DNA of 64,000 bases, from the NCBI RefSeq assembly GCF_036669915.1, contig NC_089321.1, forward strand, positions 11,771,914 to 11,835,913. Direction: 5' to 3'. This stretch comes from Pocillopora verrucosa (lineage: Eukaryota > Cnidaria > Anthozoa > Scleractinia > Pocilloporidae). The notes below the pieces were generated by a model. That model searched no databases. It was given only the letters and a program-made list of their open reading frames with translations, and had not been told where the DNA came from. Positions 1 to 64,000 of the stretch are shown here, piece after piece. The stretch's first letter is position 1, and every line of letters starts with the position of its first letter. Position numbers and translations under genes: made by a program.

Positions 1-1497
1 GATCTATTGAAAAATGAACTATTTTCGCAATTTTGTTGCCACCGCTTGTATCAAGACATGTTAAACCCACAAAACGTTGTTAAAAATTACATCTCTTTCG
101 CCATTGTTCACCATGACCCTGGAAAATTATGTTTCTCATTTTCCTTTATCAGTGTCAAATTCTGTTGGAAATCAAATAGCTGAAACTGCTGTTTCCTTTT
201 GTTTTTATTGATAGTATTTCGTGTTTTTTTTTTCTCCGTCACCCGAGGCGTTTATAAATACTTCCGAAGTATTATGTAGAGTTGCCTAGTTTTGTTTTGT
301 CCTCTTTCTTTCACACCGTGCCATGTTCATAGACTTCGGACTTTGGACCCTTTGTCTCAATAAATTATCTGAGATAAGTAGAATTCGAAAACTAGTTTTT
401 ACTTTTCTATCGCTCATCGTTTTTATCCGGAAAATTAGATTCCTCTTTTCTCTCAGACAAACATTTCACAGGTTTTATCATTTTCAATTCATTTGTCAAA
501 TTGAGTGCAAAGTCCGGGGTAGTATTTCAGGATTTCTATTTTATTGCTGCCAAGATAAAAGCAAGCATTTAACACTAGAAACGCTATTTTTTTCACTCTA
601 GCTTCTATTCCTTCTGCTATTTCATTTATCGCAAGTAAAAAACGCTTCACAACCCTTTTTTTTAGTTTTCCTTAAGGAAATATAAACGTGGCATTTAAAA
701 GCTCAATAAGAACAAATGCCTTTGAGCGCTTTCATGGCGCAAACAAATCACAAATATAAAACACCTTGCTGGGCCATTTTGAGAAAATATCGTTTCTTTT
801 TAAAAGAAAACAAATCCTCGACATTTATTTTACGCTCGAGCTCTATGCACCTCACAGTTGTCACCCATATTGAGACGTGAAAAATAATTGAGAAAGAGGT
901 TTAAAGCTATTTAAATTTTCTCAATTAAAGTACGCTGTAACCACAGAGGAACACATTTTAGTTATTATCGAACACGATGATGATATAAGAAAAGAAAACC
1001 CATTTTGTAAAGTGTCCTTAAGTTCTCGAGACGTGTTAATGTTATCTCGAGATGGTTTTGTCGATAGTAAAATGTCATAAATATTTTAGGTAAAAAATCA
1101 ATCTTCTATGATGGCAAGTGTAAATGAACCAGCTATTATTTTGCTAGGAAGCGAGGCCCGGAAATAATTTCCATATTGAATAGACTTTTTCAATGAAAGC
1201 GTTCATACATGCGTCGAATTATCGATCATTTAAAAAAATTAGGTCTGGAAGACATCGAAAATTCATTCTGAATCTAATTTATTTTGAAGTACGGAGCCGT
1301 TTTCGGCGTTTTGCGGCAAAAATACTGCAATTTTTGCTGAATTTTTATACAAATATTTATATTTCAAGTTGCGCTTTTCGCGTTTGCATTTGGCCATCAA
1401 ATGAGGAACTCTTGACGAGGAGACCATTTGCAGTAGTGTTGTACAATAACGGACTAATGTAGAGCTCTTTGGAAAAATACTCATTTGTCGAAAAAGT
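1..1497. other. AT-rich non-coding stretch, nothing recognised
   Basis: About 1.5 kb of AT-rich sequence upstream of the PAW-C2 gene. The open frames here are short, hydrophobic and AT-driven, with no recognisable domain. I looked for exons of a peptide:N-glycanase catalytic core, which would sit here if the next gene were a full NGLY1, and saw none. It may hold the promoter of the PAW-C2 gene or be an intron of a gene starting outside the window. Confidence 0.4.
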
Positions 1498-1630
1498 ATG
1501 ATACCCATGGTGAGACGCTTTCTTCCACAAGGAGCTGATTTCTGTAAAATAAAGAGAAATGACAAAACTGTCGTTTTAAACAGAATTCTAATGTTATGCT
1601 TAAAAGATTTACCAATTTACTTGTTTTTAG

Positions 1631-4600
1631 CAACCTTCGAGTTACACGTTCACCCCAAACAAAGAGGAAGTCATCGATTCAAGGTGGGTAACTTTGTCAT
1701 TTGCTTTTTCCTTTGATTCAGTTAAAAGATCTTTTCGATTTGCAATTTTACTCCTGAAACTTTGTCTTTATATTTCACCTATCCCAGAAAGAAATCGAGA
1801 TCGGCAGGGGAAAACTTCGACAAAATAAACGCTATTTCAAATGCAAATTGTTCATTTGCAAAGCGTAACAGGATATATTACTTCGTACCCTAAACCTGAA
1901 AGGACTGCAATGGTGTCATTTCTCTGTGTTTGTCCCAATGAATTCTCTCCCGCCGTGATGTGGAGAAGAAAATGCATGAAAGAAATAGGGCTAAATAATT
2001 GTCCATTCATCGAGTCAAAAATTAAAGTGACATGCAAAGATGTTTACAACAGTGAACCAGATTATTTTCACTTTCAAGATTTATTTGCGAAACATTTCTT
2101 ATCACGAGAAGTGAAGTCTGGCTCTAGTTCAATACCAATTTTTTCGATGATTATAAATATTGCCACTCGATGTCTAACAAGCGTATTTATCGGAAGCAAA
2201 GAGGACAAAAGGCTTTTTTCATGCTAAGATCTTCAAGCCACATGAAGTTACATTAATTAATAAGTGCTAGGTTTTCAACGGCTGAAAAAACACGGCAACC
2301 TGAGTAGCAAAAGGAAAACAATTAAGTAGATATTTTATCATTTTGTTCACAAAATAAAACAAAATTGCTCATGGAAAATTGCGACGGATACAATTTTTTA
2401 CGAAAATTTCTGTAATTATCCAGAAGAAGATCATGTAATATCAGTGGTAGTGTCGTACCCAAGCCTTTCACGGCCAAGGGGCAGATACAGTTACACGGTA
2501 GGCTCTGGGTACGGGATTATATCAGTGGTCAACTGATAGGCATAATGGAACTGATATGCCTTAATTTTGAATAATTTCTCCCGTATACTAAGATACAAAT
2601 CATTCATTCATTTATTATTTCATTCATTCATCATTCCTTCATTCATTCGTTAATTCATTCTTTCATTAAGTAATTAGTTAATTAATTCGATAATTTATTC
2701 ATTCCTTAATTCATTCATTCATTAATCCATCCATTCATTCCTTCATTCATTCATTCATTCATCGATTCATTTCTTTATTCGTTCATTCATCCATACTTTC
2801 ATCCACCACTCACACATTCATTCAAATCAACCAATCGCAGTTCGTTATTTTCCCGCCAGATTCAGGCTCCGTTACAGCACCACATGTAACAGTTACTATA
2901 GGGACTGGTCTGATGCCATAGACCCATCCGCACAGGGGGTCATCTCGGGATGGGACAAAGTGTTGTATTCAGTGGACTCCGTTCGCCGAACAGTCAATGA
3001 AGAAATTGGACAGGTCATTTGGCTCTCCTGAGTCTTTTTTTTATTATTATTTTCTCAGTTGATTTGAAGATATAGGATGGTTCAAGGAGAGAAGCTGAGG
3101 TTTTTCAAAGGGGAAGGGGGGTCAAAGTGTTTCACATAATGATAAACTAAAGGAATATCGAAAAGCCAAATTATTTCGGTATTTTGGACGCCAAGGCCAA
3201 AATATTCCCTCCTCCATCGCTTTAGGTGTATCTGGAGAGAATACCTGGGTCCAATACAGGTTACATCAATTGGCGAATCAACTTCGGCTGCTGCGGACTC
3301 CAGGTGGATGAGGTCACCTTGCGCTTGTTATGCTTAGAAGACTATGGCGGAGAGATTGTTGTTACACTAACTGGTCATCCGGGAGAAAAACGAGTTCGAT
3401 ATCCTATAGGTAAGTGATTAGTTATACACGGGCCGCGAATGGAGACTGGAACTTAGTCACGTGCTTTTCGGATAGACTTTCGATATTAATTGGGTAATTT
3501 AACAATTAAGGTGGATTTCAAACATTGTTTTGGACAAAGGTGGGCGAAAAGACTGTGGGACCAGTCATCTAATATCAATTCACGTTTTTTAGAAGTTTTT
3601 AATCAAATTTCATCAAACTGTAGCACACGAATACCATCTAGCCGTAATAAGATGGAAACTTATAACCTTATTTTTAAGGGGGGGGGGGGGGCCCTCCATT
3701 ATTTGGACCCGGCCGAGTATGTGCCTCCGTACAGAGTGTGGTACTTGTGGTCTTAGGTCTTAATAAAAGGAATTTCTTGAACAGGACGTCTTTCTACTGA
3801 AAGTCTTAAGCAGTGTGAATACAGCTGCGCTTATGAAAACGTTGAAGTAATTAAGAGGCAGTCTAACAAGTGCTTTTAGGTTTTCAGAACCAAGTTGTCC
3901 CTCAGGAGTTAAAAACAACCTCACAAACCATTAATTCGCAGGATTTTAACAGTGCATGACGTTTCAGGTGAAACTCCATCGAACACACACACTCAAACAA
4001 CTTCACGATAATCATGATAATCATCGTAACAATGACGTCCTTTTTATTTTTACGTTTGTTACTCACATTCAAGTGTCATTTCAGGTAGTGATTACGTCAC
4101 ATTTACCGAGTTGCAGAATTCAACGGAGTTGACACTGACCATTCATTTCGTCGGGGAGCCAGGCCAGGTCACTCGGCTATTTCCACAGAGTATCCTGAGG
4201 GGCATGGGATACCCACTGGACTTAAAAGTTATTCTAAAGGTGTGTATTGGCCAGGTCTCTCAGTTAAATGAACTGGCTAAGCCACTCAGCCGTAGTGATA
4301 GGCCTGGTTACTAAGGCAATCCCAGAAAATCTTGCTCTGAGAACGTAAAACCACAACCACGATTGATCACATTAACCAATGGACACGGGAGATAATCTCA
4401 ACGCGAGCTAAAAATAACACCTAGAATGCCAAAAGCGTGGGAAAACGCGAGTGAGCACCCAAAGCGTGAGAAAATGCGCGTGACCAAGTCAAAAATGGTT
4501 TTAGTTTTGTATTTAATTGGTCGAAAAGACGTTTAGACCTTAGGATTTGGAAGGTTTACGATACATTTTATTGTTTCTTCTCTTTAGCAACCAATGGAGT

Positions 4601-6811
4601 CCTTGGGGAAACCCAGAATTCTTATCGGGCTTTTATACAGCAGCTCGCAAGAGATCGAGGTCGATTCACGACATTACAAACAGAATACAACCAACACTGG
4701 TCAGGGATTTCTCCATGTTCATCTCCTCCGAGGAATGGATTTGCCAGCAGGGAAAAAGAGTCCTCAAGAAACATTCTCGAAATGGTAAGATATTTTTAAT
4801 CCTTTAACCCTTAAGAATGACCAGCTTCTAATTTCTCCTTAAACTACCACCCTTAGATCAAATGTAAAGGTCATGAGAATAAAGGAAATGATCATAGATT
4901 TAGAGAGCTCCTGATTTTTAAGGAAATTTGAGCACCAGATAACGTTAGAGTGTTGAAGGTTAAGGCCTCTTTTCACGACTCCGGGTGGTTTCCTAACCCG
5001 GCTGAATCGCAAGGACATTACCACAAGGGGTAACGAAGGGGGGAGGGGATTGTAGAAAATTGACTGCTAGTGAGGGGAGGGGGTCGTAAGAATATTACAA
5101 AGCCTTATGGGGATCAGGTAAATTATATCGTGACAAAAACAAAATCCTCCGCCCCGCCCCCCCCCCCCCCCCCACCTTCCTTGCGATAGAAAATGAACGT
5201 TCCCTTATATTTTGTGCTTGTATTGGTTTCCACAGTTACCTTCTGCGCGATGCTAAGAAATCAACCAAGTGCAGAACAAAAACACGAAAAGGCAAAGATC
5301 CTCTTTGGAACGAACAGTTCTTAATCGTTGGCGTCAATTATCATGACATAAAGCGAAGAGCGCTCGAAGTATGCATCGCCGACGGTCATTTTTCCAGCGG
5401 AAAAAAGGAAAAGCTTTTCGGGGGTGTTCGGCTCAGTCTCGGTTACAAGGCAGTCGTGGCTGCGCAAACCAAGCAAGTTAATCAGGTGCTGCGGTTTCTA
5501 AAAGGAAAGGAAGCGATGAGTGGTGATGTGAACTCGAGCTTTGGTAAATGGAAGAGAGCAAGTGGTAGGAAACCTGTGGCGGATGACACAGGACAGGCAA
5601 CAGAAGAGGAGAGAAATGAAGGCACAGAAACGATAGATACGCCAGGAAATGCAAACAAAGTGGATGAAAAAAGTGTTGTCACTGACATGGCAAATAGTAA
5701 AGATGAAAGTGAAGAGACAAAGCAGGAAATTATCGAAAGTGGACCGCAAAGTGCATCGTCTGCCAGTACAGAAGTAATGGCGACGGACCCTGTCCCAGAT
5801 CCCTCTCAGGATGAGGCCAAGGCGAATAACACCAGAAACCGCTTGGCTGAGCAACGCCTTTTCGAAGCAGTGATGGCATCTATCAAGCACCTAGAACTCA
5901 CCGCACGTCAGACTGTAACGCAGTCAGAGTCCAGCGAAGAACAAGACAAAGGACTTGAAGAAAAACTTGAAAAGCAAGAATCTCCCGAGATTTCCACTCA
6001 GAGCATCAACAACGGCGCTGATGAAGGAAATAATGATTCGCAAGAAGCAGACACTAGTGATCCAACCCCTAACGCAGTAGAAACAGCAGACGAGAGTACA
6101 AGAAATGAAAGTTGGAGAAGGAATTCATTGGATACAACTAAAAATTCCAAAAGCAAGAATGTCCAAGAGAAGAACATTTTGAACGAAGATCAAACTCAAC
6201 GATGCAGCGACCAAGCTGAAGACTTGCTAAATGTGATCAAAAATCATATAGCCGATAGAGAAAATCTGCCAACAAATGAACCCGAAAATTCCCGAACGGA
6301 ACCCGATCAAATATCGAATGGACACAAAGGCAATGAAGATCAATGTACTGATGAGAGAAGCGCTACGAAAGAAGAAAGTTTTCCTAAAAAAGGGTTGAAT
6401 CCTACTGATACTAAAACAGATAACTCGGTAGAAATTCTTAAAGAAGAGCCCAAACATTACTCTAAGCATCCCACTCAGGAAATAAAAACGGAAAATCCTG
6501 AAAGCGAAAACAGTCTACCACAGAAGTCGACGATTTTGAAGAAATCGTCTGCAGGAGGACCAAACGACATGAAGCGGAGCTCATCCTTCACCTTGAAAGA
6601 TATCGGAAAGAGACTAAGCTTTAGGCGCAGCAGCAAATCAGAAGTCAGCGGAGATAGCAGATTGGAGACGGGCTTACAAACAAATGCAGACAAGATGATG
6701 CTAGATGCTCAAGGACTCGAAATAACCCAATGGACGCTTGTCGTGTCTCGGCCGAAGGAGTGGCACTACTGCTGGCACATCCTCAGATCTGAAATGACCA
6801 TTCTACACTAG
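1631..6811 (+). CDS. PAW domain-C2 domain protein with long disordered insertion (5' end uncertain)
   Basis: Six exons fit in phase: 1631-1683, 2860-3013, 3226-3409, 4085-4239, 4588-4784, 5236-6811 (772 residues). Residues 1-182 resemble the PAW domain that closes animal peptide:N-glycanase (NGLY1): an F-x-L-x-Y start, two tyrosines then RDW, ISGW, then VYLERIPGSN, INWRINFG and LFPQSILRG. Residues about 190-310 form a C2 domain (GFLHVHLLRGMDLP, KDPLWNEQFLI, LFGGVRLSL). About 410 acidic, Ser/Thr/Glu-rich residues follow, then the segment QWTLVVSRPKEWHYCWHILR, which looks like the last C2 strand. The usual C2 calcium aspartates are mostly missing, so calcium-independent binding is likelier. The PAW domain of mouse PNGase binds mannose glycans, so a glycan- and membrane-binding adaptor is an inference. 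An alternative initial exon at 1498-1509 (Met-Ile-Pro-Met, then a GTGAG donor) would give a complete gene. The 1.6 kb last exon is uninterrupted. Confidence 0.72.
2590..2830. repeat. Degenerate ATTC tetranucleotide repeat
   Basis: Roughly 240 bp of imperfect ATTC/ATTA units in the second intron of the PAW-C2 gene, ending just before the acceptor of the exon at 2860. It is an old interrupted microsatellite with no coding content. Confidence 0.85.
4801..4968. repeat. Dispersed MITE-like repeat, family 3
   Basis: Starts with TTTAACCCTTAAGAATGACC and shares the order of conserved blocks (GACCAG, TTTCTCCTTA, TATCACCCTTAGATCAAA-like, AAATTTGAGCACC-like) with copies near 19960 and 39140. It ends near GTTGAAGGTTA. 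It sits in the intron before the last PAW-C2 exon. Confidence 0.55.
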
Positions 6812-9800
6812 ACATTAATCTCGTCAATCTTTAAGGAGCCTTGAATAGTCAGAGGGCTGGTCAGCTATGTTCTAACCGCTGATTAAAAGGCACTTAGAGA
6901 CAGGAAGGCTCAAGTCTAGGCTTGCCTCGGTCAATACTAGCCGTGGAGATCTGGGTCGAGCATTGATATAAAGTGTAAAGAAAGGCACAGACTTAATAAT
7001 TAAATTAGGGCTTTGAAATTATAAAGGTGAAGTTGAGTGTAGATGTTGACTTAACAACTGCAATTTACTTCGTGTTCGACATCGAGTAGGTTTAGCTCAT
7101 ACATCTCCTACAGGTAATCTGCTGAACTGTCAACTACAAAAGCATCCATAAACGTTAAAATCGAGAAATATGACCTGATCTTTTTGTTAAGGATCTTAGT
7201 CATTCTTATTTATGATAATGACTTTGTTAATAGCATTATTAACGAAAGTATACTAATGATGATATTAGAGATATAATAGCAGTTATAATGATAATAAGTG
7301 AAAAATGATGTAAACTAAATCATGACCACCAGTAGGTTAGTTTCCTACGTTTTCTCACCTTTTAGTGTTAGGTATATCAGCTTTTAGATTCCATAAATGA
7401 TATCTTCCATAAGTCTGCTGCAAAAATCTAACAACTGATATTAGATGCGCATGCGATGACAAACCTGTGTTTTTCACTTTCTAATAACTTAGTGAGTAGT
7501 TGTAAGAGTTTTACTGTTTATTATGAAATTATATTAAATGTTAAGGAATTTTTAACCGCATTCATTTGAGAACTAAAAATTAAGAATAAGAAAAAAATTA
7601 ATTACTTGTCTCTGTCGTCTTTTTTTTCTTTTATCTCACAGGATCGGTTCTGTGCATATGGTATACTGCCATTTGCAGCGTTTCACTTCAAGAGGCTTTC
7701 AATAAGTTTCACCCATGAAGATTTTTAAAACACTTCAGTATTTACAAGCTTGAAACATTATATTCGGCGTCTAAGAGCTAGCCCCAGAAGAGACAAGAAA
7801 ACATAGCCTGACTAGGTTAAGACATAACGGGAACTTTGTTTCTCGGATAGAAACTGATATTGTAATCAAAATCGCCTGAATTTAACTCTTCTTTACATGA
7901 CAGAAGTGGCTAAAAAATTGCTTCAGTATTGTTGTATGAGTGTTTTTTGTAGCATTACACTTTCTGCATCGTCGCTGGAAAAAATAAACCGGGTTTCGTT
8001 TATTTTCGAAAAAGCCGCTATTTTAATGGGGAGTGGGACGGGGCGGATTTAATGCAACGATGGAATCAAGGTTTCAGGTGGAAAAGAGGGTTCCAAAATA
8101 CGGCAGAATAGAATCACATCCGGGAAGATTATTGAATTATTTGGACCCCAGATGATGCCCTGCACCAATTTATTTTGAAGCATTTGATTTAGCACAAGAG
8201 ATTATAAAGTTCAGTTATATTATCTTGATCTAGCAATAACCCCCACTCTAAGTATGATGTTTTTATAGCTCACGCGCGTTCTATAAACATTAGAACATGA
8301 ATCCAGAGTTGAAACTGGTTTGAATTTGACACATTGGAGTCAACTAAAAGACTTCCTTGGAAGTCTAAAAGTATAAAAATTTCAATCGTGCTTTGGTTTC
8401 TTTTTCGTCTTGGTTCTTCCTTTACTTAAGAGTTTTCCCGTAAAAAATTCGTCAAAACAGCAGTTCAAAGGGAAGAGTTTTATTCGCATTATTATTCCCC
8501 AAAGACACTCCTTACCCTCGTTCTCGCGTTGTGGTTCCCCTGACTTTCATTGAGACACATGGAATGTGGGAATTTTGCGCATGACTGTTTGAATGACGGA
8601 GAATACAGATAAAGCCGCAAAAACGAAATTGCAATGCGTGTGGTCGACTGCTGTTCAATTGGCTATAAAAACGTTTAATTAAAAATCTCTTAGGATAAAT
8701 TATTCTGAAAGCGCCGCAGTGCTAGCTTCCGTGCATTTATTACTAAAATTTTCGACTGTTTTCAAATAAAACCTGAAGCTTTTTTGATTTAACGACGGTA
8801 CAAAAACAAAAGCACTCTCCTGATGTTTTTTTCACGGAGAGCCTAGAGTTCAAAACGAAGTGTAGACCAGAAATTAAAGAAAAATAATAATTATTCATTA
8901 GTGGAGATGAAGTTACCTTTGACAACTAAATTTCGCACGTACACGACTAAAACTACTTGAAAACAGCTTTAGAATGCGAATCGCATTCATTGAAGGTCAA
9001 CAGTGACTTTTTCTCCATATGTAAAGTGATTGAATTTGCCAGAATTTCATTTCGTTGTAGAATTGATTACAACGCTCGACACCTCTTTCAATTTTCGAAT
9101 ACTTCCCGTTGACGGCGGCTTCTTTGTGGTGAAAACCAATCATGACATCAGTGTGAATTTTTGTGGCATGTCATTAGTTTTCTTGTCAGAGAATCACTTA
9201 CGGGCACAGTGCAGATGTTTCGCTGGAGAATGTTTGAAATTCATAGCAAACTTCTGTATTTGAGGTGCTTTAAAAAAAGTCCTATTTTAGAGAGAAGTAA
9301 GGAATTCTAATAAAAAAAAACTGCGAGAGGAAAACACGCTTAATCTACTAAGCTCAAAATAAACCCTTTCAGCGTCACTTTTTTTTTTTTCCTGAAGCTT
9401 TTCCTTTCATAAAAAAAAATCAAACATTTTCTGCCTCGATTACGCAACTGTTCACTGATTATCTCCGCAAGTTATCCTTGCATATTGTGCAAGTTACGTT
9501 TCATCGTTTTTGTTTATACTTCGAGTGCAATATTTTTTTTACAGTTTTTTAACATGTATTTTAATTTATAAGTACATCAATGAGAGATTTCATTAATGTT
9601 TACATTCATTCTGGTCACGAGTATTTCGGAAATAGTTCATTGCTGGTACGTTTATTATGACAACGTCATTTGCAAACGTGAGATCGATCGACAGACGACG
9701 AAACTGAAAAACAAATCGCTCTTTTTGCGCTGAAAAGCCAGTAGTTCCGCCATACGGTGTGATAAACCTTCGCTGAACAAATGTGAAAGCCTAGATCGGG

Positions 9801-9836
9801 AAATATTTTAAGTGCTCGTCGCTGGATCCAACAAAA
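6812..9836. other. Non-coding interval between PAW-C2 and CH genes
   Basis: About 3 kb of AT-rich sequence. The first part is probably the 3' UTR of the PAW-C2 gene; an AATAAA occurs near 7983. The last few hundred bases should contain the CH gene promoter. No domain, repeat family or RNA gene was recognised. Confidence 0.4.
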
Positions 9837-12710
9837 ATGTCCAAAAAACAAAAAAATCTCGCAGCTGGCACGTTGCGCGGGAAAGAAGCGTTACTCGAGT
9901 GGTGCAAGCGACAAACAGTGGGATACAAGAACGTTCGTGTGTCTAACATGACAACCTCATGGAGAGATGGATTAGCCTTTTGTGCCATAATACACCGCTA
10001 CAAGCCGGACCTCATGTAAGAACAATCATGTTTTCACTTCACATTGAGATAGGAAACAAAAATTCTTGACTTCCCTGAGTTTTTTCAGATTAAATCGTAT
10101 GTTAATTTAAATGTGAAAAAGGTCAAATTTAATCTGAACTCTCGATCTAAGCTGGTTTTGTAGCATAAACGAGTTGCGTTTGAATCGAGCACTTGATACA
10201 AATTTGCAAGAAATACAAATTTCGAAACAGTATTATAATCTCCCATTTAATATTGGGTGTCTTAAGATGTATTTCAATTGACTACCAGCTCTCGATCGCA
10301 AACGTTTCAAACCTCCATGAAGCAATCTGCATATAACAAAATCATCATGGGCTAAATTTCACAAAATTCGTAATCGTAGAATGCAAACTTGTTCTGTTTC
10401 TGACAATATTGGAAAATAATCCTATGCCAAAATACGTTTTTCCTAAGCGCTGTTTATGTCTACACTTGATGTACGATATTGTAAAAACAATAATTGGTGT
10501 TTGCGTCTGAATACTCATACTTCAGACGCAATCAAAACATAACAAGTGATGTAAGCTTTGTTTTTATTAACATATCTTTGAATGTCGGAGAAATTTGAGC
10601 TGCCTACAATGAAACCAAACTACAGATAAGCCGAACGTGTACAGGTCCGGCCCTAAATTGCAGATTTCAAGAAGGTTTGGGTTTCAGAATATTTCAGAAC
10701 ATAGCATCATCGGAGGAAATACAAAATTAAGAAAATGAAAAAGAAGAAAGCACAATCAAAAGACTCGTGATTGCTAAAATGCGTCACGTTTGCGGAAGAT
10801 TTCCGGAATACCCACATGTCCACTATCGGATGCAGATATTTCACTTAGCTCTTTACATCCTACAAGCGATGAACGTGTAAATTTTCCTTACAATATAGAC
10901 CACGAAATTCTCCAAATCAGTTTATAACTTAGTGTACCGTAGCTGGAAAGGAGATTTGCAAAGTAGATCAAAGGTCATAGGACGGGCAAGCTGGATTCAT
11001 CTCCTTCGTTTTTCGGCGGTAGTATTCTAATCAATTATGATCGTTCTCGCTTTAAGTCGCAATCGAGTATTAACTTAATTTCCGTGTCGGTGTTCAGTCT
11101 TCACTGACAAGCTGTACTACCGATCATTCTTTTATTTCAGAGATTTTCAGAATCTATCGAAGGAAGACATGTTGAAAAATAACGAACTGGTAAGCTGAAC
11201 TATTTTTAATATTTATAATGCATTTTCATTGCATGTTTTTGAAACAGTCTTCGGCATGAAGAATATTAAACATTTCTCTTTCTCTCATTATTACTGAAAT
11301 TGTGACAGAAAATGAAAGCCTGTCAGCACAAATGTTGATAAGTTCTTCCTGTCTGATATTGTAATAATGCCAATTTTTGGCAACTATCAGAGTTTGGTCA
11401 AAACAAAATCAATCAAAAGAACACGAAGTTTAGCTCGATGTCAGCGTATGACCATGATAATGAGAATGATGTTTTATCAGCAACAATGCTAGGTGGGCCA
11501 CACCCACCTGAAGATAAAGGCAATCCCTGGTAGATAAATGTGTAAAAATTTAGACTAATCTTGCTCTCTTTGCTTAAAAAAGTAACTTTGATTGCAAAAC
11601 GAGTGGAGTCCTAAGCGTTCTTTAGACTGGGCGATGAAATGCTGGGGTTGAAATGATGTCAATGAAATGAATGCGAGGCATGCCGGGAAGGAAGACCTCC
11701 TATAGTCGAAAAAAGTTGTGTTTTTACATCGAATAGAGATGGCTATACTGAAAATAAATTACTACAAAAGATGGGCTAAAAATTTTTTCCTGCGGTCTGC
11801 CACTATTGTAGATCAGTCAATTATATCGTTTTTTTTTTTGTGGAAAAAAACCGTCTCAAAAATTAATACGTCCTCTTAACACACAAATTTTGTCTCGTTA
11901 ACAGGCTTTTAAGGTAGCAGAGGAAAAGCTCGGTGTCCCCGCTTTATTGGACGCGAGAGATCTGGTGTCTATGGATGTCCCGGATGAACAAAGCGTCATG
12001 ACTTATCTTTCTTCGTTGTTTTTCAGTCTAAACAACTTCAAACCTTCAGGTAACATAAGTTTGGTTTTCAGTGTTTTGTGATTGATACCTTGCTGTTATT
12101 TGATACAATGTTTGTCGAAAAGTGAGTTATTGTTCACAGAATCGTGATTGTGGCTTTTCGTTACTTTGCAGAAGACACAGCGGAAATAAACAACAACACG
12201 ATACCGAAAGGTAAAAATGAAATTTATTTTAAAGCAACGAAACCTCACGTTTTGCGTTGTATTTAAATAAAATCATTAAGGAAAAGGGCAGAAGTGGCGG
12301 CCTGTGGCTCGCTGGATCTTGAGTTCTGGGTATCTAATAGAGTCTTAATTGACTAGTTACCCATCCTGACTAGTTACCCATGTCTCGTCTTATAAAAGCC
12401 CTAGGGCGTAGTTGCCTCTAACTGCCGCAGCATATCGATGATTACTTACCCTGACGAGACAAGGGTTATTACTAGTCAGGGTAAGGAAACACCAATATGC
12501 TGGGCAAGGCATAATGGCAACTACACCCTTAGGTTTACCTTGAAGATAAAATTCGCCTCTGATTAACTTCAACCGAATTGTTTCTTAACAGGGAGACCCA
12601 AGCGATATCTGTTTGATATTCTGGCTGACGAGGCATACAAGCGACGGTTCAAACTCAGACAGCGCGAGATAGTCGAAGAACCTTGTACTGATACCGAAGT
12701 GACTGCTTAA
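9837..12710 (+). CDS. Small single calponin-homology domain protein (MICALL-type CH)
   Basis: Five exons in phase (9837-10015, 11141-11189, 11905-12049, 12172-12210, 12592-12710) give 176 residues. Residues 11-110 form a CH domain of the MICAL/MICALL/EHBP1 type: [71 protein letters not shown]. These single CH domains are adaptor modules linked to actin and membrane traffic in the MICAL family. The protein ends with a 65-residue tail rich in charged residues and has no LIM or bMERB domain, unlike true MICAL-like proteins. The start Met is the first in frame and is followed by a lysine-rich stretch. AATAAA lies about 115 bases past the stop. Confidence 0.88.
12400..12533. repeat. Foldback (long inverted repeat) in a CH-gene intron
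   Basis: A nested palindrome in the intron before the last CH exon. Outer arms are 12400-12416 and 12516-12533 (CCTAGGGCGTAGTTGCC against the reverse complement of GGCAACTACACCCTTAGG). Inner arms are GCAGCATAT near 12427 with ATATGCTG near 12495, and TTACCCTGAC near 12447 with GTCAGGGTAA near 12475. It is probably a hairpin-type non-autonomous element; transcripts of the host gene could fold here. Confidence 0.7.
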
Positions 12711-12823
12711 CAAACGATTTAGAATGGCTACTTTTTTAAAATGAAAATGAATATATGAGCCATGCAAGTCGTGTCTTGGAGATTTCAAGCGCTCAGAAAC
12801 ATTGCTGTGTAGTATGATGGAGT

Positions 12824-12829
12824 AATAAA
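12824..12829 (+). terminator. Polyadenylation signal AATAAA of the CH gene
   Basis: First canonical AATAAA downstream of the CH stop codon, about 115 bases away. Position and strand fit; use not proven. A second candidate lies near 13070. Confidence 0.5.
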
Positions 12830-13839
12830 TCGAACAATGTCGAATGCTAAGGTGCCCTTGTGGGAAGAATATTGCAAATCAATATTAACCATGGAATTCT
12901 TTCCAACTATACTTGAAAAGGAAACCTGTTTGAATTTTGCTATAATTAGCAGAGCACTTCTTCAGGCAAAACTAAAAGCTCTTTTAAAAGTATAACCTTG
13001 ACAAGTACCCGGCTTTCTTGGAGTAGCTTAGATTTAAAAATCTGTCACATTTGTATGTCATTAAAAGAAAAATAAAAGATTAAAGCCTTCAGAGAATCTC
13101 TATCATGAAAACCGGGGTTATTATCTCAGACGGGACCTGGGAACAAGATCACATGGTCTTCAGCGCCAGAAGTTTGCGGTTTCATTAAGGGTTTCCTTGA
13201 AAAACCAGGTGCTAACTGTCACTGCTCTAAACGCCAATATTGCGTTCTTCCGATTCTCGACATGAGTCAAACACAACATTTTTCTTGCAAAATTAAAATT
13301 CGAGACTTATTTAAAAGATGCAGCTCCTATAGCGCTAATTTTTTCAGCGCAGTTTTAATTAAGATGGTTACGTTTTATTTTCAAGGCATTCAGATAAAAT
13401 TGCACAGGTATCTAAGCACATTTTCAATGTTTTGACGTTTCCCTGGTGAAATGATGAAAATTTCGAAGATAAAGTTTTAGTAAATGATGGCTATCTGGTG
13501 CTGTTTATGCAGCTGCCTACCGAGCCGAAACAAAAAAAACCTCAATAATGGTGAGGACGACTTGTTATGATAAGCAATTTGCAAACGGATGAGTTTTTGC
13601 ATCAGATAACTGACAGACACTCGCAAACCTTCGTAATCAGCCAATGAATTTTTCGGTAGTTCAACTATTATTCCAGGTCGCTATCAAGCGATAGGTTATA
13701 ATCAGTGGAAAAGATCTGGCTTCAACTGTGAAGTTGAACGACAAATTAATCGAGAACTTTAACCGCACTGTTCAAAGGGTGACACAGCAATCGGTCGAGG
13801 AACTTCGTCTACTCGACACAGAAAGCCTGTTGGCAAACC
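12830..13839. other. Intergenic, no gene seen
   Basis: About 1 kb between the CH gene and the K2P locus, AT-rich, with no long open frame and no recognised repeat. The last part would hold the K2P promoter. Confidence 0.4.
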
Positions 13840-15794
13840 ATGGCGACTAACAGCAGCACAAGGTCTGCATTCCGAGTGGTTGGGCTTCTTGTTTATGTCC
13901 TCATCGGAGGAGCCATATTTATGCAGATCGAGAAGGAAACAGGCAGAAACTCTAAGAGTCAAACATTAGAGGACTTCCTACGTCGGTGGAGTAACACGTA
14001 TAATCTGTCCCAAGAAAATATCACCAATCTGCTTAAAGATTACGACGACACGAGGGAGAATGGAGCGAAGCCAACTTGGACATTCTTAAATTCTGTTTTC
14101 TACGTTTTACAGCTTGTCACTACAATTGGTAAGAGAGAAATAGTTGTGAATTTACACCAAAATCGTATACCTTTCCTGATCAGCTTAGGCACTGCAGGTG
14201 CAGAAATATTTTTAACAAGAATGAGTTATTTCATCGAGGTGCGATGCAAATTAAATACATTTTGAACATTTTCTTTCGATATGAAAGTTCCCTTCCAAAA
14301 CACAGATATTGGACCAGTGGAACAACATATTCCTGATAAACTCACAACCTTTAAGCCACCCTAAATGACCAGTCTTCAACCTGTGCTGCACCGAAACTTT
14401 AGAACGCGCTATTACAATCAACAAAGAGCGTGAATACCATCGCTAATTCCAATTGAAGAGTAAAATGTCACCTTTTACGTCCGGCATGACAACCACAGAT
14501 TTGTACTATATTTGTCATTTTTCCATTAGAGTCCTAGCTTCTTCATCGATAGGAATCTTTTCCTTTTCAAAATTGTCACACGCACTTAAACATTTTAAAG
14601 AAATTTGCATATATGGGTTTATCATTATTTCTATTATCATTACACTCAAAATTATCAATATTATAATTACCGTTCTGTCATTATCGTTAGTATTAGTATA
14701 GACCACACTGGTAAATAGGTACTTTTCGCGCGCGCTGATCGGCTTGTTCGGATGTGAATAACAAGTACTATCCGCCTCCGAGCAGCCGATGAGACATATT
14801 CGTGTGTCAAGGGCTTATTTCCGACCATTTTTTTGTATATTGAAAGAAATAAACTATACCAATTTTTTGTATCTGTGTGGTATAAACTAAAAAAGTTGTT
14901 CACCCGCAGTGTCGTTGAAAATGATAGATATATAGACTTTATCAGCAGCCGCTCATGGAAAAAAATGATTGACACCCCTACTGTTATCGTCATTATTTAC
15001 ATCTTTATTATCTTTTTTATCACTAGATATCACCACCTTTCCATTATGAACATCGAAGAGCCAAATTTTTATGTTGCCGTGGCGCTCAGCTTAATTCTTT
15101 CATACGATACCCAAAACACTGAGACAGACTGCCCCATTATTAATTTATTTATTCATTAAATATTTTCTTCATTTTCTTTTACTAATTCATTTGTATCATT
15201 TCCCCTTTTTTTCGCCAGGATATGGAAACATAACGCCCACGACAGAAAGCGTCAAATTTTAACTGTTATTTATGCGCTGGTAGGAATTCCATTCACAGTT
15301 TTGGCTCTTAAATCAATTGGGGAACTTGTAAACAAAGCCTTAAAATCGGTGACCCGACCACTGCATAGGAATTTCACAGTAAAAACTGTCAAGAACGTGC
15401 CTGCGATTTTATGGAAACTGGAAATACCTGCATCAATTTAGTGTCTTGCATTGTAACCTGGATCATTGCTTGTGCACTGAACACGCATTTAGAATCAAAA
15501 CAAAGTTTTATCACGAACTCTTATTCCATTTTTGTGACCTTAACTACTGTCGGATTTGGAGATATTATTCCGTTTGAGGATCACTTGTATGTTTTCATTA
15601 TAACTGTTCTACCCGGGTTGTGTTTCATGTCCAGTTTGATCGACTCGATTGTAGCGTACTTGGATAAAACCCGAGTGGCTACCACGCGATCTTTTAGCCT
15701 CACGGGGTGTTGTTCAGCTAAAAACGAAGCGAGGATAACGGCAGAAGTGGATTTGAAAAACAATCAGACACTGGAGAACAACACCACCTTTTGA
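13840..15794 (+). pseudogene. Two-pore-domain (K2P) potassium channel, frame-broken
   Basis: Exon 13840-14128 carries M1 (FRVVGLLVYVLIGGAIFMQI), a cap region with Asn-X-Ser/Thr sites, and the first filter, TTIG, split by the intron. Exon 15219-15794 continues with YGNITP, M2 (ILTVIYALVGIPFTVLALKS), M3 (NLVSCIVTWIIACAL), the second filter VGFGD and M4. This order of segments is diagnostic of K2P leak channels at the plasma membrane. The second exon cannot be read in one frame: one base appears missing near 15251, where a Gly codon is expected after TTES, and another shift falls between 15366 and 15436. Both filters remain intact. It is either a recent pseudogene or an assembly with indel errors; other long exons in the window read cleanly, which favours a damaged copy or a locally poor assembly. 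Confidence 0.78.
14738..14790. repeat. Short foldback in the K2P intron
   Basis: Imperfect inverted arms, ATCGGCTTGTTCGGAT at 14738-14753 against the reverse complement of 14775-14790, with a loop of about 20 bases, inside a GC-richer patch of an AT-rich intron. Only one copy was seen in the window. Confidence 0.5.
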
Positions 15795-15839
15795 TGGGGC
15801 ATATAGAGGGCTTCCATTAGATGTCATACATATGTCAGT

Positions 15840-16130
15840 AAAGTTGCCAAGGCGATAACACCAGAACAATTAGAACTAATAGAGCGCCGACTTCCCTTTC
15901 GTAGAATGTTTTAAGACAGTTAAATGGGAATAACTTTCACGACAATTACAAGAAAAGTACCAAAAAATTCTAGATCTCGAAAACCATCCAAGATTTCGTA
16001 AGAAATCTGCTAAAATGAACCCCTTAAAAGACTCCTTTGTGAGGATCGTCAAGGAATGGAACAAGTTACCTAACCACCTTTTTGGAAACGATACCGACAT
16101 CAACAGAACAGATTCAAACGAAATTTAAAA
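15840..16130 (+). mobile_element. Probable non-LTR retrotransposon 3' fragment
   Basis: Broken frame translating to RFRKKSAKMNPLKDSFVRI then VKEWNKLPNHLF. The pattern of a lone aromatic/basic block followed by EWNKLP is typical of the very C-terminus of LINE reverse transcriptase ORFs. It lies just behind the K2P locus, has stops and no upstream polymerase domain. Low certainty. Confidence 0.35.
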
Positions 16131-16139
16131 AAGTGGATG

Positions 16140-16950
16140 AACATTAGTTGACTATTCAATTTACTGTTCCCTTTGTCCTGTTTTATTTCAGAGCTGTTCT
16201 TGTACATGTTGTTTGCAGAGATTTTGAAATGTAAAAATGAGCATAAATTTTAGAAGTAAATTTAGTTAGTTAGGAGGGCCTTTTTAGCCCAAAACGAAGC
16301 CATTTTTGTTTTTTTTCGTCTTGTTTGTTTCTGCGGTCAAGCGACACACCCGAGAGCTGATTTTTTAGGAGATTAGATGGCGGCTTTTAAAAAACGTTGA
16401 CATCATACCTTCAAAACAAAATGCTTTATTGGATTTCGGCTTCCTTGATTGAGGGATCATTTGAACTTTGTTATTTTTATTGAGTTTAGCGATTGTTTCA
16501 ATCACACGGCTTTGCATAATTTGAAACTGTGGAAAAAAACTATATAAAAATGGGTTATGTCATGTACTAAGCTGAACACTTCGTAACGTTTCAAAAGATG
16601 TAACGTTGTATCATTTATTTATTTGCACTTCGCACGCAAAGATCGCGATAATGTGATATTACTTAGTTTATATAAAAAATTAATTGGACACGTGCAAAAA
16701 CTAACTTGATTTGAGGAGGAAACGTGGTCTAAACTAGAAACGAATGGCGTGATGTTGAAGGAAAGAGCTTGGATCCAAATCAATTGTGAATGCATACCGC
16801 TCTGTCTCTCTTGGTTCTAGATGACCTATGATGACCTACGTGTTAAAACCAACGGGTTTGCAATCGCAATTCAACACTTGTTTTCAAAGGAAATGAAATA
16901 TTTTGTTTTCAAAGGAAATTAAATACTTTTTTTTCAAAGGACATGAAATA
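16140..16950. other. Intergenic, no gene seen
   Basis: AT-rich interval with a few T runs and a small direct repeat around TTTTCAAAGGAAATGAAATA (three near-copies between 16880 and 16955). No coding evidence. Confidence 0.35.
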
Positions 16951-16965
16951 TTTTGGAAAACGTTC

Positions 16966-17115
16966 TGTTCTTACCCAGAGTGGTAAACACAGAAGCGACT
17001 TCAGCGCTCTGTCGCTCTCAACCGAACGGTTCGGCCTACGATTCGCGAGGACTTTTCGTCTCTTCTGGTCATTCGAGTTTATCTTACGCCACTCATCTCT
17101 CCAAAAATTTGTCAG
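16966..17115 (+). other. Possible 5' non-coding exon of the ENPP locus
   Basis: A less AT-rich block ending in a good donor (GTCAG then GTAAGG at 17116). A matching acceptor (TCTCAG) lies at 17831-17836, 40 bases before the first ENPP methionine codon. The pairing is inferred; if true, the locus has an intron in its leader and is not a processed retrocopy. Confidence 0.3.
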
Positions 17116-17875
17116 GTAAGGCTGAGATAGCGGTGGGCGTGGAAAATAATTGTTAAGCAGATTTGAGCTAGCGCGAAATCAGGGTTTTCAATCCACATGC
17201 GTGAGATTCACTGCGAAAACGCAAGAGTGAATTTGAACATTGCACGCGAGTGGGGCGACACGCGCAGAAGAAGCTCTTTCTCACGCTTTTACTCCCCAAG
17301 AAGCGGCTGGCACTGTTGGTTGTAAAAAAAAAAATTCATGACTGCATTAGACATGTCTGAGAGTTTTTAGTAAATAATGACCGTAAGATCAATGTAATTG
17401 TGTACCTAAGACGATGCCTCAGGATTTGTAACAGGTATTTTTCTGTAATGTAATTCACCACGCTTCTCGTTGTCTATTTCCCAAATATTTTGCCGTAGGT
17501 CTGTTCAGTAACAGATCACAGAGGACGTCGAAATACGGTGACACACTCGATAGAGATCTCGAGTTATAATCTTATTGTTATCTATACATTTCTAATATGA
17601 AATATGGCTTAAAAGTTTACACTCGCACTATAATTCCTTAAAACTGCTCTTAATACAGTTATTTTGTAATATTTAGCTTACTTTGAAGAAGTTCGAGTTG
17701 ATTTTTGACTTTCGTGATTTCTTGTTAAGTTACGCGGATGAAAAAGGTCAGACTTATGACAAGGGCTCTTAAGGTTATTGTTTTCTTTACCACGAATAAT
17801 TTAACTATTGTTTTTTTTTCTCGGACAAATTCTCAGCGACCACGGTGTGTTTATCAGCCGAAACCCAAATCCAAC

Positions 17876-19418
17876 ATGAGGAAAACGGATGCCATTCATG
17901 TTCTCCTACAGGCAACTTGCCTCGTTCTCATCTCCAAACCTCACCTCGTCGAAACAAAAAGAACCTTCCAAGCAAAAGAAACGGTCATTTGGTTTCCATG
18001 GATGGATTAGGCTGGCAATTTATCAGCGGCCAGTTTGCAGACACTCCCCATCTCGACGAGGTCTGCAGAGAAGGCGTCCGTGCAAGGCACCTCTTCAATG
18101 TGGTCCCAACCAAAACTTGGCCGAATCACCATTCCTATATGACGGGACTTTACCCAGAGAGCCACGGGATTGTCTCAAATAAGTTCTGGGATCCTGTTTA
18201 TCAAGCAAAATTTATTTACGATTATGATGGTTCAGACAGCGACCCGAAGTTCTACACGCTTCCGAACCAATCTGGTTGACACTACAAAAAGCAGGGTGGA
18301 CGTAGCGGGATTTACTTCTGGCCGGGAAGCCGCGGCTATCCAGAAAAACCCATTTTCTACGAGAAGCCCTTTTGCAAAGTCGATTGCAGCGCGATTGACC
18401 CAAAAGATCTTCCGAAATACCGTAACAAAACGTATCCGTCGTGGTTAGGTTACAATACATTCATTGTGTCTTCAATTACACGGAACCTTCTCAGAGCCGA
18501 ATCGATTAAAATCATAAACTGGCTCAAATCGGACGAACCACCGCAGTTTGTGGCGCTGTACATCGATCACCCGGACTGGGAGGGGCACGAATATGGCAGT
18601 TATTCAAATGAATACAAACGAGCCATTGAAAAAGTCGATCGCGATGTTGTGGGTTATTTCATTGATCGATTGCGTGACGAGAGCTTATGACACAGTCAAC
18701 TTGATGTTCGTCAGCGATCACAGTTTTAACAACGTCTCTTCAAGGCGACTCATAATTCTCGCGATTACATCGAACAGTCTGCGTACATGCTGACGGAATC
18801 TGGGGCACTCGTACACATTTGGCCGAAAGATGGTAGACTAGACGAAATTTATGACAACCTCACTAAAGCCAAAAACCCACACATGACAGTTTACAAGAAG
18901 GAAGACATCCCAGGTAAGTACCACTGGAAACACAATCGCCGCATCCCTCCTATATTCATCAATCCCGAAGTGGGTTTGGTTATCGAGCAATCCCGCGGGG
19001 AACACGAGCGTGTCTTGGGTTCACGGGACACACGCCTGGCCGCCTCAGGAGAGTCGCAGCTACCCAATTTTCTTTGCCCGTGGTCCCGCATTTAAAAAGG
19101 GTTTCGAAATTGCGCCGTTCAAGAACACTAGATCTCTACCCTCTGATGTGTCAACTTCTTGGAATTGTGCCTCAACCGAACAATGGCTCACTGGAAAATG
19201 TCATGCCTCTTCTTCTGCAAGAAACCACAGACCCACCAACCCCAGACCCACCAACCGCTGGTCAAGCGAAAGTAAACATGCAGGGACTTCCGGTTTTGAT
19301 GGCGATATCTATCTGCTTGCCAATTCCTCATTTTGCAAGCTTTCCAGTACACTTAATATTCGAACCTTTTGCCCGAAATTCATTAAAGGTGGTACTAAGT
19401 AAGGGGGCAAAGACTTAA
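17876..19418 (+). pseudogene. Ectonucleotide pyrophosphatase/phosphodiesterase (ENPP4/5-like), frame-broken
   Basis: A single block recognisable from end to end as an ENPP. It has a hydrophobic signal peptide after MRKTDAIH, a metal-site aspartate (LVSMDG), the nucleophile motif VPTKTWPNH, GLYPESHGIV, FWPG, YIDHPDWEGHEYG, the VSDHS metal pair, a GPAFKK block, YPLMCQLLGI, PNNGSLENV and a hydrophobic C-terminal anchor. ENPP enzymes hydrolyse nucleotide or lipid phosphodiesters outside the cell using two zinc ions; tail and anchor most resemble ENPP4/5. The reading must change frame at about 17990, 18260, 18300, 18685, 18760, 19000 and 19110, so no full protein can be made as written. Catalytic motifs remain well conserved, which argues for recent decay or assembly indels rather than an ancient relic. 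Confidence 0.8.
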
Positions 19419-19955
19419 AACCTTTTGGGAAAAGCACATACACTTTCCATTAAAAAGCCTGTCTTAGCTTCTGTTTCAGTCGCCATAGGTTTTCAAAACA
19501 AAGATATGCAAACTATGTCAGGTATTCACTAATTCTGAGTAACAATCCAGAAAAAAACAGTACTTTTTTTTTTATATCAGAGCCCTCTGTAAGTTTTTCA
19601 TCAACCCCTCCCCCCTCTCTCTCTCCCTAATGTCAAAATATAACTCTAGGTGAGCATAAAATCAGATAAATATCCTACAGAGAAGATTATTAGTCATGAA
19701 CTAAATTTATTTACATTCTCTACCATTTCAGCACTGGGTTAGCTTTGTATCTATCATAATCTTCTTTCTTGAAGAAAGATATTTCTGTTTCATGTCCTGT
19801 TAGGAAATAAGAAGATTTTATGGTTATGAACAAGGTGAAAGTAAATAGAGGATGTTCATTTTTAAATGGATACAATTAACCGAAAAAAAAATTTCTGCTA
19901 AGGTTATGTTGAACATTTAATTACTTCACAACAGGTTTATGGTTTCTTAATCCAG
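19419..19955. other. Intergenic, no gene seen
   Basis: AT-rich sequence with a CT-rich tract near 19605-19625. Probably the 3' flank of the ENPP locus. Confidence 0.35.
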
Positions 19956-20162
19956 GCCTTTGACCTCTAAGAGTGACCAGCATACAGTTTCTCCTTACAT
20001 TATCACCCCTGAATCAAACAGTTAGGTCACAAGAATAGAGAGAATGATCAGCAGCTAAAGGACCTCTTGATTGTTTAACAAATTCTCCTTATCAGCACCT
20101 AAGGAAATGTATAGAGAACAGTATGGAGAATATGCATACTGATGTTAGGGTGTAAAGGGGTT
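19956..20162. repeat. Dispersed MITE-like repeat, family 3
   Basis: Begins CCTTTGACCTCTAAGAGTGA and ends with TGTTAGGGTGTAAAGGGG. It shares GACCAGCAT, TTTCTCCTTACA, TATCACCC, CACCTAAGGAAATGTATAG and AGAACAGTATGG(A/G)GAATAT with the copy at 39139. Confidence 0.7.
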
Positions 20163-20410
20163 AATGCTCAGAACTAAGTCAGTGCAGCAGTTTCACGCAA
20201 TTTTTTACTGGAGGGAGTCCAGGGAGACTTCACTCACCGTGTTACCCAACATTGCTGATGCTATGGAAACCAGGTTTAGCGAAAATATTGTGGGGAACTC
20301 ACCAATTCGCATTCTTGGAAAGACTGCAGTCCTGTCTAAGCATAAGCATCTCATCATTTTCTGTGTTTATCACTGGATCACTTGTCTATTAAAATAAATT
20401 TGTGTTAATC

Positions 20411-20585
20411 ACCACTTAACTCCCAAGATCTGATTGTTAATTCTCCCATCTAGCTGCTGCACATTTCCTTGTAAATTAGTTACCAGAATTTGGTGTCAGA
20501 TCACGTTGACAACTTCTACTTGAAACCTTTGAGAATTCTCATTACCTGTTTGCTGGGTAATGAATGGATATTATTATTTATATAA
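20411..20585. repeat. Dispersed MITE-like repeat, family 2 (truncated)
   Basis: Opens with CTTAACTCCCAAGATCTGAT and follows the family order TTAATTCTCC, CTGCTGCACATTTCCTTG, TAAATTAGTTA, CCTGTTTGCTG, then a GGATATTAT end. The terminal part present in the copy at 48871 is missing. Confidence 0.7.
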
Positions 20586-20599
20586 TAAGCTCAGTTATG

Positions 20600-20810
20600 C
20601 ACGCATTCTGATTGGTTCTCACTTATGATCTATGAGGACAGATGTATAGATGACATCATCATTAAAACTTTTTTTAAATTCTTATTATTCAGTGACACAC
20701 TCGGTGCCTCGTGTGCCACTTTATTTACCACACATTTTGACGTCATTTGTGATCTATTACTGAATAGACACACGGCAACTTGGAATCTATTTGTTAAATA
20801 GATACTGATG
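20600..20810. repeat. Dispersed repeat, family 4
   Basis: Contains TTCTCACTTATGATCTATG with GACAGATGTATAGAT and, further on, TTTGTGATCTATTACTGAAT with AGACACACGGCAAC. The same two blocks in the same order occur at about 24726-24992, and the second block again near 57660-57735. Extent estimated. Confidence 0.5.
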
Positions 20811-21632
20811 AATACCAGGATTTTTCCTTTTACTAAAAAAATCATATCTTCATTGCACACAGTGAAGATACTATTTTTATCTTTAACATGTGAGGATATT
20901 GGAGTCGCCATGGTACTAACATGAGATACTTTCAGCACTCAAAGATAAAATTTGTATCCCTGTGTGGCCATGTTATATCCTCTGTTTATAGGGAGAAATA
21001 ACTCGTTGATTAAAAGGGGTTGATAAACTTATCTTTGCTCTTTACATATGTAGTTATCCACTTAACTATTGTCTAATTGGGACACACATCACAAGAGTTG
21101 ACTTACTTTGGCACCATGTGCTTTATGCTGAATTTTCATTGTGTCTGTTAACATTGTTGAAAGAGGATTAAAAACAACTTGGTATAAGTAATTAGATATT
21201 TCATTGACACTGATAGAATGGTCAAAATAATCAGTTGAACAATTGGAAATTTAATTTTTTCTTTCTTGTTAAGATGTTTTCATTTTACCCTCACCCTTCC
21301 CCCCCCACTCCCCTCACTTCCCAGGTTAAGGTTAGGGTAGAGTCTGAACTCTCCACTTCAAAATAAAGTCCAAAGGGTAGATTTTGTGAGAGTATCTTTG
21401 AAAAGTGTGTGTGTTGGTTTCTTTGAAGACAACAATTACCAAACAATTCATCAAAACCTCTCTATCCTTGAGATGGGCAGAGCCATAAACATAAATGTTC
21501 CAGACTGAAAATGTTTTTGGATCCCAGTGTATAATTTGGGTGACAAAGATGCAAGTTTGGAGGTTGTAAAATTACAATGAAACTCAGAAAACTGTGAAAA
21601 ATAAGAATAACCAAATTATCAAGGTTATTGTG
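20811..21632. other. Non-coding interval, no gene seen
   Basis: AT-rich, with a CCCCCCACTCCCC tract near 21300. It may be an intron of the minus-strand C2orf76-like gene, whose later exons I could not find. Confidence 0.35.
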
Positions 21633-21844
21633 TTAACCCTTTCACTCCCAGATCACATTTGTAATTCTCCTTACTGCCAACCATACAATTCTTATAATGT
21701 TAGCTACGAGAATTTAGAATTGGATCAACTAATTATCCCCAAATTGATATTTTTCTTTATTCTCATTATTTATCTGGTTGATATTTTATTACTATTGTAA
21801 GGAGAAATTCTGTCTTGGTCACTCATAGGAGTTAAAGGTTTAAA
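21633..21844. repeat. Dispersed MITE-like repeat, family 1 (inverted relative to 22174)
   Basis: Terminal inverted repeats TTAACCCTTTCACTCCCA and GGAGTTAAAGGTTTAA. Internal blocks TTGGATCAACTAATTATCCC, CTTTATTCTCATTATTTATC and GGAGAAATTCTGTCTTGGTC are the reverse complement of the family 1 core. Confidence 0.8.
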
Positions 21845-21958
21845 GCAAAAAACCTATCAGACATAAAAAAAACTAAAATGCATCAGTAATGGTATTAGGT
21901 CTTGTGCATGTTTATATTGGAATAAAAAAACTTGCCTTCCAGCTTTGCTTTCAAGGAG

Positions 21959-22063
21959 CAGATGTAACACCAAGACCAAATCCTGGTGAGAACAATGAGG
22001 AAGTGTCAAGGATTCATGAACATTTTAGTGCAATGGGAGGCTTAGAGGGCCTGAATTTTCAGT
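21959..22063 (+). other. Orphan exon-like open stretch
   Basis: A good acceptor (TTGCCTTCCAG) is followed by an open frame ending in TGA that translates to LCFQGADVTPRPNPGENN, then EEVSRIHEHFSAMGGLEGLN. Composition looks coding and unlike its AT-rich surroundings. I do not recognise the protein and saw no partner exon. Confidence 0.25.
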
Positions 22064-22173
22064 GATTTACATCTTTGTACATAGAAAATATTGGTCCTTT
22101 CTGTTTTGGAGGTTTTGGTCCCATTTGTAAGGAACTTTAATTGTAATTGGGTTATACACAATTGGCCTTTCAC

Positions 22174-22380
22174 CAACCCCTTATAACTCCCATGAGTGAC
22201 CAAGACAGAATTTCTCTTTACAATATCAATGAACAATATCAACCAGATAAGTGATGAGAATAACGAAAATCTCAATTTGGGGATAATTAGTGGATCCAAT
22301 ACTAAATTCTCTGAACCAACACTAGTAAGGATTGGTATGTTTGAGAGTGGACAAATTTGATCTGGAAGTTTAGGGTTTAG
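22174..22380. repeat. Dispersed MITE-like repeat, family 1
   Basis: TAACTCCCATGAGTGACCAA, GACAGAATTTCTC, CAACCAGATAAGTGATGAGA and GGGGATAATTAGTGGATCCA are all present; the 3' end (GGAAGTTTAGGGTT) is diverged. Confidence 0.8.
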
Positions 22381-22813
22381 AATAAAATCAAGTGACTGTG
22401 TTCATGGTTTTCTAAGTCTCAACTGAAGATAAATGATAACTTCTTTACTGAAGGTCACAATCTGGTTACCCAGTGAATCAATGACCTGTCCCATTAAAAA
22501 AACAATTATCTGAGCAACAGACATATGCAAAGGTCCCTGAATAGGAAGGGGTACATCAGATCTTTTCTTTATATCTGTGTGGAACAAGCATGGATTTTCT
22601 AATTACTACAGGGCAATTCTGAGAACATAAAGCAAAGACTAAAAAACACAAGGAAATTTCTTTCTTTAGTTTTGCCCCTTGATTCCATATATGTGTCACA
22701 ACAACCCCCCCCAAAAAACCAAACCCCAAAAAAAAAAAAAAACTTTTTTTTTTTGTTTTTGAGGGACACAATTCCTCCTTAGAGATCAGAATGTCCACTT
22801 AGTAACGTTATTC

Positions 22814-23035
22814 TTAACCCTTTAACTCCCACAAGTGGACCAAGACAGAATTTCTCCTTTCAATATCAATACCGAATAACAAGCAGGACAGTGATGAGAA
22901 TAAAGAAATAATATCAGTCATGGGATTATAAGTTGATCCAATACCAAATTCTCCAAACAAACATTACAAGAACTGTGTTGGCAGACAGTAAGGAGAAATT
23001 ACTAAATGAGGATCTTTGGGAGTTAAAGAGTTTAA
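22814..23035. repeat. Dispersed MITE-like repeat, family 1
   Basis: Both ends are clear (TTAACCCTTTAACTCCCA and TTTGGGAGTTAAAGAGTTTA), with the core GACCAAGACAGAATTTCTCC and CAGACAGTAAGGAGAAATTA. About 220 bp, a full-length copy. Confidence 0.85.
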
Positions 23036-23515
23036 ATATTTTGGAGCAAGATTTCAGGTCAAATTCAGCAAACTTGCAATTATTCTTCCAATTCCCTGAC
23101 TCTTAGTTGCATGTGTCTGAATTAAGTACAAAAAAAAAAACAGAAGGCACTCTCCTGCATCACTTTGCAAATCTCATGCACAAATCTTCTATCGCATAGG
23201 AAGGTACCTGCTTCTTGTCCCTTTGCAAAAGTTATTAAACCACAACCAACTTTTCCAGCGAAATTAGTAAGGTAGCTCATCATCATCAAAATTTACACCC
23301 GTGTTGTAACTTCTCTTTGAACAAATACTCCAAGAAATTGCAATTTTTAACATTTTTTTTTTTTACATATTCGTGTGTACGCTAAGGAGAGAGCTGTTGC
23401 ATTATTCTGCTTTTGTGGGCTTATTTGTAAAATGAGACCCTGGAGTATATTCTGAGAAACGAAAACCCTTCATTTATATCGGCCCTATCAGATGTTTTTG
23501 AGGATAACGACTTAC

Positions 23516-23666
23516 CCGAAACGACAAAGTCCATGAAATCTTTGGCTGTTTGTTCCAATGACACATCTTTAAATACGACATCTTTGATATTCCGGTATTC
23601 AAAGGACCTTATGAGACGCATTGTTACAGTCGCTCCAGAAGAATCAGCTCGTGCCTCCTCATCCAT
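23516..23666 (-). CDS. UPF0538 (C2orf76-like) protein, first coding exon only
   Basis: From ATG at 23666 to a GTAAG donor just below 23516, 50 residues. VTMRLIRSFEYRNIKDVVF and SLEQTAKDFMDFVV match the start of the UPF0538 family (human C2orf76, about 126 residues, function unknown). The remaining two thirds of the protein should lie at lower coordinates; I searched 19.4-23.4 kb by eye and did not find them, so the introns may be long or the gene incomplete. Start chosen because it is the first in-frame Met and lies next to a divergent start. Confidence 0.7.
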
Positions 23667-23883
23667 CGTCCCACATTAACAAAAAGATATCTACCAAAAT
23701 ATTTAGAATCTGTCAAACGTCCGCCATGTTGTGTAGCTGTGTCCACCGCTTATTTACAAAACCGCATGCAAGCAGCACTGGGACCGAGGTGTTGTTTCCA
23801 GACTTCTTACACTCATACTCTGATTGACATTTTGCAATTACATTAGATCAACTTCCTGCACGTTGTCTCACTCGTTAAGAATA
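23667..23883. promoter_or_regulatory. Divergent promoter, C2orf76-like and BTB-TLDc
   Basis: 217 bases separate the two opposite start codons. The interval is less AT-rich than neighbouring spacers. No TATA box was recognised. Shared promoter use is inferred from spacing only. Confidence 0.45.
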
Positions 23884-25332
23884 ATGTCCGCGGACGGAGA
23901 AGATATCGATCTCCCAAGTTATACGGCCTTGGAGGAAGCCCTGAACTGTATGAAGAAATCTTACGAAATCATGAAAAGGGGAGGCGTTGGAAAGTTCAAA
24001 AAGATAGGAAGCCTTTGCTTCTGGTCGCAAAGAAACTGGAACAGGTCAACTTTGCCTCTACTGTCAAGTTAAATTTGGCGGCGGTCAGCTTTTCAGTACA
24101 AGCCTACAAACGCTGAAAAAGGCTCCATGTTCAATGTTACACGCCCATTGTTTCAGGAAGAATTTGAACAACAACACCAGCTGAGGATGGAACTTACTTC
24201 ATTGACCGCGATGGAACACCTTTCCGGTATAATTCTAAACTACCTACGAACGGGGCGGCTCCTTGTGCCAGAGGCTTTTCCATGGGTGCAAAAAAGAACT
24301 GCTATAAGAAGCTGAGTTCTATTCAGATTCGTGGAATTATCGATGAATTATGTCCTCGACCATTTTTCGAGTCCAACATCCTACGTCCGATGAACATAAG
24401 TATATACTGGTGAACAGGTGGCTCACCGATCAACTGAAGTCTCCATCACTCTACTTTCGTGGCTGCTCTATCGTGCTTCCCGCGATGGATGGTCCCATCA
24501 ACTACTTTCCACTCGCGTTGTGTACGAGAGCGGCCAACTGTGGTAGTGGTAAAAATTGGGACTGTTTTGTTTGGAGGTTTCACAGAGCAGTCATGGGATA
24601 GTAAGTCATTTGTGCACGTTCCTGCTGTGAGGTTTTCTAAGTGGTGGCTTAAGTTATATCTCATCGCAAGTGCTGTTCCTGAATTCCTTACATTTTAAAC
24701 TAAGTCAAAACACCCCTTTTGGTGGGTTCTTACTTCTGATCTATTGGAGTACAGACGTATAGATCAAGTCACCGTTGAGAACATTTTGCCTTTTTATCAA
24801 TATAAAACAAACACATTCCATGTTGTCGTAGGTATGTTCCTACTGTATAAGATCAATGACACGTCAACTTTGGTAAGAATATCAGTGGTACACCCCCCTG
24901 CACCTCAGTTGTCACTTTTTTGTTTTATACCACATTTTATCATCATTTTTGATCCATTGCTGAACAGACGCACAGCAACAGTGAATCTTAAATACAATTC
25001 TCTCTATTTCAGTTTCTGGTAACTACAAATACTGCAATGGGTCATTCATATTTAGCTTTGTCAACCCATCTGGTACTGGACCAACCAAACTGCCCCTAAA
25101 GCCTGATCAAACGAAGTATGGAATATACTGCAACGGTGGATATGGCCCAACCTTTGGAAGCTCACATGACTTAACCATCTGCAATGAAGCAAATTCAACC
25201 ACCAACAGTTACAGTTCCTTGGGAAATACTTATGAATGCCCACCTCACATCACTCCTTCTACATTTCTGACTGGTAACAAGAATTTTACTGCTAGTGAGC
25301 TAGAAGTATTTGGCCTCAAACAATGGGCATAA
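23884..25332 (+). pseudogene. BTB(T1)/KCTD-TLDc fusion protein, frame-broken
   Basis: The first part (23884-24390) encodes a KCTD-type BTB/T1 domain: TVKLN, GGQLFSTSLQTLKK, EDGTYFIDRDGTPFRY, ILNYLRTGRLLVPE, IQIRGIIDEL. The second part is a TLDc domain: WLLYRASRDGW, KIGTVLFGGFTEQSWD, then an intact exon 25013-25332 with GNYKYCNGSFIFSF, GIYCNGGYGPTFG, NSYSSLGNTYECP and FTASELEVFGL before TAA. TLDc proteins (OXR1, NCOA7, TBC1D24) act on the V-ATPase and oxidative stress; BTB/T1 domains form oligomers and can recruit CUL3. The T1 and first TLDc parts need at least five frame changes between about 24000 and 24530, while the last exon reads cleanly. An intron with a family 4 repeat separates them. 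AATAAA at 25400 follows. Confidence 0.75.
24726..24992. repeat. Dispersed repeat, family 4
   Basis: TTCTTACTTCTGATCTATTG, GTACAGACGTATAGATCAAG and, later, TTTTGATCCATTGCTGAACA with GACGCACAGCAAC. Same order and spacing class as 20600-20810. Lies in the intron before the last TLDc exon. Confidence 0.5.
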
Positions 25333-25399
25333 ATTTTAATTCAGGGTTGACTTTGCTTGTGAAAGTGGTATGGTCAAACTGTTGTTTAGAAATATTTAG

Positions 25400-25405
25400 A
25401 ATAAA
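25400..25405 (+). terminator. Polyadenylation signal AATAAA of the BTB-TLDc locus
   Basis: Canonical hexamer about 70 bases after the TLDc stop codon, on the coding strand. Confidence 0.55.
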
Positions 25406-26139
25406 GTATTATGGATGCAATTTTTCATTATGCAATTAGCAAATAAAAACAACTTCACCAAAAAAATAAATAAATAAATAAACAAAATATAAATACCACA
25501 AGAGATATTTTTTGCCTTCAACACATGCATCGGGACTTTTTGTGGTTCTTGGGGGATGGTATCCCATGATTTGTCTTGAGAAAGATTTAGATTGTAAGTT
25601 AGGTCGTAAATGTTTTACTTGATAATTGCAGGCTGAAGAGAATCTTAATATATAATTGTGATTAGGTATCTCTTTTGAGCAATTAGAAAGATTAGTAATA
25701 TTCATAAGTAACATCGTGCATTTCAACTGAAAAAGATTCAAAATAAGCATATTCACTTTGATATAGTATTGGAGGAGAGGAAAAGAGGAATCATCTGACA
25801 AGTGACCTATAAGGTGCAACGTGTCTACGAGGCAAAGGGCATGCTTTTGTAAAACCAGAACTTAATCAATTTAAGTCTGTGGGGCTTCCTGGAGCCTGAA
25901 TGCATAAAGCAATGTAGTAGGATAAACAAGGGAAGCAGTCAAAATGAACTGAACTTTTCGCAAACAAGTTTATAAGTAGGCTTACTGATTTGATCTTTCA
26001 TATATCAGATCTTTGAGTAACGCACCTTAAGTGGCAAATTATTCTGAACCTGTAAATTTATGAAATGTGTAAGATCCTTGCATAGCTTCCAATAAACATT
26101 ACTAAATAGTGTGATGGAAAATTTTAAATCTCATGATAC
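25406..26139. other. Intergenic, no gene seen
   Basis: AT-rich spacer with a short AAAT microsatellite near 25462-25485. No coding evidence. Confidence 0.35.
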
Positions 26140-26348
26140 TTTAACCCATCAAATCCCATGAGTAACCAAGACAGAATTTCTCCTTACAATACCAATACAA
26201 TATCAACCAGATAAGTGATGAGAATAAAGACAAATAGCAATCTAGGGATTAGTTGATGCAATACTAAATTCTCTGAACTAACATTATAAGAATTGTTAGG
26301 TCAACAGTATGGAGAATGAAAAATTTGATTTGGGAGTTAAAGGGTTAA
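26140..26348. repeat. Dispersed MITE-like repeat, family 1
   Basis: TTTAACCCATCAAATCCCAT at the left and TTTGGGAGTTAAAGGGTTAA at the right, with the core GACAGAATTTCTCCTTACAA and ATCAACCAGATAAGTGATGA. Confidence 0.85.
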
Positions 26349-26523
26349 AGATTCTACAATAATCAGATCTTATCAGTCCTTGATACCAGTATGAGAAAAG
26401 AAACCAAATTAAGGTGATTCCACTAACAAAAAATGTATCAAATTTCTTCTTAAGGTTCCATAAATATTCCCCACCAATGTCTGTTTCGAAAAGTACAATT
26501 TAAAAGATAGTTCACCATGCTTG

Positions 26524-26699
26524 TTTAACCCTCCAACTCTCAAGATCTCATTAGTACTTCTCCTTACTGTCTGTCATTCAGTTCTAGTGATGTTAATTTG
26601 AACATTTTTCTTTATTCTCATCACTTGTCTGCTTGATATTGTAGTGATATTGTAAGGAGAAATTCTGCCTTGGTCACTCATGGGAGTTGAAGGGTTAAG
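26524..26699. repeat. Dispersed MITE-like repeat, family 1 (inverted, internally deleted)
   Basis: TTTAACCCTCCAACTCTCAA to CATGGGAGTTGAAGGGTTAA, with GTAAGGAGAAATTCTGCCTT near the right end. About 175 bp, shorter than the other copies. It lies only 175 bp from the previous copy in opposite orientation. Confidence 0.8.
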
Positions 26700-28178
26700 A
26701 GATGCAATGAGCCAAACTTACCCCACCTATACCTGTTCTGGCACCAATCATGAGCTTCATTTCAGCAGTTCATGGTACATTTTGAGGTAGCAGGAATCAA
26801 GGGTTGTTTAAGTGGTATTTAAAAAATACTTGATTGGTTGAAAGTCTCAAGTGTATGGAACAATTAGTTATATAATTTGTAAAAAAAATCATACAATTTT
26901 AATGGGAATTGAATCAAAACATTTGTCAAGTCATTGCTTCAAGATCATAATTTGCACCCTCAGGTAGGGGACTCTGTGTACACTTTTAGCCATATATTTT
27001 TTCCCTTCAATGAATTCTTTTAAAAATTTCTCTAATTTAAAGAGGACAAAAAAAGAATGTAGGTTGCTGTGTTCATTCATGAGCTAAAGGCTATTGTACC
27101 TCTTTACCTGGTACATTTATTGAAAAATGACTTGAGGCTAGTCTAGCAATTTGAGTTTATCTCATAGGGCCACTGGCAATCACTCAAAGGTTCATTTTGT
27201 GAAATATCTCCTTAGGTTTCTTTCTTAACACCAATAATTTTTCTTTTGGTTTAGGTTATGTTCTGTTTTCCTTTGTTTTTTCATTAACACCCAAATTCCT
27301 CTCATACACCATTTTTTTTTTTACATCTTTCAGAGGGTGAAGGTAAGTGAGGGGTGACTAAGAGTCAGAGCAATTTTTCATGTTTCTCCTCCCTCGTGTG
27401 ACTTGCCCTTTGCATTCCCTTTATAAGTCAATTCCTTGTTTTTTCAGGCTAAGTAAGAGACCAAAGTAACATAGAACAATGTATTAACATTTAGTTTTAA
27501 TTCAACCATAGGAATAAATTTTGTGTGAACTACTTGGAGTAAAACACACATTTTTAGAGTTTTACAAAGCTTGTGTTATTCTTGTTATGTCTTAATCTAT
27601 AATTTACACCATGTCTTAATGACATTGACAGAGAAAGAGTAATGACAACAACATCATTTTCATCTACCAGTATGTGAATAATAATAATAACCACAGTCTT
27701 AATAAACACACAAAAAAACTTAGCCATGGTAAAAAAAAAAACTTCTACCAGCATAAAACTTTCTCCTTTTGTAGAAAATCATGAATGCATTGCATTATTA
27801 CAAATGATTAAAATATCAAGAGCTATTTACAATGTCATGCAACCTTAACGCTGCTGTTTTTTTGGACTGAAGGTTAGCTATTTACTTACATGTATAAATA
27901 TTAACTTTTCCAATGACTCGTGAAATGCAATTTCAACAATGAAGGTTGATACAGGCAACCATCACAACTAACACAAAAACAAAATGGAACTGACTTATTT
28001 GCCAAAGAAACCAAATTGGAGTTAGATTTTTTCTATTCAAAACTGCTTCTGTAATTCTTTAGCAAATACCTAAGCTTTGCTCACACAGAGACAAAATATA
28101 AACTTCTAGGAGTATTTGTAAGTCACTGGAAAAAATTTTCTCTAAATTCTGCTTCTTTACAGTAGAGAGCAATAGAAT
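26700..28178. other. Non-coding; probably includes the CREB 3' UTR
   Basis: AT-rich sequence downstream (in transcript sense) of the CREB stop codon. No domain or known repeat was recognised. I could not point to a convincing minus-strand polyadenylation signal. Confidence 0.35.
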
Positions 28179-31100
28179 CTATTCTGACTTGTGACAGTAA
28201 AGATCCTTAAGTGTCTTGAGTTCTTCTATTAATGTCTTATTTTGGTTTTCAAGGACAGCGACTCTGTTTTCAAGACACTTCACATACTCTTTCTTCTTCC
28301 GTCTACATTCTTTAGCTGCCTCTCTGAGAACGAAGAAAGCAAAGTTATAAATGTGAACACAATATGCAAGTTTTGCTGTATCAACAAAAATGACAACCAA
28401 ACTAGGATTTTCAGCCAGGTTCATGTTTACCATAGAAACCTAAGAGGCCACTGAATTTTAACTTTTTGTTTTTCATTTCTTAGGAAACATACTTCACACT
28501 TCACATGTTAATGATGGTAGGTCAGAGAAATGACTGGTATAATCAAGTCATAGCAAACCAAAACAATAAAATTTGCTAGAAAAGGCCATTGATAGTAACA
28601 AACTTAAGAATATCTATCAGCTTGAAAGAGTGCTAATTCTAGTTTTAAGGGTTATACTTCAAACACATCTGTTTGAAGTATCTATCAATAAAGGATGTTT
28701 TTCTATTCATGGAGAATGTTGAGAAGACAAGCATATAAGTGTGATGCATGCTTAAACAAGTTTCTGAGCTTGCTAACAAGTGGCATGCACAATTATTGCA
28801 AATACTTGAGCTGAAGTGATTTGTTTGAAAGTCACACGTCAAGGGCATTTGAGTACAAGTTAGTCCATTGGGGTTGCTGATTTGGTGGACTTTTGGCTGA
28901 AAAAAAATCCCAAAAAAGCTTCAACAAAACCACTCAAACAAAGGGTAATCACCTATTTTTCATCAGTCTCATTTCTCGTTTCCGTGAAGCATCTTCAGCG
29001 ATTTGTTGGCCGTTTCCACCAATTCCAGGTGAATTAAGAACAACACCTGGAGGCAACTGTCCACGGATGTACTGCTGTTGTGCTGCAGGTATTGTGTACA
29101 TTGTACCGGTGTTACTAACTTGGACTTGCTACAGAAACAAGTGAAAAAAGTGTAAGACAGTCAAAGTCAGCAATCCATCCAAGTGCCCAATACCATGGGA
29201 GCCTATGTTAAGCCAGCAACACACCTGGCAATTTTATTCCCTATAGGCACACAAAATCACTAGGTGTGTGGCTGCCCTTAGTTTCCACCGCATGAAGTGA
29301 CAAGGAAATACTTCTACTCCCTCCTGGATGGAATGCCAGTCCATTTCAGGTTGCCCCCCCCCCCTCCCCCAGCATTTTGTCTGGCTTCCTTGATAGTTTT
29401 CCACAACCCATTAACCCTAACATCAGTACTTATCTTCTCCATATATTTCTTAAGATCTTAACAAGGAGAATAGAATGATGAGAGCTAAAAAAATGGTGCA
29501 ATGAGAGTATAGGATGCACTGAGGTCTGCAATTTCCGTGGCATTTGTTAGTCAAGAATTGCTAGTTGAAAATACTGAAGCCTACCTGGAGATGATTAAAA
29601 TGAATTATGAGACTTTCTGTGAAATTTTAGCCATTTTTGTTTGAGCTTTTGAGTTTTTGGCAAAACTGCTGACTCAAAAAATGTCACTCTCTATCATCCG
29701 CTTGTTCAAAGGGCAAAAACTTTCAACAACTATCATGTTGCATTTGAACATGTCCAAACTACTGTTTGTTGATGATAGTCAATGAAAGTTGATAATAGTT
29801 CATGATAGTTCATATTCAAAAGCATGTGATAGTTGAAACTTTCATCAACTATCATGACCATTTGAATGTGGCTTTAGAGTTGAGTGTCTTTTCTGGGATG
29901 TGATAAGCTCACCAGGTCTTTAACACAGACCTCTTGTCTTGCAGTCTAGCACACTAACCCCTTTCTTGATATCTTCATTAAAAAAAAATTGAATATACCA
30001 GCTGTTGCTAGCACAGATTATTTCAATCACACACATCATGGGCTGCAAGTGCTAATAGAGGCTCTCTGGATCAGCTCAGGAAAATTGTTACTTTCAGGTC
30101 TTATAGTAAAATATGTCTCAATCATCTAAAGATAAAAAATATTGCTCTCTCTCACCTGTACTTGGACCTCTCCTGGGTTAGTTGCGTAAATATATTGTTG
30201 ACCGTCCTACAAAAAATGGTAAACAGAATCTGTAAGAGCTGAATAAATATTGCTGCTTTTCCTTTACATTGCAATAGCATAACAATCACTTGTTTAAAAA
30301 CTTTTCCCACAAACTAAATTTTTTCATGGCATGGGGCATGGGCCAGATAAGGATTTTTGTTGTTAGGAGACAACTGCAATGTTCCCACAATCTAAATGAA
30401 GTCAACTGAAGTTCACTTCATCTTGACTGAAAAGTCAATTCTTGTAGGCAAAGCTATAAGGCTAATAGAAACAACTTTCCTGCAAAGAAACAATAAAAGA
30501 CAAGGATGCATTCAAACCAGTTGCTAGACACTTTAATCTCCCTAATCATTCAAAACAGCATATAGCAGTTTGCGGCCTATCCCTACATCTAGGCAATGCA
30601 GAAAGCCGCAAAACACTAGAACAAAAATTTATCTTCCATATCAGCACTCTTAATCCCCACAGTATCAATGAGCACTTTTTATTCAACCAATTTATTCCTG
30701 TTTTTTCGTCACCACATTCCCACCAATTTCTGCATATAAACCTACACACAACCCACAATTCCTCCAATTGCTCTGACAAAGGACTAACCCTCAAAACATC
30801 AGACTTTAAACTCTTTACAGTGGCCAATTTACACTTTCAACTCAGTTGTTAACACTAAATTACCTGTAATAGAAACAAAGTTTGCAAGAATCAGAACAGT
30901 TCCACTCTCTTTAAATTCCAGCTATGACTCTCACATTTAATAATGTGGTGAAAACTAGATTGTTAGTGTTGCAAACAGAAGCAGTAAAACCAGCCACAAT
31001 CATCACACAAGTTCACAGGCCATCCACTGGCTTAAAAACTCAAACTACCAGAAAGTCTAATATTACAAGCTGTTAAATTATACCTGTTGCTGCTGTTGAT

Positions 31101-33077
31101 ATTGAACCACTGTGCCGGAAGAATTTTGTGCCATGGGCACTGTCTGCAGTGCCTCACCGGATGTCACAATTTGAATAGTTCCTGGAATTGTCACAGTTTG
31201 CGGAGCTTGTTGGTAGTTTAAAGTGCTTGTGGTTATCACTGCAATTGGAGAGGCACCTTCTGTTCCTTCACTTTGGGTCTGGATGTCCTCAGATATTGTC
31301 TCTACCTTTGTTGGACTTTCAGAACCAGATAACTCGTTGAAAATTTTCCTATGGAAAGATCCAAAGGTAATAAATAAAAATGTTATTCACTGACCACTGA
31401 ACAAATAAGGGGGATTTTTCCACTGTTATGCAAGATATATATGTACCACCATGTATTCTGTGCCATCTTCTGAGAGTTCTATCAACTGTAGATGAAGAAA
31501 AGTTCATACTGGCTGCAAAGTGCACAACTTAAGCAAAGCTTTCCATTACTTTGTAGCAGTTTGTAGCTTACATAGGAAGGATTGCTTATCATGACAAATC
31601 AAGTGCTTACTTTACAGATTTACAACAAGAAATGATAATTTCCTGTCAGAAAGTCAAAGTTAAATTTTAAAACAAATAATAGTGAAAGATGTCAAAAATC
31701 GCTGAATCATCCTGCAAAATTTAAATCATTTCCTGTTACACAAGCAAAACTCTGAGTTTGAATCAACTGATCTAAATTTAACCATTTAAAATGCATGGTA
31801 AAACACTTCAGTTTAAACAGATGTGTGAATTTGGGACGTGAAAATAAAAGATCAACATAATATCTTCAACAACATGCAATATTTTATGTCCAGTTGAAAC
31901 CCATTAACTCGTGGTAATACAATTATTACATAAATATGACATCAAGCGTATTAAAAACAACGTTCACAAATATTGTTGGGACCGTCATACAGCGTATTAG
32001 ATCAACACTTTTAGTTTCTCATTGATACATTCCAACAGGATATAAATAGTCAAAATATTTTTCAAATATGCTGAAGTATCAGACGAACCAAGCTGCCTCA
32101 TGGGAACATTTATACTCTATGTTTAAAAATACTGATTTCTACTTGATTGCATATCAACTAAAACTTATAATTTCACTTACGCAGATCGAAGTTCTTGTAA
32201 AAAAAAAAAATGACAGGTTACTTTCGACAAACTTTCCTTACGTTATGACTCACACGTTTGTGTAAAAAATTCATAGGCCGTCCACCACAACTTTACCAGA
32301 AAGTCAAAAGCTAACGGTGCAAATAAGCCCAATCAGATCTTGACTTTGGCGAATAAATAAAAATATAAAGCGGTCTCGCTTTACTGACCAGGATCGCGAA
32401 TAAAATGCAATCACGGTTGCTCCTAGGAGATTATTTTAAACGAGATGGCATGTAATCGGAGACCTTACCTTAGCTAAAGTAACGTAACAGCTCCGAGTAA
32501 CGGAAACAAGTGATGGCGACATTTCGTGCAAAAAAAAAGAGCCTTCGCGCAATATCGTGCGTCAGCATTTACGTCCCCATGTACGTTTCGTTCGAAATTT
32601 ATGATTGAAATAAATAGAACACGCTGGTTTATTTTATAATGGTGGGTAACACGTGAAATATCACCCTATATACAGTGATTCACAAGTCTCTTTGGATCAC
32701 AGTGTTTACATAAAACGACGCGATCGTTCGGTGTCCTCGCCGAGTCAAGCGTACCTGTAAGATGGCCGCCGGGACAAAATGTCCCTTCGTTTTTTGCTTT
32801 CTTCATCTAAGACCCCACCAGTTGGATCTTCTGTGTCATTGACTCCTTGGACAGCCTGGGCCAAACTGATCTGTTGACCTTGTAGCGAGGCGGAATGAAT
32901 GGATTGCGCTGTCTGTATGACGGACTGTTGGTTAGCCTGAATCACTGAAGGAGTTTGCATCGGTGGAGGCATAGAAGTTTGCGGTGAGCTTTGTTGTAAA
33001 ACCTGTCCTTGTTGAACGGTCACAGTACTCCCGTTTTCCATTTCGGTCACATTGGATTGCTCTTCGATTTGCTCCAT
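28179..33077 (-). CDS. CREB1: CREB transcription factor (CREB1/ATF1/CREM class)
   Basis: Five coding exons on the minus strand (33077-32755, 31348-31084, 30206-30156, 29128-28953, 28323-28179) join in phase to 319 residues, close to vertebrate CREB. Order: a Q-rich activation region; the kinase-inducible domain ILSRRPSYRKIFNELSGSE with the PKA site RRPS, split by the first intron after the Arg codon; a second Q-rich constitutive domain; then the bZIP: KREMRLMKNREAAKECRRKK, followed by KEYVKCLENRVAVLENQNKT and a short leucine zipper ending LYCHKSE. It should bind cAMP-response elements as a dimer and recruit CBP when the KID serine is phosphorylated. The first intron separates the two halves of KID, a boundary also seen in vertebrate CREB genes. 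No frame damage. Confidence 0.95.
29719..29871. repeat. Composite direct and inverted repeat in a CREB intron
   Basis: AACTTTCAACAACTATCATG at 29719 recurs directly at 29837 as AACTTTCATCAACTATCATG, each followed by a CATTTGAA block. In between, 29773-29794 is the inverted form (TGATAGTCAATGAAAGTTGA). The pattern suggests a small foldback element. Confidence 0.65.
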
Positions 33078-33333
33078 GGTAATCTAAACACCCGTAAGGT
33101 GCTGTAGGATAAGGAAAGTTGGAGCAAGGAAAAGCTTTCTGTTTCGTGGTCTCTACAAAGAACCAGATAGGAATAGAAAGCGATGAGGTCCACATCGCGA
33201 TCGCTCGAGATAACCACGCAAACAAACCACCACACAATCCACTGGATGAAGCGACAGAAATCTAGCTAAAATTATAATAGGTTCGCTGTCGCCTCCTTGG
33301 AATCTAGAAAAAAAGAAAATGAAACTTACATGC

Positions 33334-33564
33334 TACGTCACTTCTACGTCACCCTGATTTCTTTACGCAGCCAGCGTGTCGTTGTGTTTCTTCTTCTTCG
33401 CGAGAAGCAGTCGCGTCACCTGTGGCGTCACCACTCGAGCTGCTAGCTACTGCGGGGTGGACCGACCCTGACAACTCCTCTTACATCATCATTACGTCAG
33501 TGCCTTGCCACTCAACACCAAATATGGTGAAATGCCCTTAGGGGTGGGCCAGTCCCTGACGTCA
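33334..33564. promoter_or_regulatory. Cluster of CRE-like sites upstream of CREB
   Basis: A full palindromic CRE, TGACGTCA, at 33557-33564 and five CGTCA half-sites (in 33334-33340, 33345-33351, 33414-33418, 33426-33430 and 33493-33499) within about 230 bases, all 260-490 bases upstream of the CREB start codon. A second full TGACGTCA lies at 34813-34820. Mammalian CREB promoters carry CREs and are autoregulated, so feedback control is a reasonable inference. Confidence 0.6.
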
Positions 33565-35158
33565 AGGTATTGTATCGCGGAAAAAATGTCACGGAAGTCA
33601 CTGAGTGCGGTGAATTCAAATTGTGTTCTGGCACAATTTTCCATAGTTAGAAAAAGCTTCTCGGCTGGGTTTGCGTCAATTCGATCGCTGGTTAAAAAAC
33701 CCGCGATAAAAATCGCACTGTAACTTTACTCTGGTGATGAAGTGGGCGCCCTCCCTCTCTCCCAAACGAAACGTTCATTAAAAAGTTGTTAAACTTTAAT
33801 ATCTTTCAGTATATTTTGTGCTGTAGAGGTTACAAAAAATCGTTGACAGTTCAGCTCAAAAGACGTAAAGGTCGATCGAATATCGTTTCCCTTGAAAAAG
33901 GCTTTTAAGAAATATTGGTTCTATCAGCGAACGCCGTCAAACACAAATGATCGAATTTCGAATTATGACGTAATTTCAGAGGTTAAAAGTGCATTTTGAC
34001 ACTTTACAAAACGCCTGAGTATGCAAAGAAATTAAAATAATAAACTGATACCCTGATGTTTAGAGTTTTTATTTTATAGGCAAACTGAGTCAACACCTAG
34101 CTGAATGTTTTCTCATCTTCGACATTCAATTCTTTTTCAATAATTCCTTATTATTATCTCAATATAAGCAATACTTTAATAATATTACTAAAATTCTATG
34201 GTCGGAGCTGTTTGAAGTAGTGCTCAAAATGTGTTTTTTTTTGGTGTGTTCTTTATTAATTACTGCATTACGCCAACAGACAAAAAATTCATCATCTCTG
34301 AATAAGTAAAGCGAGACTTTTTTGTCCGTAAATAAATAGTACCACTGCATTTCACGCCGGAAAGATTCTGACCTTACTACGTGGTGTTACGTACTGGAAG
34401 CACTTAATTCAAAAGAATATACACTCGGCTTCTCTGTTCCTTGGTTACTTTAATATTTCTATATTTTCGGAGGATTAGGAAAATCACAGTCTGACAGAAT
34501 AGCAACTAGAATACCAAAACCCACCTTCGTACAACTCCAGTTCTGCATCACTTCACAATATTCAGTTGTCACTACTGAATCATCTAGCCATCCGTTTGTA
34601 ATAATTTAAAGCTATCTCTCTCTCTTTCCAGCGGCGGCCTCTAGGTGAACTATACAAAACTATCAGTTTCCGAGGAGCAGCAAGGAACAAATAATACTGC
34701 TACAGACCTTTCTGAGTTGATAAATTCAATTTTGATTCAACTCCCACACGACGTGTTTAGAAAGATTATTATATAGGCGAAAACATTATAAGACGTTCAA
34801 ATGTGCGCTTTTTGACGTCATCGCCCATTCACTCGCCCCAATCCATAGACAGAAGAGCCTAGAAACCGATGAAAGGTCAACCTTGGTTACAGCCAAACCG
34901 AATATTTCCTGTGTTAATGGCAAATAATAATAATTAATAACAGAATTATCGAACGTGATCGATTCAAAGCAGCGAAATTTGAGCAGGGAGAAGACAACAA
35001 ACGCGTCACATTTGTAATGTACAAGTACAGTCTGCGCTCCTAGCGTGTGTAATCGCACGGAACGCGTCACTTTCACGCACGATTACGCAGGTCATTGAAT
35101 TTGTTATTTTTGTGGATAAACATAAACTGCACCTTTTTTATTACAAAAACTGAATACG
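33565..35158. other. Intergenic between CREB promoter and BBS12 3' end
   Basis: AT-rich sequence without coding evidence or recognised repeats, apart from the isolated CRE at 34813-34820. Confidence 0.35.
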
Positions 35159-35371
35159 ATTAACCCTTGAACTCTCATGGGTGACTAAGACATAATTTAT
35201 CCTTAGAATATCTAAGGCTATACCATATCAACCAGACAGGCGATGATAATTAGGAAAAATATCAACTAGGGGATTATTAGTTTGATTCAATACCAAATTT
35301 TCCGAACTAACAGCGTAAGAACTGTAAGACAGTAAGGAGAATTACCAATGAGATCTTGGGAATGAATGAGT
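35159..35371. repeat. Dispersed MITE-like repeat, family 1
   Basis: TTAACCCTTGAACTCTCATG, GTGACTAAGACATAATTTAT, CAGACAGGCGATGATAATTA, then CAGTAAGGAGAATTACCAAT and ATGAGATCTTGGGAATGAAT. Right end diverged. Confidence 0.8.
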
Positions 35372-35645
35372 CAACCGATGGGTATTTAAAAAAGAAAAAA
35401 AAAAAAACAGATGGAATTCGTCTAATCATGAGCGTGGGACAAAGGGAAAATCCCGAGTTCCGACGCGGAATCAAACCTTCGTGCCTTCGGACCTTCGGGT
35501 TCCGCAAACCAAGTCACAGACACTCTATTACGAGTTCTCTGGACCAATCACAGAGCGAAACGTACAAAGATCATAGGGATCCCGATTTACTCCCGATTCT
35601 TCGTCGAAAATACCATAATTCTTTGTTAGCTTTACCAATTTCCCC

Positions 35646-38600
35646 TTAAAAGAGAACTATTTCGCTTTTGCTTTGCCCTAGTCCTGTCTCTACTAACATG
35701 TCCGATTGAAGAAGAATTCTTATGACAGCCACAGCGCGCCGCCATGCTTCTTTCTTAGCTGTGTAATCATCAAATACACTGCTTTTGACCTTGTAAGTTA
35801 CTTGCCTCGAGTCAAAGGGATCTCGGACATTTTCGGCGGGGAATCCCGTGGGATCGCATGAAGGAACGCGATCTTTCGCGTGGCCACCTTTGATTCCTCT
35901 AGCTCTCCGAGGTTCCCCTCGATGATCATCGGAATGATCGTCTTTAGATTTCTCAAGAATATCTAGTGTCAAACCTTCGTTGACTAACTGTTCAACATAG
36001 ACAGACGTACCGCTGAGCGAAGTAAAGTCTCCAGAGTTGAGAAGAATACTGCACAAAAAGTATTTGAGTCCTTGGGCAAATGCCGTGTAAACCAAAGGCC
36101 TGAATACCTCTAAACTTTCCTGTAACCATCCAGGGAGAGGACTTGAAGAGAACGCCGGTGCAGCATGTTTGTCTGTTAAAAAAGATATCAAAAATAGAAG
36201 AAAGTACTCTGCAAGTACATCCTAAGCTTTATCATATGACTCGAGCAATCCCGCCTACGCAATCTTATACAAAAAGAAAATTATAGTGAAAGCTGATGTG
36301 TGTAAGGTCGGACGGGCTGACGTGAGCTGGTCCAGGAAAAAGCCGTCTGGCCCCACACTCGTGCCGACCTTACCAGTTTACATTATTTATCTACAGTGTC
36401 AAGTGCTCGGAACAGTTTTCCACTTTCACTTTCTCTTGCAAGAATCGGCAAATGCTCACAAACCACTGGGCAGCCGTTTGTTATGGTTTACATACCTGCT
36501 AATTCAGTCAGCCGTCGGATGCAGGCAGCTTCAATTTCACCCGCTCCAGGTAGAACTCGGCCGCAGGAGAGGGTATTTTTCAACCGATAGATCGAATTCC
36601 AGAACCTCTCCTCCATATCACAGAGGACATCTTTACAAGGGCTACAGAGAAGTACTGTCTGTAAAGGACTGTTGAAATCTGAGGGCAACAGATACCGGGA
36701 AGAAAAAAATTCAGTAAAAGAAACTGATGTAAGGAAAGTACTAGACTACGAGCAGTTCCTCTTTTCGACAGAGTCCGTTGCGCGACTCAAAACAAATGAG
36801 CGGAAAAAAACAGTTGACGCTAGTGTATCGCTCGGAATTATTGTGACGCATGAAAAGTAGGGACTGCGAAGGGACTTCACACAGTGATCCGATGGAAAAG
36901 CAAATCCTTACTGCTTACCTTCGCGACCCGAACTCGCCTCCGCCACTTCTCTAACAAGGACATACTGAAAGGTCTTCATCCCTCTGACGTCACCATCCCT
37001 GCTGCCTTTTGGCTTGCTGTATCTAACTAAACATGGCGCCCAGCCGAGTTCCCACGTTTCTATGGTAACAGGTCCTCCTAGATCCTGTTCCCTCAAGTCA
37101 GCGAGATAAGTAATTATCGCAGAGCCGGTTGCAAAGGAAAGGAGTTGAAGGACTGGATATGAAACGCTTTGAAGCACCGTTATGTTGTGTGATGAACAAT
37201 AATCTAACACTGAATCAAGAACGATTCCTTTGACGACAAGGATACCAATTTTGTGATTACTGAGGCTTGCTGTAACGCTTCGGTACCAGTCTTTTTCCTG
37301 ATTGAAAACGGATGATTTGAAATCTTCATTCCTGATAATTCTGAGAATCTGCAATTCGTTGTTCAGTCCCGCATGACGAAATTCCGGCGTGACATCTCCA
37401 TTAATAAGAGCCAGGAGAAGTTTGCAAGCAGGAAGATTCTGACTTGAAGAAGAAAACTGAAAAGTTGAAGTGTTTTCCAATAGAAGACCATCTATTCTAC
37501 AAGAAAAAGAGTTTGGCGGACCAAGAACTAACTCCGTGTGAATCATTCCAAGAGGAATGTCAAGGTCTTTAAACGATGAAGAAGAGATTGGCAAGGAATT
37601 TGTTACTTCAACTGCAAGTTTCATTTCGAGATCTTTACCATGAGAGAGGCAACTTCCAAGTTCAAACAACGACTTCTTCTTTATTTCAACTGAATTGAGT
37701 TGAGATGGAGAAGAACTAACCCCGTCTTGAACTGATAACTTTTCCCTATCATGTGGTGTTGAATCGACCAAATCCGTTTCTCCTGAATGCCTAGTTTTTG
37801 GTATCGACTTGCTAAGAGTTGTGCCAGTAGACAATTTTTCAGGCTCTCCGTTGGGTGAGTCTTTGGGTCCGTTCGCGACATCTACTAACTTTGGCGAGGC
37901 TTTGTTCCTGGAACTGTTCACAAAATGTCTACTACCCTTGAAAATTTCTGACAGTTTAACACGTCTTTGTACACTTACATTCTTACTTTCCAGTTTCTCC
38001 GAGAGGGAAAACAAGAACCTGTCGTCTCCTTTTATGTCTCTACAATCTGACGAAGTTAGAGGGAGTGGATTAAAATTAATTTTGTGTAGAGGCTCAAAAG
38101 ATTTCGCCCCTACATTTTGAAACTTTGTACGCTTCGTGTCTGTATGAGCGCTAATGAAGTTTTCTCCCAAAAATCCAGAGGATCTCAAGTCTTTATTACG
38201 TTCCTTTGACACTGGTGATTTAGTAGCGATATTTCCATTCGCGGTGTATGAAACAGCCTCTGGTAGAGATGTCTCGAATTCATCTACACATTCGTCTTCT
38301 CTTCGCGAGAAAATACTTTTATTCCAAGATTCTGTTGATTCTAGAGGCGTTCTTGAAGCCTTATTTCCAAAACAGGTGTCTCCTTGAATGTTAGGATAAA
38401 ACTGAGAATTTCCACTTTCCCGTTCGTCAAGCAATAATCTTGTTTTTGTTCCTTGTAAAAAATCTTCTGGCTTCCCCGTGTTCACCCAAGGAGGAGACAT
38501 ATTACTGACGTTCGTTTTTGCATCTAAAATTCCTCCTAGTGACTTGCAACTTTCTGATCGTGATGCAATTTTGTCTAAGTTTTCGTTGCAAGTTGTTACA

Positions 38601-40732
38601 TCTCCATTTCGACTCATTTTTAGATCAAGGCAGTTCTTATTTCGGAAAGTTTTTACCTCTGGCATCTTGGTGGTTGGAGTTTCCATCTTAACTGTCCGTG
38701 GGATAGGTTCCTCAGCTGCTGTGATATACCCTGGAATCCTTGGGATATGACTACGCGCCCCGGGGATGTCAAAATCTCCCCATGGTGAACCATCATCAAT
38801 TCCCCGTTTTTGTCCATCAAAATACCATGATATGTCATCAGCGTCAACAGCATCAATAAGATCAGTCTTCTTCAAGATGTCCAATTCAGCAACTGGATGA
38901 CAAGAAATCCCTTTGGAGATGCTTTTGCTGTTCTCTTTGTCACCATAATCATCTTTGGCTGGATGGTTCAAGTCTTGATGACTTTGCAAAGCTTCGGTTA
39001 TATCAATGGACGTCTGATGACAAACCTCTTCACAGACTTGAAGTGCATCATCAAAAAGACGTAAAATGATCGGGATAGGAACACCCTGGAAATTATCATG
39101 TACAGTCAATTAAAAAAAGTAAGACAGGAAATTTATGATTAACCCTTGGACCCCTGAGAGTGACCAGTATCTAGTTTCGCCTTACAATATCACCCTTATA
39201 TCGCACATTTAGGTTTCAAGAATATAAGAAATGGTCACCAACTAAAAAAAGCACCTGATTGTTATACAAATTCTCCTTGTAAGACCTTAGGAAATGTATA
39301 GAGAACAGTATGGGGAATATGAATACTGATTTTAGAAACTCAACTGTGAAGAGCTGACAAATTTTGACCTTTATAAATGACCCACGATGTTCACATCTGG
39401 TGTTCTTTCAACCTGGTGCATAAAGCCCTACAACTATTTTCACCACAATCAATACTTTCCAGTCAGATTCTTCCACACAATTCAGACTGGTACACCTCCT
39501 GCATAGGTGAAAAAGCTTTGTAAGTCACCTGATCTAGCAGATCCTCCACTGCACTGCTCCAGAAACCAGCCATGCATACGAGAGTCTTGCAGTTTGTTCT
39601 ATATTTTTTGTACAGGCCTTGGCAAGCATCATTTAGGATAAAACCAGCTGGATGCTACAGTGGTGATTGAAAATAATTTTTATCACAAGTGTCCTTATAT
39701 GTTATAATTGACATTACCAAGTTCTTGTCCAGTTACAATTGGACAAAATGTCAGCAGCAAGTTGATAAAATAGGAAATTCAGTAAACAAGTTTGGAAGAA
39801 GAGTTAGAATATTCTAGTTATGGTCTTCATAAGTTTGAGATTCTAGCAGGACTGGATACAGGGTTTTTATCAGAAAATGTAATAGATGTTTGATCTGAAC
39901 TAAGTAGGGTAAATGTAGGTGGCCCCCCTTCATAGGGGGAGTCTGGGAACCTGCTCACCCCCCTCCCCCAAATAAATTTGAATTTTAAACTTCTCTGGGA
40001 TGTGATTTCCAAAAGAAGAAACTGAGACATAAAATGTACATAGACATAAAATGCAAGTGTGTTATTTCTCTTACTTGAATGTCAATGAACTGCAACAACT
40101 TGGCTGCACTGCTGCATATGACAGATTCATCATCTGAACTGCAGCACTTTAAGCTACAAAATACAGAAAAAAAGTTGTTCAGCTGTTTTTTTGTTAGTGC
40201 TACATAACACAAGCTTGAACAGCACTTATTACAAAATATATGGGATTCTCTAGCAAAGTTTAGGTCTCCATGGAAATTTTTTATTTGTTAAGTTTGGAAG
40301 TTCTTGAACTTTTTTTTTTCTTTTTAAACTCAAAGAAATCACCCATTTCATCATCATGGAAAAGGTTGCAGGTAATATATGAACCTAAATTATAAATACG
40401 TGGAAAAAAATGTTCCTGTAGCGATAATTCAAATAATAAGAATACGTTATAGCTATTGTAAATGAAGTAAAATTTTATAGAAAGGAAAATAAAGTCCAAA
40501 TCGTCAAAGAATCGTACACTTACCCGTTGTTAGGTCCCAAAAGTGTTTTGACAGAAGAAGCTGAGGGAAAAATAAAATAAGAAATTGACAAAAAGTCTCC
40601 CGGTGTAAATAATTTAAAGGATGACTTTTTCTATTTTAAGGATCACTTGTTGGTTTCCTTACCAAGAGCTCTCGCTACACTAAGATTGTTGTTATTTCGT
40701 GCCACCCGGCCAAACTCATGTCCGTCCGCCAT
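35646..40732 (-). CDS. BBS12: BBS12, chaperonin-like Bardet-Biedl protein with large insertion
   Basis: Seven exons in phase on the minus strand: 40732-40663, 40560-40524, 40153-40075, 39654-39529, 39085-36919, 36678-36496, 36172-35646, giving 1062 residues. The N-terminus has group II chaperonin motifs (SVKTLLGPNNG, HPAGFILNDACQGL, CKTLVCMAGFWSSAVEDLL, then GVPIPIILRLFDDALQVCEE, close to human BBS12). The apical-like part has LGPPNSFSCRIDGLLLE, HKIGILVVKGIV and WELGWAPCLVRY; the C-terminus has GRVLPGAGEIEAACIRRL and KKEAWRRAVAVIRILLQSD. BBS12 works with MKKS and BBS10 in assembling the BBSome for ciliary traffic. Human BBS12 has about 710 residues; the excess is a hydrophilic, Ser-rich block at about residues 140-600, all within the 2.2 kb exon, which is open throughout. 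Conserved chaperonin ATPase motifs look degenerate, as in the family. It starts 77 bp from COQ10 on the other strand. Confidence 0.88.
39139..39355. repeat. Dispersed MITE-like repeat, family 3
   Basis: TTAACCCTTGGACCCCTGAG, AGTGACCAGTATCTAGTTTC, TATCACCC, CACCTGATTGTTATACAAAT and TAGAGAACAGTATGGGGAAT. It lies in the BBS12 intron just upstream of the 2.2 kb exon and matches 19956-20162 along most of its length. Confidence 0.75.
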
Positions 40733-40809
40733 ATTTGTTATGCTTAGCGACCTGGCCAGATCAAGTAATAAAACTCATCAAATGACGACACATTCAACAT
40801 TTTTGCAAG
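40733..40809. promoter_or_regulatory. Compact divergent promoter of BBS12 and COQ10
   Basis: Only 77 bases lie between the two start codons, so both 5' UTRs and any core promoter must fit here or overlap the first coding exons. The sequence has no TATA box in a fitting place and no clear RFX X-box. Confidence 0.6.
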
Positions 40810-43456
40810 ATGGCTGCGGTAGGGATACGAAGGTCCTTGCCGCTTATTCGACATTGTAGAGGTATTTGGCAAGCCAACAGGTAATTAGAACTATTTATTT
40901 GAAAATGAAACAAGTTACTTGGTTTTTCCTGGGGTAAAGTGAACAGATCGTATTTTTAATGTAAGCTTATCGGCTCTAACTTTTTCTTTATCTTTAGGTC
41001 CTTGAGTTTGTGTTGTTGCCGGCTTTCTCCCGGTATTGAAGTTGTTTCGAGGAAGAAGATGAATAGTTCTCGTGAAGTAAACAAGCACGATTTAAGCGTA
41101 ATCCCAAGGAGAACGTTAATAGGATCCATTATTCCGAATCCCCTCAATACGTCGCGGAGGAGAAAGTATTCCGAGAGGAGATTGCTTGGGTAAGTAAATT
41201 TAATGGTTCAATAAGTTTATGTTTATACTATATTGTAACCCCCTTGTTTGGTTGGAAATGATCATTAGAATACATTTTCAATCCGCACGAGTTTTCAAGC
41301 CCTTTTGATCTTGACTGCTCCATAACTGGTTAAGTAAAACGTTATTTTAGGAAAACTGTTAAACCTGGAAAAATGTACAAATTATTCTGACGTGCACCTT
41401 CGTACAAAGTCCGTCACTCGTTTCTAAGAATTCAAGGTATATGACAAGAAAATGAGCATATATGCTTTACTCTAGTTACTCTGTCTCTAATAGTTTCATA
41501 TAATTGTGTTTGATCGTTGAGGGTTTCAAAAGATTTTAACCCTATAATTCGTAGAAGCAATTATCTTGTGACTTTTCCAAGGTATGATATCCATACATCG
41601 TCCAATAAACAGGTAACGAGAATACTCAAACTTATCAGGTAGAATTTGTTATCTTAATACGATCTAACATCAAATGCTCCTTACTAATTTAAAAGGAAAT
41701 GTGCTGCAGCTAGAGGAGAGAATAAGCAATCAAATCTTGGAAGAACTGTTAATTTTTTTCACAGGAATCTTAGGAGAAATTTATGTTCCTAAGGCTTTCC
41801 AACCTACTTGTTTGGAAGGTTCTTATAAAGGCTTGGAACAATGGATTCCAACAATACTCCTTCAACAACACTTTCGGCAATATTATTTTGATAATATTAC
41901 TGATATATGCAGAGCACTGAGAGTAGTGTTTTCTTTCTATGATTAAGGATACACAGAAAGAATTAAAAGACTACTCTAATCTTAAGTGATCTTATTTTTG
42001 TACTGTTATTTATGTGATAACATTGTTCTTCTTATAGTTACTCAATGGAGGATATGTATGCAGTGGTATCAGATGTGGAGGATTATAGACATTTTGTCCC
42101 TTGGTGTAGGGACTCTACAATTGTGGCCAGAAAACCAGGCTTCCTTAAAGCTAAACTAGCTGTTGGTTTCCCACCTGTGGTTGAGAAGTATACATCTGTT
42201 GTATCTTTGGCCCCACCAAACCTAGTGAAGGTACTAAATCTGTGTAATTAAGTTTTTTATATAATTATGTATCACACATGTGTACATATGTATGTTGACA
42301 CACTGAACTGGATAAGATCTCTAGAATATGCCAACAGGCTTGAGAGCTGACTTTTCATGACAAGTTAAGCTTAACCCTTTTACTCCCATGAGTGACCAAG
42401 ACAGAATTTCTCCTTACAATATCAACACAATATCAACCAGATAAGTGATGAGAATAAAGAAAAATATCAGTTAGGGGATTATAAGTTGATACAATACCAA
42501 ACTTTCTAAACTAACATCACAAGAACTGTACGAGGAACAGTATTGAGAATTACTAATGAGATCTAGGGAGATAAAGTGTAAATTTATTTGGGCAAATGAA
42601 TATCATTGGTAAGATATGCTTTCTGTTTACATCTTGTCATAAAATTGCTTCTGATTCACAGGCAGAGTGTACGGATGGAGAGATGTTTAATTATATGAAG
42701 ACTATTTGGAAATTTAGTCAAGGTTTACCCGGAAATCCTAATACTTGTACATTGGACTTTTATGTAAGTCATTATTATTAATAACATTTTTAAAGTTCTG
42801 TCTTAATTTGTGATTTGGAAGATGTGGGCCCAACAGTTAGTGCACTGAACTGTAAATCAAGGGGTCAGGTTGGGTAGGAGGTGTGGCTTGATCATTGTGC
42901 TGCGTTCTTGAACACATCTTTCTCTTGGTACTTCCCTTCACCCTGAGTGAAAAGGGATACTGTCAAACTGTCAAGAAAGTCTGACATAATGTTGGTGGGT
43001 AACCTGCAATGAACTGGCTTCCCATCCAGGAGGGAGTAGCAATACCCCAAGTCTCTCTATGCTACAGGAACTGGGATAAGCTACAGCTAGATGGGCCCCA
43101 TGGCTCAAGAGCAGATGTTAACCTTTTTCCCAGTAAAATGTTAATTATGCACATGTGGCTCAGCCAAGATAATTATTCAGTGTTGATATTGTTGTTGTCT
43201 TGTTTGGCCATTTTCTCATTAACTCTTTAAATTTATTTTCTTGTAGGTTGAGTTTGAGTTTCGTTCAATCCTTCATTCTCAGCTTTCAACCATGTTCTTT
43301 GACGAAGTTGTTAAAAAAATGGTGAAGGCATTTGAAAAGCGATGTTACTATCTCTACGGACCAGGCCACTTGCATAATAACAAATCTAGACCAGTACCAG
43401 CAGGTATGAGGAAAACTTTTACTTTTAAGGAGGCTATGCACCCACCAAAACAGTAG
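40810..43456 (+). CDS. COQ10: Coenzyme Q-binding protein COQ10, mitochondrial (START-like)
   Basis: Five exons (40810-40880, 40998-41189, 42038-42230, 42662-42763, 43247-43456) give about 255 residues. The N-terminus ([20 protein letters not shown]) is basic and acid-free, as in a mitochondrial targeting peptide. The START/polyketide-cyclase-like domain follows: [49 protein letters not shown], then [23 protein letters not shown]10 binds ubiquinone in the inner membrane and is needed for efficient respiration and CoQ synthesis. The last exon can be read through to TAG at 43454-43456, as annotated, or spliced at a GTATGA donor after PVPA to an acceptor near 43940, which would stop after three more codons; the true C-terminus is uncertain. 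The third intron contains a family 1 repeat. Confidence 0.9.
42371..42580. repeat. Dispersed MITE-like repeat, family 1
   Basis: TTAACCCTTTTACTCCCATG at the left, GAGATCTAGGGAGATAAAGT at the right, and the core GACCAAGACAGAATTTCTCC; inside a COQ10 intron. Confidence 0.85.
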
Positions 43457-45034
43457 TGTGTGGTGTAGAAACTTTCTAGGTCTTTTTTATTTAATGGATT
43501 GACCATTGTTTGGGGTGTCTTTTACATGAACAAATTTGTTGGAGTTGGAGATGTCTAAAATTTTTACTGGGCATAATATTTGTGATTTTCTGACCAAGCA
43601 GAGGAATATTTTACAGGTTTAGAAATGTGTGTCACGGAGAGGAGAGTTACATCTTAATGATTTGTTAATTAAGATTTTTGAGTGAGTTTGAGTATAAAAT
43701 ACCAATTGATTTTTGATTCATATGCTTAATCAGCTTGTCACAGTTAAGCCCCAAAGTTTTACAGCTCATCCTTATCACATTAGAGAAAGAAGGTCACCAT
43801 TCTCTTTTTGTCTCAAGTCAATCACCCTATATTAGTGTGTGACTCTGCAGGCTAGCTTTTCCCTGAGTTTAGGATTGCCTAAATTTCATTTTTAACTGAC
43901 TATTACAATCACCTACTGATCGAATTTTTTGCTTTTAGGAGCAAGATAACACAAGGCATATGGGTCAATTTCTCTATGTGCACTAAGATAGCTCATGTAT
44001 GTCTTGTATGGTATCAACAAATATTATTATTTACAAATACTATTTTCACTTTGGGATATAAAGCGAATATATTATTAATTTTTTGGATTTCTAGGACCAC
44101 AAGATCTTATAGAGTAAATTTTGCTGACGATACAATATTAAGTTGATGAAATTTTATTATGTGAAATATTGATTTAAGAATTTCATCTTTTCTATCAGTG
44201 CTTATCAACCTGTTGTGTCATTTTAACTGCCATTTTACTCTCAGGCCAAGCTGCGGTTTAGGATTTTACTAGTAATTTAGAATCACCATAGCAACTGTTA
44301 GTTATCAATAAGTGACAGTCTTTTTGGGGTTTGCTTTGTTTTAAATCTGAAAGCTCTTTGTTCAAGACTCTCAAGAATCTAGACATGACCCCAATGGGCT
44401 AAGTTGAAAAAATAGAAAATATACATGTCTGAACTGATCATCACCATCTTCCTGATTTTTCTAGCACATCACCAAACATTTTAATCTGCAAACCTGCTTT
44501 TTCTATGGCATCATGCAACATTTCTATGTGAGTGAATGTGCATAGGTTAACAGCTGAACACTGCTGTTGTTGTCGTTTGTAAGGTGAAAAAAGTGGAAAA
44601 AAATTATTTTATGAATATTTTCTTTGCTTACTCCCGTGGCTGATAATTAGTGAAATATAAAGGTATTTGAAGGAGCTGTTTTACATTCTGAAAAGAAAAT
44701 GTAATTTATTTTGTTGAGTTGTGAGTGATAAAAACATATATGCATGATAAGGTCTCCTGTTTCTAGTGTCATTTAAATCATTATTAATACTATTATTATT
44801 AATACTGATAATAATGATATTTGATAATATTTTAATATTAATACTTATGACTGAATGTTACTCTGCTGGACTTAAGCTATGAATTAAGGTTGATATATAT
44901 GATTTTGAATAGTGATAACATTATTATATTTACAAAGTGAGAAAAAAGGACCTATTTATTATAGCAGTGTGTAGTGTCCTGTGAATAACAAGAATCAGAT
45001 AATCATTTGTCAATGTTAAGGTATATTACATTAG
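43457..45034. other. COQ10 3' UTR and intergenic sequence
   Basis: AT-rich, with no other open frame of interest and ATT-rich runs near 44770-44850. No repeat family was recognised. Confidence 0.35.
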
Positions 45035-45245
45035 TTAACCCCTTAACTCCCACATCAAAATTGTAATTCTCCTTACTGTCAACCATACACATCTTATAAA
45101 GTTAGTTCAGAGAATTTAGTATTGGATCCACTAATTATCCCCAAATTTATATTTTTCTTTATTCTCGTCACTTATCTGGTTGATATTGTACTGATATTCT
45201 GAGGAGAAATTCTGTCTTGATCACTTGTGGGAGTTAAAGGGTTGA
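45035..45245. repeat. Dispersed MITE-like repeat, family 1 (inverted)
   Basis: TTAACCCCTTAACTCCCACA, ATTGGATCCACTAATTATCC, CTTTATTCTCGTCACTTATC, GGAGAAATTCTGTCTTGATC, TGTGGGAGTTAAAGGGTTGA. Same orientation as 21633-21844. Confidence 0.85.
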
Positions 45246-46111
45246 AGAGTTAACATTTTGTGGAATTTAGATTTCAGTGAGGATAAACTTGCTCAAAGAT
45301 TTTCAAAGTAACAATCTTTAGGTAGATAATTAAAGTATCTCACAGGCTATGCACTTTGAATTGCTCTTAGGTAATCTATGTTTTCAGATGGTGAGCTGAT
45401 AATTACAGAAAAAAAATTTTGATCAAGTAGTTAGATATAATCTTAGGACTATGGAACCCTCTTAAGGAATATGAGCAGCACAGGGATTATAATTTGTGAT
45501 GCAGTCAGCCAGGTCCACCTTCACAACTGATCCCTGCAAAGTGTCAAAATGTCAGTTTACTGGGATGTAGCAAGGAAATTACAAATGGGGGGGAGGGGGG
45601 GGGAGTCACACCTTATCACACCTAAGGTACCTACCTGACCGTTGTTTCAATATCCTTCCAGCTGTGTGGCATGTTTTTGAATGAGCAGTGAGCAATGCAT
45701 GCAGTGTTTACTCTGGTATCTGTACTTTTTCCACATCTGAATTATACCATTTGTTTGTTCATGACAAAAACACATATTATCTTACAAAGAGGTCATGGAC
45801 ACACTTGGACCTTCCTCAAGCTCTGCCCCTGTAATTAGCTTGGCAATGCACTGATGGTTTAGCAGACGGTGAAAGCAAATGATTCAATTGTTTTTTGGAT
45901 GAAGGATCAGCTGATGCTATACTGATGCTGATCCTTAAAGCTAGTGATTGTGGGCTGGTTCCCATATTTTGTACAAAGAGCGAAAAAACATTTACTATAA
46001 TGAATGAACATAGTTGTGTCTGGAAATAAATAATATGCTGCACCTGGAGTTCAATAAAAAGTGTGATTCTTTTCAAAAATGCTTCTCTGAAGTTGTCACT
46101 GATTCCTGTTG

Positions 46112-46342
46112 TTATACAAAGATATAAGAGAAAAGAAAAAATTGAGTATTTTCATTGTTGGGTTCAAACCTCAGATAGTTGGATATTCCACCTGGAGCCA
46201 TGTCACTCATATCCACAGACCAAACCTTATTAGCCCCTTCAAGAGCGGAGATCTGGGCAATGCAGTTCTGGTTAGCTCGAAAGGCAGGGTTACAAAGTTT
46301 GGAAGAAAAACAAGATGGCAGACGAAAACACGACAGTTGCGA
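46112..46342 (-). other. Unassigned open frame upstream of LRRC46
   Basis: A 76-codon minus-strand frame without a good start. Its middle, NQNCIAQISALEGANKVW then SVDMSDMAPGGISNYLR, has a coding-like composition, an AG acceptor before NCIAQ and a possible donor after NYLR (CTGAG then GTTTGA). A tiny candidate start exon (ATG at 46377-46375, donor GTGAGT) lies just upstream on the same strand. I do not recognise the protein. It could be the 5' end of a gene divergent from LRRC46 or a chance frame. Confidence 0.25.
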
Positions 46343-46512
46343 TTACTTAGCTGTAAAACTCACCGATATATAGCCATGACGCTTACAGGGACTTGAGAAA
46401 ATGGCAGGTATTACTGGAAGAAATGATATATTATTATTATTCGATGAATTTGGGGTTCTCAATCATTTGCCATGTCTGTCCACAGAAGAAAATTTGTTGA
46501 AACCATGCAAAA

Positions 46513-49500
46513 ATGTTCGCATTTGTAGGGAAATGCCAAGAAATATCTGTTTCCTTGATTGCGAGACGAAATTTAGCGAATAGAAAAGATAGATCTGCAG
46601 ATGACACGTAAGTAGATACATATATACATACATACATATATTTAGTTTGTAAATTAAAGCAGGTCAATAAAGTAGCCAATTAAACAGCTGATGTGGACCT
46701 ACTATCCCTAACGATAATAGCGATAAAACCGATAAAAATCAAAACACGATTATGTAATTTGCGCTTAAGTTATATTTAAATTTGATAGTACCTAGAATCC
46801 CTGACAGAGCATGTTAGCTTTTTGTGACCTGCAAAGTTCTACTGTTGGCAGGCTGGGTCAAACAATCTCACTGGTTTGATGTACACTATTTATATTTCCA
46901 ACTCTTTAGCAACTCTGATCTTACAATCAATAACCCAGAATCACCCATCATATTTCCCTCCTTCTGTCACAAACCTATCAACAAGCTGATTGTAAAGCTT
47001 CGGTCACGACAGTGGTAGATGATGAGACACTAAATGTTGAATTATGTTTTACATCACAGAGCTGCTGAATTACTGAAGTTAACTCATGTCCGCCTTGACC
47101 GTGAAAAGATAAGTGAAATTGACAACTTGGATTGCCTTGGGCCAGTCACAAATTTATATTTACAGAAAGTAAGTTAATGTTTATTACATGAGGTTTTGTG
47201 CAGTTTGTGGCCTGACCTAGTTAGCCTAGTCTACTGTAGCTAGTCTAGTTTAGCCTTGTCTAACCCAGCTTAGCCTAGGGTAGTCTGTTCTGACTTAGTA
47301 TAACCCAGCCTAGTCTAATCTAACCTGACCTAGTCTAGTCTTAATAAGATGAATTAACTATCATCAACTCCATATAGTTTTAATTAATTATCTTTATTAT
47401 CATTTTTTCTTTATTACAGAATGAAATTACAGGAATAGAAAACCTTGAAGTTCTTCCTAAATTGAGGTGGGTGTGCAATTATAACAAGATAATATGGTTA
47501 CTTGAGTTTGTCAGAAATTGACAAATTTATATTTGGTATGTTAGTCTAGTAAGTAAAAAGATAGAAACTTTTCTTTTTATGTTTCTACAGTGTTGATAGG
47601 TTTAAACTGTAACTTAGGATATCTTCTTACCCCCAATACATAGATTCTTGACATTGGCTGAAAACAAGATAAACAAGCTGGAAAATCTGAAAATGCTCAC
47701 TAATTTAAAGTTCTTGGATCTCTCAGACAATAGCATTGAGAATTTTGACACAGGTTTGAATTAAGTTGCAATTCTTTTTTTTGAGACAATATTGAATTTT
47801 GAATTTTTACTCAAAAGTAATGTAACAAATTTTCAAAAATATATTGATTTTAATAATTTTGTTAACCTCTTAACAGAAGAGTTACCATCAAGTTTAGTGA
47901 TATTAATTTTGAAAGGAAATCCCTGCACTGAAAATGCAGAATACAAGTGAGTTATCTCTAAGGTCATCTTTGGATTTCTACTTATGTTGTCCAATAAAAT
48001 GCAAATTGTTGAAATTTATGATATTATCTCAATATGGCATGTTTAAATAATGTGATTGATTTTTGTCTTGGAATTTGTTTTGCACCACTTTGCAATTTAG
48101 GAAGAAATTACTTGCAGCCCTTCCTTCACTGAAGCAGCTTGATGGCAATGAGGTAACAAGACAGGACAGGGTGGAAGCTGGATGTGACGTGTAAGTACCA
48201 ATACTCTTTGTCTTGTATATCTCTGACAATATATATGTTACATGCTATGTGATATGTTTCTGTGACAATAAGCTACTATATCAGGGCTCTAAGCTGAGCT
48301 TTTATTCAAAGTTGCCATTTTGTGACCAAACATTATAAAGTGCTTGGCAGAATTAAAATTCTGGTTGCAAAAAAGACACTCTGTGCACCATTGCATAATA
48401 TTTGAAACCCTTGACCACACTGCTTGTCTTTGGAGCAAGCAGCATTCTGGCGATTCAAGCATCATGTCAAGGCTTAATATGTAGGCAATCAAGGAGAAGA
48501 GGATAATTTTTAAACAGGACAACCACAAAGCACCAGTAGTGTTTTATGAAAATGTTATCTCACATCAACTTCAGACCATAAAAACTTAAGTTGTAAAACA
48601 TTACAATTGGTGGTGCAGTGTAAATTGTTGTAAAATTGATACTTAATAGGGAAAGTGAGTCTGACGAAGATAGTGACGAACAAGAAGAATATGGAGGATC
48701 AGACCTTGACAGAGGAAAAGAAAAAAAAGGTGGTTAGAGTCAGTGTGATCTGCAGGCCTTAGGGATACTTTGTACATCCTATAAAAATTATCAGAAACAC
48801 CTACCTGTACAGTATCAAATGGCAGAGAAAATTGACCTTTCAAACTTGGATTCATTAAATTTCACTTTAATTAACCCTTTAACTCCCAAGATCTGATTGT
48901 TAATTCTCCTCTCTGGCTGCTACACATTTCTTTGTAAATTAGTTAATGAGAATTTGGTGCTCAATCAAGATAGCAACCTCTCCCTGATAAGTTTGAATAT
49001 TCTCATCACCTGTTTGCTGAATAATATATGGATATTATAGGGAGAAATTTCATGTTAATCACTTCTGGGAATCAAAGGGTTAAGAATTTCTTGAATTTGC
49101 CAAGGATTAATCTGCAAATCTCAACTTGCTGTATTTCTAACTGGTAGCCAGAACATTGACATTATCTTTGGTAATCATAGTTGAATTTTTTAATTTTTAC
49201 TTTAGGTTCTCTCCATCAGCACTGTAATGATATACTGGTACGAGCCAAAATAAGAACAGTGAAGGTACATCTTGTTACATAATCACACTCAGATGTAATA
49301 TTTTCTTTTCAAGGGAGAGGTGGTGATCTGGGTCGAAATGATTTTGGGGGCACAAAACTCTCTGAAACTGTATGTGGTTTTGTGAAGATGTATTTGTCTT
49401 TCAAGCCTGCTTAGTTGGTGTTTTGGTGGCCAGTAGTACATGGCTTCTGGATACGAACTTATCTCAAGAATGCTAGGCAAGACTTTAGGGCCTACTTCTA

Positions 49501-49802
49501 GTTTACCAGTACATGCTTCTGGTTACATTGGTTAAATATTTGGCCTTCTCTTGGTCATTCTGGTCTGCCATTCCCTCAGTTTGAATTCCTTGGTTTTTAA
49601 ATTGTGGGCTAGAAATTTTGAGGTGAAGCATCATGTTTTAAATGGCAAAATGATATATTTTTGAAACCCCTAGAATGAATAGCCCTCTACTGATGTATTT
49701 TTTCAGGAAGAAAAAGAGCATGAGAGGAGAATGGAAGAACTAGCCACCCTTAAAGATCTACAGTCACAAAGGACATCAAGCAGAGTTCCATCCAGGCCAT
49801 AA
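46513..49802 (+). CDS. LRRC46: LRRC46, leucine-rich repeat protein of cilia/flagella
   Basis: Nine exons (46513-46607, 47060-47168, 47420-47466, 47644-47753, 47877-47946, 48101-48190, 48650-48729, 49206-49264, 49707-49802) give 251 residues. The N-terminal SLIARRNLA then LTHVRLDREKISEIDNLDCL matches human LRRC46. Four to five SDS22-like leucine-rich repeats follow (VTNLYLQKNEITGIENLEVL, LRFLTLAENKINKLENLKML, LKFLDLSDNSIENF, LVILILKGNPC), closed by an LRR cap (LPSLKQLDGNEV), an acidic stretch (SESDEDSDEQEEYGG) and a charged helix. LRRC46 is an axonemal protein needed for normal sperm flagella in mice. The start is the first Met after an in-frame stop at 46498-46500. An AATAAA at 50077 follows. 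Confidence 0.9.
47210..47345. repeat. Degenerate CTAGTYTAG-type tandem repeat
   Basis: Around 135 bp of irregular units such as AGCCTAGTCTA, AGTCTAGTTTAG and AACCCAGCCTAGTCTA in an LRRC46 intron. No function suggested. Confidence 0.7.
48871..49083. repeat. Dispersed MITE-like repeat, family 2
   Basis: Full copy: TTAACCCTTTAACTCCCAAG to TCTGGGAATCAAAGGGTTAA, with GATCTGATTGTTAATTCTCC, GTAAATTAGTTAATGAGAAT and TATTCTCATCACCTGTTTGC inside. In an LRRC46 intron. Confidence 0.8.
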
Positions 49803-50076
49803 CTAAAGATTTGATAATTGTTTGAGTCACAAAGAATGCACACAAACCATTCACCAAGCGAGTTGAAGATTGAGGCTCCTGTTTTAAATATTGACCTATT
49901 TTTCTGTGAACACCAAGAACTTGGCTCTCTTTTCTTTCATTTGTAACAACCAAAAATGTAGAGTGAATCAAGGGGTCATATTACAGCCTAATGAAGTTGA
50001 GAAAAAAACCGAAAAGACATTTAAGTTTTTTCTCCAGTCTTTGTATATAGGCAAGGTGAACATACAAGCACCACCA

Positions 50077-50082
50077 AATAAA
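50077..50082 (+). terminator. Polyadenylation signal AATAAA of LRRC46
   Basis: Canonical hexamer about 275 bases after the LRRC46 stop codon; a second overlapping AATAAA follows at 50083. Confidence 0.5.
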
Positions 50083-50600
50083 ATAAATATGATTGCATAC
50101 TGTGATCATACTGATTGGGAAAGTCCTGAATAGACCCTATGTTGCTAAGGGCTTGTCTACCATTTTGACAGCGAGAGAGAGGAAGTCAGAATTTAAGTCA
50201 TCGTCATCATTGACTCTGACAATTAATAATTACTTGGTTTATTTACTCAGTCACTGTCATGGTAGCCTGTTCAAGGCATCTACTAAGTCAAACGGAGCAA
50301 TGAGGAAAGTTGGGTGGTATTGTGAAAAGGATGTTTGATATGAAACCCAACCCAATGCTCCCTCGCTGTTTTGCTCCTCTGAGACTGTTGTGCCTGGAAT
50401 AAGCTACTGCCATTGTGAACAATTTTCTTCCAGACTACTCTTACCCAATATGGGTAAGAGTAAAATAAGGGCAATATGTAATTAACTGTTTCTCCAGAGG
50501 TTAAACCATTTACAGTGTGCTATACAAAATAATTAGAAGCCAACAGTGAGTTAAGAAAATTAAAATTTGCTTACTTGTGTGGTTTTGCACAAGTGTCTCT

Positions 50601-50606
50601 TTTATT
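50601..50606 (-). terminator. Polyadenylation signal of the distal WIP 3' end
   Basis: AATAAA on the minus strand about 485 bases past the distal stop codon. Its context (cAGAATAAAAGAgAC) is homologous to the signal at 54698-54703. Confidence 0.6.
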
Positions 50607-51090
50607 CTGTAAAATGATATTACACTTTTTATAATACCTCCAAAAATGGTATTTAACATTTAACATTGTATAATTTTCATAATAACATTGAAACTTGCAA
50701 ATTTCAACCAGTGACTCCTATAATGAGATTCACTTACAACATAATTTTTGGGCTCAAGCATTTTGTCAATATACATTTTTTCAAGAATGGAATTTTTTTC
50801 TTGTCCACTACAATATTTGTTTACTGTAAAGGCAGAATAAAAAACCTACATTTCATCTTTACAAGTGATTTGTTCCTATTTGGAGCAGATTTTGGGTTCT
50901 ATTGCAACAACAAAATTCCTATTTCCAGCCACAATAAACCACGAGGTTAAAGGACTATCAAGCACCACAAAATGTTTGCTCAACATACAAGACCCCATGA
51001 CAATGTCCTCAAGAATGGACCAATATTTTGATCTCTAATTGTAAAAAATTCTTTCCCCCTAGAATTGCTATTAAACTTAAGATATAGTCA

Positions 51091-51260
51091 TTAGGGAGGA
51101 GGAGGTGGGGGTGGGGATGGGGGTGGGACTGGGGCTGGGGCTGGGGCTGGGGCTGGGGCTGGGGCTGGGGTTGTGGTTGAGACTGAGGCTGGTGGAGCTT
51201 CTCCTGATGGGGGAGGAGCCTTGGATTTTGCCTCCTTATTTCCAGAAGACTTTGCTCCAC
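51091..51260 (-). other. WIP distal terminal exon with Pro-Ala repeat
   Basis: Starts GGAKSSGNKEAKSKAPPP, continues with about seven Pro-Ala repeats and ends in eight or more prolines before TAA. It parallels the proximal terminal exon (GGSKSSGNPSAVKANPPPP), which lacks the Pro-Ala run. Confidence 0.85.
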
Positions 51261-54200
51261 CTGAAAACAGAAACAAAATGGTTGTGCATACTTTCTACAT
51301 AAATAAAATAGAGTGAAGCATTGATATATAGATTATGCCAGTCCAGGATTTTATAATTTTTACTTTCATAATCAGCACACACTAGGTTCATTTCTTTGAC
51401 TGTTTGGAAATCAAATGATTCACACCAATTCAACTTGTTGCTTCTCATTGGAAAACTATATAAAAAAGCTTAAGTTTGTACTCAAGCCTAAGGGCCCATC
51501 CAGCTTAGGTTTATCCCTGTTTCCAAAGCATGAAGCAACTAGAGTATTTCTACTACCCCCTGGATGGTATACCAGTCTATCACAAGGCTACTCCTCAGCA
51601 GTTATTTAGGATTCCCTAAGAATTTTCCAGTAACTATTTATACTCCTGGGTGGAGAGGGGCACTGTAAAGTGTTCAGCCCAAGAACACAACAGAGAAGCA
51701 GTGTTCAGTAGAAAGAACCATATTTCATATGTGAATTTTTTTGTTTGCCTTTTAGACTTATTATAGAATTATAAAATAGAACTTACTACCTTTCTTTTGA
51801 GATTTTTTACTTGGATATGTTTTTGTTGATTCTACATAGGGCTCAGGCGGTGGAAGATCCTGGCCGAATGTAAACCTTGATGCAAATTCCCCTGAAAAAA
51901 AAGAAAAGGACACGAAGAGAGTTTAAATTAAGAGAGTGTTCGATTGAAGTTAACAACCATGTGCCAGAGAGTCCACTAATAAAATTTGAATTATACCAAA
52001 TTCGAAATTATTTTAAGCTGTTTACTTACAGGATATATAAGGATGCCAATAACAGAATTAGGGAAAGAGCGGAGAAAACTGAGCTTGTGTTTAGAAAAAG
52101 ATAGAGGCCTATTGCCTTGTTTAAAGAAGAAATTTTTTTCCAAATCACAGACATCATTTCTTCATTTTGTTTCCTGTCTTTCTCCCTTATAAGAAAACCT
52201 TTCCAGAATAAGAGCACATTATCTTCCACAAATAAGAATATGTGAGAGTGAAAAAGAGAAGAGTCAGTTTGGAACATAAGAGGTACATCAAGTATTTAGG
52301 TGTTTTAATCGATGAAAATCTTTCTTGGAAAAATCATTTGGACTGTGTCATAAGTAAGACCACAGGAATGATGGCTAACTGAGAGACTTTGTTCCATCAT
52401 CTGTACACATAAATATTTATAAATCCTTAATTTTCCCTTTTTATTTTACCTCATGGACTCGTTGCTTGAGGTAATGCATCTTAAAACTATTTAAACAAAA
52501 TTGTTGCTCTCCAAAAGCGAGTAGTATATTTAATCTACTTCGTTGATAGAAAAGAACATACAATTCCCTTATTTGTAAATGCAAAAGTTTTGCCAATTAC
52601 CTTCTTATATTATGAAGCTGTATGTAAACTAATGCTCGATGTTCATAACGACAGTGCCTTTTCCAACATCATAAAACTTTTTACGAGAACTTCAAACACC
52701 CTTACATATAATACTCGCTCATCAACGTCACAACTCTTTAGGGCTAAGTACTTTAGACTTAAAATGCAAAGAAAGGCTTTTTCGCGTCTGGAATGAGATA
52801 CCTACTTAATATAAAAATTGTCGAAGAAATCCTTCAAAAAAGAAATAAAAAGAGCTCTTCTCAATATTCTAGAAACTGTAGATTCTCATATGGAGCCTGA
52901 TGAGATAACGTTAATATCAAACACAGCAAAACTGAACCACATTGAACCAATTCTACAATATGTTTCGTACAATAAGAAACTATAGGACTTTTTCTCCTTT
53001 ACAATGAACGTCTATCATTTTCCTATTTTTACATTCCTGTGTATCTTTTTGTCTTTTTATGTTATATTTCTTCATTTCCGTTTTATTTCCAGAGTAATTA
53101 AATTAAGTTGAGAAAATAGAAAATAAAAAAAAATGACCCGCCACGATTAGCATTTGTCATCTGCGGGTCAAAGGAATATCTTGTGAATATATAAGAAAAT
53201 AAAAATAAAAGTGTGAAGTGCGAAGTGTGGTCTACTTAATAATGAAGGTATTTTCAACAGGAAAGAAATCAGAAATCATAGCTTGTAAATCAGACTACAA
53301 AAAACCACTGGTCTAAGTCTAGAAGTTCGTCGTTGCGTTAAAATGACATCGACTTAACAAGCACTTCATCACTTTCCCACGTAAAAAGCGAAGAATTTTG
53401 CACATCAGTGGAGCTGAAAAGAGTAGCTACACCAACCCGAATAATGTGAATGGAAGTTAATAGAAACAGAAGATTGGTGACTAACCTTTGTCCATGTAAA
53501 AACTTCAGTTGGTCAGTGCACCCGATCAGTCAAACCTTTGTTTTCTGTCATCCACATGTATTACAAGGTTCCACAAAACGGTCTTTGTCTTTCAGTTTGG
53601 TGCTGGCATTGCCATTCACTCAAGTTTATCAGACAACTTTGAGAGCCATAAGCTTTTCATAATGAACGTTTCGCCGTTTTTCTCTGATATAGCTGGTTCA
53701 ACCTCATTCAAGTTCAGTTCATTGGTAACGATGACGCCATAACTTAGGCGCCATTTGTCAAAACCCGACAGCCAATGAACATCGTGGAAATTTAACAGGT
53801 GAACCGCGGTTTGGACGCGCGTTTTCACCATTTTTTTTGTTACAACGAATTAGACTGGGTAGAACGCCTCACTTCTTAGAACTGATTCTAGTAAACAACT
53901 AAAAAACCAGTGTATCATATTCTTTTGACGACAAATACGAGATTCCAAGCCTCAGTTTTCTCATTCTTCCCTTCGGCTTTTCGAATAACCCGTCAAAATC
54001 ATATAACTTAAATATCCATCAGCGACGAACTTGATGCTAGAAAACCCGAACAAGGCGAGAAACGTACCCTTTTTGTCTGATAATCTTATTTTAGGCTAAG
54101 GCTTCACGTTTTATTTGTTGGAGATTTTAGGTTACAAACGATTCTAAGATGATCCTTTAGGTATAGTGTTTCAAAAACTAATTGGTTAGTTTTCTTGGTG

Positions 54201-57200
54201 ATCATTGGTAATTATCTTGATTGCACATTACGTACGCCTAAAATTTAGATGTTCTGTAGCGTGACGCGCGATCGAAAATCCCTTTGAAGAATTGGTTTGA
54301 TTGCACTGTTAAGTACAGTTTTACTCAAATTGTACGTTGATTCGTATTACTAAACGAAAAAACATACCACCGTCCCTTCGAGGGCACTCAACAATGTCTC
54401 TCGCTCTTAAGTGTGTTCTTTGCATATAGGTTCATAAAATTTTGGCTATTCTCAGCCCCAAAATTCGCCCCAAATGGTCTTGTGTTGTAACAAAGCGTGT
54501 AGAGCTAATATATGATTGCTGATCTTCAAGCTTTCAAAAGACCATCCCAAATTGCAACCAGAAGCAAACCATTTACCCAATTTGTTTTCCTCTTCCCCCA
54601 AATTTAATTTCTTTTAATTACCAGAGCCCTTAGTTGTAAGCCTGCAGCATAAACAATTAAAATAAATATATTATTGAGATTTCGCAGAACAGTTTCTTTT
54701 ATTTCTAAAATGATAATATACAATTAATAATAATTCCAAAAATTATCATTAATCACCACACAGCATTGTATTTTCGTCTATTATTATTGTTTGGTTATTG
54801 GAATTATCGACACTACCACAAGTTTGTGGTTAACTCTTCACAAAAGATTGTGCTATTCACCTAAAACACCTCTCTTGGGTTCAACCTTCCTTGTTTCCTT
54901 ATCGTTTTAGATGCATTTGAAGAAAAATTTCTTTCAGAGAAAGAAAAATGCGCTCTGAAAAAAAAGATTCGCCACAAATGCACTTAAACAAGGATATCTA
55001 ACTAATACTTAACACAATTCATTTACAACAAAGATACAATACAAAACATAAATTTCATTTTCACTAATGATTTGTTCATAAATGCGGTTTTTATACTCAT
55101 ACTCATGTGAGCATTTATCAGTTCTTGTTGCAACACCAACAAATTTACTATCTCCTGCCTCAGTAAACATGGAGGTTGAAGAAATGCGCTCTAAAAAATT
55201 TTCTGTATTCTGCATACAAATGTCACCTACAAAGTCCACACCTCTGGATCAATGTTTTTTAAGGTTGAAGTTGCTTCAATAATTCTTTTAATTGTAAAAA
55301 ATTCTGTCTTCCTAGATTTGTTAAGAAACTTAGGTAAGAGACTCATCTCCTGGGAGGAGGGGGTGGGGGTGGTGGTGCTCCCCTTGATGGGGGAGGAGGG
55401 GGTGGATTGGCTTTAACTGCACTTGGGTTTCCAGAAGACTTTGAACCACCTGAAAATAATAATAAAAATTCAGTAAAGTTTCAAATGAATACTTTTCAAA
55501 TTTGTCAATGCCAGATTGTTCAATGAACGATTTTTTTGTCAAATTTAATTATTCAGTATTGACAGTAAATTTGATCTCAGTTTTTTCATCATTTGCCAAT
55601 TTAAATTTTTCCTTTTCCAGTTTTGACTTTTCTGTCTTATCTTATCCTTGTCGTGGTCATGAAAAGACGCCCCATTTTATACATTTTTTGATTTTTTTTA
55701 CACATCTATGGTAACTATTGCAACACAACACCCTTGCCACTATCAGTGTTGAGAAAGGAGGCTTTAAACCTGCATGGTGCATTCCTACCGCAAGTGAAAT
55801 AGTAAGAAATCTTGCATGTAAATCTGTAGCCCTTAAGTTCAGCCCTTATGTCCATATGAAATATCTTAATCATTCTGTTTGATGGTTTAGAATGAAGCCA
55901 TTGTAAACAAGAGCACATTTGCCAGTTTTAACAGGATTTGCATCACTACATACCACCTTTCTTTGGATTTTTGCTTGGATATGTTCTTGTTGTTTCTACA
56001 TAAGGCTCAGGAGAGGGAAGATCTTTACTAAATGAAAATCTTGATTCAAAATCATCTGGAAAAGAACCAAAGCAAATGAATGTTGGAGCATCTATTGATC
56101 AGTCTAAGCTGTGGAACCATGGATAAAAACTCACTTCATTTCAAATCAATGACATGAAATTAAATTAACAAAAGACTGATACAGCCTTGCCCACACCTCC
56201 CAAGACAAGCATTATAGAGAAGATTCCCACATGAGCCTGTGGGCAATGGACTGAGCAGGGCTGGAAAAGGCTGTTCAGCCTCACAAGACACTGGATGAAA
56301 GAAGAAAAGAAGAAACAGAAGGAAAATGCTTAATACAATAAAAATTATAGCTCTTGGTGAAGAAGCACAGACCTTGATGTCCTGTATCATCCAACCCTAA
56401 AACTCAGTCAATAAGTACAAATTATCAAATATTAAGTTATTTAATTACCTTCTGGGTCTGACAGTAGCTCTGGGGGAGGAGGGGGAAGAGAGCTTCTTGT
56501 TGGTCCATTCATCATCATGTTACTCGACCTACCATGCAAAGAGGACGGTGGTGGCGGAGGAGGCCCTGATCTCTTATTTTCAGGTGGAATCCTGGCTGGA
56601 GGGGGAGGTGGGGGCCCTTGCCCACCTGAAGGAGGTGGTGGTGGCAAAGGAGCTGATCCTCGAGGTACAGGAGGACCAAAATTTGGCTTTGATGGAACTT
56701 TACTGGGAGGCGGAGGAGGAGCTTGGGATGGTGGTCTTGAGGAGGACGGAGGAGGTCCTCTACTTGGAGGAGGGGGTGGTGGCCCTCCTCTTGATGGAGG
56801 TGGTGGGGGAGGACCTCCTCGTGGGGGTGGAGGTTGGGGAGCAGCCATACTTGGATTACTCCTTGTGGGAGTTGGTGGAGGGGGAGCACTTGTTTTTGGA
56901 GCTGATGGTGATGGTGGGGGTGGAGGTGGTGCACTCCCTCTTCCTGGAGGTGGCGCACCTCCTCTTCCTGGTGGAGGGGGTGGAGGACCCTGTCTCATTC
57001 CAGGAGGTTGTCTGGGTGGACCTGTTGGAGGAGGAGTGGGTAATGGTCTTGAACTTGACCCTGATGGGGGTGGTGGCAATGGCCTGGAGTTTTCAGATCC
57101 TGGTGGCCTGTTGGATGGAAGTGGGGGTGGTGGAGTATACCCAGGAGGCTTACTGGGTGGACCTGGAGGTAGATTGGGGAGAGGTCTTGAGCCACCACTG

Positions 57201-60167
57201 GATGAGCTGGAATTATTTGGGGTTGGTGGTTTGAAGCCAGGTGGTCGCATGGCTGGCCCTTTGGCTCCTGCAGAAAACAAAAAATATATTTATTGAAATA
57301 AAATTTAATCATCCTTCACCAGAGTGGAGGTGAATATACCCTGTTATCACTGACACTGAGGTGAATAAATGTTTTGTATATCCCTCTGATGAACACAATA
57401 ATCTGTTTGCTACTGTGGATACAGTTAAACCTGTAAAAAATGTTCACCCACCAGGAGTGGCAGTTCTACAGAATTGGGGTCAACAGCGACAAACTAAAAT
57501 GACAGCAAAGCATAAAAACAGAACAATAAAGCAGAATTACTTGTTGGACCCCTTGGTCATTGACTAGTGTCATGTTGGAGTGCAATGTTTGCTCTAACAG
57601 TTCTAAGAAGAAAGATGATTGCAATGTGTTGAGGACATTTGAACTCAAATTAGCAACATTAATTTCCACTTCATCTGTGACCTATTACTATAGATCAGAT
57701 GCACCACAACGTAGAATCTACTTATTAAATTGAATGAGTGGAAATTAAGAAGGTAAGTTTCCTATAGAGTACACTTACATGCCTAAAAATACATCTGGCT
57801 TTATCAAGTTGAATAACACTAAGTAATGTCCAAAGCTGTCAATAAGAGCCAAAAGCCAGCCAAAACTTTTGATCACAAAGAATATACAATACAATCATAC
57901 CTCCTGTTCCAGGTTTGCCCCTCTCTGCAGCTGGTCTCAGTTTTGGCATTCCTCCAGCAAAGAGACCACCTAATCCCATAGGGGATGCACCCATGCCACC
58001 TCCGCCGCCGCCACCGCCGCTACTGCTACTGCCTCCAGTACCTCCACCACTACTACTTGGATTTGGTTTATCTTGAAGGAAAGTTCATGAAGGAAAAGTC
58101 AGTGTGCCATGTTTTTTTCACACAGTGCTTCCACAGGTTTGGATAAAATAAACTGCAGTTGCTAATGATTGGGACAATTTTAGATCCTTTTAGACCTTTA
58201 AATTCCCAAGATCTGATTGTTAATTCTCCCCTCTAGCTGTTACACAATTCCTTGATAACTTGTTATTGGAATTTTGAGCTAGATCAAGATAACGACTTCT
58301 AGCTTAAAGTTTGATTAATTTCATTTCCTGTTTTAAAAGATAATATTTAAATATTAAGGGAAGAAGTAACATGCTAATTACTTCTAGGAGTTAACACTTT
58401 CACTACTGAGAGTGACCAAGACAGAATTTCTCCTTACTATATCTATACAATATCATGTAGACGAGTGATGAGAATTAAGAAAAATATCAATTATGGGATT
58501 ACTAATCAATCCGATACCAAATTCTCCAAACTAACATGATGAGAATTGTTTGGCAGACAGTAAGGAGAATTACTAATGAGACCTTGGGAGTTCAAGGGTT
58601 AAAGGAAATACACAGGGTTCTCAATAGAAGGCGGCACCCAGCAATTGATCGCCGCTTACTTTGGGATTTATAGCTGCTTACTTTGTTTTTAAATCACTTT
58701 TCTTTTCTTTGTTTTGTTCTGCAAGTTTGCTTGAGTTGTTTCTGAATTTCTCTTCTGTTTCTTGCATGACTGTGATCCAAACAAAACTGGGAAATTTTGT
58801 ACAGTTCTGGACTCAGTCGATGAACGCCATTTTACTTGAGTCCACGCATTCACGGTGAAACATGGTAATGAGGTCTCCTACTTTACCAGTGATCACCTCC
58901 TACTTAAAAATCTATTGAGAACCCTGAATACAGTGGTACATTACCCCACTACCTAGAAATCCCAAGGGAGACAAAAAATGGTTTGAGTTTGTGGGGGTTC
59001 AAGCTAGCTGATAGTTAATGACTGAAAAAATGGGGTGAAGGGAAATGGGATCTTCTACAAGTTATCAAGGGGTTAAAGTTAACTGAGTTCAAGTAAGCTG
59101 GGTTGTAATGTATCACTGACAATATTTTTCATAATAGCCACCATTATTTGTACCCATTTTAAACTGTAAATGTTTTGTTAAATCCTAAAAATAAATCTCT
59201 CAGTTACTGATCAACCAAATTATAGTTGTTTTTGACTTTGGTTGATAAATGAAAGCTAAGTTTTTTTTTGTTTCTGACTTTGTTTGATTTAAAAAGTTTT
59301 GCTTTCTTGCTCTTCTGTACAGTTTAAAATCAAAACATTTCTGAAAACTGTTGGACACACAGTAGAGGCACAATAAATACCTTATTAAAAATGTATTCAC
59401 AATTCATACAATAAGTTATGGATCTTTGCTTTTCCCTCTTTGATTTATGACCTAAGCACTTCATGGCTCGTATCATTATTCCAATAATATGCCATTTTAC
59501 CATATTAGGGCAACAGAATGTGCAAAATATGCTACAGAAATACATTGCAAAACAGGATCAAATTTACGAACAGAAAAATAGAGGAACAAAATGGTGAACT
59601 GTATGATCCCAACTTTGTTTTTTCCCCATTTTTAGGCTTGAATTTGAAAGCAAAAAAACTTTTAAGTGCATGAAATTTTTTTGGTAGTCATCAAAAGCAC
59701 TTCATTGGCCACATTTGATCAATACTATCCTTTGATAGGATATATTTCAAAAACTGAAAGCCAAAATGTTTGAAAATGAAGTAACACTGGCAAGGAATAA
59801 TAAATACCTTATCCAATGGTTTAACATATAATATGTGTAGACATTTTGTTAAAACATCAAACAAAGTGGATTTATGGACTCCAAAATCAATTAGTAAGAA
59901 GTATTTCCTACAAACTCTTACATGCTCTAATTTTTTTTTCAAGAACTCGCATTAGAAATTCCTTGGATTTGTTTTTGGTAACTTACTTGATACAGTAGGA
60001 GCACTACGATCATTTGTGACTGTCTTCTTCAGCTTGGCGCCTTGATGGATCTGGCTTAGCAGGGCCCCCCTATTCTGAGGCTTTCCAGAGGATTTTGGAG
60101 GTGGACCAGAAGCTCTGGGTGCAGGGGGAGGTGGTGGTCCTGGAGGGGGAGGAGGGGGAGGAGGCAT
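51091..60167 (-). CDS. WIPF: WIP-family protein (WAS/WASL-interacting), two alternative C-termini
   Basis: Shared exons: 60167-59987, 58071-57901, 57267-56449. Then either 56055-55957 plus 55449-55343 (458 residues) or 51891-51790 plus 51260-51091 (480 residues). The start is a polyproline run followed by the actin-binding WH2 motif RGALLSQIHQGAKLKKTVTN and DRSAP, then a Gly-rich segment with LFAGGMPKLRP, and about 270 residues of proline-rich profilin/SH3 ligands. The C-terminal exon pair carries the WASP EVH1-binding motif, ESRFSFSKDLPSPEPY or ASRFTFGQDLPPPEPY, then TYPSK and a final Pro run. WIP proteins hold and stabilise WASP/N-WASP and steer Arp2/3-driven actin assembly. All junctions are phase 1, so both pairs splice in frame. 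An acceptor near 60218 suggests an upstream 5' UTR exon, with a donor candidate near 62447. Confidence 0.92.
51128..51171 (+). repeat. (GGGGCT)n hexanucleotide repeat in coding sequence
   Basis: About seven uninterrupted GGGGCT units on the plus strand, read from the minus strand as Ala-Pro codons. Four or more GGGG runs this close can form a G-quadruplex; length is likely variable. Confidence 0.85.
51790..51891 (-). other. WIP distal WASP-binding exon
   Basis: A 102-base phase 1-1 exon encoding EFASRFTFGQDLPPPEPYVE and STKTYPSKKSQKK. It is a diverged duplicate of the 99-base exon at 55957-56055. Confidence 0.88.
52150..53175 (+). mobile_element. Non-LTR retrotransposon (LINE) 3' fragment
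   Basis: A broken frame reads KYLGVLIDENLSWKNHLDCV, a hallmark of the RT C-terminal region, then PITFLYYEAVCKLMLDVHND and NTRSSTSQLF with stops and shifts. At 53137-53170 an inverted repeat (GACCCGC ... GCGGGTC) forms a terminal hairpin, followed by an A-rich tail, as in several LINE groups. The piece lies between the two copies of the WIP terminal exons. Confidence 0.65.
53176..54690. other. WIP intron/intergenic-like sequence, nothing recognised
   Basis: Within the span between the proximal 3' end and the distal exons. It holds a somewhat GC-richer patch at 53730-54000 without coding signal. Confidence 0.3.
54698..54703 (-). terminator. Polyadenylation signal of the proximal WIP 3' end
   Basis: AATAAA on the minus strand about 640 bases past the proximal stop codon; sequence around it resembles the distal signal at 50601. 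Confidence 0.6.
55343..55449 (-). other. WIP proximal terminal exon
   Basis: Encodes GGSKSSGNPSAVKANPPPP, a Pro-rich stretch and ends PRR then TGA. Homologous in position, phase and start to 51091-51260. Confidence 0.85.
55957..56055 (-). other. WIP proximal WASP-binding exon
   Basis: A 99-base phase 1-1 exon encoding DDFESRFSFSKDLPSPEPYV and ETTRTYPSKNPKKG; mammalian WIP has the corresponding ESRFYFHPISDLPPPEPY. Confidence 0.88.
57635..57740. repeat. Dispersed repeat, family 4 (fragment)
   Basis: ACTTCATCTGTGACCTATTA followed by AGATGCACCACAAC and GTAGAATCTACTTATTAAAT resembles the second half of the copies at 20600 and 24726. In a WIP intron. Confidence 0.45.
58192..58394. repeat. Dispersed MITE-like repeat, family 2
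   Basis: CTTTAAATTCCCAAGATCTG at the left, with GATTGTTAATTCTCCCCTCT and TAGCTGTTACACAATTCCTT inside; the right end CTTCTAGGAGTTAAC runs directly into the next element. Confidence 0.75.
58391..58603. repeat. Dispersed MITE-like repeat, family 1
   Basis: TTAACACTTTCACTACTGAG at the left, GTGACCAAGACAGAATTTCT inside, and TTGGGAGTTCAAGGGTTAAA at the right. It abuts a family 2 copy, sharing the GTTAAC junction. Confidence 0.8.
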
Positions 60168-60384
60168 TTTTCCCTTGATTCACTTTACTCCCCCTGTTAC
60201 AAAGTTCTTTAGTATCTGTAAGAGAAAAGAATAAATAAGGCATTAGTTTCTTTCATTCAAACTGTGCAGCCATTATCCATCTCAGATCAATATGCAAGCA
60301 AGGTAATTTGAACAAGGAAATAACAAACAAGTATCATCTGAAAAAAACACTGTCATGTTGACCAAATTCCTCTGCTACAACTTC

Positions 60385-60590
60385 TTAACTTCCATGATCT
60401 GATGAGCGATTCTCTCTACAAACCACTATTCATTTCCTTGTATATTAGTAATGATAATTTGATGTTATATCAGGATAAAACCTCCACCTGATCAGTTGGT
60501 CTATTCTTGTCACCTGTTTGCTGGATAATGTACTGTAATTGTGAGGAGAATTTACTCATTAATAAGTCCTTGGACGTTAAGAGTTATACA
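60385..60590. repeat. Dispersed MITE-like repeat, family 2 (diverged)
   Basis: TTAACTTCCATGATCTGATG, CATTTCCTTGTATATTAGTA and CACCTGTTTGCTGGATAATG are recognisable; ends diverged. Confidence 0.65.
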
Positions 60591-60697
60591 AGGTCTAAAA
60601 ATCAGGCATCCTAATTATCTACCACTCTGAATCTGAGAAAATTAATATGATGGCATAACATATAAGACACCATTCATTATAAGAAAGCTTTTTGACT

Positions 60698-60698
60698 A

Positions 60699-60736
<38 letters not shown>

Positions 60737-60737
60737 T
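60698..60737. repeat. (AAGC)n microsatellite
   Basis: About ten perfect AAGC/GCAA units. The open frame over it (poly Cys-Leu-Leu-Ala) is an artefact of the repeat. Confidence 0.95.
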
Positions 60738-60812
60738 TCTCACATCTAAGTCCAAGTATGTAGCCATTTGATGAAACTTCCTCTATAAGCTCATTCAAAG
60801 CCATTATTTTGT

Positions 60813-61015
60813 TAACCCTTTAACACCCAAGATCTGATTTTAATTCTCCTCTCTAGCTTCTACCCATTCCCTTGTAAATTAGTTACGAGAATTTGGTGAT
60901 AGATCAAGCTAACAACTTCTGCCTCTGTAAGTTTGAGTATTCTCATTACTCATTACGCTTGATAATGTATAAATATTATAGGGAGAAGATAAATGTTAAT
61001 TATTTCTGAATTAAC
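60813..61015. repeat. Dispersed MITE-like repeat, family 2
   Basis: GTTAACCCTTTAACACCCAA, GATCTGATTTTAATTCTCCT, CTTGTAAATTAGTTACGAGA and ATTATAGGGAGAAG. Right terminal repeat lost. Confidence 0.75.
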
Positions 61016-62560
61016 AACAATAACCAGGAAACACCCAGTCCATTCCCTTTTCAAACATAACTGTGTTCATTACCACCACTGCTTATAATTTCTATTCTGT
61101 TATGTAACCTTGAACCAAGTCTAGTATCTTAATCTTACAGGTATCTAATAAATTGTTAGCTGATCAGATATGCTAAATGCAATTTACATTACCTCATTAT
61201 TTGTAATTGGTAATTAACTCTATTAAAAAAAAACCACCACTTGGAAAAAATATTTCAAGATACCTCCCTTCTGCAAGCTAAATCTGCTGGTTAATAAATG
61301 TGGGTAATTATTTTTTTGCAAACATTGTTTGCTTAAAAGGAAAAATACAACTAAAAGTTGACATTCTCGTTAATATTTCACTATTTTTGGCTCGATACCA
61401 ATTAAAAGTTGAAGCACGAAGGGTTAGTAGATACGAAAAAAAAATTATACTTCCTGGATCCTGAGGAAAGAAACACGCAACAGCCTGTTTTTTAAGCTCT
61501 TATAAACGCATTTAAATGACAAGTTATCAGCTTTGTCTCCATATCATACGCACTCTTACACGTAACTTAGGCGACATAAAGATATTTCGAGGCTGATACT
61601 TGCATACATGTAGAAAGAATTCTTCATCATGAATCAAATCCTCTTTGTTTAACAAGATTTCCGGACATCAACGACGTAAAGAATTGACTTTTGCCATTGA
61701 GAATTGAAATCTGATGAAATATCACGATGAAACTTAATAGAAAAATTGTGATGGGCATATTTTCGAATCAAATATTGCTCGACTAGCATTATCACTTCCG
61801 CTAGGAAGGTTTCGATCTCGCGCAAAACATTCTGTTTAGTGGTACTTAGACAATTGACACTCTCTCTGTTCGACGCATACGGATATAGGAAACAAAATGC
61901 AATGCTAGAAATGTACTCACATGAAATTAATGAAATGACACTTTACAATCGACGCTGAACAAACACTCCGAACGATTGCCAAAATTGAAATCAACTATTT
62001 CCTCAATAAGGAATGTCACAATTTATCGACAAAATAAAATGTTCAAGTCTAGGTGTGCGACCTAAAAAATACGATGTTGTTGTGCATATAATTCTCAGAT
62101 GATTAAATTGCTCGTAGAAGAATGACTTATCGGTAGCAAAAATCATACAACTATAAGTTGCAAGTCTGGGAATTCGCAGTCATCTGGTTGTATACAAAGA
62201 TGAAAACTACTTACATTTAGCAATTAGATCGTGTTCTCATTGCGGGAAACGCTTATCAGAGTTCGTTATCGACGGAGCGAGCTTCACCGTGTCAGGATTA
62301 AGTACTAAACTAGAAATCTAATGACTTAACGTGAAAGCACTTATCTCCACAAATTTTTAGATCCTTGCAAAGAGATACCTTCGAAAACGTGCAAGTCTAT
62401 GCATGGTTTCGCGCCTCCGAAAAATCACGTTACCGCGGAAGTCTTACCTTAAAAGTCAATGTATGTAGTCTAAAATGTCCATTCTTTCCCACAGTATTCT
62501 TGAATTGCTGCTAGGAAATCCAAGATCTCCGAAAGTTTCTAAAAATTACAATCGGTTGCC
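61016..62560. other. Presumed WIP leader intron and promoter region
   Basis: AT-rich, no coding content. A minus-strand donor (AAG then GTAAGAC) near 62447 could pair with the acceptor near 60218 and define a 5' UTR exon at about 62450-62560, just where the composition becomes less AT-rich. Inference only. Confidence 0.35.
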
Positions 62561-64000
62561 GGTTTACCAAAATGGCCGTAGAAATAGTAAAGCCTTAGTC
62601 TCATGTCGTCACCACCCCTGTTTATGACGTATTTCCTCACATCCAGTCCTACGCGCGCAATAATCAGACTTCCACGTTTGATTTGCATTCGATTACAGGA
62701 TCAGTCTTGATTTTTATTACTAAAAAAGGACAATGAACAATTTCAGCTGTCCATATCTTCACGAAAATGTGTTAAAAATGGTTAAATGCTTTTGGTCACA
62801 ACAGGAGTTTTTTTTCTTCTTCCGCTTTCGGTCTGAAATATGTTTAAACCACCCGGAAAATGTTTTTTTTTCCTGGATGATAAACGAGAACGAAGTAACT
62901 GTAACTTCTTCGGTTACATTCATTAAATCTGCAAACCAGTGTAGCTTCAAACTATGTCTGATTGTCCACCTGGTTGCCGTGTGAACTTTAATATATTTTA
63001 TTTGCGAGAACGAAGTTAATAACCGCAATTGGAAAAAAAAACAAATCTCTTCTGTCATTCGCTCCCACGCTCTGTTTGGATAAACAGAAACCCAAACCAT
63101 AAATCTCTAATCAGTGATTTTCAGGGACTGATTCAAACAATAATTAATTACGAAGCTGAACAAAAAAAAATTCCGTAACAGAAATGTGACTTCGCTATAA
63201 AATTTAGCGAAAAACTTTTTGGTGTCAAGCTGTGAGCAGGAAGTAAGATCACTTTCTTGGATACCCGTTCACTTTGCCGCACACGACATGTCAACTCGCA
63301 GGCAGCCAACTCGCCGACCCTATTGATCAACTCGCGGAAACCTTTGGTCAATTCGCCGAAAGTCCACATTAATCAACTCGCTGATATACCGGTCACTGCA
63401 CTGCGCCGCCATACATAGTCAAACCTATTTTTTCAGTTTTAAGCTTAAAGATCTTAATCTGAGATTAATTTCCACTCAGAGTGAGGTAAATGACTTCTTT
63501 GAACAGTCAGATAACTTCACTAAATGTAATGATGATGATAATGTTTCAGAAAAAACACCATCTGAAAGATTTCTGCCCGCGATTTTCAAAAAAATGTTAC
63601 ACGCGTTCTATTTTACGTATCAAGGCTAAGTTTAGGAACTAAGAAGTTTTCTCTTTTCCCAAAGATCTTAATCATCTTTAATCATAGTTCGGCGTACAAT
63701 TGGTGTTATTTGTTTTCGATAGTGAGTTACTGAAAGTAATGGCTTCTTTCAGTGAACAGCAATACGTGGAAACATTGATCAGTACTTAACTTCGGTGAAT
63801 ACATGGAGGAAAGACGGAAACTGTTTTAGAACTTATCTCTTATGTTTTTAACATCGATACCTCACTCCTTCACGGAAAGAAACTTGTCTATTCCATGTTA
63901 TTATTGTATTTGTGACTTTCATTAAGGCTTTACTGGAGCTAAGGTGTGACTTCTTGTTCCTTTGTTTTTGAGAGTAACGGATTCAACGGTTTACCGTTTC
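62561..64000. other. Right end of window, no gene recognised
   Basis: AT-rich, with only short unsupported open frames. A small direct repeat, variants of CAACTCGCNG, recurs near 63294, 63330 and 63374. Nothing else identified. Confidence 0.35.

Follow-up and report, generated by a model that had tools for sequence, protein, structure and literature searches.

Old tandem copies of the 3' module of a Pocillopora verrucosa WIP gene as possible alternative 3' ends

Among the main activators of actin branching is WASP, whose partner WIP holds and protects it. In a 64,000-nucleotide stretch of the Pocillopora verrucosa genome (contig NC_089321.1; hereafter the window, whose coordinates are used throughout), the 3' part of a WIP gene is present twice. 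This raises the question of whether the second copy serves as another end of the same gene, has become a small gene of its own, or is a relic of the duplication.

The order of exons on the minus strand is a WH2/ATG exon, a Gly-rich exon, a proline-rich exon and then two WASP-binding tail exons. The first coding exon (59987-60215) carries the ATG at 60167, with TTACAG before 60215 and the donor CAA/GTAAGT at 59986. Its WH2 motif matched Pfam PF02205 with E 3.1e-13, giving the N-terminal actin-binding motif of the WIP/verprolin family. The Gly-rich second coding exon (57901-58071) is followed by an 819-base proline-rich exon (56449-57267), which ends at a donor at 56448 in phase 1 (one codon base left over). 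With consensus splice sites, the model ending in the first copy (copy A) has 459 amino acids; it is one out of 45 in-frame combinations, selected by splice consensus. The C-terminal WASP EVH1-binding motif of the family was found in the tails of both copies, which matched human WIP in PDB (9s9x_B) with E 3.2e-7 for copy A and 9.8e-8 for copy B. The identification of the gene as WIP in the initial annotation is therefore supported by the WH2 match and by the human WIP matches of both tails. Like WIPF1, CR16 and WICH, the predicted protein has a WH2 motif near the N terminus, then a proline-rich middle and a C-terminal EVH1-binding motif with FxF, DLPxPEPY and TYPSK or SYPSK. The gene differs from these family members in having two 3' modules behind a single gene body.

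Copy A consists of exon A1 (55954-56055, minus strand; DDFESRFSFSKDLPSPEPYVETTRTYPSK), the coding part of exon A2 (55343-55449, minus strand, ending GAPPPPPPPPRR before the stop) and a 3' UTR (54690-55342, minus strand) with AATAAA at 54703-54698. Copy B has the same layout on the same strand, with exon B1 (51787-51891; GEFASRFTFGQDLPPPEPYVESTKTYPSK), the coding part of exon B2 (51091-51260), which contains a PA tract and ends PPPPPPP before the stop, and a 3' UTR (50595-51090) with AATAAA at 50606-50601. The PA tract is encoded by a hexamer array of 14.5 copies (51106-51192). The initial annotation had described the last two coding exons, their intron and the 3' UTR with its AATAAA as present twice, and its coordinates proved right to the base: the exon starts at 56055/51891 and 55449/51260 and the signals ending at 54698/50601 give offsets of 4164, 4189 and 4097 nt. 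Its range also spans a 2.7-kb spacer, which shows none of the similarity seen between the copies and was left undescribed. The loss of an acidic epitope in copy B, a LINE piece, the 3' UTR similarity retained beyond the signal and a second WASP-type gene had likewise been missed.

Translation of the joined exons showed that all joins are in phase 1 and that each copy has its own terminal stop, as had been proposed. Joined to the upstream exon ending at 56449, the combinations A1A2, B1B2, A1B1B2 and also A1B2 are in frame, each with a single stop at its end; A1B1B2 places both WASP-binding exons in one protein, an option the initial annotation had foreseen. These four in-frame isoforms need no new start codon, and neither B1 nor B2 contains an in-frame ATG. 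The B1 acceptor is pyrimidine-rich and keeps phase 1, and the splice sites, frames, stop and poly(A) signal of copy B are all intact. A1 and B1 each have two overlapping donors 3 nt apart (55953/55956 and 51786/51789) that keep the frame, so that one residue can be added or dropped. Homologous terminal exons stand here in tandem, each with a stop and a poly(A) signal, as in tandemly duplicated alternative terminal exons.

We compared the two copies by pairwise alignment and by local alignment against 300 dinucleotide shuffles each. In exon 1, 85/105 aligned bases (81%) are identical, and identity over the aligned parts is 63% in the 3' UTR and 45% in the internal intron. The 3' UTRs gave z = 18.9, and their far half z = 11.7. 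The upstream introns (z = 0.4) and the internal introns (z = 0.3) showed no similarity above the shuffles, nor did the DNA beyond the poly(A) site (z = -0.2). Similarity between the copies is far above chance and is confined to the mature-mRNA parts plus the splice edges. Since the introns can no longer be aligned while the exons, splice edges and 3' UTR still can, the copies are old. Kept mRNA parts with erased introns are the pattern expected if both modules become spliced, polyadenylated RNA. A 44-nt block just 3' of both stops (55332-55289 and 51079-51036) is 84% identical, compared with 63% across the aligned 3' UTR, and is possibly a shared RNA element.

Genome searches with the tails returned mainly the two modules themselves. 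With the A tail, the matches were A1, A2, B1 and two weak hits containing stop codons (E 0.73 and 3.6; five matches among six candidates), and the B tail found B1, A1 and B2 (3/3 candidates). Neither query found another clear WASP-binding tail elsewhere in the genome. Relatives of the tails were also absent from viral_contigs and genome_contigs, which are non-animal collections where none were expected.

Judging from the sequence, we give about even chances to the reading that an old tandem duplication created alternative 3' ends of one WIP gene, and we prefer it to a separate small gene or a relic. It is the simplest outcome of a partial duplication because copy B needs no new start. The duplication of the WIP 3' part would have produced two modules, each with a WASP-binding exon, a tail exon, a 3' UTR and a poly(A) signal. 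Module A is probably the default end, since transcription reaches it first and the CpG depletion of the WIP unit ends close to its poly(A) signal. Transcription past that signal would allow either the donor at 56448 (phase 1) or the A1 donor to be spliced to B1. Under ordinary exon definition, an exon such as A1 is often kept in a read-through transcript. If read-through occurs, A1 behaves as a normal internal exon, complete with a donor, so that A1-B1-B2 would be a likely distal product; this form of WIP, which carries both WASP-binding motifs, may be the predominant distal one. B1-B2 alone would require skipping of A1.

The two tails differ in the contacts they could make with WASP. Human WIP is described as using four parts to contact the EVH1 domain of WASP: an acidic segment (DEWE, or DDFE in CR16 and WICH), an FYF motif, a DLPPPEP core and KSYPSK (PMC7407642). 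According to the same source, binding in cells is abolished when the FYF part is lost and weakened when the acidic or proline parts are lost, and the acidic contact has the largest effect on WASP ubiquitylation among these contacts. The separate roles of the four mapped contacts, especially the acidic one, are described there as still being worked out. The copy A tail keeps DDFE, FSF and TYPSK, and its core is changed to DLPSPEP. In the copy B tail, GEFA replaces the acidic segment, and FTF, the canonical DLPPPEP and KTYPSK are present. The epitope is thus found in A, in its DDFE form, and not in B. The motifs and tails are distinct, as had been predicted. Seventeen columns are invariant among human, A and B, and identity to human is 57% for A and 56% for B; since the two are at nearly the same distance from human, neither can be taken simply as the ancestral form. 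A-type tails would carry the epitope by which human WIP helps to shield WASP against ubiquitylation. Tails of the B type would lack it and offer the canonical core, and the choice of end would thereby change how WASP is held and shielded.

Potential partners were searched for with the WH1 family, which gave 10 matches in the genome, eight of them above the family cut-off. Two genes are of the WASP EVH1 type; matches at C7 and at C4:29.7 Mb look Ena/VASP- and Homer-like by eye. The first WASP gene (C10:12034925-12040459, placed by its reading frames) shares chromosome and strand with WIP, at a distance of about 0.2 Mb. It has an EVH1 domain (E 1.3e-37 to human WAS), two WH2 motifs and an acidic end, and a CRIB-like piece was recognized by eye only, the PBD family scoring below its cut-off there. 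Its first exon contains ENDEIFS, resembling the human WASP helix ENQRLFE, which is reported to be touched by the acidic segment of WIP (PMC7407642). The second WASP-type gene (C4:30793000-30800000) has an EVH1 domain (E 1.9e-15 to human WAS; PF00568 E 8.3e-15), a proline-rich part and, by eye, an acidic end and a WH2-like piece that has no Pfam match. Its CpG depletion is not strong. A regular-expression search of the minus strand up to C4:30813500 revealed no convincing first exon with a partner helix for the acidic clamp.

In cnidarians, CpG frequency serves as a proxy for the methylation of gene bodies (PMC8857923). Along the window (1-64000), the ratio of observed to expected CpG alternates between about 0.1 and above 1 and could map methylated units. 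The ratio is 1.21 on the 5' side of WIP, 0.22 in the WIP body, 0.21 in copy A and only 0.07 in copy B (3 CpG seen, 45.3 expected). Between the copies lie a single-copy spacer (53229-54640) with 51 CpG seen and 51.4 expected (0.99), which could be a promoter or plain intergenic DNA, and a truncated LINE piece (52219-53228, plus strand, antisense to WIP, with a reverse-transcriptase-like frame by eye) with 20 seen and 24.8 expected (0.81). A recent repeat insertion as the CpG source of the whole spacer was ruled out for 53240-54640, whose sole genomic match is itself (1/1 candidates).

A CpG-normal spacer between the depleted WIP gene with copy A and the depleted copy B does not sit well with a single methylated unit extending across both ends. 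The methylated unit of WIP seems to end at copy A, and copy B seems to lie in another. This speaks against alternative ends, which on their own also leave the renewed depletion of copy B unexplained. The CpG kept by the LINE piece points the same way. The piece has many genomic copies (40 scored among 81 candidates and 40 among 98) and is 85-89% identical to 18 sampled copies, some of which lie near one another on one contig. The CpG ratio of these copies was at least 0.8 in 11/18, 0.50-0.61 in three and 0.08-0.34 in four, the last four at 85-87% identity. LINE copies of similar divergence can therefore lose CpG, and the one in the window has not. In three cnidarians, methylation is reported to be higher in introns than in exons, promoters and intergenic DNA, to be higher still in intronic repeats, and to fall toward the 3' end (PMC8857917). 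The same source describes intergenic retrotransposons of Acropora as about as methylated as intronic ones, so the LINE alone cannot separate an intron from intergenic DNA.

Because of the CpG break, we raised to a possible, if still unlikely, reading that copy B forms a small independent gene driven by a promoter within the spacer at 52.2-54.6 kb. Its product would be a tail without WH2 and the large proline-rich exon, which would take up the EVH1 domain of WASP in competition with full WIP. A single-copy CpG-normal spacer between two depleted stretches resembles the 5' side of WIP, and the CpG retained by the LINE piece also speaks for this reading. In Nematostella, the loss of gene-body methylation is reported to lead to new transcription starts inside genes (PMC13345969), and an unmethylated spacer would accordingly be permissive for a promoter. 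One weak candidate start piece, M-D-K at 53495-53486 on the minus strand, has a phase-1 donor at 53485 that scores 4.5. It is suggestive at best: this one donor of at least 4.5 with a phase-1 ATG piece compares with 0.2 +/- 0.5 expected in 200 shuffles, near chance, three of eight donors qualify at a score of at least 2.5, and several other ATGs lie upstream of the candidate. A separate gene would moreover need a new promoter and start exon.

The promoter argument is also weakened by our CpG control, as the 3' halves of genes can be CpG-normal too. Among four gene spans, 9/59 one-kb windows had a ratio of at least 0.8, all of them in two genes and there within the 3' half; the spans were taken from the first domain match to the last (for WASP, from frames judged by eye), which need not be the true gene ends, and the clathrin span possibly holds more than one gene. 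A CpG-normal stretch followed in the 3' direction by renewed depletion below 0.6 occurred in none of the four. Within the window, a 733-aa frame (36911-39109, minus strand) lies mostly in DNA with a ratio of 0.74-0.85. This frame has a sub-threshold chaperonin match (23.2 bits; cut-off 34.3). Elsewhere in the window, 42021-42248 on the plus strand matches Polyketide_cyc (E 1.2e-13) and looks COQ10-like by eye, and no known RNA family reached its gathering score.

The depletion of copy B could have another source, a side question compatible with the other readings. A convergent plus-strand gene running through copy B would make its CpG ratio uninformative about its use. A plus-strand frame, taken by eye for a gene end, stops at 49802, and the gene itself has a ratio of 0.13. 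The stretch from there up to copy B is depleted as well (6 CpG seen, 26.9 expected), and plus-strand AATAAA also occurs at 50836, 50933, 51302 and 51978. Such signals at 50077 and 50082, however, already lie close behind the stop, and we consider run-through doubtful.

It appears improbable that copy B is a duplication relic in slow decay, with little or no transcription. The hexamer array in B2 and the lost DDFE epitope would suit decay. The exon-pair comparison that the initial annotation had suggested gave pN 0.143 and pS 0.389 over 34 exon 1 codons, a pN/pS of 0.37 (bootstrap 0.17-0.86), with 1.2% of 5000 bootstraps at or above 1. Adding eight further codons of exon 2, which is mostly low-complexity and unalignable and was otherwise left out, again gave 0.37, with 0.7% of bootstraps at or above 1. 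A neutral simulation counting only stop-free runs gave 13.1 amino-acid changes against 11 seen, and 18% of 5000 runs reached the observed count (13% with the exon 2 codons). Since the simulation fails to reject neutrality by amino-acid count alone, the protein-level selection signal is modest. This leaves room for a relic and gives alternative ends limited support. Against decay, 51% of simulated exon 1 sequences of equal divergence gained a stop, while the frame, splice sites, stop and poly(A) signal of copy B remain whole; the 3' UTR was kept though the introns were erased, and copy B is strongly CpG-depleted. The proposal that the frames stayed open after clear divergence is upheld, with purifying selection on them only modestly indicated.

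We also considered, as a less likely course, a tandem duplication of the whole gene whose second copy has since lost its 5' exons. No similarity was seen between the stretches of 371 and 376 nt that precede A1 and B1, and in a repeat search of 48-60 kb the proline-rich exon matched the copies only in proline-rich low-complexity stretches. A retrocopy was ruled out by the intron, which lies at the same place and in the same phase. The possibility raised by the initial annotation that the copies are alleles or a misassembly was checked and is rejected with near certainty, given an exon 1 synonymous divergence of about 0.55 (Jukes-Cantor, 21.8 sites), unalignable introns, a window without N and a single place for each copy in the 52-contig assembly.

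Returning to alternative ends, a more specific model joins the tails to the two WASP-type genes. With transcription past the first poly(A) signal, WIP would gain a second site for holding WASP (A1-B1-B2), and the choice of 3' end would thereby set WASP valency. The motifs would in addition be specialised, the acidic clamp of A shielding the CpG-depleted, probably constitutive C10 WASP and B serving the CpG-normal C4 WASP-type protein. We regard this combination as a long shot.

Tandem duplication of terminal exons is a known kind of event, and the WIP tail is a new case. Tandem exclusive terminal exons are described in Drosophila pip, and 3' variable regions in PGRP-LC and CG42235 (PMC9013439); there as here, homologous terminal exons lie in tandem 3' of shared exons. 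For those genes, exclusive use and competing RNA structures are reported in that source, whereas the WIP case comprises only two copies, whose use is predicted from sequence. The first exon of the WIP modules is phase-symmetric, which, compared with those genes as described, makes a tail with both motifs possible. We found no sign of competing RNA structures between the upstream intron and four stretches (z -0.9 to 0.9, 40 shuffles each, a weak test). If copy B is a separate gene, it would resemble microProteins as described in PMC4807768, in which a single binding domain from a larger protein would sequester the partner; it differs from them in that its start codon and transcript are putative. 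A search of open-licence papers, a thin test, found no earlier report of duplicated WIP 3' modules.

Taken together, one animal carries two natural versions of the WIP tail, one without the acidic contact and one with a changed proline core, plus an open frame for both in one protein. If both tails are made, the animal would offer a natural experiment on the strength of the contacts, on valency and on how WASP is protected. With a promoter of its own, copy B would instead encode a rival for WASP binding that arose by partial duplication. In both cases, the locus is an example of a whole 3' module, beyond a single exon, that was copied and kept.
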